Assembly (NCBI GenBank): GCA_947568835.1
Contig: OX387602.1
Location: forward strand, 26,339,021-26,403,020
Length of the DNA stretch: 64,000 nucleotides
Source of the DNA: Protonemura montana
Lineage: Eukaryota > Arthropoda > Insecta > Plecoptera > Nemouridae
Direction of reading: 5' to 3'
Position numbers and translations under genes: made by a program. Positions 1 to 64,000 of this stretch are shown one piece after another. Under the pieces are notes generated by a model. That model was not told the DNA's origin, made no database searches, and worked only from the letters and a program-made list of their open reading frames with translations. How positions within the stretch are numbered: position 1 is the stretch's first letter; each line of letters starts with the position of its first letter.

Positions 1-2470
1 GGAGATTACTCCGTGCTTGCGGGGGAGCATTTCATCTCCCCCAAGATTACATGGAGGGGTAAAAGGAGAAGGGTGCAGGGGAGGCAGAGGATGAAGTTAA
101 CTCCATGAAATGGTGGCTCTTATTAAAAGTTTGCCTTTACGGGCTTACTTACAACTAGAGAGATACTGAATAGGTATTGTTTCTTCACCAAACTACGCCA
201 TCACCCCAACGTAAAATAGTAAATAAGAATGATATCAAGGACAATAATGTGTTGTTCTCTATTATGCAATTACTGTGTACAACGCTCGCGTTGGATAATG
301 CTTGAAGAGATGAACTTTGATGGCGAGTCCATATTCACGATCAACTTGACGCTACGCCAGTGCCCTTGGTTTTTGCTTTTATGTATTGTTTGTGGAGAGA
401 GTCAGAACAAGAATTTTCGTTTTAACTTAACCTGGCGGGCGATTGTAAGGCTGAAGAAATACCAATCAAAGTGTTCGTGCCTATAACGATTCAATAATTA
501 ACCAATTTATCTCAAATCTATATAAGAACGGTATTGCATGTATATTCATATTCCGCCATCATTTCGTAAAACCATATTTCAAGGAGGGAGAACCATCACT
601 GCTACGTTGCATCAATTTTTATCCAATTACCAGCCTTAGATGACAGTTATAAAATCTCAATTTGCGTTCGAACTCTTTCAGGCAAGGCAACCATCTTCGA
701 ATTGCCTCTGAAATGGATATTTTGAATGCGGTCACCTTGGAATAAACAGCCAAGCTCACTGATTCTCATGCTCTGTTGTTCATGTCTTCGGGATCAGAAA
801 ATGCTCGACTTGGCTGTACCTGATCTTCCTTCCACTCTCGTGAAACATAACTTACATTTTCTATAATATACCCTGTCAAATCAATCACATGACTGCCATA
901 TAAATTCTCGCACACACGAAATACCTAGCTAGACAATGCTTTGTGAGCATGGATTTATAAAATATTGAACAATGTGTAGAAGCAATGCGATTATTTATGT
1001 TTGCTCTTGCCTTCAAAGTCATGTTGTGATTTTTTTTTAGGTCATCTTAAAATAGTTTGCGTCTAAAAATGTTAGATCTCGGCAGTGTCAGTGAGAAATA
1101 ACGTTATGAGTATTTAGGCTAAGAATCTGAGAATTTGGTGGTGTTGTTCAGCAATGGAAAATGTATGCCGCGATCGATGCTTCGAGTTCCAATTTTCAAA
1201 GTTGTTAAAAAATCGAAAAGTAAATTCTTTGCTTTCACGAGTCATTCTCGACATGCGTTTACCGGTTTAATCGGTATTTACACCAAACAACAAGGATACA
1301 TGATAGTTTGGGTTTGTCTGAGAACAACAACACCATTCATTTCGGTCCTCATTTTACTGTCTTCGATACCTTACCTTACCTTACCATACCATACCATACC
1401 ATACCATACCATACCATACCACACCACCCCAGATTTTATCCATGGGAAGAGCGAACGGCGTGGGCGACTAGTTCAGCAGTAAACATACTTTTAACAAATT
1501 TAATGGGACAAACTGTCGGCCATGATTTACAGTTGTGCTCGTTAAAATAGCAGTAAAATCTATAATATGATAATGCCGTCATAAAATGTGAATTCACTTT
1601 CAAAGATATTACTCTTTTGTGTGCTATCACTTAGATATCTGCTTAGGCCAGTGCACTAAGGCAGGCACTATCTCTCCCAATAGGTTTGCTTGATACGCCT
1701 TGTAATTAAAGGGGAAAATTAGTATGAATAAGTACCCATCCGTTGTTTTTTAAATATGTAGGACTTCGTCATAAAGTTCCATTTGGTTAAAATACGTTTT
1801 TTTTTTGTTGAGTGCTGGACGTTGGGAGAAAAGATTTTTTTTTACTTCAAGCAGCAGGTATCTTGTTTTTTTTTCTGTTTGTTATGTAGGTACTATAATT
1901 ACATCCAATTATATTCCCACTCAGAATTCCATTATTATTTTTGATTCATGCTAATGTAATAGCATCTGAATACGGAAACCGGAAACATTGCTCAATACAT
2001 GAGGCAATAAAAAGTATTGTGTACTATTTCGAAGCGAAATTAGCAACGAACATTGTGTCGAGAGTGGAGTGTGGTGCCTTCTGTGCAGTGAAGCTCGAAT
2101 GATAAGAAACCCTCTAGGTTGAAATTTAGTTGGCTATTGAAACAGCAAGACGAATGAGCGGTAAACAGTTTTCTTGTTTTCTGCATAGGCCCATCACCCC
2201 AGTGACGTGCCTGCTTGTACTTTTGAGGGGAGGGCGGCGTTGCAGGGAAGATAAAGGGCTGGAAAATCCTATAAACGGAAAGACATAAAGTGCTGAGAAG
2301 CAATGAGCATAAAACAGGGTAGAATAACACGTGTCAACAATGTTCCTATAGGGCGTTATTTGGTTCAATTTGTACTCGGAATGGCGTACTTGTATGCTTG
2401 TATCGTATCATCATAGAACCACCAAATAGCAAGATGGAGTGTAATTTGGTGTGCTATCTGTGTTTTTCAG
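1..2470. other. Upstream/intronic DNA of the TOX gene, no coding exon recognised
   Basis: The first TOX exon seen starts after a TTTTTCAG acceptor at 2470 and opens inside the conserved N-terminal segment. At least one 5' exon must therefore lie here unnoticed or left of the window. I see no convincing start exon. The stretch is AT-rich apart from a pentanucleotide microsatellite at 1370-1424. Open frames here are short and have no recognisable family. Confidence 0.5.
1370..1424. repeat. Pentanucleotide microsatellite (CTTAC/CATAC)n
   Basis: Tandem TACCT units pass into TACCA units and end in CACCACCCC. Short open frames crossing it (repeated LPYHTIPYHT) are translations of the repeat. Confidence 0.9.
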
Positions 2471-5400
2471 ACGTTTCACACACCTAGCTTCGGCGATGAG
2501 GAATTCGACATCCCTCCAATCAACCCTCACCACCATCAACAGCAGCAGCAATCTATGTCTTATCAGCCACCTCAGGTATTGAAACCACAACAGAAAACTT
2601 TTCTCATAGGATTTCCTATGTTTTTCCTATGTTTTTTTTCTATTTTTCTACGGATTTTCTCTAAGTAGAGCCAACATAGTGCTATGTTGGCTCTGGTCTC
2701 TTAAATTATAACATTGGGTTACTATACTTTTTACATACTAATAACTTGGCATGCACTGTGCACTAAAGAAGTTGTACAGAATTTGTTGATACTGGCTCAA
2801 AATTTATTTGTAAAGTAAAGCCAATGCCAAGCTGTAATCTAGATAATTACAATTTTTGGCTCATGTTTTCACCACAAATTTGGTATTGGAAGGTGTCTGC
2901 AACATTCCCCTATGCTTAAAGTAAGCTAAAAATAACTAATGATGTCTTGTTTCACAGATGCTTCAAAGCCAGGCGTCTGACAGCCTGAACATGAACTCGT
3001 CCGCATATCAGCAACCCCTGTATTTGTCCGGCCCTGGAGAGCATCCGATGGCCCACGGAACACCCGGAGGATACAACGGTCCGCAGCCAGTCTACAGCAT
3101 GTCGAGCCCAGGCCAACCAGGCCCACAGCTGCTGCTCCTGCAGCAACAGCACCAGCAACAGCAGCAGCAACAGCATGGGCAAATGATGCTGCAGCATGGC
3201 GGGCAGCATGGGCAACCCGGCGTGTTCCACGGTCGATCGCCACAGGGCAACAGCCCGCCAACCGGCCAGGAGGCAACCACTACAAGTGAAGACAGCGACG
3301 ACAGCACGCCGCACGCAGCCATGGTGAGGCCCGCCTCCTGCCTATTTGCCTCACGACCAGGTCCACGGAGTAGGATTATCCTCCGAAACAGTATTCCATT
3401 GGCTACTACCATGACAGTTGCCTGAATTTCTGTCTCCAAGCTCTGAGTTCTTACTTCTTGAGACAAGACCTAGTTTATGCTAGTGCTTATAAAAAAGCAT
3501 ATTTTTTTTTATCATTGCCATCATTTAAATAATTCTGATAATTTATTCTTCATCTCTCATTTTTCTGGACCAAATGAATATCTTTTATTTTAGTTTGAGT
3601 GCTCTCAGGGTTGCGTATTGAGAATTGAGAATGCTCTCAACTCAGAAAAGCATTTTGCATGTTAATCGATGTACCCACAAACACAAAACAACCCGCAAGG
3701 TACCCTGGTAGTATACACTCCTAGATATCGATAACTTTGTGAGATCAAACCTACCTTGTGTTCTGAATTAACGCTCTGTAGGGCCGGCATGTGTTGCAGA
3801 TGGCAGGGATGAAGAGGCCGTCGCCCGAGCCAGCTGACGTCGGGGTTGCTAAGGTTCAGAAAAAACCCAAGACGCAGAAGAAGAAGAAGAAGAGGGATCC
3901 GAATGAGCCACAAAAGTGAGTATTATTCTTTATGCTTCATTGCATTGCAGAATAAACCCTTGGTTTTTTAAGTTGTAGTCATGCTAGGCTTAAATAATTG
4001 TATCTAGAAGTCTTACCATCCTCAAAAGCAAACCTATGCCAATCTCAAACTCTAAATCAGTGAAATAATATATTCCTCAGTAACTAAATCGCTCATTGTT
4101 GCACTCAAAATAAACTGTCAGAATGTAGGTATGAAATGGCCTATCTGAAATCTTCTAGGTAACATTGTGTGCTTGGCAGAATCATATTTTGTTTCTATGC
4201 TTGGCTCAAAGCTATAAATAAATAAACTTAAAAGCAGGCCATCAACATAAGTTCACAGGAAACTATTTTTCCCTCTAGTCAGAGATCTAAATACACCCTG
4301 CAAAATGGGAAAAAAAAATAGTGAGCAATTTTGTTTACGGATTTAGACTGGTCCTTCATTTACTTAAAAAGCAACAATTGTTATTTTCTACACTTAAGGA
4401 TCACAATCTACAAACATCCTACATTTCCTATCAGCCTTCGATCCCAAATGTTTCGACGTGAACATTTTTAATCTTCTTGCAATTTTCTCTCGTATTCTTT
4501 TCTCTTGTAATTTTTTTTGTACATTAAAAATGAACTTGAACTAATTGCTCTTGTTTGTTTGGTCCTCAGACCCGTTTCTGCATATGCTCTGTTCTTCCGA
4601 GATACCCAAGCAGCCATCAAGGGTCAGAACCCCAATGCGAGCTTCGGAGAGGTTTCCAAAATAGTCGCCTCAATGTGGGACGCACTGGATGCAGAACACA
4701 AAAATGTAAGCATGTCGTTATCCGCGCATTAAAGTACTCGCTTCATCCCTGGTTGAAGCTAACTTTAAATTAATCAAGAATAGTTCTGTTTACATCTGAA
4801 TTTTCTTATCACTTTTATTAGCTATTAGCTTGGTAATAACCAACACACAATGTTAATTCAGTAAGCAAATTGTAATTTTGTTAATTTTAAGCTGAAATGA
4901 ACTTGGCGTAGATTGTACAGAGGGATCTGGTAGGAAGGTGGTAGTGCTGCTGATAAAACATTCAGAAGGAAGCTCTTTACATTGGCATTCCCCAGGGAGA
5001 TGGAAATATTAAAATAGGCAACTTGAGAGTGAAAGGAGGTTGAAGAGGTGGTGGGAAGAACCAAGCAAGCAAGCAAGGAAGGAATGAAGGAAGGGAGGGA
5101 AGGAAGGAGGTAGAGAGAGGAAGGGTAGTAATCTATTTCAGGTCATTTCTTATTCAAATTGCAATAAAAGAAACGGCCTTGCTTCCTAGCTTTGAGAGCA
5201 GACTACTTTGTAAGAATTTGAGAGATATAAAATACGTAGGCAGGTAGATAGTAAGTATGGCAACCATGGTCCTAGTTTACAACAATTTTAAGGCAGGAGG
5301 AAATGTAAACATGACAGGATATTGTTAATGTGTGTTTCTGGTTGAAATGTTTCAAAGAAATACAACCTTCTACAAGCTGTTCTAGGCAAAATTAACTTTT

Positions 5401-6153
5401 AAAACATAAAGACTTTGCATGGAATAAAGATATTGCATGGAAAACATTATTGAGAAGGTAGACTTACTAGACAGATCGGCATACCCTCTACTTCATTCAA
5501 AACACTTCTTTTTTTCTGTTCCAGGTTTATAAGAAAAAGACAGAAGCAGCTAAGAAAGAATATCTGAAAGCACTGGCGGCTTACAGAGCTAGCCTTGTTT
5601 CAAAGGTGCGTACCTATTTAAATGGTATTATAAAATACAAGTAAAATAAATTCCTTGGAATCAAATGTTGATTCTCCATATTCCGTTACGTTTAGCCATT
5701 TGAGCAAAGCAAGTCTTACATAAAAACTAGAGACAAAGACATAACCAAGATCAATGCCCAAGCAGAATGCAGTATAATCAATTAATTGATTTAGAACTGG
5801 TTTAATCAATTATTTAAGATACTCCCAGCTAGACAATGCTTGGCTAAGATATCTTGGCTAAACTAAAAAATGCTAACAACTTTATTTTCAAACAGAAAGT
5901 CATAAATTGGTTGTAGTCCTGACGTTACTTTGCATTCGGTTAGGGAGCGGGTGATGCCGAGGGCATGTACGGAAGCTACGGAGGCTACGGTGGAGGATAC
6001 AACGGCTACTCACCACCTACCACTGTGGCGTCTCCGCCTATCCTGTCGCAGCAGCAGATCACTGCTATGGCTAAGAAGACACCTCTACTCACTACTATGA
6101 TGGCCGAGAGAGCCAATGGACAGGCACAGCAGCAGCAACAACAACAGCAACAG

Positions 6154-6217
<64 letters not shown>

Positions 6218-7686
6218 TAAGGATGGTTTTGTCAAGGTCATTCCCAATTGTTCTTTTTGCAGTGTTCAAACTGCTTCTTTTGGTTCTTTCTTATTGGGTT
6301 ATTTGTTGATTTCAAGTGTACTTATACAGTGTTTTGATATAATATTGATTCTTGATCTGATGGGGATAAATTATCTGCCACTTAAAAATTCTATTAGAAA
6401 TGATAATACTTTGATTCCATAATAACCTACAAGCTTTTCAAGCTCCTGAAAGCTTTTTTTTTTTAACTTGAAGTTTAAACTATATTTTATTATACTTTTA
6501 CATTAAAGTATGTTATTTAACTGGAGATATTCTCTAATCAACTATGAATCCCTTTTTGTCTTATCTTGCAACAGACAGTTTGCCATGCCAAAATAAATAC
6601 AAACCTTTTTTTGTAGCATTATTTTCAACAGTATTTAAGCCTACTACATTAAAAATCGGACACTGCCCGATTTTTTCTGCGATCGTGGTCACGATGCATG
6701 AGAGTAGACACCTCTGTTCTAACTGACATTGTCTATCGTTCTTAGGGCATGATGAGTTCCCCGATCAACCAGGGTGTACACATGGCGCCGCCCCACCCCG
6801 GCAGCTACATGCAAGGCCCTCAGGGACCGTCGCCCGCCCACCACATGAGCCCTCCCCGCGGTGGGATGGTCTCAAGCCCCCCGCCAACGTCGGGTCCCCC
6901 ACAACAACCCGGCCACCACCGTCTCGGCGCCGGCTGCATCCGGCATGGCTGCCCCAACGCCGCCGTCGTCAACTCGGAGTGGGAGGACGAGTACTGCAGC
7001 AACGAGTGCGTCGTCAGCCACTGCAGGTGGGGACAGTAACTTGTTGGCCAGGTCACGAGGCAAGAAGACTGTCGCAAGCATTTCCTGCGTTTCTTCGACA
7101 CGTCTATGAATGGTTTTCCAGCGGTTTTGAAACCAGCCGTTTTATCTAACATGAGAAGGACAAGTTTAAATATTAATAAACATTTTTTTCTGGTTTTCAA
7201 TATATGGTCTTTGAGAATTATAATTCTCTTAGCCTGTATCCTTATAATTGTTAGGTATGATTGATTTAGGTGAAATGTATCAGAAAATGCAGTGATTTTG
7301 GCTATTTGTTCTAAAGCAGCAAAGCCTTCATTTAGCCTGTTTAAAGATAAGATTTGTGGGGAATGGTATCTTGTCATTGTACTTGAAGACATTTTGAGGC
7401 TTTCAGAGTCCACCAGTTATAAATGTAAATCCTTTTGGATATATCATGACAAAGACAGTATGACATCACCATCAGTAGGACATAGGTTGGTTATGAGTAC
7501 AATTTGTTTAGACAAAGCAAATGCTTTGCCATGTTGTTTAACATTTGTTTGCAATCAAGCCTTGTCCAGCAAGTTTTTGGTGCCGTGATGCTGACTAGGC
7601 AATTTGTCTTCTGTTTCAGAGATGTTTTCAGTTCCTGGGTGGCATCTAATCAAAACCAAACACAAAATTTCTCTGCAGTGAAGTAA
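2471..7686 (+). CDS. TOX: TOX-family HMG-box protein (5' partial)
   Basis: Nuclear HMG-box protein that binds and bends DNA or chromatin; vertebrate TOX4 belongs to the PNUTS-PP1-WDR82 phosphatase complex. Exons: 2471-2575, 2958-3323, 3800-3915, 4570-4705, 5525-5605, 5944-6216, 6746-7026, 7620-7686. All joins stay in frame and give 474 residues without the start. Residues 1-17 hold the TOX N-terminal signature [18 protein letters not shown] lysine-rich nuclear localisation segment lies near 175-190. The single HMG box (about 190-258) begins [20 protein letters not shown] and is intact. A Q-rich tract follows at about 330-359. The end (about 420-474) has a Cys-rich module ([19 protein letters not shown]) and a final DVFSSWVAS, matching TOX4 rather than the shorter TOX/TOX2 ends. 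Probably the single arthropod pro-orthologue of the four vertebrate TOX genes. The start is missing. Confidence 0.9.
2667..2694. repeat. Short hairpin in TOX intron
   Basis: A 13-bp perfect inverted repeat (AGAGCCAACATAG and its complement) with a 2-nt centre, in the intron between exons 2471-2575 and 2958-3323. Confidence 0.75.
5072..5125. repeat. Purine microsatellite (AAGG/GGAA)n in TOX intron
   Basis: Degenerate CAAG, GGAAGGAA and AGAG units. The host intron between 4705 and 5525 holds nothing else I recognise. Confidence 0.8.
6127..6216 (+). repeat. CAG/CAA repeat coding 30 glutamines, ending at a splice donor
   Basis: Thirty in-frame Gln codons. The last 13 are uninterrupted CAG (6178-6216), and the final CAG is the exon end in front of the donor GTAAGG. 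TOX3 (TNRC9/CAGF9) is also known for a CAG-encoded glutamine tract. The antisense all-Cys frame is a shadow. Confidence 0.95.
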
Positions 7687-10600
7687 ACGCCATCTGGTCT
7701 GGGTAAAATTTCTCAAAACATGTAGCTATACTTGCAGTCTGCATTGCGATTGGTTTTAAAATACTGTTACTATGGAGAGTTGAATGTAAAAATGTGTATT
7801 ATACACTTCTTATTTTAACATATAAGATTTAGTTTAGTACCAGTAACTGAAATATATTATATAAATATATAGAGAAATAGAATACCTTATTGACTGATTA
7901 GAGAAAACAAGGAAGTGGTTGGGTACATCATGCAAAAAGGGTGAAAAATTGTAAATATACATTTACCCAACAACTGGATTTGCCATAAATAGTAAACTCA
8001 ACCATGTTGGAACAAATATGAAGCACAATGTTCTCATTGAATCGAAACAAAACAATTTGTAATTTTTATGACGTTTGAAGTCCATTCTGTGCAAGTGTTT
8101 ACAAACTGGAATGTGAATTGAACAAGGAAATGGTAATGTAATGAGGTTGATTGATTTGCACTTGGCAGAATTTTTTTACTTCTAGATATTGATTTTTCAA
8201 ATTTGTCATATAATCTTGTTCATATGGTTATATGTGGTATGGTACAAACAATCTGTTTTTGGCTGATGTTATTTGCGCCTCATATCGAATACTTTTAAAC
8301 GACAGTTGAATCAGACTGTCAATTGTTGCATGTTTGACCATTGACATGAATATAGAGTAAGGACCCTTAATTGTGGATATATTATAAAATGTAATAATGT
8401 ACTAGTAGGTATATTCTTAGAATTTTTCTCCCCACCTGCTCATATGAATGTTATTGTTGATTTCCTCAGATCTATTTAAACTATTACAGTAAAGAATAAT
8501 AATTATATTAATGATAATAAATAGTAGCATCCTTGGTGGGTGCTTGTTCGCCCAAAGATCTGCCGTTCCTTGAAAAGCAATTCTTGTTCGGCTCTTTGCA
8601 GTGGAACATCAAGGGGGGATTATTTTTATATCGTTGAAACGACGGTAATTACGTAACCTCGACGAGTGTTAAAAGTGTCGACCATTGGGCAAAGCATTGA
8701 ACTTTTTTCATATGACTTTTGAACGAATGACAAGTTAAATGGTCGCTTTAATTTAAGCAATACAGATGCTGCAATAATGAAGATTGCTGGTTTCGTTGGT
8801 CTCACTTCTGGTCAATAACCGTGGAGTTTTATACGCAATACCCAGGAGACTTTTGACGTGTGTTGAGAGCTGTGATTGATGACATAAAGCAAATTTTTCT
8901 GCGAGTGAAAAATGGACTTTATAATTAAGACGTGACTCAATTAAACGATAGTCACACCCTGCAACATTTTCAGTTTGCTTAGTATAACATTGCAGAGTAG
9001 CCAACTGCTATATTAAGATAATTGTGTATTTATGATGGAAGCGTATGTTATTCTTACGAGGTACTTTTGATTTAAGAGCTCTGAAATGTTCCCAAAATCA
9101 TTTTCCTGTTAACAAAAAAAAACATGAAAAACTTGCTGAAACAAAATGGGTAACTATTCAGTATTTATTGTCTGCAAGAATGTTTAAATATTAATCATTA
9201 TCCATTATCATTCAGCATACATCATCCAAACAATCAGGATATATTATTGTTTAAATATAGATTCAAATATTCTATCTCGGTTTTAAGGTTGTTTTGTAAA
9301 AAGATTGTCATAAATTGTTGTTTTGTAACCTGTGAATAAGAGAGTTAGTATTATAATTGAGAATCAATGACCATATATTCATAAAAAATGAAATATATTA
9401 AGAATTAGTTTCCTAATTAACAATAATGACTGTATGAACATAAACTGTACGCAGAACTCTTATAAACACTAATCACTGTATGATTGTCTCGTGAACGCAT
9501 AATATATCGTAAAATAGTACAGGCAAATGATGTGATTTACTCAGGTTAAGTTGGATCTAGCTATCAGTGATTTAATACTTAAATATTACGTAGTCTTTAA
9601 TCCAGCCTTAGATTTGCATGCTGAGATAATGTGTATGGCAACTAGTATATAACCGAAAGTTATATACTAGTTGCTGAAGATCCTCAATTATACACCTAAA
9701 TCATTAGATAGGGGTGTGTATAATAAGGCATTATTTCTCTAAATTAGAATTTGGTTAAGGCTAAGATCCAAAGGAACACATTTTGGAATTACTAAAAGAA
9801 AAACATGTTTTCAACCAGAGTGATTTGTGACTTGAAATCATCAAGATCAAAGTGATCAAGATCAAAGTCAACGGTGATAGTGACGATCGAGGGTGACATC
9901 TTCTAGACTGAATTTTTCTGACCACTCTTCCACAGGAGATAACATTGAAAAATCAATTGAGTAGACATTACATTGACATACTAGAGTTCACCCAAAAATA
10001 ATTTAAGTTAGAATTTAAGAAAATAACACAGAACAACCAAAGGGACGAAAATCTTCTAGAAATCCAAACATACAACCCGAAATTGTATTTTGACTAAATC
10101 TAAATTGGATTGCCGAAGTGGTTCAGAGCCGTGGATAGTTTTTGAAGTATGTAACGGATTTTCTCTGTTTGAACTGACTTGCGGTCCTAAAAAGGACCTA
10201 AAGTCAACGTTGGTGTTGACATCATCAGGAATGAGTAAAAATCAGGAAAATCTAAATGGTATATAGATTTTCGAACAAGGTCTAGCAAAGCACACAAAAA
10301 ACATGTTTAAGAAACAGAAATATCTCTGATCATCAGGTACCAGTGGCCTTTGCGCTTTGAGGAACATCACTAAAAAAAAGTTACCGCAAAATTGGAAAGT
10401 AAGTAAATAAACATACCATGGATGATCCTTGGGCTTGGTAGGAACAGAGAAAATCAAGATGACACACTGTAAGCCACTTTAAATAAGGTCAACTACGTTC
10501 CTAATTTCTTGTTCAATTTGAAACTCTTGGGAGAGTATGGAATAAATTCGTAGTTTATTTTTCTTGTCATACGTTATAGTTATAGGCATTTGTATTTTGC

Positions 10601-10767
10601 TTCTAGAATCTCTCGGCAGTTCTGCCAACAGCAAGAAACAAAATAAATTAGATTTTACAAGAGCAGGTGGTTATCTCTGGTCTCGTCTACGGTGCTGTGT
10701 TGACGTTCACGGTTTACATGTTGTTTTCAATATCGGAGCACGGTGTAATAGCAGTGGTTCGCTGGAA
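7687..10767. other. TOX 3' untranslated region and intergenic DNA
   Basis: AT-rich, no coding region recognised. The TOX transcript probably runs some way in: an AATAAA lies at 8516-8521 and is one possible polyadenylation signal among several AT-rich candidates. The exact 3' end cannot be fixed. A perfect 16-bp inverted repeat lies at 9638-9674. The last few hundred bases should contain the EEF2KMT promoter, but I see no clear core element. Confidence 0.5.
9638..9674. repeat. Perfect 16-bp inverted repeat with 5-nt loop
   Basis: Arms 9638-9653 and 9659-9674 (GCAACTAGTATATAAC and its complement) around CGAAA. It is intergenic. It could be a cruciform, a small RNA hairpin or a mobile-element remnant; no transcript evidence is visible. 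Confidence 0.85.
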
Positions 10768-12664
10768 ATGACTGACAACAGCGATAAACAGGAAGATATC
10801 AGACTATTTGATCTTCAGAAGCAATTCCTTAATTGTGTTCCTGCTAAAATTCTCTCCTTTGCTGATGCATTTCCTCATCGAGCCGACAGCAGCTGTGATC
10901 GACAAGATAAATTGCTGGAACTTACTGTGAATAAACTGCTTGTGAAAAAGTACCCAGTGAAACCAAATTACCAGCAACTGTTTATCAGATTCCTTATAAC
11001 GCACGTAAGCAAGCGAGATATTTTTATTTCATCAATTATTTTGTATAGCGAATTGTTTTGTGGGCGACTGTCGATGCTGGATTGTCCACCTAACCTCAAA
11101 TCAGATAGCTAATCTAGCAAAACGCCAGTGACCTTGATATCAGCTACAGCTTTTGAATATATTTTTTAATTTAATTTTTGATTATTTATTATTTTACTGG
11201 ATTTTCTTTTTAGTTGGAAGATATCGGTGCTGAAGTGTCAGAAAATATTTACACGGCATATTGCAACTTACTCACGCTTGATGACAAAAGTCACGAGACA
11301 CACTTCAAACATTATGTCTTGAACACTACAGAATCAATTGTTTTGAAGGAAAGCTCGTGTTTGATCTCTCAGGGCACCACTGGACTTCGCACGTGGCAAG
11401 CAGCAAAGGCTTTAGCAGAGTGGTGTCTGTTCCGCCAAGACTTTGTCCGTAATAAGAATGTTCTTGAACTAGGTTCAGGCATCGGACTTACTGGACTTGC
11501 TGTGACCTTGTCTTGCGATCCAAAGAGTTATTGGTTTTCGGACTGCCATCCTGCTGTTTTGAAACTGTTGCAGTATAATGTAAGGGTAAATTTAGTGCAC
11601 TCTAACAAAATAGAAGATGAAAAAGTTGTAAGCTTGGCCACCCCATCCAAAACCAAAAGTGAAAACCCTGATGTTCTGGTTGGCTGCAAAATAAAGAAAA
11701 CTGATGTCAAAGTGATACGCCTCCCTTGGGATGATGTAGAAAACTCCAAAACTGCATCAGAAATCAAACCAGATGTCATTTTAGCCGCAGGTTAGTGTTC
11801 CTTAACTAATTTTGAGGTACTAACATTGGGTTTATAGTTAGTCAAAGTGTCTGAAATTACGATATGAAATTTCGTAATTTTTTCTAAGATTTCTCACATT
11901 TGAGACTGATTTTTACTCGTAAGGTTTTCATTTATCCTAACCACAATAATTGATGTATATCTAATGATATTTGGAGATGTAATTATTTAAAGGTAAAGGT
12001 GTGTTGAAAAAGTCAGCCGCACGGGCTAAACCATTACCATGTGTTGGAGGCTTTGCTTAGTAGACTGCTCAACTTAAGCGCTAATACTCTAACTTACTAT
12101 AAATCCAGTTGTATTATTCTTGTAGTTGGGTTGGTTGAAATGTTTTTTCCAAAGTTGTTTGTCTTGCAGATGTAGTGTACGACGACAGCATATCCCCTGC
12201 ACTTGTGAAGGCCCTGAAACACTTTTTAACTGGGAAGCAATCATCAAAATGCACCCTATTGATGGCATGTACAGTGCGAAATCCAGAGACACTGTCCAAC
12301 TTTATCTCCTTGCTAAACTCTGGTAAGCACATGTGATTTTACAATCCAGTGAGGTACATCAAAAGGAATGTAATATTTTAACATTGGTGTTGCCCAATTA
12401 GGTTGCAACAGTGGTGTTTTATCTAATAAAAATTGGATCAATATGTCACTTCACCAGCAACTCTAAAACATAATTAACATTTCTCATAAATGTATTTTGT
12501 TAGGAATTAAAAAGTCAATATGCCAGGTTGGTTATGTTTGTGAAATTTCCCCTTTAGAAGTACAAGGCCTACATTTGCTGGAAGAAGAAGCAGCGAAGCC
12601 AGAAATATTTCAGTATTCTGCTGATTCAGCTGTGAAAATATACAACATCAGCGTTTCCGTCTGA
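10768..12664 (+). CDS. EEF2KMT: Protein-lysine N-methyltransferase EEF2KMT (FAM86 family)
   Basis: SAM-dependent seven-beta-strand methyltransferase; the family trimethylates a lysine of elongation factor 2 in the cytosol. Exons: 10768-11004, 11214-11790, 12170-12322, 12504-12664; all joins are in frame and give 375 residues (human about 330). The N-terminal FAM86 segment (about 1-110) is followed by the family stretch LISQGTTGLRTWQAA. SAM motif I is VLELGSGIGLTGLA near residue 162. Further motifs are FSDCHPAVL, the post-beta-4 motif ILAADVVYDD formed across the 11790/12170 junction, and TVRNPET. The start MTDNSD is chosen because it gives the usual family N-terminus; the frame is open further upstream, so an earlier start cannot be excluded. 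The region before AADVVY (about 210-260) is longer and Lys/Ser-rich compared with human and is probably a lineage insertion. Confidence 0.92.
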
Positions 12665-15600
12665 GCATCAGGAATTGGTAAGCTAACACTAGCAACATTT
12701 AACAGTAAACAGCTATACAAACCTTTATTTAGATTTAGAAACATATTCTAAGTTTACACACTCAAATTAATTATGATGGTGCCCTAGGCCAGGGGGGAAC
12801 ATAATTCCAAAACTAAAATATAAGTTATAAACGTGTCCACAAAGAAAAGTCAGGAAACTAAAATGCAAATTGTAAGCAAAGAACAGATACGTCAAGTTAA
12901 ACTCACCATTACTGAACTTGAAATAAGTTTTTTAATTGGTGATTTTGTTCCATTTACATGTGTTATGCAAATGAGAGTGTTTTCGTTTCACGTTTGTCGG
13001 TCTATGACACCGCTGCGCTCGGATTGCCCCCGTCCCCCGACCACCCCGTGGCCAAGCATTGCAGCTGGCCTGTCTGAGCCAGTCGCTCGCCGTTGTCTGC
13101 TTCAGTAGTGTGTTGTTCTCTACCACGATACGGTCGCTCCGAAAGATACCTCCTCCAGACGTTTCTACGATCACGTTCAGAAGATCGTCTTGATATCTGT
13201 GAATGAAACTCACATGTGCTCAATCATTTCTCATTCTGTGATGGGTCTTTTTTGAAATCGGAAACATTCGGTGACTGGTAAGCTTTTTTTTAGTTTAATC
13301 TTAAATTCAATTATGGGTGCTATTTGATAGGTTTTTTGGAAGGAATTATTTTGCCGTGGCGAATGTAACTTTTGACCTTCCAAGAGTACATGGATCGTGA
13401 TCTTGATAGGGCTAGTCAGATAACGTGGATGTTGCTCTCGCGAAAGGAAACAATTGGAATGATTTACATTGTCATAAAGTTCTAGGCAAGCTCACGCATT
13501 TCAAGTTATCTAATCCTTTGAGTTTTAATCCGCGATCGTTATCGCAAATTTATCGCGATTCGTCATCGCTGAACAGCATGTAATTTGTGATTAAATTCGG
13601 TGCCTGTGTCGAAAATACTTTTGTTTTGTTTCCCTTGGCCTAGTAATTAAATTTAGCCAAGGTAATTTTTCTTTCTACTTCCCGACACAGTCAATTTTGG
13701 AGCGCGACACTTCAGCAATAGATGAAAAAATATTGACAAATCTCAACATTTTGCTATCATACACCTAAAATACAGTCAAACGTTCTTTGGTCAATCTCCC
13801 AACATTTTATCTTCTATAAAATGTTATAAATATGCGTTACTGCATTTTAGGATTTTGTCCCAATGCTTCTATTTTGGGTTTTTAAACCCACTGACAAGCC
13901 AAGCTGTGCACTTGTCATTGTTACCAATTACACCTGCGTGTGCTTGTGATCACCCGCGCGTTGGGCGGTGGTCACCCGCTACCGTGCCCACGGCGTAACC
14001 AGGGTGCCATCCGATTTTCTTGGTCCGACCACCGGCGCCAATTCGCGCTAACGGTGTGTGCTAGTGGCTGAGTTTCGGTACCGTGGCTAGGCGAGCCTCG
14101 AGGAGATCGGCAGCAGTCGCCACGATTTCGGCGCTTTGCCGATTACACAGCCGCCTGGCGCGTTTTACTGTTATTCCTATACAGCCTGTCTATAATACGT
14201 GATCTGGGGCGGGGCCACTCACCTCAATACACCGAGCAAAGGTAATTGCGGCACTCCGAAATCGTTTGCCAGCATCAAGGAAAAGTTGTTTTATTATAGA
14301 CTTTATCATATGACCTGGGAACAACGCCAAACTAGTCGTGAATAACAGATGCTCGTCGTAGGTCGTAACGTTGAGAGATGCATGCATGTGGTAGGATGCA
14401 ACACCACGTTTGCTGTCAACGACAATTTAGCCAGATTGAAAGCGATTCAAACGTTAACAATAGCGTAACTACAATATTGCAATCCGACTGGGCATGCATG
14501 CCACCTACTTATTATTCCGCACTATGCATTGTTTCTTTACAATAGGTCTAAGATGCTAGTCCGATCACAAGATCGATACTTTATAAAGCTAATGAGCATG
14601 CATTTGCCTGCAATACTTGTGGATAGGAGGAAAATTTCTGCATTTTGCTGTAATGTTTTTTAAACTCTTGGGTATTCGCGAAGAGAAGAAATCGATTCCT
14701 TTGACCACGTTTGACCGTATCACGCCAGTCCACGGGGAAGAGTGGCATGCTTTGCACAGCACAGCTACGTGTTATTAAGGGAGGAAGACGTTTAGTGAGA
14801 GGAAAACTAAAGCACGTGCTTGTTCGTGAGCTATCGTTCGTAACGTTTGAAACCTGTTCAAATGTAATTCTCTGCCAAGCAGCGCGCTAAACTGGTGTGT
14901 GCAACTTCGATTCGCGACTAGTCGTGACTGCAAATAGCCGATAAAACCTGAGGATTGCATATTACAATACACCGAGGCACACGTGTATCTTTTTAATTAG
15001 TGAAAAGTGAAATACACCGCGGTTAAGTTGTGTTGCAGACAGTCGCGGTTCATTTTGTATGTATGACTGATTTATACAATCTTTGTGCATCTGACATAAG
15101 ATCATGATGAATAATGTGGCTCTGTTGGGTTTCACTCGTGGGGCTGCGATTGTGTACCACGACTCACACAGGTCACGACGTTTGTTTGCGGGGCTGCTGC
15201 CGCCTGCGCCAATCATTCTATTAGGATTGATTCGATTCCATTATGCAGTGCAGGCCGACCACACACCCATGTAGCATTTTACGAGCCGCGGCTGTTGCAT
15301 CTTCAAAATCGCACACGAGTTTTCGCTCAGGGCCGGTTTTTTTTCTTTGTTCCTCTTTTTACGGCGAATCTCATTCTCCAATAAATTCCTAAACGCTGGC
15401 TAGACTTTTCAGCGGGTTTGAAAGGGCAGTGCCACTGCCACTGTCATCGGTGATTTTTCAGAGAAATTTTAGAATTGAGAGACGCCTTGTTTCCCTTAGC
15501 TTGTGTGAATTGTGCCAACCACTCAGCCGCGACTTACGGTTCTTTTACAATAATATCACCACTCCAATAATGGTTTCGCTCCATCGCTTTGTGTTGCTTG

Positions 15601-18600
15601 TGCACAACATGGCAGCATAACTAGACTTTTTGTTCGAGCCTGGCTGTGTGTTTTTGTATGAGATGCGGCGGTCTTTCTCCTGGCAATGTCCCTCGATTTT
15701 TACCCGCCGATTATGTGTGCCAAGACGAATGCTGAGTGAGTGATAATTGTGCTGTTCCACTTTATTTGTTGGCTGTAGGCTTGAAACACTCGATATCATT
15801 TTATGACAACACTGTAAATGAGTGTCCCGCCAAGACGCAAGATGACTTGCCTTCTTGGACGTATATACTGTTTGCTCGATGGGATTTGACATATTTGGAG
15901 AGACCCTCGTATCTTGATATGACCTTATCACAAAACGCAGACCTTTCGTGGCTAGAATCGACTATCGTAGAATATGTTCTATGGTTCGTGTCCCTTTAGA
16001 AGAACTCAGTTGATTCTATGAAAAATGTCTCTAGAAGAGTATAACATGTCCATATCAGAAAGGGAAACTCCCAGTTTCTCTAGATCAAGCTCGAGAAATT
16101 ACTGCCGATGTAATAATAAATCTGACATTTCTTGATTTGTTTCCTTGCTCGTATCACTTTCTGAGACTATTGGCTATTGAAGATCTGGACAAACGACATA
16201 ATTATACTGTCATTTTAAAAACTCAAACCTCGCCTATTCAAACAGCATGTACCTGCGTCTAAAGGCGCAAGCAAACACGCAAGTGGATAGGACTGGGCTG
16301 GTATATATTTATTATACGTATTTGTTTATTTTTTACTTTAACTATATGTTCGCCGAAAAATTCTTGGTTGTGTGTGTTGATCTATTATCTAATCCCTCAA
16401 GGGCGAAGGTTGTATAGGTAATTTGATAGCGGCAAGACTCAAAGGGCTGTCGGGAGACGATGAAGAAGGGTAGCTATTAAGGACCCTACCCTTTAAAGAT
16501 CAAGATAGTTTTTTGCTCCGTGAAACTGGACGATAATGGTAAGCGGCGGTGAAGGTAAGGTGCTCTTGGGGCCTGCCCAGATACACGAGTAGGCGAGTAG
16601 GGCCTAGTTATTTTTCTACAAAATAATTTAATGTCGTCCGCCGTGTTAGCCTTTGGTACTGAAAGATGATTTGCGATATTTCTCTCGAGTTTGTGTTATT
16701 TACGTAAGCACCTGAAAATACAACAAAGAAAAATCTTTCCTGAGCTTTTTTTGGGTACGGTAGGGTGACAAACCTCTTTGGTTCTCAGCCTCTGAATGAT
16801 TTGTTCCCAGCCCTGTTTAACGCGCCACTCCTTTTCCCTTTAAATGAGGCCATTTCAAGGAAAACGAGGTGTTGTCTGTGGACTTGGAGAGACATGGGGT
16901 AGAAAGCACCACCGCCAGTCTGGGGTGATTTATTTCACTTTTTGTGTTCTCATGCTCGGGTCTCAGTTTCAGTTCCGTAACTTTTCTAGCTCGGTTACCA
17001 CCAACTTCTAGAATCCCAAGCGACTTTTTTCTATTAAAAATATATTATGGTTTACTTCATCAATCATCTTCATTTAACCATCCGCCGACGCTAATGCATC
17101 TCATCTGTCAGTCACTATTATTGTACGTCGTTAAACTTAATTAGAAATCACTCTCGCCGGCCCGCTTCGTGACAAGTATTCACTTACGCTCGTAGAAAAT
17201 AGATTTTCACAAAATAATTTCACAGTTTATCTGTGCTACACATAAATTTCTGTCGTGGAATGAAAGTGTTGGAGACATTGACTCCGAAGTGGACATGTAG
17301 GTCGAGCGTCGATGCGACAAGTGGCAAGCCAGTGCCATACCTATAACCTACCAGCACCATGCCCGATGGCCTGCTGTTTACGTCCCGTGTGGGGCACGTA
17401 TGTCTTTGTACTCGGTGCGTATGTACATCTCGGCGACGTGCCTGCCTGCCTGACTCTGTGCAGCGCCACCATATTTCCGTCGGCCCAAGCCAACTCGCAC
17501 AGAGTTTGCATGCTAACCATCTCGGTGGAGTCATACGTCGTTCAAGTCTTAAACTACGGGCATTGCCCTGAAGCCTTGACAATGAGCACACAATAAAGAA
17601 GTTTGTCTTGTCTCAATTGCGAAGCGACGTGTCTTGGCGATGATCGCCGAATGTATTGAGAATGATACGTTCGCTATCGGCAGTCCGACTGTCACGCTTT
17701 ACCTTCTTACCCAGCCCATATTTTGTTTCGGAAATGAATTCGATTTGCCACGCAATTGTCATCGTCGGCGCCGTCGGCAGCCCACCCGATATAAAATCAG
17801 ATTCGAGCAGCACCCCTTCGCGTTGCGTTGCGTTGCGTGTCTGGTTCGCCTCGAAGTCGGTCGTGCGAACAGCGCCGTCATGTCTCTATCATGGATGATG
17901 TGTGCACGAGGAACGGGCTGGTTCCTTCTTTCTGTGTGTTTGTGTGTTCGTTCGTCGGTCGGTCGGCGCGGTCGGCCGTCACGTTTGCCTGGGAAAGTAA
18001 TCAAATGTCGGTGGATGGTTCAAGTTAGAGAGAGGAAGTTAAGCAAGTGGGCGGTCATCGTAGCGGGAGGTCTGTTCTTCTTGCTGCGCCGGTGCTCTCC
18101 CATGATCCCACTGCGCTCGCAGTCTCCAGGCAGCAAGGGTAGTCAGGTCGGTCGAGACATTGGGGAGGGATTCAGAGTCGGTTCTGCTTCACCTACCATC
18201 GTCCTCTGGCAGCCTCGGGCCATCAGACGAGCTGCATTGTAGATGCATTGTTGTCAGAACAATCACACTCAAGATCGCGAGAAGTTTGGGTCTTCTAGAT
18301 AAGAGCAGCTCCTGCTGTGCCAGACTTTTTGAATGCCTTCAGTTTCGGTAGGTGAAACAACGTGCGGCTGAGACGTCTCGGCAATCGTTGTAGGTAGTTA
18401 GTCACTTCTTACTTTGCTTTGTACTTTTGTTCCTCTCCATTGCAATCAGCGTAATTGACAGATCATAAGCTGGAATAAATCCAGCTCTTGCTCGTCGTCT
18501 CACGGTCGAGCCAAGCCTGGATCTTGCAGGAAAACTCATTCATTGAGTTCGTACAAAGTAACCCTAATTAGCTAGCCAACTATCGAACCTGTATGTCGGG

Positions 18601-21600
18601 ACGATCTCGCAGCATCGCTTTATTTTGTACGCAATTATAATATTTTTCACCTAAGCCGAACATGTTTGTACGAGCCGGCCGATCAAGCCTCCGTGATGTG
18701 CCGGAGACGCACTGCTCACGCAACGCCGCTCGGTGCTCGCCTTCTCGCACCCATCACCCCGGCCATATTCCTTCCTCGTCCATCCTTCCATTTCCTGTCC
18801 GTCCAACTTTTAAATGGATGTAGAAAAAGAGGCAGTCGCTCCGAGCGATCGTCGGGTTATAAACACTCGGCGTTTATGCATCTTTCTTCGAAGAGCCGAC
18901 GCCAGAAGCTCTTGCCTGGCATCATTCAACTCTACACAGGTTTTCAAATATCATACATCCTAGCCGATCGACTCATGGGAGACGTGCGGGCTTGATTTGA
19001 GAAAAAAAAGTGCGTTTTATTGAATGGAAGTGGGGCCTGCTCTGATTCCTTTATGACTATGCTTTCAGCGAAGCCCTGCCTTGACCAGACAGAATTATAC
19101 AATGGCTCATACGTGATAGCGGCGTGCGTGCTTGTTTCACAATTAGTGGTTGCGTCGATCGATTGAAACTCATTAGGCAGCAGCGTGTGCATGGCTGATG
19201 TGAGTAAGAGATCGGTCAGAAGCGCGTGTCCGAGCGTTGTCCGAACCCAAGCACAATGCCAGCTCGTTCGCACGTGTCGCGTTGTCCTGATAAGGCGCGT
19301 CGCGGGATCAGGACAGTCTGCATCACGCGGCAGCTGCATGACCTGCACCTGCCAATCGCACGCGGGTCCGCCCACGGTGACCCCTTGGTCGTCGACGGAA
19401 GCTTTGCTGTAGTGTAACAATTACCTGACGGCTCCTCGCCCTCCCTGTGCTTCCCACGGCATCGTGCTTCCGCGTGCACCACTGCACCACGTACCTCTGT
19501 GTCTGTCGGTCATTGGCCGTACTGGACGCTTTTAGGGCCATCCCTTAATAGCCCTTAGCTTCGCATCAGGCCCACTCTGTGTGCAGACGTCGATGGGCCC
19601 TGGCTATACCGTTCGTTGGCGTCGGAAGGAAGTGTGCTCTGAATAACACGCGAGTCCAATGGAATTGGAATTACATGTAATTGTCCTTCCTGATTGCGAT
19701 CTCGTAGTTCCCATGCGTTTTGTCCACGCACTAGACGGGAATGCATTTTCACTAAATTTATGTTATAATCTAGCGTATGGCATCAACTCTCACAGTCACC
19801 TTCCTTGAGGAGCATTCACTCGGAAGTATTTACGCGTGGAAAATGTATACTTCTCGCCATCTCCCCCTTGTTTTTTTTCACTTCAGTAATTCCTTTGTTC
19901 GCTTTTTTATTAATTACTTTTTCTTTCCTGTTACCTTCCTATACCAATCTTGTTGGAACCGCTAAATTGGCTCGACGTGAGGGCAATATCAGTGTGTTAC
20001 TATGGTGTATGTTGTCGGGCTTCTCCATCCGGTTGCCGAGTTGCTTTGACCGCAAGTCGCATAGCATGTCGACAACTCGAGGATCCTATCCTAGCTGACC
20101 TCAGGGTCTCCTGTTACCTCGTCCCCTTTGCTTGCTTGCTAGCTGGCTGGCTGGCTGGCTGACTACTAGCTAGCAATATGACATGCAAAGCGCCATCTTC
20201 ATGCAGAATTGAACAGAACAGCTAATGGCGTTTACGTAGTCCGGCTTCTGCGTCACATTCGCCCACCTTTGTTTCCTTCATAAAACCTAATATTATCATC
20301 TTGTATTATCATGACATGAAACACCTGCGGTCTCGCAGTTTTTTTTGTATCACCACACCACAATGTCTTGGCCTACATATTCATTTCGTAGTTATGGATC
20401 CATTTCCAAGTTGTATCATGTTTAGGCGGGTTCTTCGCGTTTTTTTGCGGTGACTCGGTGAACAAGGCGATTCTAAATAAAGAGTTGACTCGTAGCCGCC
20501 GAATCCTTGGCCGTGAATTGGCCGCGAGTTGAATGCTGGTGCAGGACAAGACGCGGCGTCCGCGACATCCGCCTCGTATGGTGACTTTGTTTCGCCTGTT
20601 CGGTTAGATGTTGTGGCCCTCATGCCGTTCAACCGATGCGTTATACACACAATACGTCCTCTTCAGTTCAACAGCACTTCTCAGTTCAACAGTCGATGCT
20701 TTGAGGACTTCGTGCGTTTTCCAGGGCGTCGTAAAACTCAAATTAAAAAGTATTATGCGCCGAGCTATATTCACCAATGCGGATAGCCTGCGGCGAAACC
20801 AAGATATCGCGTGCTTGCATTTCGTAACAACTGTAACTAGTTGATTGACTATGAATATCAGATTATCTTTTAGAATGTTTCGTAATGCTTACTACTTTCT
20901 AACAAATGCAGTAGGTACGCAGCCATTGTGCACGAAAGGAATATTTTATGAGAAATGTGGATAATCCATTATTAAGTGGATTGAGTGCGCATTAGGTGTA
21001 ATAAGGCGAAAAAAAACGATCACATACTGCCCTTTGGATGGTTGTGGCCTTTAACCAAAGGGCCCTTGACTATTAAAATAGACAACATACATTGGTACTA
21101 CGGTACATACGCTATTAATTGTTGCACAATTTGATTAGACTGTATATTTCCTGCTATATAATTCGAGGGACACAGAAAATATTAAAAATTGTAAAGTACC
21201 TAACTTGAAATTGCATGTTCGTGAGGTCATACGATACGCGGTGAGTCTCCAACTTACGAAAGAAGTGATAATAATTGGTTATGAACTAAGAAATCCTTGA
21301 TTTGGTTGTCTGTGCCTAATTAGGTGACTGGTGCATGCATCTGAGGCAGGTACTACGCGACGAAGGTTGTAAAGTCAGAAATCGCCACAATTGGACGTGA
21401 AAGATTGATTATATTCGCTGTTGATCATAGAGGAAACGACTGTGAGGTAGATTTTCTATCTATCTATGGACTTATTTTGACAAGGTTCTTGCACAAGCGT
21501 GTGATTGTAGAGGACACAAATTTGAGGGTCATCTAGAAGACGATTGGAAATTGAACGCACTAACTTCAAGTACATGAGCGCACCTGGGAAAATGCCAGAA

Positions 21601-22099
21601 CTATCTCCGTGTTTTCCTTGTTATTGCCATTCAGTCTTCAAAAACGCATTGTAGGGTGTTTGTCTTCATTCTCTTGTGCTGAGCCGGATTCATACACAAC
21701 AGAATTGTATTTATTTGCCAACTAACAAAGGTTGGTTGAATTCGCGTTGACTCGATTTTGACAGTGCTACTATCTTCTAGGACTTCTTGGGAAACAAGAC
21801 TTGCTCCATCCGCTTTCGCAAGTTGACGTGAATACTCAAGTAGTGACCACTCGGATTTCTTTCTATACACAGTACTCACAATCTCATCTTCACTCATCTC
21901 ATCTCCACAGAACACTTAAAACTGGCTTCATAGTCAATGCATGTACAACATCGCAACTTACAAGCGTAAAGCCATAAATATATTTTACAAAAAGATGTGA
22001 AGTACCACTTGAATAAGAGAAACTCTGGGTCGCGCTTGCAGCTTTTTTTCAATGTGTTTATTGTCTTTGTGAGTGTGCATTATTCCCTTTGTGTTCCAG
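12665..22099. other. Long stretch without a recognised gene, upstream of MICAL-like
   Basis: Composition alternates between AT-rich and CpG-containing DNA, with GC-richer patches near 13000-13230, 13930-14160 and 17750-19500. Longer open frames here (for example 17634-18242 + and 18944-19420 -) have low-complexity Arg/Ser-rich translations, no family signature and no convincing splice context. I treat them as chance. The 5' untranslated exon(s) and promoter of MICAL-like should lie here. Confidence 0.5.
12980..13277 (+). promoter_or_regulatory. Possible promoter and 5' untranslated exon
   Basis: A GC/CpG-rich patch lies 0.3 kb past the EEF2KMT stop. It is followed by a good donor, ACTG|GTAAGC, with exon end at 13277. 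The MICAL-like start exon has a splice acceptor 21 nt before its ATG, so an upstream untranslated exon must exist and this is one candidate. No TATA or initiator was identified. Inference only. Confidence 0.25.
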
Positions 22100-22120
22100 A
22101 TCTGCCCCTGCGCCGCCGTC

Positions 22121-25100
22121 ATGGGTGAAAAGCGTGGAATGAAAGCCCTGGAGCTGTGGTGTAAACGCGTCACCGACGGCTACCAGGGAGTCCGCATAGA
22201 AAACATGACCACGTCCTGGCGGGACGGCCTGGCCTTCTGTGCCATTATTCACCACTTCAGGCCTGATCTGATGTAAGAAATGCACAATATTCGTTGGACA
22301 TTTACTGTGATGCAAGTTCTCATTCTACATGTATCTTGCTGCCGTTCAGGGAATTGCTGCAATGACTTGTTTGATTTATGCACATGATATGGGCCCCAGA
22401 TAATTGCATGTTCACAATTCGACAATAGCTCCAGGATACTACTTATGTATTTCGTGGCATAGATACAGTTTTCAATCAACCACAATAAGTATTGAATTCT
22501 AAAGAAATATATTTTGATGTGTAGTGCAGTGATATTATGATTTGGTAAATGCGTAATAAAAATGCATATAAATATATCTAAGAGGAAAAGTAAATTAGGA
22601 AGAGCCGCAACTAATTGAAGTTGTCTTAGAAAATAAGTATCGATCATAAAAAAGTGCTAACTAAACATTTGGTATTAATCATATGTGGTAATATTTATCT
22701 CGCCTTACAATCTAAATGTATTTTGCAATAGCTTTGAACATATTTTCAAATCTCATGACTGCTTATGGGCTAGCTAGTTAATAGATTGGCAGGATTAATA
22801 TCTAAGGACTTCTGACCACACAATCAGGTGGGCAGTACATGTCAACCTTTGCTAGCCACCGGATCGGCAGGTGTGTGTTTTGTGTGGCCTGGCCACACAA
22901 TCACTTTGGCAGGGCAGCAAGTAGAAACCAGATATCTTAGCTGCTAGTCCATTTTCAGTGCCTGCTGTGACACTTATATATCCAGCTCACTTCATTAGCA
23001 TGGTCGAGTCTGAAACGAAACCCTGCTTTTTTATTTGTTTTGTTTATTGACCACATTATAAAATAGAAAATGCTAGCAAGCAAGCTCTAACAGGTTGTGC
23101 CTTGTAATGCCACTTGCCAGGGTATTGGACTCCTCTAGCTTCTTGACCATAAATGGTGACCAGTTCTTGACCGACTCAAGTTGTCAGAAGGTCAGGACCA
23201 TCCACACGGCCTTCATGTATTCTGGTTTCCTCATTGGCCAATTTATCAATCCTCCTAATCACGACAGTTTGCATTCATTATGCAAATTGAAGTAATATTC
23301 TAGCTATGTGGTACGTGGTATAGCTAAAGTGTAGATCTTTTGGCTCTATCACGGTTGCTGCAGGATGTTAACCTTCCTAATCTCGACTCTATTGACACTA
23401 ACGGATGCCTTTACAGTGATTTTGCGAGTCTGAAGAAGAGTGACATCCTGCACAACAACGAGCTGGCGTTTCGCACGGCGGAGGTGCACCTGGGTATCCC
23501 GGCGCTGCTCGACGCCGAGGACATGGTGGAGTTCTCGGTGCCCGACCGCCTCTCTATTCTCACCTACCTGTCGCAGTTCTACCAGGCATTTGCCTCCGGT
23601 CGCCAGAGTGAGTGCTGCCTCTAGCGATTTGCGCAGGCATCATACAAATCACATCACATGTAACGAACTAAGTAACATTGCAAATATTTTGTGACATGAG
23701 TTGATTTGTTTGATAACTTTGTTACTCAACACAAATTATCACACTTGTTTGTCTGGCAGAGAGATTCTCACAGATGAGTGCAAATCACATAACGTCACAG
23801 TTATGAGTATCATGCTAATCCATTGTGTCTAGGAAGATAAAAAGGCTGCAAACACTTTCACTCATTTCAGCTGAGTGCTCTTGGTTCCCTTGGCTGGGCT
23901 TACCTGTCCAAGTTCTAGTGAAAGTTGCACAGTACCTTCTCCTGTTGTACTTACATGTTTTTAGATTACCTACCAACTGTGTCTACCTCCTTTATGTAAT
24001 AATTGCTTTCTCATGCTAGTTTGCAAATTAACTCCTGTTCCTTTCACATGCTCCTTAACATTTGATCTATTACCTATGTCATGCCCATTACTTGTTAGCA
24101 TGACTCTATGATAGCATAGGGCTACTAAGATCCAACCCATTGTTTAAAACAGCAATTATGAATTCACAGCCATTCTAGTCCATTACCCAATTGTAACTAC
24201 CAAATATGAAAGATATAATAGCGTTCGTGAGAAGACTTCTCAAGTAAGGTGGACGAACGTTTGCGTTTCAGGCACTTCCCCCATGCACAACCGTACCCCC
24301 CCTGGAGGCAAACGGCCTGCTAGTCCGTCAGTGCTGTCTCCTTCCTCGCAGACTCCGACAAAGGTAGGACGCTCGCAGGAACTTTGCCACTGCCTCTCAT
24401 TGGTGGGCTTGCCTTCATGCCTGGGAGAACTTGCATAAGTGGGTCTAAAATTTTCCATAACTTCTGCATTTCAATCTCCTGTCTTTCAGTAAGATCAGTC
24501 ATGTACTAATAATAATCTTAAGTGTATAAATCTTATGCATGGTTGCTTCCCATTAGTTAGATCTCTTCAATTAACAGAAATTGTTTAAGCACCTGCCCAC
24601 AAATTAAATGTCGTCTTAAAAGTACTCACTAATTAGTAATTCTATTTTTATTTTGATGCTAATTGAAATTGTTTTCACGTTGTGGTATCTGTGCATGCGC
24701 TGCCTAATTTATCTGTATACTTAAGCTAGAATATTTTATCATAATATTATGCATATGTCACTTACCAAATGAATAGTTCTTATTTAAAGAACTGCCTTAT
24801 CTAATAGAGTTTACTACTGAATGTGATTATTTGCTCAAACATGCATGTGTACGTTTAAAGTGAGACTGGTGGTAGTGTGTTAATGTGGACCTGAAATGAT
24901 CTACTTTACCAAGTTATCTTCATGAGTATTATAAATTGTGTATCATTCTTGAAAAGTGTACATAAATGTACATTGTCAAAGCTATCCTACCTACTGGAAG
25001 CACATGGTAGAGTGGTGGCATGTTACAATAATATACTTTTGCCCCCGGGGAATGCCATTCATCTTCCAAATTTTGTCCTCTTGGTGCACAATGGTGAAGG

Positions 25101-25313
25101 AAATGAATTGTTCACTACTAACAAAAAGCAGTCAGGAATAGTCACTTGACAAGGCTGTTCATACTCAAATCCAAGTAGCGTAGTAGATAATGAATGGTGG
25201 CATATCTCGTTGACACTAGATATTATTTTACCATGGCGTGTGGTTCTAGCAAAACCGATTCTGTGCGCCTCTTTTCTTCTCTCTGTCTCTACTGAAATGA
25301 GCAACTTTCCTTT

Positions 25314-25347
<34 letters not shown>

Positions 25348-28300
25348 TCGTTGTAAACAGCATTACATGTTTTCAACTGTCAAAATCAGATCCATAGCAA
25401 AGTTTCCTTACCTTGTCTGCACTCTTCTCCTGATAAATAACTCAGGGCTACCTGTCTACTTCCAACAACCTACTGGAGATTCTTGGCTTTGACACCACAC
25501 AAGATGATGGTTGTCACCAATAAAAATCTCAACCAAATCTCAAACCAACCTTAACTAACCTGACAAAGTGCAAAATTGGTTTTAGCTGGAAGCACTGAAC
25601 CATGCCTGTTTGTTTCCTTAGGAGGAAAGCTTGGACATAATGGGACAGTATAAGCCTGAGATATTCTGCTAGCAGGTGTGTATTTGTCTACTGCTTTGCT
25701 CGTGCGTTGTCTGTTGGCTGGTGATCGTTGCTTGACAGTGTGGCGTGTCCCCTCGAGCAGGTGGCGGCGCTGGGCCCGGCACGGCGCGAGCCCTGCGCCA
25801 AGTGCGGCAACCCCGTGTTCATCGCGGAGCGGCTGCTCGTGGGTCGCCGCCTGTTTCACCGTGCCTGCTTCCGCTGTGCCAGATGCGCTCACCAGCTCAG
25901 TCTGGCCAACTACTACGAAACCGAAGATGGTGCCTTCTGCTGCGAGGCGTGTCCTGACGAAGTTGATGGGAAAGCCACGCTAGAATCACGCAACGAGTAC
26001 AGCCGAGACTTTGAAGAGATGCTGGAAAGCGAAGTGCCACCGGTCACTCGTGAAGTAGTAGTGACGGAAGCCAAGCAGGATGTGGCAATGTCAAACTTCA
26101 TGATCGGTCAGTTACAATGGGAGGAGAAGGAAGTGTCCCTTCCTCTTCCTCCCAGTATTGTCAGAGACCAGGATACAGACTATCAAGGACAGCTTAGCAC
26201 AGTAGACACTGAAATCAGTAGTCGTGAAACTAGTGCGCCAGTTTCTTTAGCAAGTGATAGCAGCGCAAGAGCCGAAAGTGTAGATAATAGTAACGAGCAT
26301 CGTTTGTATTTTTGTACCAAAACAAACTCGTCCGCGGCTGAGAATGACAGCCTTGGGGCCGAGGAAGTTCCTGAAAGTGTAAGCCGAAGTAGTGTTAGTA
26401 AATTTAGCGATAGTGTCGATTATCAGCCATCAACTGCCACCAACAAAACAGAAGACTGCATTAATGATCAAAATGAGCTCACCACAAAACGTACCAAAGA
26501 TTTGGACGACGAACCTAACTCCATTGTAAAAATGAGAATGAAAATGTTTGATGGTGACCAGCAAAAGGAAAAAACGCCACAAAAAAAATACTCCAGTAGA
26601 ACATCTATTAATCTGTCCAGTAAGTTTGAGGAAGGTAACACAGTTAGCAAAAATCTATTACAAGACTCTGATAAAACAACATCAATGGAAGAAGAGAAAA
26701 TATCTGAGGGTGTTGGCTTGGAGTTTTCAGAAGGTGAGTCATCCAATGTGGAGGGAAGTGAGTTAGTAGTAGCTCAGAAGGATCAAGATCTCAATTTCGT
26801 GACAGGCTCTGTGAGCAATGTTGATGTTAGAATGAGGGAAGATGATAATGTAAATAATGCAAACGACATAGAAATGAGCCAAGAAGTAATACCCCTTAAT
26901 AAGGAGAATGCAGAGAGAATAAGCAATGCTGCCATTATATTGGATCCTGTGTTGCCATCGATAATTGTGCAAACACCTTCAACTGAATCACAGGATAATA
27001 ATCCTGTATCCAACAGCCATGTTGACACAGTTTTAGACACTGAAAACCTATCTTCGGGTGACATTCCCGGAACTGCATATTTGGAATGCGTGGAAGGAAA
27101 CGACTTTCCAGTCGAGAAACCTATATTCGAACAAGACGCAGAAGATGAAAAACAGTCAGAAATCACATCAAAACGTGTGTCCATGAAAGACGATCCAATT
27201 GTTTATCCAACCGAGTTGAATCCATTTGGTGACGACAGCGAGGAAGAGTCTACCGTGCCAAGTGGAAACCCATTTGAGGACAAGGATGAGCTGCCAGAGC
27301 CAACGCCGCCCAAGGGCAAGCCCCCACGGCCACCGCCCCCACGAATCCTGGTGAAAACCGAAGAGAAAAGCACAGGCAGCATGAAACCTGTTGAGGAAGG
27401 GGCTTCCAAAACCGGAGCGAACCCCTTCTGGAGTGATGGAGAGGAACCGGAGAGCGAAGACGAGACCAACGCTGCAGCCAACATGCCGGTCCCACTGCCC
27501 AGGTCGTTCCTGTAAGCACGAGTTTAATTACTACCTACTGCCCTTATTCGTACCAAAGAGACTTCTCAATCCAAGTTACGCTTACCACAATTGATTTATT
27601 TATTTATTTGTGAAAACAGCTTAGGAACTAGTATACATTTCGGTGGCCGCTAGTCAGCACAGGAGACAACATTGTAGGATTATAGGATTATAGGATAAAT
27701 AGGATTCTAGTAAGTCATGGCCAAGGCCAGTGCCAAGGCTGCTAAAAATCATTGATTTGAATAAGAAAAAAATCCACTGTAAACGTTTTCACAGAACAGA
27801 TGGTGATTTATAGCCAAGTAACTCAATTGCAAACAGTTGCAACAGCTCGAAGCAGAGAACAGTTGGTCTTCACTTGTCAAACTTTCCAGCCTGAAATTTT
27901 TTTAGTTTTCTATGGCAAGCTGACAGTTTGCGTCATTTTTGCAGCAAAGTCACCGTTCCGGAACCGAGTCCAGCTCCTCGGCTCAGCCTTGGTGCCGCCA
28001 GCAGGTTCGGGTCGAGCAACTCGCTGTCGAGCACTGACTCATCTGCCAATAGCACACTGCGCCGGCGCAAGAAGACGGCGCCACCACCCCCGCTTTCCAA
28101 CGAGATCTGCGCCACGCCTCCACCCCCGCCGCCCCCTGAAGATGCAGGTGCTGTGACGACGCTGCCACGGCATCGCAAAGCTCGGCCAGCTCCGCCTCCC
28201 CCGGGACAAGTCACGCCCCCACGAAGGATCATCTCCGCTGCCGAGTGCGACAAGTCAGAGAAGGAGATGGCCAACCGCAGCCGACAAAGCAAGGGGGACT

Positions 28301-30987
28301 CAGATGCAGGGGAACAGTCGGCGTTTGCCCTCGCTGCTAACAAGAGTCTGTATGGCCAATGGAAACGAAAGAAGGGGCCAGCTCCACCGCGGCCAGTGCC
28401 GCAAAGACGACAGGTGAGCACTGCTTGTGGGGTTCTGAATAGAGGCAGTGCGTGTTCTTAAAGCGGATCAAGATCTGGAGTGCTCTAATTTAAAAAAAAA
28501 AATGTTTAGCCATAAGAAATAAGTTGCCATATAAGAATATCACCACGGGTTTATTCTTCTGGTGTAAGTTTTAAAAAAAGTAGTTGCCAGCTACTCTAAT
28601 TTATTGAAGTAATTTATTGACAGGCTTCATGACTGAAAATTTACATGATTTATATGATTAAGAAAAAAAGTTAAAAATATCATCAGCTGTGGTTTTGTAA
28701 TATTTCCTGCCATAAGATTTCCTCCTGCGAGTTCAAAACATTCAAGGTCTACCCACATAAAGCAGAAGCGAGTGACAAGTGGGGCAAAACGGAAGAAAAT
28801 CAATTTTCCATTCAATTGAGACTGCACACAACAATCACAAGCAACTGCAAGGACAAGGAATAAGAATTTGTTACTTTTTAACTCTTCATGTGATTATGAT
28901 GTTTTATGTCAATGTCAAAGTCACCACAAATGCCATTCTTTTTTTTTTTTGCTTTTTTTAATATCGGAACGAAACGAGCAGAAGTGAGTGTCATGAAAGC
29001 TTCGGCATCGACTTCTTCCTGTAATTTTGTGCTGGTCTACGTATTTTGTGGGGTTTGTGGGCTTATGTTACGTCATCGTTTTAAACCTTGCTTCTTGTGC
29101 TTGTTGTGGGTTGTTGAATCAGAATATTGATTCTGATATCATAAATACTCTTGCATACCCAAGAGAAAAGTGTCCTAAGACTGGGTAATTGTGTTTCTAC
29201 CAGATCCGTGAGATCCCAATGAAGGAAGTGAAGCAGGAGCTGCAGGACATCGAAGTACGGCAACTGGAGCTGGAACGGCAGGGTGTGCATCTCGAGAAAA
29301 CAATTCGTGGGAAGTTCGACGACGAGGAACCAGTGCTGGATGTGGAAGGTACTCGCTCAGATCATTTTTTTGAGAGTTTTCTGACTGATTAGCGTTCGTA
29401 TGCCTTTTTGATGATATGATGATTTGATGATATGATGATTGATGATTTGATGAGCACATTTTTGTATTCTTAACTTCAACCCCCTGCGTTTTTTCAGCAA
29501 TATCGGCCAAACAGTTTTGAGACCATGCAAAATGTATGAACATTTTCAGATTTTGCGTGATTCTGTATGGTTCAGTGTTTTTTAGTTGTACCGGCAAAAG
29601 AAATCGATATTTTTTCACCAAACTTTGCAAAGATGTGAATTACATCAAAATAAGTAGTTGTGAAGTTTTTGAGCTTGTACGCGTTTTCTTTCTCTTTTTA
29701 TCTACAAATTCATGAATTAATTTTGTGAATTTTGACAGTTTTGCAATGATCTAATACCATAGATTGGTTTCATATTTTATCAACCCAAAATATCACTACG
29801 CTCATCTTACAACGCAACTCAAATTGCGTTAGTAATAATTTATAGTAACAAATAGTAAATAATTTGTTTGAATAATAAGTTTAATTGTTAAGGGTCAATG
29901 AAAGTCATTGATTGTTCTATTACTTATTTACTGTTATGTTTTTATAATTTTGGCAAGCAAATAAATGAAACAAAATTAAATATGTTTTAGTTTTAAATCT
30001 TCTTTAAAGACATCTGTTTGATCAAAATACATATTTTCTTTAACACATCCTCATTCCTCGGCCAGAACAAGCATCTAAAAACTTGTTTCTTGAACCTGTT
30101 GTGAATTTTATTTCCAGACTCGACAGGATCCATCACTCCCGATGTGGAAGACATGGTCATGCTGCTGTTTGAGATTGTCAACGAAAAGAATGAATTATTT
30201 CGGCGGCAAGCAGAGCTTATGTACCTGTAAGTTAATTTTCAGTTCTTTACCCCAAATACTCTTCAATCTAATAATTATGGCAATGTCTTGCCTCAAATAT
30301 TTATCTCCTAGTCTGCTCTGCCTAACGAGAATCAATAATTTTGTCCAGGCGACGGCAGCACCGACTTGAGGAAGAGCACGCAGACCTAGAATACGAGATC
30401 CGTGTTTCGCTGGATCGACCAGAGCATATGAAGACGGATTCGGAAAAGGCCTACGAAGAGGAGCTCATCCGACGACTGGTAGACATCGTAGAACGGCGAG
30501 ACGAGATCGTTAATTGTCTGGAAATGGACAGGCAGCGAGAGGCCGAAGAGGACCGCAGCATCCACCACCAGCTAGCTACGTTTGCAGGTGAGCACTGCAT
30601 CATTGCTGCTTTTTTGTAACTTTACTCATAGTAAAATATTGCAACATATTTAGGTTTTTGTTGCTAATTTTGCTTTAATCAATTTTCTTGCCTAATGCCA
30701 TTAGATAAAAATTTCAGTTACATAATGGCAATTTTATTGTTCCAGCCAAGTACAAAGGTGGTGAAGACCCAAATACCAACTTGAACTCAGAAGCTGACCC
30801 TAAGAAAATTAATTCTTCGAAGAAATCATCTACCCTCAAGATTTTTAAAAAGAAAGTGTTAAAAAGTAAGAAGAAGGAAGTGTCTGGGGTTGATGCTGAC
30901 AAGGATGTGGACGAATTAGATCATGGCAGCGAGAAGCGACAGAGTAAAGAAAGAACAGAGAAAAGTCCTAAGAAAAAATGGTTTTAA
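22121..30987 (+). CDS. MICALL: MICAL-like protein (CH-LIM-bMERB adaptor)
   Basis: Adaptor of recycling endosomes and junctional trafficking. In the family the bMERB domain binds Rab8/10/13/35 and NPF motifs bind EHD ATPases; it lacks the monooxygenase domain of MICAL. Exons: 22121-22272, 23417-23607, 24272-24363, 25761-27511, 27945-28413, 29204-29348, 30118-30226, 30349-30587, 30746-30987; all joins are in frame, 1129 residues. Domains: calponin-homology about 1-110 ([18 protein letters not shown]); LIM about 157-215 ([19 protein letters not shown] zinc ligands); acidic disordered region coded mostly by one 1.75-kb exon; NPF motifs at 632, 648 and 699; proline-rich linker about 665-880; bMERB coiled helices about 886-1050; Lys-rich tail to KKKWF. 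The start is the first ATG of the CH exon, as in family members that begin MGEKRG. The exon starts at 22100 with 21 nt of 5' UTR. Confidence 0.95.
25317..25345. repeat. (CT)n microsatellite in MICAL-like intron
   Basis: About 14 CT dinucleotides in the intron between 24363 and 25761. Confidence 0.9.
27218..27430 (+). other. Three acidic NPF (EH-domain binding) motifs in MICAL-like
   Basis: NPF codons start at 27219, 27267 and 27420 (residues 632, 648, 699), each followed by Asp/Glu ([27 protein letters not shown]). NPF followed by acidic residues is the known preferred ligand of EHD-family EH domains. Between the second and third lies a proline-rich SH3-ligand-like stretch ([14 protein letters not shown]). 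Confidence 0.8.
29404..29455. repeat. GATGAT-type microsatellite in MICAL-like intron
   Basis: Tandem TGATGATATGATGATT units directly 3' of the 29204-29348 exon. Confidence 0.8.
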
Positions 30988-31260
30988 CTTGGAGCTATGG
31001 ATCAATTGTTGGATTGTGTGGTTGGAGCTTACTTAGAGGATCATTAAAAAAATAATTAAATGTTATTCTGTAATGTTTCTTTTTTTACCCAGCTTTTTTT
31101 TAACCAGCTTACCAGGGGGCACACCAAGTAACCGAATAAGAAAACCCCAAAAATTAAAGTGACCGAAAAATAAGTGACGGAATTGTTTTTAGTCTTCACA
31201 GTGTCAGGTTGTTAAGATGAGTGCAGAAAACATATTTTGCAAATAGCATTTGCAAATATA
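30988..31260. other. MICAL-like 3' untranslated region
   Basis: AT-rich tail after the stop codon. An ATTAAA at 31055-31060 is a plausible variant polyadenylation signal about 70 nt after the stop. Repeat-cluster sequence begins around 31260. Confidence 0.4.
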
Positions 31261-31339
31261 CAGGGGCAGGTCCTTTTTTCTCGGCGCTGTTAACGGAATT
31301 TCCTATTCACACGATGCTACTTATTACGAATAATAAAGA

Positions 31340-31411
31340 ACGGAGAGATGGCGGAAATCGAGCGCGGGTCTTGCAGTCATGCCCGCCAGTTTTGCGGGCA
31401 GTAATTCTACA
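31340..31411 (-). repeat. tRNA-like module 1 (most degenerate)
   Basis: On the minus strand a B-box-like GCGCTCGATTTCC lies at 31352-31364. The A box is not convincing and only a T3 run follows. Confidence 0.4.
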
Positions 31412-31922
31412 ACCCGAACCCCACCCATACTCTGCGTGCAGGTACTACGTCTAGGATCAAAAGATTGCGCTGGTTGACGCTAACATTAAGTACCGTTCCT
31501 ATATACTTGATGCTAGACGTTGGAGCTGCACCGGTCGGGCTGTATAAAGGTGAGGTTTGGGGTCGTGGGAACGGCCCGCAAAAATGGCAGCGCAACTGGC
31601 GCTGGGGGTCACGGCGCTACCTTACACTACGGCATGTTCGGTGAAACATTTACAAATGAAAGAACCAATAGGCCCTGTGATCAGGCAACGGAGTTTGACT
31701 CGCGTACCTCCAGTCGGGCTGTAATGCTTGCCATTTCGCGCTAGATCTTGATAATAGTGTGAGCATATATTCATGGAGTAGCCGAGTGCAGCCGCGCCGC
31801 TTGGTGGGACGGGGAACGTTTGCAGCTTTGCAGGGGCGAGTTCTTTTTTCTCGGCGCTGTCACTGGAATGGTCTATTTGCTAGCTGGCGTTCAGATATTT
31901 GACCATACTTCTTATAACGAAG

Positions 31923-32000
31923 AAAAAAAAAACGGCGAGAATCGAACGCGGGTCTAGCCGCACTGCAAGCGGACATTTTAACCACTCGACCATTAGAGCA
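31923..32000 (-). repeat. tRNA-like module 2
   Basis: Minus strand: A box TGGTCGAGTGGTTAA (31978-31992), a 7-nt loop TTGCAGT on a CCGC/GCGG stem resembling an anticodon arm, B box GCGTTCGATTCTC (31937-31949), and T10 directly after (31923-31932). T-stem pairing is imperfect, so it is not a standard tRNA. Confidence 0.65.
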
Positions 32001-32396
32001 GATGAACGTTGGGATGTTTTTATGTTCATATAAATTACTTAAAGTATAGAGAAGAGATGCACGATGGTTATTAGCAGTGTCGGACTGGCCAGGGCAGCCA
32101 GGCGGCAAATGCCGCCGGGGCCTCCAGCCGGCCGGGGCCCCTGGGACCCCCATTTACAAAAAGGAAGTTTTTTAAAACATTTTTTAATTTTTAGTCATTT
32201 GATTATGTTGTCTTAATGTTGCAAATAGCCAGTGCTTGTTATCATTGAGCCACGCTGCCCTGATGGCAACAAGTTGGTGGAAGTCGTATATAAACACTTG
32301 ATTTTAGACTTGGTAAAAAAAAATCATGAAAGTTATTTTTCGGATCATCTCTCCCCATCCCTTTACTTGACCCATGTTCCAGGTGAATTGAAAGAC

Positions 32397-32475
32397 AAAA
32401 CTAGGAGGTGGCGGGAAGCGAACTACGGGCCCCACGCAGTGGAACTCACGACCATCCCACTGCGCTACGAGGACA
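32397..32475 (-). repeat. tRNA-like module 3
   Basis: Minus strand: A box TAGCGCAGTGGG (about 32456-32467) fits the consensus fully, B box GTAGTTCGCTTCC (32414-32426) approximately, then T4 at 32397-32400. It resembles an elongator-Met type body. Confidence 0.6.
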
Positions 32476-33596
32476 CATATCCTATTGCAGATTTGTTATC
32501 AACATGCAAGTCAATAAAACAAGATGTAAATAAATCACTTCTAGTAGTAATATTTATGTGTGAATCCTGATGGGTAGGCCACTCATCGTACACGTGTGCA
32601 CTGACGTCGTGTTTACAGTCCAGGCGTTGGGTGTGCAGTCACTTCAATTTCCACTCAAAAAATATTGAAAAATCAATGGACGTTTTTTACGTTTCTTACG
32701 TTTATTCTTGATTTTTTAAGATTCGCCCAGACTGTGGTCTATGGGGTAGTTTGCACCCCCGAACATGATGGGCTATTATGGGCACGATTCCGTTATTTTA
32801 TAGCTTCAAGGTTGGCAGCTCAGCAAGGTGGGTACACGGGTTACCGACCGATGGCCGTGATTTATCGACATTTTTATTGATCAAGTACATTTGATATCCA
32901 ACAGATTGCGTTTTCGATCACTTTGTGCTTTAACTCGACTGCTGGTTCGGTGATACTTGTTTGGTATGGTTGACCAGGGTACCTGAATGCGAGCAACGGG
33001 GTTCGACTGGCGTTCCTCCAGTCGGACTTCAAGGCTTGCATTTTCGCGTTAGATCGTGGCAACTGGTGAAAGCCCATTTTTTGGAGTGGCCGCGTGCCTC
33101 AGCACTGCTTGGTGTTTGGGGTCCGGTCCGGCATTTACACATCGTGTAGAAGCGAAACCTTCTCTCTCTATTAGCGCATGGTTGATATCGTGGTTGTGGT
33201 GGTGATGGTGGTGATGTTGGTGTTGATGTTGGTAATACTGGTAAATTTAGTGATGTTGGAGATTCGAGTGTACGTTATTTTCGTTATATTGCTTGTGGTA
33301 ATGTTTGTTAATTTCTGTAAATATGTCTTTTGATGATATATTATAATTAACATTCCGAATTAATTCTGTATATATTCATTTTTCCCCCTTTTCCTACTTC
33401 TTCTTATATATTTACTTTATATAATTTGCGTACTTCAGTTACATTTCCTTTAAGTAACAGTAGCCATCTTTTCATTTAACGTTCCCCACCATGGCCAATA
33501 TTGTTTCGTCGATGTTATCACCCCCTGGTAGCCTGGCTAGGAACTAAAACACAATTTTAATTTTTTTTCTTGCCCTGGAGGATGATTGGTGTGATT

Positions 33597-33685
33597 AAAA
33601 AAAGATGTAGGCAACGAGGATCGAACGCAGGACGTTTGAAACCTGATGCACCCACATAAACCGCTCGACCACAAGACCCGCTCTC
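33597..33685 (-). repeat. tRNA-like module 4
   Basis: Minus strand: A box TGTGGTCGAGCGGTT (33659-33673), B box GCGTTCGATCCTC (33616-33628), T7 at 33597-33603. Confidence 0.65.
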
Positions 33686-34062
33686 CATGATACGTTTTTT
33701 TGGGATACAAAAACTGTTCAACTGTGACAACTCCGTCAAAAAATCCGAAAAAATCTCAAACACTGCCTCCATGATTTTCACTAAAAGATATTTCGATGAA
33801 ACATTATAAACATCAGCTTCAGTATTGCCCATCATCGTACAAAATTAAAAATACGTTCGAAGTCTTGTACAGTTTACTTATCTTGGATCTTTCGCTATGT
33901 ATGAACAGACTGTCGTATATCACCACTTGGACACCCAGGACGACGGTGCCATACTCTGGCGCTGGCCCTTAGGTCTAGCATCAAGCGTATAGGAACGATT
34001 ATAATGAGTGCTACGCATAATCAGCGCCACCTGTTGACAGGATTTTGTACTACACTTTGGAC

Positions 34063-34164
34063 AAATATGTTGATATTTTCCTGCTGTATTTTCATAGTTA
34101 TTTTCCGATTAGTTAATGAATTAGATTAAAAATCAGACTTGGCAAATGTCTTCAATTATTACAA
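34063..34164. repeat. Spacer of a 90-bp inverted repeat (arms 33971-34062 and 34165-34257)
   Basis: The two arms are inverted copies of the CTTGATGCTAGACG block and extend through CAGCGCCACCTGTTG. They match over about 90 nt with scattered differences (my visual estimate 80-90%). A third copy of the right arm is at 35370-35470. It could be a MITE-like fold or two nested insertions. Confidence 0.75.
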
Positions 34165-34264
34165 GTCCAGAGTATAGTACAAAATCCTGCCAACAGGTGG
34201 CGCTGATGATGCTTAACACTCATTATCGTTCATATATACTTGATGCTAGACGTAGGAGCACGGG

Positions 34265-34532
34265 TGCGTGAGCGACTGGCGCTCCGCGCCAGTCGCTCAC
34301 GCATGCTGCTGGGCCCTGGCGCGGAGCGCCAGGGCCCAGCAGCGTGCCGGTGCGCCCGTGCACCTGAGCGCGCTTCGCGCGCTCAGGTGCACGGGCGCAC
34401 CGGTGGACGTCCAAGCGCGCTCCGCGCGCTTGGACGTCCACCTTAGTGCGCTGTCGCGCGCGAAGCGCGCGACAGCGCTTTAAAATTGCGGAGCGCGACT
34501 GGCGCGAAGCGCCAGTCGCGCTCCGCAATTTT
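34265..34532. repeat. Array of six perfect GC-rich hairpins with 3-nt loops
   Basis: Six adjoining perfect inverted repeats. H1 34265-34303 (18-bp stem, loop TCC), H2 34305-34343 (18, GGA), H3 34347-34403 (27, TTC), H4 34402-34442 (19, TCC), H5 34448-34478 (14, GAA), H6 34482-34532 (24, GAA). Every loop is three nucleotides closed by GCGC/GCGC. The stem sequences differ between hairpins. On one strand or the other every loop reads C-GAA-G or C-GGA-G. Arms were checked base by base. Open frames in both strands across it are composition artefacts. Confidence 0.95.
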
Positions 34533-34555
34533 CGTGGTATCTACACTGTGCGCTC

Positions 34556-34679
34556 AAAAAAAAAATAAGATGTGTGCCACAGCAGTAGTTGTGCTGACGG
34601 GATTCGAACCCGGGACCCCGGCAATCTCATGATTATTCACAAGAGGTAGTGCCTTGTACCGCACGACCACGCTGACATC
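34556..34679 (-). repeat. tRNA-like module 5 (best B box)
   Basis: Minus strand: a Leu-type 5' part GTCAGCGTGGTCGTGCGG with its A box at 34654-34671, a long variable-like region, consensus-perfect B box GGGTTCGAATCCC (34599-34611), and T10 at 34556-34565. The 5' and 3' acceptor sequences do not pair, so it is tRNA-like rather than a tRNA gene. Confidence 0.7.
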
Positions 34680-34764
34680 TAGTTACACTGGCATTTTTAT
34701 GGTATATAATTTCTTCAGACTGCAGCTACCATATGTGAATACTTTGAATGTCGTATTCCAATAG

Positions 34765-34861
34765 AAAAAATATCCTGTCGGTGAGCGGGATCGAACCAGG
34801 TCACACTGTAGCTTGATGGTTCCGATGTAACGACATGTCCATTGTGCTACGCAGACGGTCG
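34765..34861 (-). repeat. tRNA-like module 6
   Basis: Minus strand: A box TAGCACAATGGAC (34837-34849), B box CTGGTTCGATCCC (34787-34799), T6 at 34765-34770. The would-be acceptor arms pair at about five of seven positions, the best in the cluster. The body resembles an Arg-type tRNA. Confidence 0.65.
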
Positions 34862-35093
34862 CCCCTGCTGTGGTAAACTGAATATATTTTAATTTCATAT
34901 CTGATGTCCCTGTTTACCGGGTTGACTATAGGCACATGTCATTGACGGCACTCAATGTATACTACGGTTCGGAGTCGCATTCTTCTTTGCGTTTCAGTGA
35001 ACCATCAAGACCCCGGCAGCATGGAGATCGCTTCACACTACATCGCCTCTGCCATGCACTATCAAAGATTGTGCAAGCTATGTCGTGAAGAAC

Positions 35094-35180
35094 AAAAAGC
35101 GGAGCGGACAGGACTCGAACCCGGTCACATCCACATTGCTCTTTCGAGGAGCGACTTTTCCAACCGGCCATCGAGACGAG
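35094..35180 (-). repeat. tRNA-like module 7
   Basis: Minus strand: A box GATGGCCGGTTGG (35160-35172), long variable-like arm, B box GGGTTCGAGTCC (35111-35122), T5 at 35094-35098. Confidence 0.65.
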
Positions 35181-35535
35181 ATGGTCCAAGATGGAACAAA
35201 GAGATACATGAATAGCAGAAGACGACTACAGTGTAATAATGAAAAGAGTCAAAAATACTTTGAGAGTTTCCATGGATGAACGAGCGATGCAATATTTGCA
35301 GCATTCAATGAATGCCAGTCGAAATTCACAAGCCGAACACTTGACCAAATATGAAAAAAATATTTCAAGTTCAGAATGTAGTACCAATTTCTGCCAACAG
35401 GTGGCATTAATGCCAGTTTTGTACTTAACACTAGTTCTCATGTTCCTATAAACTTGATGCTGGACTTAGGAGCTGCACACAGGGTATAGGAGGGGTTTGG
35501 GGTCGTGGGAACGGCGGCGAAACTGGCGGCCGCGA

Positions 35536-35552
35536 CTGGCGCGAAGTGCCAG
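35536..35552. repeat. Single triloop hairpin in a second copy of the unit
   Basis: CTGGCGC-GAA-GTGCCAG: a 7-bp stem with one G.T wobble and the same GAA loop as H5 and H6. It occupies the same relative place, before a tRNA-like pair, 1 kb from the six-hairpin array. Confidence 0.8.
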
Positions 35553-35592
35553 GAACGCCCGGCAATTACTCTACTTTTTAAACCATACGCCC

Positions 35593-35714
35593 AAAAAAAA
35601 AGGCAAAAATCGCACTTAGTGTCGTGCCGTGTACGTGATTCAAACCCGGTATACCTTCAATCATGTGATCACGTGATCGATGAATTCGATGCTTTTAACC
35701 GCACGACCAAGCGG
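35593..35714 (-). repeat. tRNA-like module 8 (relative of module 5)
   Basis: Minus strand: CCGCTTGGTCGTGCGGTTAA A box (35697-35714), B box GGGTTTGAATCAC (35635-35647), T5 at 35605-35609 and T9 at 35593-35601. It shares GGTCGTGCGGT with module 5. Confidence 0.6.
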
Positions 35715-35802
35715 AAATATTTTGTCAGATGCATTTTTGACGTATATAAGTCTCATGACTGCATCTACCGCTGGTGGATGTTGGATGTCGTAAATCAACG
35801 GT

Positions 35803-35898
35803 AAAAATGTTCCTCCGTCAAGTGGATTCGGTCGAGTTAGCGGATACCTTTGAAGTTACTGAAGCAGCGACTATGCCAATGTGCCACGAAGACGGCCT
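35803..35898 (-). repeat. tRNA-like module 9 (relative of module 6)
   Basis: Minus strand: A box GTGGCACATTGGCATA (35872-35886), decayed B box CTCGACCGAATCC (35824-35836), T5 at 35803-35807. Its 5' part GCCGTCTTCGTGGCAC matches module 6 closely. Modules 8 and 9 therefore duplicate the 5-6 pair. Confidence 0.55.
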
Positions 35899-36413
35899 TA
35901 TCTTGCAAAGAAAAATGAATCTATTTTAATTTCATGTTATAAAAGTCGGCCTACTGTGTGGGCAAACGACGTCGACCGCTCCTTTTGCATCGTTCTTTTA
36001 AGAACCGCATTTCCGTTGGCAGTCCGGAAATTTATCTTCTAGACTTATTAAAATATGACGTACAATTATTACTCGTCTACGCAAACGGCTGCCAAAAATA
36101 ATAGTCCAGAGTGCCTCTGCAACTCCAATATATGGGTTCTCACCATTTGCCACGATTGATCTCGAATTTGCAAGCATTAGAGCCCGACTGGGATTACGCC
36201 AGTCAATGCCCGGGTCTTAATTACATTTTTTTGCCCATCTCCCCCTGGTAAGTTACTCGCCCCCCATTTACTCTTATTTGTAAGGTTTCATTGAGGACGC
36301 ACTGGTGTTAAGACGCACAGTGACCCTCAGCGCAATCTGTTGGATATGAAATGTACTCGATCAATCAATGCTGGACTTCGGTCGGTAATTCTGATATTGA
36401 TACGTGTGATGTT

Positions 36414-36510
36414 AAAAAACATATTATATACTATCATTTCTTGGCCGGGATTCGATCGTGGACCCCATCGACCGGACGGCCTCATTGCTCGAATTACCTA
36501 CTTTGGACGC
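36414..36510 (-). repeat. tRNA-like module 10
   Basis: Minus strand: B-box-like CACGATCGAATCC (36448-36460), weak A box, T6 at 36414-36419. Confidence 0.45.
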
Positions 36511-36995
36511 AGAATTCGAATCAGCAGCATCGAAGATCTTTTCTGAGTTTTCTATTTTCGATTATTTAATTCTTTCACATCTGACGTCCAGTGGTGGCGC
36601 CGGGTCTTAAAACTGGTGTCCGAAATTGGCCGACTCGTTAAGATTCTTGGCGTGTACCGAACATGACCTCGTGTACCTAGTTGAAAACAACCGCCGCCGC
36701 CAGATGCTCGTCATCACACTGGCTCGGTTTGATCCAAACACTGCCATCTTGACTCAGACTCTCGCAATTGTTTTACTCAAAATATCAGAAAACCCCTCAC
36801 TACCATCCTATCCCCACCCCCCCCAAAAAAAAAAAAAAAATGCCAGGTTTTGGAGCAAAGCAGCCAACATGCAAGTGGAGAGGTACAGATCGTATAGACA
36901 TTCTATAAATAACTTAGTAAAACAATTTCAAAGGTATACTCTGGACTATTTTATTGCCATCCCTGCAACAGAAATGTGTTGCTGCTTTGGGCCGC

Positions 36996-37075
36996 AAAAG
37001 TTGCAGGAGCTGGAAATCGAACCGCGGACCACTGGCACCGTAGACGACGACCATACAACAGATCTGCGTGGATCA
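36996..37075 (-). repeat. tRNA-like module 11
   Basis: Minus strand: B box GCGGTTCGATTTCC (37012-37025), weak A box, T4 at 36996-36999. Confidence 0.5.
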
Positions 37076-37146
37076 GTGCGTGTTCATCACTAAACACGTG
37101 ATGAAAATTGTCGATAATAAAGTCGAGTCGCAGATTTATGAAGAGC

Positions 37147-37222
37147 AAAATTCGGGACCGGCTGGGATTCGAACTCGGCACGGTCGTAGAGTTAATCCTG
37201 CCATCGAGTTAAGTCGACAGGT
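37147..37222 (-). repeat. tRNA-like module 12
   Basis: Minus strand: ACTCGATGGCAGGATTAAC A-box region (37191-37213), B box GAGTTCGAATCCC (37164-37176), T4 at 37147-37150. The acceptor ends do not pair. Confidence 0.6.
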
Positions 37223-37300
37223 GGAGGGAAATAACAAATACTTAAATAGCAAAGGAGGGCCCCAACGTAAACTAGATGTACAACTTACACGTAATTAGCT

Positions 37301-40300
37301 GGAATTATTGTATAAAAAAATTAGCTAGAATTATTAGCTAGAATTAGCTGAAAGTATTCTCTCTACAACGAAAATTTCTGCCAGCCATTTTAAGCACACG
37401 AGATTTGTTTAAATTTTGTGAAAAATTCAATGAGGTAACCCCCCCCCCCCCCCCCCCTCCATTTTTTTCATTTTCGCGCAAATACATGAAAACCGAATTT
37501 TTGTAAATGTTAGCCTTTTTCTGTCCAGGGCTGGGCCAAAAATTAGAACTATCACGGATCGGTAGCTTGTTACGTACTCTATCTTCTGTGAAAAATTCAA
37601 GGAGGTATCCCTCCATATCCAAAGGGCCATTTTAGGCAAAATGAATCAGTGTATTTTTATTCTTTTCTCCAGTTTTTAAGATTTTACGAGGCGTTTGGCT
37701 ACTAGAGTGCGAACACAAAGTTGCTCCAGTCATGCATCTTGCAATTAACTAAATGAAGTTTGGGATAGGATTATTGATGATAGGACACCTCGTGGCAGAA
37801 AAAAATCACAAAACTTGCAGCTTTATCTTGGCATGAAAATATCTTTTGCCAAGAACAGGTTCCATGCAAAAAAATTAAAAGGTAAAAAGTGCTTGGAAAA
37901 AAGCGTATATGGACTTTGGCATGTTCTCATGTCCCTTTCGAGAGGTCGGGAATCATTTAGGAATAGTAACGCATATTCATTGTGTCAGCTCTAGCATAAC
38001 TTGTGTGCGTAAAATGTCTCCATTGAATTGTCGAAGGTGTCTACTGAATGTCAAGAATTGCATATTAAAATGCAAAAAAAGACAAACACTGTACATATTT
38101 TTTTTTAAATTTTCAATAAGCCTATACACATTTTTTTCGAATATTGGTATGTTCTTGCAACTCCCTCAAAAAGAAAAATATCAGAACGTACGGCACATTA
38201 TTTTGATTCATTCACAAAACGTGAACAGGTAGTTACTCACTCGTCAGAGATGCGGGAATAAACTGTCCTTTAACATCTCTAAAATATCGACAACCAGAGT
38301 AGCTAATCCACCGTATAAATAATACTTTCATAAGGTAGCAGAGAAACACCCGATACTGGTACAATCTATTTTCTATGATTACGACCACCTTTTTAGTTAC
38401 TACGCCCTCAATCATCATGTAAATATTATATTTAAACAAATGCACCATTATTTTCATCCCAATTAAAGACACAATTATTAACTGCTGGTCGCCACCTCAT
38501 GAATGCAGCAGTGGGTGCTAGGCTCCACTTACCTAGTAATATACTTTAAGTTATATTTATATTTTGAAGTGATTGACTCCACGGAAACTTGCAATTCTTG
38601 CCTTCTAGTATCAGACCAATTCCACCCCCAGCCCCTCCCCCCTAAACTTGGGGTAAAAGAGAGCAAATTGAAATTGAAAGCATTTAAAATTTAAGCAATA
38701 AACAAATTGCCTTTAGCTTATATTTCATTTGGATACAGATTTTGTTTGAAATATGAATAATGGAAGCTTTTTAATAGGCCTATTGTCCTTCTATTGTGTT
38801 TAACAATATTTACGTTTATGTTTCACTACACCTGCTAAATATTGTACAGCAATTTGTTACATTTATTATACTCTAAAATGTCTTATAGAATATATCATGA
38901 CACAGATTTTATTTGAAGAGGCTTTATGAGGAAGAACCATTCACATGTATATTTCCGTATTCAAAAACTCATAAAACTTGCAAAAAATACCTTAGAATTT
39001 GCAAAATAATTGAGAAAAGAAAAATTGTGCGACCGATCAAGTTCAACGAGGAGGGAGGCAAGGTGAGTTTTTAGCTCGGAAATAGTACCGCAATCAAAAG
39101 TTAGGCTATACCGACCTACCATTTCTCTTCGGCAAGGACCTTTTACAATAAAATTATCAAAATGATTGTACAGAGTTTCCAATACTAAAATCATATTTTA
39201 TACTTGGTCCACTTTTGTCAATCTGTTGAAGATAATGGTAATTTCAAGAGACAAACTGAAATTGGAGTAGTCCAAATAGATAAAATCTAGTCTGCTGGGA
39301 TCCACCATAAGTTTAATCTCATCACTCAAACAACTTCATCTGCATCAGAAATTGGAAAAAAAATGTATAACACATGTTCAATCAATATTACAACTTAGAA
39401 CGTTTAGCAACAAGCAAGCTTATTTCATTAGTGCAATAATTAAATGTATTTACCTAATTCTTTGGCAGCCATCACAATGTTTTAAAAATTGTAATTTCCA
39501 ACACAATTTCAATTTATACTGTAACAATAATTTAAATAAAATCATTCCATCTGTTAGTACACACCACATCTATGGCATTGTTTTTATGTGCAAAACAGTA
39601 ACACATATCTTTAATATTCCTAACTAGAACTATATTAATAACAAGTCACAGTTCCAATTCTTACATGATTACTTCTATATTTTATTAGATATCGAGGAAT
39701 GATCTGTGTTTACTGTAATTCCTATGAATTTGTAATTGTAATAATAACATTGATAAACTACTTCTGAAACAGCTTGATTTGCATTCTTATGTTTAAAATA
39801 TCTGCGTACAATATTATTATTTTTATTCACCATCAATGCCAAGATGCTTATGCACATATTAATGAACTGTCAAAGTATTTGGTTGGTTTGTGATGTCAAA
39901 GTGAGCATTAACAGACAGTAGTATATTCTGAACACAATCATTGAGCGCAACTCAAGTCCTCGGTGTTTCGACATGTCAGTTGCTACAATACGATACGTGA
40001 CTCAATCTTTTCTCTTGTACCATTGTACCACAAGCCCAACGCACAACTCTGATATTAAACATTTGCAGTACTTGCAAAGAATTTTCAAAATATATTTCAA
40101 CATTCAGATAAAGAACTTAAGCTAGAGCTTATAAATTTAGACCTGCATTTGAATCAAACAGGTAAACCGTGAATATTATATAGACTGAGAAAGTACAGTA
40201 TTCTGGAAATCTCGAGAAACTCTTACGCCTGCAGCTAGACAGATATCGCAGTTGTTTATTTTAGCTAAGACCTTGTCACACTAAATTTCAAACCCAAACC

Positions 40301-42823
40301 AATGCAATCAAGCATCGCAGTTTTACAGTATGACAATGGATTGCGCAAATAAAAAGACGCAACACTGGACGAGGTACCACGGCAGGCAAAATTCCACACG
40401 AGACAATATCCAATTTGTTCAGCATGTACCAAAATTTCATCTCCGACGATCAAGTCAAAGACCATCCCGATTATCGACTAGTGTTGTTTAAAGCTAGCAG
40501 CTGCATTAGTCCTACACAAATACACTTATAACGTTAAGCACTAGATATTTATATGATAATTGTACCATCCATAATAGATATTAGTAGTGATTATTATTGA
40601 TTATTATATGATAGCAATTGTAGCACATCCAGCCACACTGATATTATATTCCACATTTAATACACATAGAATATTATTTGATTCATAGACATTCACTCGC
40701 ACACCACACGTAGTAATTATTCTTACATGCAATATGTTATAATATGACGAATAATAATTAATAAGATAATATATGTTGGATTAATTATAACATTGATAAT
40801 ATTTAGGTAAGTTAATTTGCAGCTACTGGCTTAGATCAGAAACATTTTCTTTTAATAATTTTTTATGTAATCAATGTAATGTTATATTACTATCAATAAA
40901 ATTTCAAAAAGGCTTTTGAAACTTTTCGATTCTCGAATAGGTACGAACGTTGAGCGCCGATAATTCCCGAGCGGTAAACGTGTAAATTTGGACACTGTCA
41001 ACCGCGGATGGACTAGCATGGGCGCGTAGGCTGGTGGCGGGACAAGCGAGATGCGCGAACAAGGAGCGCACATCGTATCAGGAAGGCCGAGACTACCAAG
41101 GGCTCAGGTTTGTCAGCTCTACAGCGCCGATAGCTGCGCCCGTCGTACGCGAGCCCGCATGCATGCCGCCGGCCACCACCCACCGCGCCACCAATGAAAA
41201 CCCCCCCTCGCCGCAATCGCACCATAAATCTGGCTCATGACACCCTGGCGACTATCTCGTGTGGAATTCTTTAAGTGTGATTCTTCTGTCCATTTGCTGG
41301 TGATATTACTAATAAATGCTTCTACTATATAAGTGGCTTGTATTTTCTGTCAAAATTTTGAACGAGTTCTCTTGGTCTCTCAGTTTGGTTCTTGTTTATT
41401 TTTAAATGTTGTTGCATTAGTTTGCTTTGAAACTAGATTTCTTGTATGAACTTGCTTTCCTGATATGGGTGAAATTAAGCATCAAGAGCAGAGAAAATGA
41501 ACTTGAATTTGATGAACTTCAAGCGCATTTGTCGATAAGAAGCAGTAAATACTTTGGCGTTATGTTTGTTTTACGGCATGGAAATTGCGTTAGAAATCTA
41601 GGTCTTACAAATAGCCCAGTGTTGCATACGTCTTGACAAATGGGGTATCCACTCTACAGTTTGCCCTGCGAGAAGAAAACAAGCATGTAGTCAATTCACC
41701 GGGGGGAACCACCACCACCCCCCCAAACCGCAAGATTAAGAGCTTTCACCGGACTGGATGAGCAAGCAAAGCTTTCGTACGCCACTAATCAAGTGCAACT
41801 GGTTGATTGTTACACTTTCAAGTATCTTCCGCTCAATTCACCGTCATGCACCTACTGCCACCAGAAGACATTCAGCTCTGTGAAATGTACCCGTGTCACC
41901 GAATTAAAAAACTGCTAGTAAAAAACATCTTCCTCCTCATTAGCATGGTATACCCTTTGCCATCAGTCTATATAATATTTTACGTTTCATTAGGACAGCT
42001 CAAATGCTCATTATAATCGCATTGAGGGATGAGCGTAATGTGTTGCAATCTGCTGAAGATTCCAGAAATGTTGCGTAATACCAATTTTCCTGAAAGTTGA
42101 AAATCCTGTACCTATATGACAGTCACATTACTTTCGGAATAAGCTTCAAAATTTTACCCCTGACATAGCCGTCTGTATGCACTAAATCAACTGGTATTAC
42201 TAATGAAGAATGCAACAAAAATAACATACTATCTTGATCATAAAGAGCTCAACAGAGATTCAGACAACTCACAGACTACTGACAGCCCTGTTAGGTTTTC
42301 TAAGTTTTCTTACAATTGGATCTTGAAGGAATTTCCTATTTTTACCAACGTGGTCAGAAAACTTATTCAACCTCATCATAAAAAAAAATAAGGGCAAGTC
42401 CATGTAAATTTACTAGGTTCCCTGAAATGTGCATCGCAATCAGAATCTTTGTCTCACTGAAAGATACTGGATAAGAAATGCAAAAAGATGATTCTTCAAG
42501 TCAACTTGAAATCTTTTTTTTACAGGCTACGCTTATTACGCTCATCCTTAGGCCATTATCCACTATTTTGTGAACGTTTCGATGAGTTTCGAGACGAGAA
42601 TGCTGGTGCGCTGAACTTACACTATTATATTTAATGTGTTCAAAGATTGCGCCACCAGGTCTGCACTCTTAGTGGAATAATTTTAAGTGAGGCAGCCAAC
42701 AACGGATGGTGGGAGCAAATAGTAAACCCTTGCCTCGCTCATCCATCGCATTGTGAAATGATCTTTGTGTGGTGTCTAGCGCAAGTTAGGGCTGGGTGCA
42801 GAGCTCTCACTCGTGCATTCTAC
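37301..42823. other. AT-rich stretch between repeat cluster and RGS gene
   Basis: No gene recognised. It contains a C19 run at 37439-37457 and two direct copies of TGTGAAAAATTCAA-N-GAGGTA (about 37420 and 37591). A GC-richer patch at 40930-41230 shows no coding signature. The part next to 42823 is presumably the 3' untranslated region of the minus-strand RGS gene; no polyadenylation site can be chosen with confidence. Confidence 0.5.
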
Positions 42824-43592
42824 TTACTCGTCTTCCCACGGGCAGACGACAACGTTGGGCTTCCGCGGCGAAACTTCCACAGCCGGGGTCGCCGCCGCCA
42901 ACTCGTCCATTACCAACTTTTCACAAGTATTGTCATCAACTTCCTCGGCCGCCGAACTCACACTGATAATCGGCGCTGCTGGCACAGTAGTAGACTTTTT
43001 TCTCCCCGACTTTTTATGAGTCGCCGGGGGACATGGTTCGGAGTGTGCACCTTTATCGCAAGTTTTGTCACTGTCGGGCTCGGGCGCGGATGCTTCCCCG
43101 CTAGCGCCGGTGGGAGGGAGATCCTCGGAGGAAGACATGGAGGGTCGGGCGCTGTCGACGAGCTTGGCAGCAAGCGACGGGCGCCGCGAGTCCTGCGCTG
43201 GGCGCGGTCCGATGGACGCCGTCGAGAACTTGCGCTGCTGCTGTGGCGCGCGCTCCTCTGACGCACTGCGTCCCGTCTCGGGGCCCGAGGAGCAGCTGTC
43301 CTGCTGCGCTAGGAACGACTTCCGCAGACGACTCGTCACCTCCGCCATCGCCGCGCTGATGTCAGAAGACGAGCTTGAATCAAGCTGCGACGAGTTTTTC
43401 CTGGACGACTGTGACTCAAGTGCCTCCTCCACGAGTTTTTCTTCTGTGGGTTTTCCTGGGCTGTCTTCGCTGGAGACAGGCTCAGCCAGGTCCCAGGGAC
43501 ACACGTCATCCTTCGGGCCCTCAGAGATGATGGCAGGCTTCTCGGCTACAGGCACACTTTTCTCCGCGGGCACCGAGCCTCCGGGAGGTTCT
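42824..43592 (-). other. RGS last exon: disordered tail with CPWD and CPWE motifs
   Basis: The donor at 45420 leaves AG and the acceptor at 43592 supplies A, giving SDIPY-R-EPPGG in frame. The exon codes 255 Ser/Glu/Pro-rich residues. CPWD lies at residues 527-530 (43501-43490) and CPWE at 746-749 (42844-42833), three residues before the stop. The long vertebrate isoform RGS9-2 also ends in a PDE6-gamma-like CPWE segment (PGL), absent from retinal RGS9-1, which uses separate PDE6-gamma. Seen: motifs and frame. Inferred: shared function. Confidence 0.75.
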
Positions 43593-46500
43593 CTGGAATT
43601 GATGGCAATTCACCAAGCAATGACAAGAGTGCTGACTAATTTGGCCAGCCACAGCCTGTGCCGTCAAACACCAAAGTGTACGTTTAAAATACAACAAGAA
43701 CATCAACAGAGAGAGACAGAGAGATGAATAAAAACTGCAATGCTACTACTACAAACAGGGAATGACCAATCAGCCAACGCAAATGTAGCCAAGGAGAAAA
43801 CTGAAAGCAGCAATATGCTACAGAACAATGAAACTGAATGACGTCACATGCATTAATACAAAGCTACAAAATCTGTACACATGAGTAAAGTGGATAGGTC
43901 AAAAATGTTACCTGGAGAGAATAAAATTGCAAGAAGATTGACAGATTGTAGTTAAATTAATTAAGTCATCATTTAAGTGTGAGTTGTGAGTTGTGAGTTG
44001 CAAAAGATAATGTTATGACTTTTGTGCAATATTGGGTTGCTAGGACAGGGATTACAAAGAGTTCCTCAATTAGCACATGAACAATGATAACTTAAACCTT
44101 CTGCTGCCAATTCTGTAAAACATAAACCCCTCGGGGATTTGGCATCCCACACACATTAGGGACCATAACTTGTCTTTTTACAAACCTGGAACAATGCTTC
44201 ATAGCATTGTGGGTCAAAGGACAAGAAAACACAATGCTAGCAACAACATAATTATCAATTGGACCCACAAATAGACAAAATCACTCCCAGAACGTTGGAG
44301 GAGGCCGGACCAATCATATCACACTGAATTCGTACAACACCTAGAATGTATTGAAGGTATAATACATTGAAACGGAAACAACAAAGCACATCGATTGACT
44401 TACAGACTAGAGTTAGACCAAACGATTGACGATGCTTGCGATTGGCATGGTAGATCTCCCCTGAAAATTAACCAGCGAGAAATAGCAGCAGCATTAAAAG
44501 AATTAAACAAAATAGGTTTGCTGCCAAACAAAATGAGTTGCGGTTTGCTAAAAAAGCATTTAGGTAGAAACAATCAGGACACTTGCAAGGTAAACAAGAC
44601 GTCACATCATCACCAGCTATAAAATGTAATGTTTTAGTTTTCATCAACATTTCTTAGCATTGTTTATAGAAATGTTTCTAAAAACATCTAACAAGAAAAT
44701 TTGTTGATTTCATGCAGCAGGTAAAGCAATTCTTCGAGCCAGCTGTTGTGAGTAAAAATGCAACGACTTTCTTGCAGCATTTTGAGACCCAGTGTTTGAT
44801 GACACATATGGAGGTTTATTGATGTATTTCACATTAACCAGGATCAAAATCTTTTGTAAAACAATCCCCCTCCCCCCCCCACCCACAAATTTTTTAAGCA
44901 TATTAAACCATGGCAATAAAAACTGCACCTGCAGTGAATGATAAATGTGAGGACATGAATAATTAGAAAATAAAATGAAAATAAACTTTGACAGGTTTAA
45001 AAATAGCAAAAGTATTTAATGAGTCTGATCGTGGCTAAATTGATTATTCTGATGAGTGATAATGATGGTTTCTCAAAATTTAATAAAACGGAGTTGGGAG
45101 CCATTTGTTTTGGTGCTACTCATTCTACGCCAAAAAAAAATGCTCAAAATATATTCAGTTCAACCCGAGGTGGAGTAGGATAAGGTTGCTTTCCGGAGAG
45201 GTTTTTATTCAGAATCTTGAAGTAGAGAGACTCACGAATGTTTCACTAGATTCATCTAAATATAGCCATGGACAAGCAATCAAAAGCTATGATGACTTTT
45301 AAAAAACATCCAATGCACAGCACAGCATACCTAGCAATGAAGACAAAGATATTATTGCGACGCTACACACTGAGCAGCGTAATAAATGCCGACTCTTCTG
45401 CCGCCTAGCCGACACCCACCTGTACGGAATGTCGCTGAGGTTCGACTGGCTGTGGGAGTGCGAAACACGCGAGGTCACTTCGCGGATGCCGGAAATGGCC
45501 AGCTCGTGCACGGACCCAGTTAGGCTGCGCTCGCTGCCTCGTCTCCGGCCCAGTTGACCAGTGCCTTGGGACTGCAGCGACTGGCCCATAGTCTGCTGGA
45601 GTAGGCCGCTTGAATTTGGTGCTGTAGTGGTAGACGACTTTTTCTTTGTAGGCCCTCCAAAACCGAAAAACCTGTGACAGAGAAATGGTTACTGGTGTCG
45701 TCTTCACTTGGCTCTTTAGTCCCTATTATTTCAGACAGACTGAAGACTGAACCTTTTCTTCTGCATCGGCTGAATTCCATTGGCAAGAAGATTCTTGTAG
45801 TGCTCCGAGCGGATGAAACGGGGATAGCAGTCTTTCTTGAGTAACAGAGTGTACACATGCTCGGCTGCAGAGTCGAAAGTGAAGCGAGAAGGGTTCCGCA
45901 GTTCCAGGTGAACTTTTTCCATGGTCTTGCCATCGATGTTGATCTCGCACGGGGCACCAGGCGCAAGAAACTCGCTGCAACCACATAGATTTCAATGAAC
46001 TGTCTCTGTTAAGACATGTCAGACAACTATTTCAGTTTGAAGATATAGGGCACATGGAAAATGAGTTTGTACTGTAAGGAATATCAATAGCATAAATAGT
46101 TATCTCTAAATTCACAATTTCAGAAGACAGCTCGATTGTAAGGTCTCTAGACATTAACGACCTTAAAGTGTTTAGTTGATTTTAAAAATGTTACTCAACA
46201 TCTTGCAAGGTCATAGGCATTTTGTCGGTATTTGAAATAAAAACCAGTATTTTTGTTGCTACGATAATTTCATACAAGTTTAGGTCTAGCAACGTTCTTC
46301 TTTTCCTCAAATTGAACTAGACTATTTGTCCGTGATGGTCAGAAAGTACGGTGTCAAGCTATGTGGGGGCTGCATTTAATGTAAAGTTTACAATGATATT
46401 ATCCATGGCGGTAGATGTCGTCACTGTTACTCTAGTTGGAAAATGCACTTGTGCCTACATGCTTTGTTCAGTAATAAGTCTTTGAGTTTTAATTTGTTAT

Positions 46501-49500
46501 CATTGTCGGTAAGGAATTCTATGTTTCTATCACCAAGAATGATAATGCGTTTTCTTTCTTCTTCTAGCTTGCAAAGTAGACAGCGTAGTTTTGATAGAAA
46601 TATTCCCATTTTTAGGCATCTGGCGATCTATAGATCTTGATGATTATGATTGTCGATTTTACTTGCCCTTGGATTTCTATAGCACAGATCTCAAATACTT
46701 TTTTGCTTGCCGTTAAGCTTATGTCTGTTCTACACAGACATAGAGTCCTTGAATGAGTTTTACCTTACACAGATTGCTGATCCATTACCCGCCTAACAAA
46801 ATCAGGACATTCCTGTAAAGAATCCTCATGAGGGAAAGACGAGCCTGAGCTCGATGGCCTATGACTTGATTAAATGGTTTGGGTGAGTAGCTTTTCCCAC
46901 CCAGATTGCAACAATCCAAGTTTAACATTGATACTCACTCAAAAATCTCCCTGACTTTGTGCTGTATCTGCGACTGAGCGCTCCGGCGGAGGTCATTGAC
47001 AGCCGTCCAGTAGCGGATGTTTTCGTGACTGTACTCCTTGCGCAGGTAGTTGGTGAACTCCTGCAAGCCTGTTGGGTCCACCACTAGCTCCTCCATGGAT
47101 AGGCTCCACCGCTTGACGCGCTTCTCCGTGGGCAGCTCCACTCTGTGTGCAACATATCTTACATCATCATATGCAACACCTCATAAATGACCTTTGTTCT
47201 AATGTGCATGACAGATTCTTATTCAATTGTTGCAAGATAACATGAAAATGCAAAATTTTCAAATGTTAAAATGGCTACATTTAAATGCAAAGCAATCAAT
47301 ATTCTTGGACAATTTTGTTTTAAAAGTTATATTTCTAAAAGCTCAACAAAATTAAGCTTAATAAATGCTGTTTGTGAGTAGGTAGGTGCTTACAGCGGAC
47401 CGTTGAGTTGCCAAAATGTTGGGTCTTCGGTCACCCACGGATTCGACGGCTGCGCTGCCGTCATAAATGGGTCGTACTCGTTGTAAGTCTCGCTGTGCTG
47501 AATCAGATTGTCAAGCGCTTGTGAAACTTTCACCCGCGTTCGCACCAGGCTACTGCGCAAGAAGTCAACCTGAAACGATCATAAAGCAGCATTAATAGCA
47601 ACGTTGACGTTTAACATGTCTAGAGAGTTACTCTTTATTTTAAATCTCATATGGGAAAGCAGTTGGGATGTAGTGAAATTTACATTTAATGTTGCCTCGT
47701 TTTTGTGACGTCTTCTAGTGGACATGGCGACATGGCTTTAGTCATGCAACTGTCTGCAAATGCATCATTTGCAGACAGCTTTTTCAACTTCGATAAGTTG
47801 TGTTCCTTCTTCCTTCTTCCCCATAAAATATACTAGTCTTATGGCAAATTGCCATTAATATTTAAAAAATTATGAGAATTGGTCCTTCTTTCAGCCTAGT
47901 TGGGACAGGTTTTAAATTCAGGTAATGCATCATGTTTTGTGGAGTGCTCACATCTCGCATGAGATCCTCCTGAGTCCTCTTCTTCAGCCGGCTGGCTCCC
48001 CGTGTCCGGTTGGGCACGGGTGAAGGCTCCAGACAGTTTAGGTAGCCAGGTGGAGTCCGGTAAACCCTCCAGTAAGCGCGCTCCTGGCTGTCGCTCACTA
48101 TCTTGTCTCCTTTCTTGCGGTCTTTGGCGAGCCGCACCTGCAACAGGGAACGTTAGCGAAACTATTGCAAGGCGATCTAGAACAATGGAGGCAGCAGTCA
48201 CAACTTTTGTCTCATCTCACCTGCTCTTCCGCCTGCATGCTGATAAAATCCCATTTGTTCTGCAGAGTTTTCTTCAAGCTGTTCAGTGATTCCTAAAAGA
48301 AGAAATAGATAATGACAGGGTCAAAGCTAGAGAGTATGGACTTAAGCCAGTATGGAATAACTACTTATTTCAATCAACAACCATTTTTCATTTTAATGGT
48401 TTTCATAAAAACGTTTTGAAATGTTGTTAAAAAATTTTGTTACAAGTACAAATGATTAGAATGTAAATGTCACACGCTGTAAGCTGTAAGCGCCTCCCTT
48501 AGGCTAGGTAAATTAAATAAAAATGTGCAAGCTTGGCACTCTAAGCAAATTTTGTATCTTCCTCAGCACCCCCAAAGGAAAATGAAGGGTGATTTTCTAG
48601 TTGCAACCAACCAAACCAGAGTGGTCGCTGTAGAACTTAACACACCATTTCGTATTCCTCCAGACCATGGCGCTGCTTGTTCCGGAGCGTCCGCTTAGCC
48701 AAGTAGATTGCGTACTCGACGTTGTCAGGGCTCCTGTGCTGCCATGGCCAGTAGTATGGAGTCTGCAAGCAATATCACACAAACTTACTTCTTGTGCAAA
48801 GAACTGCGCTTGAAATATATCTTCAGAGATATCAAGCTCCATTATTTTTAAGTAAATCTCTAAAATTCGACATACTTGAAACCTGTACAGGGAACTGTCA
48901 TCTTTGACTATGAGGTTCTTGGAATCACTGACAGGAAAGAAGTACCCATACTGGCAGAGTTGGTTGGCTATGTGAACTGCCTCAACTGTAAGAGAAATAA
49001 AAACACATGTGCAGAACTTTGAACATTTTTGGAACACTTTGAGAGAATGGGCCACATTTGGCACATCCAAAATATTATGTGAATGGGTAGAATTGTACAT
49101 TTGTGATCATATATTGAAAATAGGCATTTTTTAATATTTTATTTACCTGACTCTTCAATGTTGAGTCGTTCCATTAGCCACTCAATGAGGTCGTAGCCTG
49201 CAACATTATTAAAAGTAGTATTAAAGACAAAAAATAGATTGTTATAAATTTAGGCACCATACAACGCCCTCCACCCCTGCCATCCGCCCTAAAATTATTT
49301 TAATACATTTCTTGTTATTATTGAATTTGCTGCTGATAAAATTGAGAGAATATAATCCAATTTGGTTGTATATAGCCACCATAAGTCGCTCACTCTCAAA
49401 CCGGTATACCTATTGATCTGATTCCTCCTCCAGTATGTGGATGGAACATGCTGCCGAACTTTCTCCTGTCTCTAAACTGCCCCATGAATAAAATATCTGT

Positions 49501-50305
49501 GATATTGTCAAGCGGCCGAACGGCTTCGAGTCTGTTCGCTGGAGTGAGGACGTGGGGGCACAAAGAGGACAGCCAACGTGCGGCGCTGACCCTCGACACC
49601 TCGCAAACCACTCTCAGCTCTGCCACGTCTTTCATTCTAGAATATTTAGTGTACCAATACGTCTCATTTTCACACCCACTCGTTCACGCCATAATAATTT
49701 CGGGTGGTCCACCAGGAATGCCCGTGTTGTCCAATGCAGAAGGCATGTCCAAAGTTTGATGAATCGCCCTTAACATTTGGTTAACGCCAAACATACTTAG
49801 ACCAAGTTTGTTTAAGATTAGGCATGATTTTCCTAGATACACAAAAGAGAAGGCTGCAACGCGATTTCACCATGATTAAACGGTATTCCAAGCTGTTCAT
49901 GAAAAAGAGCAAAACAGAGCAGAATATATTCGTGAGTTGATGTCAGTAAAATTCTGTAAAAAAGGATTAATCTTGCTAGGAATCGATATCGATATTGTTT
50001 TCTATCATTTTTATTGCATTCGATTCGTTGCTTGAAGCTAATTTGCTAATAGCTATAACTTCTCGAATTGAGAGAAACACTTCCAACAACACCCCCTTAC
50101 TTTTCTGTGTTCATTTTGAGAATCCTTACTCAAGGGAAAAGTGAAAACCAAATCAGTATGCTTCATTTCGTTTTCATCTAATCGGATATTGCATTGCCTC
50201 GCTCTTACCCATGAAGGCGGAAGGAATAGAAGTGAGGAACTGCTTCTGGCTCCGCACCGGGACCCCCGTTTCTGGATCCTGCATCTCCCGTACCAGCCCC
50301 TCCAT
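42824..50305 (-). CDS. RGS9: R7-family regulator of G-protein signalling, RGS9/RGS11 type (5' partial)
   Basis: GTPase-activating protein for Gi/o-type alpha subunits; R7 members work with Gbeta5 at the membrane. Exons, 5' to 3' on minus: 50305-50209, 49197-49147, 48985-48876, 48762-48646, 48292-48221, 48137-47952, 47569-47394, 47142-46939, 45974-45753, 45671-45420, 43592-42824; all joins are in frame, 751 residues from the first visible Met. DEP about 1-85 (GVPVRSQKQFLTSIPSAFMG, YRFQ); DHEX/R7H linker 86-200 (TPYYWPW, KWDFISMQAEEQ); GGL about 212-270 with SNPWVTEDPTFWQLN; RGS domain about 280-405 (FLAPGAPCEINIDGKTM, YPRFIRSEHY). INIDGKTM and LVELPTEKRVKRW favour RGS9/11 (EAT-16) over RGS6/7. 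A 340-residue disordered tail ends in VVVCPWEDE. Met1 follows a splice acceptor (CTATGTTGCAG), so an upstream exon with about 25-30 residues is expected. Confidence 0.93.
43593..45419. other. RGS intron between the two tail exons
   Basis: Holds GTGAGTT repeats near 43979-44000 and a C-rich run near 44866-44882. The short + frame at 44395-44622 has no recognisable family and no splice support. If transcripts ended in this intron, the protein would lack the CPWD/CPWE tail; that is a possible isoform switch like RGS9-1 versus RGS9-2, not shown by sequence. Confidence 0.5.
47750..47778. repeat. 11-bp inverted repeat in RGS intron
   Basis: CTGTCTGCAAA, 7-nt TGCATCA centre, TTTGCAGACAG. The centre also contains TGCA. 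Confidence 0.75.
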
Positions 50306-50953
50306 CTGCAACATAGAAAGGACGCCGCCGACATCAATGATTGAAGTGGATGCAAACACCTTGTTACAGTAGCATTGAATAATCAGTGCCACACACACAT
50401 TTCGATGGCCTGGACTACATGAAAACGTTCTAGCAAAGTTTACGTATATTTTGATAATCTAGTTGCACTCAACACTGTAATATATACAAACTGGCTTTGA
50501 TATCCAGTACTGCCCACTCACTCACGTCTCACAGTTACTTGAATGTACTGTCTAGATGTGTAAGACAGGGTTACCTACTTCTTTACAAACCTAAGATTAA
50601 CTTGACCATGAGAAACAGAGCACCTGGATATCGTCAAATTATGTTTAGTAAAAAGTTAAAAACGAATATCCAACAGCAATGTTAGAAAAGAACAGAGAAT
50701 CGAGGGATAAATTATACTAACATTAGAGCATATTAAGTATCAAAGGAGTTAGTAAGGCTGCGTTGGTTGATAGTGATTGGATCATAGAAAAATAATACAA
50801 TATGGCAAAATTAGGGACAAGTAGAATGCCCAGTGGCCCCTAGTCCCACGACATCCGCAACAATGGTAATAATCAACAACCTACATAACAATTGGCGGAG
50901 TGATGTTATCAGAAATAATCAGAAATCCATTAGGAATGCACTAACTATAAAGA
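50306..50953. other. 5' intron of the RGS gene, left of the foldback-like element
   Basis: No coding sequence recognised. The missing first RGS exon is not evident here, so it lies beyond the inserted element or beyond the window. Confidence 0.4.
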
Positions 50954-50969
50954 TACCCTGCTGAAAATT

Positions 50970-51330
50970 CTTAGCAAGATCTTGCAAGATCTTGCAAGAT
51001 CTTGGCAAGATCTTGGTAAGATGCAAGATCTTGCCAATTTCTTGGCAATTTCTTGAAAACATTTAAGATTTTTCCCTTCAGACAAGATTTTTTCAAGATC
51101 TTGGTAAGAAATTGACAAGATCTTGACACGGTCCCGTGGGATCTTACATGGCTGCAAGATTTTTGGAATCTTGGCAAGGAAACGATATCTTGGCAAGTTC
51201 TTAGCAAGTTCTTGAAATAATTTTTTTGTGTTGCGATTCTTGAAAGATCTTGCACGCAGAATTCTGCGTTTCCGACTTTAAAGTCTTCTAAAATAATAAT
51301 TGATAACTGCAAGATCTTGCTCGGTGCGAA
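50970..51330. repeat. Left subterminal CAAGATCTTG repeats
   Basis: Irregular tandem copies of (G)CAAGATCTTG and variants such as GGTAAG and GCAAGTTCTTG, more diverged than the right end. Confidence 0.9.
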
Positions 51331-52191
51331 AACGCACTCGTGAATGGAGAGCACACAAATGAGATTAATGTTTGTCTTGTTGAATGCTCTGGTTCTGGAT
51401 CTGATCCCTCTGATTCTGAGTTTCTGGACAACTGGACCATGATCCAGTTGTAACTTTTTCTGCAGGAAGGTTTACAACGTCATTATACTTAGGGGTCGTT
51501 GTGACAACAATACTTCGTAAAACTGTGAAATTTAACGACGCATTGTTTCTATAACCTCTCTCCGGTACAGAACTGTGTGTGATGGTCACTCATATAATAC
51601 CCAGCGCGTGTTGCTTGACTTCGGTGTTCTCACGAGGGCCGGTGTTTCCAACATGCCAAATCGTTCGGTGATAAGCTGAATGTCGGTTTAATGTGAATAT
51701 ATGATGCGATTCTCCATTCGGGCTCTATAGTATTGCAATATATATATTTTTCATACTAAATGATAAATACTCATGCTAAGTTTTGTTTAGTAGGTATGTG
51801 GCAATTGTTGGACTGGGACCGAATTTTGGCCTTTCAACTGATATTTAATATTTCTACTAATAAATTTACATTTTATTATTTTCTCACAGAGTCGTACATT
51901 TTGTACCACAAGATGCACATTATTGTAAATGTTTAATTATATTTATTTCAATCCGAGGTTTGCACGGAATTATTTGAAACTCCACAGGAATTTTGCATTG
52001 CATTCAGCAATGCACGACCTTTTCAATCCTAAGTTACAATAAACACCATCATCATCCACTGATTTACCGACGTCTTTAGGCCGCTGACAACGATGGCTGT
52101 TAGCAAAATAGTGCGCCGTTGAACACGTTGATCAATCAACTGTGTTATTATGCAACTATAGCAAATATCACGGAAGGTATTGTTCTCAAAA

Positions 52192-54243
52192 ATGCCTCGT
52201 GTGCTTTTCTCTACGTGGATGAGAGCTTTATCAAACATTGGTGCTGGGCCCTATGTGATTTCCGAAGAATTAAACTCCCAAATTCGAAGAATTAGCTTGT
52301 TGTACAAGCGTACTTTCTTCTGTGTTTTCGACCAACGAAGACTTTCGAATTCACAAGTAAGTACGAAACAAACTTATAGTCAATACGGTACATACATTTA
52401 CTTTGTAGACTTTGCACTCAAGATTTTCTTTTGGCGAACCTATACAATATTGGTTATTTTGTGTATACGTTTCGCTGTTATGCAAGTTGTTATTTTGGTA
52501 AGAACAAATACCCTCGATTATCTCTGAAAACGCTCTTATAATCACAGTGAATTTACTGTGTTTTTTCATTCACAGTGAATCTCAGGTATAAACAAAACAA
52601 ATGACTGGATTCCAATTTAACGCTCGGCTATAATAATTGTCATTTTATAATCATAACATGGTCATTGGTGATAGGTGACATGTGTGTGAAACATTCGGCT
52701 GACAAAGAGTGGCGCGATGGACCAATACCTTGTTATAGTTCTTTCATTTATCTCAACAGCAATTCTTTACTTTTCTGTCAAGAGAAAAAATGTGCTGATG
52801 CTGAAATGTAGTGCGTCTACTCAAGTTGAACTCATACTCGAGTTGCTGTTGCAGATAAGAAAACTAGACTCCAACGACTCATTCTTTATTAGCCGAGCTA
52901 TATATGCATTTTAGCAGACTTGCAAAATGATACTCGTAGCGAGCAGCGTTCCTCAGTATGAACTAGATTTCGACTGGTGGAGATGTGTCGCGTCGCGTCG
53001 CGTTGCTTTGTTTAGTCTCTAATTGCACAAATTATTTGTCTTTTTCGGCAATGTGATTGTTAGAAATAGGAAGTCATTTTTACCGTCTGCACTGTGGCAT
53101 TTTTTGTCTTCGGGGTTTGAAGTTAATAGGGGAGACCTTTCAATTGATTTGTTTCGTGTAATTTGAAGGTACGCATCACTGTTACATTCAAACGCATCAC
53201 TTCTTGAATATCGTTTGTCTAGAAGCAAATTGGAAACATCACCTTATCAACATGCTTCCTACTTTTTCAGTCTTGGAGCTCAAAACGTTGCTGCGTTCAT
53301 CAGTACTGAATTGGAAGACAGATGCTCCACTTTATTCCCTCACAAGCTGCCCTTGTCCACAGTAGAAGCAGCTATATCGCTTGAAGATAGCGTTGCGATG
53401 TCAACGGACAATTTCACAACTCTTGGTAAGTTTGCTAGGATGCAACTACAATAATCAATTAATTTTCAGAAACCTATGTTGGCATTTATTGATCAGGAGG
53501 TGCTAGTACAAATGATGCTTGTTTCCATGTGTTTAAAACCGCACATTTTTTATTGCAGTGCTGTGAATCTCTCCTGGCTGGTGGCAACAAACTCTGAGAT
53601 TCCATGCCCATGGTGTGATGTCCCAACTTATTTCTGCCCTCCATTCCAAGCTCCATTGGAAGAAAAATTAGTATGGTAAGTTAATTTGAATTTTCCTCCA
53701 AAATCTATGTTCGTACTATCTATTTAAATAGCATTTGTTAACATATGCGATTTCTTAGACGCTAATTTTTTCACGTAATATACAAGTACTCCAAAAAACT
53801 ACTTGGTGGGCCCCTTTAACTGCTTTACCAACATTTTGTAACCTTTGCTAGTTGCTTTCTCAAGGTAAAATGTTTGATGGATTTGACAGCATAAACAAAA
53901 TATCAAGAAGAAATTATATATTTGCCAATGATTCCTTGAATCAAAATAGTTCTATAATTAATCCAGCTAAATGAGGCTTTTTGAATAAAAAATCCCAAAA
54001 CCACAAAAAATGGCATATCTAAATCCATTTACTTACCACCTCTGTTATTATTCTGTGATAGTACAACAAAAACAAATTTGTTTACTCTGTAAAATCAGTG
54101 ATTCATTGAAAAAAAAGTATATCACAGATTTAAAAAATTTAGAAAACAGATGCTCTTATTTATTTGTTTTGGCTGTTATTTGTCTGGCGACAAAGCTTTT
54201 ACACATTTACTTTTTTTTTTACAGATACAGTAAGACATCCTAA
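52192..54243 (+). other. Possible split gene inside the foldback-like element (unresolved)
   Basis: An ATG-started frame at 52192-52356 (MPRVLFSTWM...) ends exactly at a good donor CAA|GTAAGT. A frame at 53271-53426 sits between acceptor TTTTTCAG and donor CTTG|GTAAGT. A frame at 53560-53675 follows TTATTGCAG and ends at GTAAGT. An acceptor TTTTTTTACAG lies before 54225. The signals suggest exons, but joining them as read breaks the frame: exon 1 to exon 2 gives an early stop, and exon 2 to exon 3 stops after two codons. No family recognised. It could be a decayed element gene, a noncoding spliced RNA, or chance. Confidence 0.25.
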
Positions 54244-54861
54244 TTGACAGAGGGTGCACTGCACTTCCTGGCCGGCTGTTCCTCTCTTCTCTTCATGTTC
54301 ATTAAGTACCTTGTTTGAATTTTGTGCTGATTTAGGTTATTATTTTTGCATACTTATTATATTTCTCAATCAAGAGTTTCTTACAGGGTTCTTTTTTACC
54401 ATTTTTATCTTAATATTGTTTAAAATATTTATTGTTATATGAGGCATTCATGATTTTTATTTGCCAAGTTTTAAAGTGTTTTATTTTTATTTTTGGGAAC
54501 ACCTATATAGGTATACTGAATTGCATTCATAAAATTCTTATACTATATTTTTGAATTAATAGAGCTTTGATTCTATTTGACAATTTTTTTCTTAATTTTG
54601 TTTCATGTTTACATCCTACAAAAGATAGGGCATTGATAGTTTGTATTTGCCGATTTTCAATTCTTATTTGATTTTTGTTTGTTTTGTTTTGAAGCTGTTT
54701 TGAAGTTGTTGGAAAGAAGAAAGTATATCTAAACTGCAATTTCTGTAATTTGTTATACAGTGCATACAGTTTTGCAATTTTAAAATAAATTTGGTAGCAT
54801 CTCTAATATGCATTCATTTTTTTGTAAACCTACTTTGCCTTTCCGTGCCATTTTACAGTGA

Positions 54862-55255
54862 ATCTTAGGAAATCTTGCAAGATATTCAAACAAGATCTTA
54901 TCAGATCGTAGTAAGATTTCATGAGATCGTGGCAAGATCTTATAAGAACTTGGTAAGATCCTAAACAATCGTGGCAAGTTCTTGGCAAGATCTTACAAGA
55001 TCTTATAAGAACTGGCAAGATCTTAAACAATCGTGGCAAGTTCTTGGCAAGATCTTACAAGATCTTGATTCAAGATCTTGCAAGATCTTATAAGATCTTG
55101 CAAGATCTTATAAGATCTTGCAAGATCTTGTAAGATCTTGACTCAAGATCTTGCAAGATCTTATAAGATCTTGCAAGATCTTGTCACAAGATCTTGCAAG
55201 TTTTTCTTGACAAGATCTTGGTAAGATCTTACAAGATCTTACGTAAGATTTTTCA
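54862..55255. repeat. Right subterminal CAAGATCTTG repeats
   Basis: Dense near-perfect tandem CAAGATCTTG/TAAGATCTTA units, many self-complementary. They are more homogeneous than the left end, suggesting recent expansion or conversion. Confidence 0.9.
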
Positions 55256-58067
55256 GCAGGGTACTACTATTGGCATAGTACACAAAAAGGTAATCACGTA
55301 AAAGTTGCGGTCTGTAGTCAAGGCGCGATAACAGGGTAGCGACGTGTATCCAACATCGCCACTGTAATTGGAACTTGAAAGTGGAGGAACACAGACGCCC
55401 CAGAAGTGGATTAGGATGGTAAATGGCAAACAAATAAACTCTGCCCTCTGCTGCAGCATTGTGTTAATGGCAGCTCGTGTACAGTGTTTGTACACGCGTT
55501 GACAAGTGGTACTGCGAAGTGCATGCCAGAGTGTTCTTTGGCTGGCATTGTCCCCTGCGGATTAACTTGTATCGAGCAAATCCGAGCGGCGCCCCTTGCT
55601 CTATAATGTCGCGCCGCTGAGAGCCATTCTCTGTTTTAAGGGTGTGGAGTTTCTCGTCGCAAGCCATGAGCACCGTGCCGGAGAATACGGGATACGTTGG
55701 CGTAGAGGTGTCAGGATTTCGGTGGACGATGTGGGAAATTTGATAAAACAGTTTATCATATTTTATTCAGAGCGTATTCGTATTTACCTATAAGGATGTA
55801 AAATGTGATTCAATCGCATTATTTCTTAGATTGGAACAGTTTTCGTTTAGGTACTTAAAAGTAAATGTTTGAACGACCGTTACTGAAATCGCGTAAAACA
55901 ACAGATCGTTCACTTTTATCCCCAATGAAGAAATATCAGTAAAACAACATGACACTAACATAGTAATCCCTTGTAAAGTTGGAAGAATTCTCATAAGACA
56001 GGAACATTTCTTTCCAACGCCGACTTTAGTTCATGACAAGCCCATTGAAAAAAGTTATTTTCTTACAGCAGAGCTAATCTTTGTGTGGTGCTTTGATGCA
56101 GGATTGAAAACAAACAAGCCGCACTATTTCCTCCGGCCGAGCGACTGCAATTACTGACTCTTCAATGAGGAGGCAGGACACCGTGTTTACGCCATTATAC
56201 ACCACGTGCCTGGCAAGACGTCCTGGCCACGCGAGCTGCTCACGCGCGCGTCACGTCGAGCGTTTAAAAATATACGCGTCGAACTTTTACGGGCAATAGG
56301 ATCGAGTTTTTAAACAGACCACGTCACGAAATTTATTTGAAAAGTGTCAAATGTCACAGAGTCGCAGTCTTTGCGCAATCTTTTTTTAAATTCACATCAG
56401 ATCCAGAGAAAATGACAATCGCGATGATGCGTAAGAAAGGGAGTTCCATACCCACAGAATGGCATGTCTGCACATGCGACACGTTGCGAGACACAAACTT
56501 CATTTTTTTAAGAGTTTGCCTTTCGCTTTACAAGATGGGCGCACATCACAAGGAATCGATGTTTCAAAATGGCACGCATGATCGTGTACATAGCGCTCCA
56601 AAATGAGGTTGAAACGAGAAAGTCAAAACCAACCAATGGGGGACGAGAGATCGCATTTCCATGCAATTTGCGTGTCGTAACGCTCCTAGAACTATTACAG
56701 TAAGCAGCTCTTTTTAGCATAATTGCAGAAAAGTACACGAAAGATGAAAGTAAGTAACTTATTCGATCCTTTATATCGGGTCTCATTTTCTAACTCTCCG
56801 TTAACCAACTCTCGAATAGAATAAGTAAGCGAGCAGTAAACTTTAGTAGTTTTCTTTACCGAAACTGTAGCTAAGAAAGCAGAAACATGGTAGGCGGGCA
56901 CGATTCGCCGTTCCGTCTGGTTCGGTGAAAGCAAACAGTATCCAGACCGGCGCACGAAATGGGGTTGACTAGAAGGAAGGGCTGACTGGCGTCCAGATAG
57001 CAGGGAGAGAGTAATTTCGCCGGCTGCAAGAGTTGGCGTGCGGCACGCTGATATCACCTCTAGCAAGGGAGAGGGACGGTAATCTGCACGAACACTCACT
57101 GAGGCGCAGTGGTGGGCAGCCAGTGTAAGGTGATAAGGAGCCGACCAGTCGATGCGCGGTATAGCCTCATTAAAGTCAGTTGCACCAGAAAGCCGACAGT
57201 CCCGAACAATCCAATCAAGCTCAACAGTAGGAAGTGCACTCGGCGAAACTGCAAGCGATTTACGCTTTTGACATCGATTGCCCAACGCTTTAGTGGCCGA
57301 TGCGATGGTGGCGCTATAAATTCAATAACAGGACTCAGCATTGTTCGCAACAGATTAATTAAATTTGTTCAGATGTTCCAACTGCTGAGGTAGATTATTA
57401 ATTGTAACGAATAATTAGTGAAGTTTTCTCCGTTTGCAGCAAAAAGGGAATGTGAAATTAATGCTGGCTTGAAGTGATTTACATGGGCATTTGCTACGGA
57501 TCTCAGGTGCAACGGCTATCAAGGATCAGACCTTAACGGTCTTTCATTGGTTTGCTGGCAATAACATGCTGGTTTCACGTCATGAAAGAAAATCGCGTCT
57601 CGCGTAGCGACGTTGCCGCTCGTAAAGCATTCGGGAATGCCGTGAAATGCGACAAAAAGGAAAGACCTTTTGGTGATAATGGGAAGAATTTAATCTCCCG
57701 TTCAGTGCTTTCAGCTTTTCGATTTCGGCAGACTGGTTCAAAGACGGCGGATGAACTTTCGTGTAAAGGTGTTTGATCGGAGCGCCGTGACCAAAGGAAA
57801 GTTATTTTTATGTCAATGCGCATTTATCTTTGTGGCGAATAAAGGCGAATTTTCCACTCGTGTCAAGCCGGATGTGTTTGGCCGCCCGACCCGGCCCGGG
57901 CTGGTGCGAGGGTCACGCGCAACGAGAACTCAGAAGAATAAAATCCGTCGCGTCGCGTCGCGTTGTGAACATTTCATTTAATTAAAAAAGCATTCCAAAT
58001 CGACGAATCTACACAGATGCGAGGCTAGAAAAAAGTAATTTGGGAAATATTAATCTCAAATATTCAA

Positions 58068-58165
58068 ATGATATTTCTTAATTAATATTTAATATTAATA
58101 TTAATATTTATAAATATTTAATATTAATATTAATATTAATATTGATATTGATATTAATATTTAAA
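58068..58165. repeat. AATATT/TAATAT simple repeat
   Basis: About 100 nt of ATTAATATTT, AATATT and TTGATA units. Confidence 0.9.
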
Positions 58166-58740
58166 AAAATGTTGATCTTGTTTTCCGGCGTTGCTATTCG
58201 GTAACGAATTTCGGTGTCATGGGCGATACGGACAAAACCTCCTGTCGATAAACGCTGCACAAATGGCATGAGGGGTCTTTAAATACAATTTTCTTTCAAC
58301 ATCTCCGAGCTCATATCACCCGACTTGGCTAACCCCTTTATACAACACAGCATCACCGCAGGAAGAAGAGAATTCCGAGCGAATTTTCGTCAATATCGCA
58401 CCGTTCGTAGACCTATGAAGAGATGCCGTCGCCTCTTATCGGCGTCGGGTCGCGACGAGCCTGCCTGCACGCAACCGAGACGTCGTGCGCATTCTATGAG
58501 ACAAAGCTGACGAGGCTGACGCGGCATCCTTGAGCACCACGCACCTTCATTCCGTTCAACCCCGTTCAACCTGGACTAGTCGGGAAGGAAGGGCTGGCAA
58601 AGCTCAAGGCCGCGCGCGACCCGGGTTAGGCTGGGTGCAAGCGAAAATATTACCTATTTAAGGGCGCACGCGTCGTATATGTCTCGTCTCGTTGAAGTAG
58701 GCGCATCCCAATTACACAAAGCACGTGTTGGCGAGGGAGC

Positions 58741-58754
58741 GGGGGGGGGGGGGG
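58741..58754. repeat. G14 tract
   Basis: Uninterrupted guanines after GAGGGAGC. Confidence 0.95.
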
Positions 58755-61514
58755 CATCCTCGGCAAACCCTGGGCTACCTTGCGACTAGACTGTTGCGTT
58801 TACCTGGACTTGAACGGAATTATTCATCTCGCACAAAGTTCGGAAGGGCAAAGGTGAAATTTCCTCGAAGCCGAGCCCGACCTATGGACGAAGGCGAGGG
58901 CCGACCGTTATCCCTGTGCTCTGCGTCCCTTTTATCCTCGCTGCCCTTAAGGGACTTTCCAGGAGAGCTTGGCTTGTGCGAGCCTAGTTTTTAGCGGACT
59001 CAGACAATGCGAAACAACAACTGCGTTAAACACTGCACGGATAATTTTGTTGTGTGGTCTATTATATGGCAACGCTTTGTTTGTTTGTTTGGCAAGAACA
59101 GGGATAATAGCTCGGCGAATTTAATTTGTGGACTATCTGCCTCGACTATCTGTTGTTGCACTCCCGGCATTTGACCTGCTGTGTTTTGAGTGATGAAACA
59201 TGGAAGCATTTCGTCCCTGGGGTTGCTTCGAGGCACCAGCTGTATTCGGTGTGTTCGCGGGCACACAGAAAGCCAATCAGACCTGCCTCCGATCACAGTC
59301 TGGGACTCCAGATGCAATCTGAGCAGTTTAGGTGGATTAAGATGCACGGATAGCAAGTGTCAACTACAAAGTGGATTGAGGCATCAATTGATTTCGAGAG
59401 ACACAAGAGAGTCAACTAAAAACGGCTTGAAAGGCATTTCCTCCGTGAAAATTGGAGACGAGCCAGCCAGTGATGGAAATCTGCCTCGCGCGAAAATAAT
59501 CGCCGAGATTTCTTTCGATAGCTCACTTGCGCTCCAAACATCTTGAGGCGTGCGTCTCTGGTATTGCGAAGGTTTCGTCACACTTTTTTAGCGAGCTAGT
59601 TGAAAATGACAAAAGGTTTTTTGCAGAGAAAAATAATAAAGTTAAAAAATACAATTCAGTCGCAACTTTTCTCGGAAAAATATGCGGTCTCGGCGAGCAA
59701 CATTTTACAATATGTCCTTCCAAACATTCCAAAATCCAATTATTTCCATCTTTGTCTCGTTTTCCTTATCGAATTTGTGAGTCGTAAAGGTAGGTAACCA
59801 AAGAAAGAAGGAAATAAGACGGCCAACCAGTAGGAATACATCCCACGCCAAACGATGTGCCATTCTGCATGATACGAAGAGAGTGGGGGAGTGCGGTCCC
59901 TGGCTCCCGGTCGCGGCTTGAAACGGGCGTCAGCTACGCAACCATGGGTTGGCAGCGCTCATTGTTACCTAATGCACACCAAAATGATTGATTTAGTACT
60001 TTATTCAACTTGCGCCACTGACAATTCCGACCAATGAAGCTTGCGCAACCCACGTACCCGCGGTTGTGTAGGTAGAGCACTCACCGCAAATATTGTATCA
60101 TGGTTATTTGCTGTCCATATTTGCGGCGCGGTGCAGCCGAACTACACCAGACAGGTTGCAATGCAGCGATTCTACCAATATGTTATGCAGCGCCAGGGCA
60201 CATAACTAAGCACATAGTATAGAAAATAGCTGCACCCACTTTTCAGGCTTTCCTTGAATTCCATTAAAATAAATGGCAGCCAAAGTGATCTCCCGAAACG
60301 CGTCTCCAGTTTCATGCGCAAAACTCTGTACAGGCATCGCATTTCTTTTATCGACTAAAAGGCTTTTTCGCATGGAAGTACAAAGAGAAGTTGACAATGT
60401 TTTTTTTAAATCCCCATCGAAAAGTGTATGCTGTCTCGGCTGGAATTGATGGGACATCGCTAGCTGTAGTTAAAGCAATGAATGTCGGCATAGGATATCC
60501 ATCAGATAGTGATGGATGCGAGCGGTTAGCCGGCCTCGTTGATGGTTTATAGGTAGTTATCGTTTATTCGTGCGCTCTATCCCCGAGAAAAGCGACCATC
60601 TCTATAAACGCTTTTCCAGCCACACGACCAGCCAGCGCTTGCTCTCAGCTGTTGAATGCCCCTGCTATAGGTATAGGTATGCGTACGATTTACCACTCTG
60701 ATCGCGTTATAGCTTACAAGTTTGATATTATCGTCGCATCTTCTTCCATCGGCCCTAGAAGTGGAATCAATAGAGCTTCTCGTCTCACGGATAATTTGGG
60801 GGGTGATTGCAGTTCGGTGCTGGTTTTGCGGCGTTTGTCAGCTTAGTTTGGCTCAGAGGCCTCGCGCTCTCGGGGCCCGTGGGAAGGGGGTGATATAGTA
60901 AATCACAGAATAATTCTGAGTGATTTATGGCTACGAATGTGTGCAAAGGATATGCCAGGTAAAGGGGTGGGAAGAGGGATATTTACGAGAGTTCTAAGTG
61001 AAAAAATGTGTTTAAAAATCGATCGGTGATAATCAACGGGCATCTACAGTGCATACTTTGGGTCCGGAAGTTGGGTGCAAGCCGCGACTGAGAAAAATTA
61101 TGAGACTTAGCGATGGGGAATGCAATGGATTCTTTTCTCCACCAATGTACATTTTTTGGTTCCGGTCATGCAGAATGTTTTCGGTTGCTAGGTTCGGTAA
61201 TCTTCTTCAGATTCGCCGTTCAACTGAAATTGCATGTTATTGATAGATACTCGCAGCAGGCCCGTCGTCTCGCATGTGCCGTCAATTTGCTGTCAACTAT
61301 AACAATCATTCGGAAAAATGGGTCTCACGCCGTCTCAAACTATCAGATGATTGTGTACGCCAAGAGATGTATCGATCAGAAGGAGAACAATACGAGTTAA
61401 CATCGGAGAGAAGAGTCATGACGACTTAAAGTATTTGACATGTGTCAACCCCGAGTCGAATGCAGCCTCCAATAACCGGCCACTAATTTACTCCGAGCCC
61501 GACATGCATATGGA

Positions 61515-61540
61515 CCCCCCCCCCCCCCCCCCCCCCCCCC
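61515..61540. repeat. C26 tract
   Basis: Uninterrupted cytosines; length may be unreliable in assembly. Confidence 0.95.
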
Positions 61541-61808
61541 GGTAGCTCGTTACTAAACCATTCATCAGTCATTAGGGACTAATTAGGTGGCGCCAATTGG
61601 TTCCGCGAGCGACGCACCAGTGCGTGAGAACCCACGAGTCGCGGCTGCTCCTTCACCTTGCAATTTTCACGTGTTTGTCAGCTACAGTTCAAGAATCATC
61701 AACAACGGATGCTGGTCCCGTGTCTCCTCATCACATCGTATAGCCACGATGATGTTATTGTTGTCGGCGTCGTCGTTGCCGTCGGTGCGGCGAGGTGAGG
61801 CAAGGTGA

Positions 61809-61823
61809 GGGGGGGGGGGGGGG
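61809..61823. repeat. G15 tract
   Basis: Uninterrupted guanines within a GGTGAGG-rich segment. Confidence 0.95.
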
Positions 61824-64000
61824 CGGTAAAAGGTGAGGTGGCGACACGGAGATGTGGGCACTATATCTTGGCGATTGGATATAAAGCGGCTGCGAGTTGG
61901 CAACCTCGGCAGGGGCTGCAGCAACCCGCCGCTCGCGCTGACGTCCGGGGATCGATACCATGCGAGAGCAGCGCATAGCTGGCACGCTGCGAGAGCGCCG
62001 CGACGACCGCCGCGACGCCCGCCGCGACGCCGCCCGCTTGCCGACGATATCACATCCTGCTTGACCGCAATCAATGTGATAGCTCAGTGAAGGCGGCTGT
62101 GCACCAGGTGCTGAGTATACAGCCGGGGGTGGGTGCAGCGGCAAGCATCCCGTCGCTCGCGCGGCTCCTGTCTGAACGTCCTCCGTTCGAGCCTCGACAC
62201 ACATACACTCGCCGGGGTAGCCACGGATCCCCTCCCCTCCCCACCCGCCTTCTCGATCCAGGAGCGGAGAAACAAGGAATGCGTGGACAGATTGCACAGC
62301 ACGCGAGCTCCTGTCCTGTCCACGACGCCGACGCCGACGCTCGCTATTCTGCGACGCGGTTATGCTATGTCTTCCACGAACCGATGCGCTGCTCCAGTCT
62401 CTTGTCCCCAAACCAATTTCCAGAAGCCACGAGTCGCTGAGTAATTCTACCCGCCTTTATCCAATTCCCGACTCTCCATAAATTGCCGCCGCCAATACCT
62501 TCACCGTCAGCTCGTTACATGGAGTACGGAAGGAAAAAACTAGCGCGCGATTAGCTCTCGGTAAAAAGTCGATGATGATTAACGACCTATAGCAAGTAGG
62601 TAGAGTATAAACCTACTCATTGCGTTGGTCTAACGGGAGCGACACACATTCATTGGCGTGATGGATTCCTCGATTATTGAGGTATGCAAATTGACGATAA
62701 TAATTAATATTATTTATTTGATACAAAACTAGAAGTTCCGATTTACAGAGCGATATACGAGCCAAAGTCCTATGTTTTCTGCGGTTGAGCACCTCTTGGC
62801 CGGCTCATCGCCACGCTGGCCGGCTCACTGCAGACGCGCGTTTGGCGAGTGCACCTTCAACTCTCCATGCGAAATTTGCATGACAATGCCTTGGCTTCGG
62901 ACAAACATCACGCTGGCCAGACGCATGTCAGCAGCGCTCATGCCATCTAACAAAGAGTGACAACGAATAAGTGCAAGCCAGACATGTTCCTATAAATCAA
63001 ACAATCGCGCGCTAGGACCCGCACGCCACGCCACCGGAGTCCAGACAGAAACAAATTAAAACAATTTAAATAAGGGTAAACAACGCCCGTGTCTGGATGC
63101 TGAAGTGCGAGCGGTCATTGCAAAAATTAGTTTGTTCTTTGTGTGCAAGCACATTTGATATTTGCATAAACAAATTGTGCAAACTGTGAGCGCCGAGAGT
63201 AGCTGTAGGTTTATACGCCCACAGGAGAGCGATACGAAAATATGAACGGGGCGGCAGAACGAGAAATATTTCAAACCACTGTTAGATAATAACAAGCAGA
63301 AAAAACGGTCGCGTCCTTTTCCAAAATTTGTCAAAGTCGAGACCGATATGAAGTGAATATATTCAGCTCCCATGCTCAGTGGAAATCGAATAAAGCGGGG
63401 AAATGGGAGAGGGAGAGAGATGAGAGTGCAGCATAGCACAGAGCTTGCAATTGCTATGCCATTAGGCAGAGTACGCGATGGAGGGGTGGCCAGGAAACAA
63501 TGGCAATCACCACAGCGTATACACCGCGCCACGAACAAGTTAGGAAAGTACGGAGCGTGCATTACCACAACGGAGCGAAGCACTTTTATGACACGCTTGT
63601 GTACTATACTCGAACAGTATATACCGATAATTAATACCTCAAACTGCTGTGCGGTATATAGAAAATTAAATGGGACGGGGAGGGACCGGCTCTATTTATT
63701 AATACAACAAAAATAACTCTTCCGTTGGCTTGGAAAACTTGCTATTGGAAGATGTTGGGGCACCTTATATAAACCATTGGAGCTTCCAACAACATAAACG
63801 GAACGCACAAATGAATCGATAGCGCCAATTTATATGGTGTGCTTCGGCCGTACGACATTTGCATACCGAGAGGAAAGCAACAGTTTTAATGGCTGTTTCA
63901 ATACTGAAAGATGCGTTGGATCATAAAGCTAATTACAATATTATCAGGGAACACAACAGATCAATGGACTATGAATAATATAACTGCAATTCGCCCACCT

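Follow-up and report, generated by a model that had tools for sequence, protein, structure and literature searches.

Probable template switching in a six-hairpin array with GNA-type loops, carried by a non-autonomous hAT-type transposon of Protonemura montana

What process builds a run of perfect hairpins whose stems differ while their loops are all of one type? The question is raised by a locus of Protonemura montana within the window, the stretch of 64,000 nt that we analysed (C1:26339021-26403020, where C1 is contig OX387602.1). An initial annotation had described six adjoining perfect hairpins there and had proposed either a snap-back mode of synthesis or selection for single-strand folding. 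Its description of the array is borne out exactly: positions 34265-34532 contain six perfect hairpins with stems of 18, 18, 27, 19, 14 and 24 bp, every stem has GCGC/GCGC at its loop, each loop is 3 nt long, and all six loops read GNA on one strand and TNC on the other. Mini-hairpins of the d(GCGAAGC) type, in which sheared G.A pairing occurs, are extraordinarily stable. The hairpins here resemble them in presenting a C-GNA-G loop on a GC stem; those mini-hairpins are known as short oligonucleotides, whereas here the motif forms the tips of genomic palindromes of 14-27 bp. The array is made up as follows.

34265-34532, unstranded: array of six perfect hairpins with 3-nt loops, from stem and loop reading and DNA folding
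34265-34303, unstranded: H1, 18-bp stem, loop TCC, CTGGCGC core common to H2 and H6; no flips in 30 copies
34305-34343, unstranded: H2, loop GGA on an 18-bp stem; a tree built from the flanks requires at least 7 flips
34347-34403, unstranded: H3, 27-bp stem, loop TTC; at least 5 flips
34402-34442, unstranded: H4, 19-bp stem, loop TCC; at least 5 flips; overlaps H3 at 34402-34403
34448-34478, unstranded: H5, 14-bp stem, loop GAA; stem variation between copies in both arms; no flip
34482-34532, unstranded: H6, 24-bp stem, loop GAA; homologous to the one imperfect core hairpin that related satellite and palindromic repeats contain; no flip
35520-35567, plus strand: core hairpin in decayed form, with loop GAA, lying outside the transposable element described below

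Folded as DNA, positions 34240-34560 (321 nt) reach −184.6 kcal/mol against −89.7 ± 4.0 for 100 dinucleotide shuffles, none of which is as low (z −23.7). The GNA and TNC strands are assigned equal folding energies by a model that may be without a term for the GNA loop. Since H3 and H4 have two positions in common, a single strand has no room for both at their full length. Furthermore, H1, H2 and H6 share the core CTGGCGC-GNA, and H3, H4 and H5 share GCGCGC; the six loops are thus not six independent observations. A tRNA gene was set aside, as neither ARAGORN nor Rfam calls one, and no Rfam family matches at the gathering score (19 sub-threshold matches are mostly to miRNA hairpin models, far under their cut-offs). 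T-arm or B-box-like motifs (GGTTCGANYCC, at most 1 mismatch) lie on the minus strand at window positions 34600, 34787, 35111, 37013 and 37165, in surroundings that look tRNA-like by eye; such motifs are mildly enriched, with 8 against 3.3 expected and 3 of 100 shuffles reaching 8. Elsewhere in the window, a LIM-domain frame (25725-27515) and a lysine methyltransferase-like frame (11214-11795) are ordinary pieces of host-type genes.

The array is one of many. A search of the 258.5-Mb assembly (34 contigs) with positions 34240-34560 as the query gave 186 matches; with 40 of 340 candidates scored, at least 36 places carry most of the array, at 77-100% identity to the query across at least 262 bp, so the many loci predicted from the single window do exist. 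At least 28 of them (17 on C1, 6 on C2, 3 on C16 and 2 on C11) are long-form, with damage to a hairpin in some cases (H5 in L036, for example), and at least 8 are shorter, at 262 nt. Homology among the copies extends far outside the hairpins. C1 represents 33.1 of the 258.5 Mb, yet it holds 17 of the 28 long-form copies. In one copy (L034:1501-1862), some 41 nt of GCGCGCTC-like repeats have enlarged H5. A viral source was considered and rejected: the 25-letter core occurs at no place in viral_contigs, and 6 matches to an 18-letter version are taken as chance. Our literature search gave no recognised account of this repeat or of any GNA-loop hairpin array.

How far does the loop rule reach? Among 177 loops in 30 aligned copies, 71 are GAA, 24 GGA, 32 TTC and 48 TCC, so that in 175 one of the two strands shows a GC stem tipped by a C-GNA-G triloop, the near-confinement to GNA/TNC that had been anticipated; the exceptions are CAA and GAC. 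Genome-wide, TGGCGC-N{1,9}-GCGCCA occurs at 863 places against 48 for a reversed-pattern control; the 50 distinct places listed comprise 46 with a 3-nt GNA/TNC loop and 4 with a loop of 8-9 nt. The shorter GCGC-NNN-GCGC occurs at 2,962 places against 2,397 for its control, and among the 50 distinct sites listed, 10 have GNA/TNC loops, 4 of these 10 inside the array repeat. The genome-wide check, run in part, thus upholds the rule for the TGGCGC sites and not for GCGC-NNN-GCGC sites in general, and the rule is confined to one repeat superfamily rather than holding for palindromes at large.

The array is cargo of a multi-copy, non-autonomous hAT-type DNA transposon. Elements of the hAT superfamily have terminal inverted repeats (TIRs) beginning with CAGTG and make 8-bp target site duplications (TSDs). 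Here the ends read CAGTG...CACTG, the TIR is CAGTGTCGGACTGGC, and 8-bp duplications flank four of the four copies in which both ends were read, two of them perfect (GCCCTAGC/GCCCTAGC and CAAGAGAG/CAAGAGAG) and two with one mismatch (GTAGTTAC/GTAGTCAC and TGTAGTAG/GGTAGTAG). What led to the choice of these four copies, which measure 6,877, 6,290, 5,876 and 5,671 bp from end to end, was the second left-end copy that follows in them. The window copy is without a right end, and its parts are given here.

32075-32089, plus strand: left terminal inverted repeat CAGTGTCGGACTGGC
32075-35321, plus strand: remnant of the non-autonomous hAT-type element, reaching from its left end as far as homology with other copies goes; the window copy has no right part
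35008-35009, unstranded: site of a loss of about 230 bp relative to many other copies

The left end CAGTGTCGGACTGG, with single-letter changes in some copies, is found in 17 of the 23 left sides compared and starts at 32075 in the window; one of these 17 has a small internal loss just after it, and of the remaining left sides four are truncated within the first 78 bases and two are without CAGTGTCGGACTGG. The right end reads CCAGTCCGACACTG in L090-L092, with one letter different in L093. This true right end (...GGAGCCAGTCCGACACTG) lies farther out than a common inner boundary (...CACATCTA), after which the left end appears once more in some copies. The common part of about 4 kb was dropped as a candidate for the complete element when the right TIR was found farther out. 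A second left terminus inside the element, after ...CACATCTAGC, was seen in L020, L022, L027, L033 and L035, with a short one in L013. The array itself is internal: some 2.2 kb separate it from the left end, and the right end is a long way off. No hAT transposase was found in the copies: the longest stop-to-stop frame in four 3.5-kb right-hand stretches is 120 aa, so the four copies look non-autonomous, and window positions 32075-35321 hold no frame of 150 aa or more, while the hAT dimer domain has 77 matches elsewhere in the genome. The element thus resembles other non-autonomous hAT elements in its CAGTG start, its 8-bp duplications and the want of a long frame in the scanned stretches, and differs from them in its length of 5.7-6.9 kb, its satellite-related cargo, the hairpin array and the second left-end copy inside it. 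As a separate observation, the Helitron helicase-like N domain gives 150 scored matches among 207 candidates (C7, C8, C33 and others), mostly at about 213 bits and in frames of 797-2,061 aa, many of them about 10-40 kb apart on C7 and C8, which looks like a recent Helitron burst or Helitron-rich contigs.

The cargo has relatives outside the transposon. H6 is homologous to the single core hairpin of palindromic elements of about 1 kb (L044-L047) and of tandem arrays with units of about 1.75 kb (L120, 1,752 bp). The typical core, GCAAAATTGGCGGGCGCGACTGGCGC-GNA-GCGCCAGGAGCGCCCGGCAATTTTGC, is imperfect: counted outwards from the GNA loop, its 26-bp arms mostly have 7 perfect pairs, followed by a tandem G.A/A.G mismatch and by further pairs interrupted by a single G.G mismatch. 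In the related repeats it is preceded by the same upstream module as the array is (AAGTCCAGAG...TAGGAGC), and the window holds these further pieces.

34154-34259, plus strand: module CAAGTCCAGAG...AGGAGC, which lies upstream of the core hairpin in related repeats
33965-34062, minus strand: second, inverted copy of the module, with two arm pairs 82% and 90% complementary and 102 nt between the inner arms
35336-36361, plus strand: to the right of the element remnant, one part of the ~1.75-kb satellite unit in diverged form (about 71%)
31599-32074, plus strand: diverged (about 72%) copy of another part of the ~1.75-kb unit, left of the element

This homology suggests that a hAT element captured a satellite-type unit of about 1.75 kb. 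Compared with the relatives, H1-H5 stand in place of the segment between module and core, and these five further hairpins would have arisen upstream of the core hairpin that is now H6. A search for a donor of the H3 arm gave 59 matches, by position all in known arrays except one in the collapsed array L131, and no donor or intermediate for H1-H5 was found. Decayed or collapsed arrays are L123, L124, L126 and L131, and L050 has a fused H1/H2 hairpin. Between 28.85 and 31.16 Mb, C1 furthermore has several short tandem arrays (three were sampled), each about 4-9 units long, with a period of about 1.7-1.8 kb and the core hairpin in the units.

How the hairpins change can be read from the differences between copies. 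We aligned 30 of the 36 array places (28 long-form and 2 shorter), taking the best-scoring ones; the other six and decayed arrays such as L123-L126 and L131 lie outside the alignment, in which decayed arrays are thus under-represented. Across 3,473 stem cells 98.4% are paired, an upper figure since the aligned copies score best and decayed arrays exist; the pairing structure was taken from the window copy, which favours that structure in cell counts. Both sides have changed in 24 of 118 stem pairs, giving 68 double-changed cells, a level that none of 500 shuffles attains; structures slid along the alignment give 1-3 such pairs. Changes were counted by Fitch parsimony on a tree that uses flanking sequence alone, in 1,671 columns; of its 27 inner branches, 15 have strong and 9 weak support. 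The stems show 77 changes in the five-prime and 84 in the three-prime arms, and at least 43 are joint changes of both, against 2-7 in eight slid controls. Exchange of blocks between copies would raise the slid controls as well and thus does not explain the joint changes. In H6, the arm states GA/GA and GA/TC are separated by four changes on the tree, with three rows (GA/TT) set aside. Mismatches in the stems comprise 21 G.T, 22 A.C and 33 others; G.T and A.C being equal, there is no bias of the kind expected from transcribed RNA.

Outside the arrays, L129 and L044 have identical left arms, and their right arms differ by four substitutions, all of which match the left arm in L129, in flanks that are about 88% identical. 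The difference is consistent with a multi-base change in one event; L129 is also without the module-to-core segment, so that more than one event took place there. L127 has perfect 26-bp arms and a loop that is inverted relative to the module (TTC in the module direction), so correction and inversion are found together, and L128 has 16 perfect pairs with the loop unflipped. Arms are thus homogenized, with changes templated by the other arm. On the other hand, the decayed and collapsed L123, L124, L126 and L131 indicate that correction does not always keep up.

The loops are inverted as well. With three rows in which the H5 loop is missing, and with the CAA and GAC loops omitted, the flank tree requires at least 17 flips, at least 7 in H2, 5 in H3 and 5 in H4, and none in H1, H5 or H6. 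Clean flips that keep the middle base separate well-supported sister copies in H2 (L033/L035 and L015/L020) and in H3 (L037/L038 and L027/L036). In H4, the middle base differs too in L022/L034 and L019/L026 (GAA against TCC), and these changes could be due to exchange between copies. If flips were even and independent, all 17 would fall in some three of the six hairpins with p of about 1.5e-4, an after-the-fact figure. Stem length does not explain the pattern, as the flip-free H1, H5 and H6 have perfect arms of 14-24 bp.

Imperfect relatives follow another pattern. Their core, with its G.A mismatch, occurs at 235 + 235 places, a few of which are imperfect H6 hairpins of arrays, and among 100 listed the loops are 69 GAA, 24 GGA, 6 GTA and 1 AAA. 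When the whole genome was searched directly for this core with its loop flipped, the result was 0 against these 470. The loop also reads GNA in the module direction in 43 of 43 module hairpins (53 GNA hairpins minus 9 without the module and minus 1 of fused H1/H2 form), a set found by the motif itself and containing many tandem or duplicated copies. Some 470 cores thus keep the mismatch and only three perfect ones lie outside arrays among the 50 listed of 68 perfect sites, so correction must be rare there. In yeast, the consulted part of PMC8604942 describes template switching that homogenizes arms and inverts spacers, with inversions only where arms exceed 9 bp; an imperfect core with 7 perfect pairs that does not flip therefore fits template switching.

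We consider it probable that the array is shaped by template switching during replication, that is, by quasipalindrome correction and spacer inversion within the cargo of a transposon, and not by HUH recognition. The snap-back-like copying suggested at the outset finds support, in that arms change together or come to match by templated changes and loops are inverted. During copying, a strand would switch template at a hairpin. An intrastrand switch would copy one arm onto the other, making imperfect arms perfect and placing new mutations in both arms, and a switch to the opposite strand would turn the 3-nt loop round as well. H1-H5 probably originated when the polymerase turned on its own or the sister strand at a very stable loop. 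The GNA rule is in part inherited through the common cores; for the rest something else would maintain it, either selection for fast folding or GC-biased correction. That the arms were converted by template switching in replication, and not in some other way within the hairpin, is an inference.

The rates of change do not all follow from template switching. Changes per column amount to 0.26 in the eight pairs by each loop, 0.97 in outer pairs, 1.20 in the flanks and 1.44 in G/C flank columns. Neutral copying from arm to arm should move changes to both arms and not lower the rate, so the slow inner pairs are a misfit; they could reflect selection on the inner hairpin, G/C-biased correction or other protection. 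Choosing copies by score inflates conservation of the whole array, while the inner pairs are not obviously singled out by that choice. Together with the strict loop polarity of the satellites, these slow pairs provide the main opening for a functional reading. One such reading is that single-strand DNA folding is selected because the hairpins are recognition or processing sites for an HUH or other hairpin-binding enzyme. Invariance of 85 of 96 inner stem columns, the 175 GNA/TNC loops and the related repeats that read GNA in the module direction throughout, with none of the 470 flipped, would agree with this, as would the abundance of Helitron proteins with their 150 scored matches. However, conservation was measured on best-scoring copies, the 43 module hairpins were picked up through the motif itself, and loop polarity has been repeatedly lost in H2-H4. 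A Helitron end was rejected, since the element ends in hAT TIRs and 8-bp TSDs, which are not of HUH type, and neither of the two 10-kb Helitron stretches read contains the hairpin motif, weak evidence as their exact ends were not found. The suggestion of HUH recognition sites in the initial annotation thus fares poorly, with the hairpins internal to the element, and we regard selection for single-strand folding as unlikely. A composite is improbable too: a mismatch-bearing, GNA-tipped hairpin would be a selected, strand-polar DNA structure read by a protein; it would have spread in satellite units, been taken up by a hAT element and, freed of the mismatch in the array, have become self-templating, flipping and multiplying by repeated snap-back.

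Descent in common, with a few old variants passed between copies by gene conversion or recombination and little happening inside hairpins, would suit the 36 places 77-100% identical to the query, the poorly supported 9 of 27 inner branches of the flank tree and some hairpin states that conflict with it. Such exchange is nevertheless distinctly unlikely as the main process, given that slid pairs should then rise equally but show 2-7 against 43 joint changes, that clean flips part well-supported sister pairs, and that L127 and L129 are perfect versions outside arrays. Strong covariation of the arms is what transcribed hairpins or a small-RNA source under selection for pairing would also produce, and yet selection on an RNA from one strand should tolerate G.U, at odds with 21 G.T against 22 A.C; with recurrent loop inversions, no Rfam family at the gathering score and 19 sub-threshold, mostly miRNA models, a structured RNA is very unlikely, and strong covariation in a repeat need not imply a functional RNA. 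Finally, hairpin-rich GC DNA is hard to assemble in general; an assembly artefact or chance is nonetheless extremely improbable in view of at least 36 diverged places and distinct 8-bp TSDs, and a chance or one-off structure is ruled out by those places and the fold z of −23.7.

Template switching of this kind is a known mechanism, and our literature search gave no recognised account of it in the present setting. In the portions consulted, PMC8604942 describes yeast spacer inversions in 10 genes, recurrent in four, and PMC8794818 reports template-switch footprints in RNA genes, with 69 loop-only clusters in rRNA genes. Quasipalindrome correction in those portions resembles the case here in homogenized arms, templated multi-base changes and the long perfect arms associated with inversion, and the reversible inversion of 2-5 nt spacers, including ttc/gaa, is like the loop inversion here. 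Set against these systems as there described, the present case differs in its six-hairpin array, its at least 36 transposon copies and at least 17 inversions in one family, as well as in a near-constant GNA loop and slow change by the loop. Inversions are few and scattered in the consulted parts of both papers, whereas here they are dense within one family of one genome. With at least 36 six-hairpin arrays, at least 17 inversions and some 470 flip-free imperfect relatives in one genome, one can measure here how arm correction and loop inversion depend on how perfect the arms are, on the type of loop and on position. The hairpin elements of sponge mitochondria, as far as the consulted text of PMC2800124 describes them, are likewise dispersed and multi-copy, with some high-GC stems and with stems conserved; they are organellar and vary in their loops on conserved stems, whereas here the loops obey GNA and the outer stems covary.

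Foldback and Galileo elements, with their long inverted repeats, find a likeness in the near-complete palindromes of about 1 kb among the related repeats, although the palindromic relatives here are without an established transposase or target duplication. These palindromes (L043-L051) are about 1-2 kb long, with arm identities of 81% in L043, 93% in L044 and 96% in L045, and in L047 and L051 the nearby flanks are inverted too.
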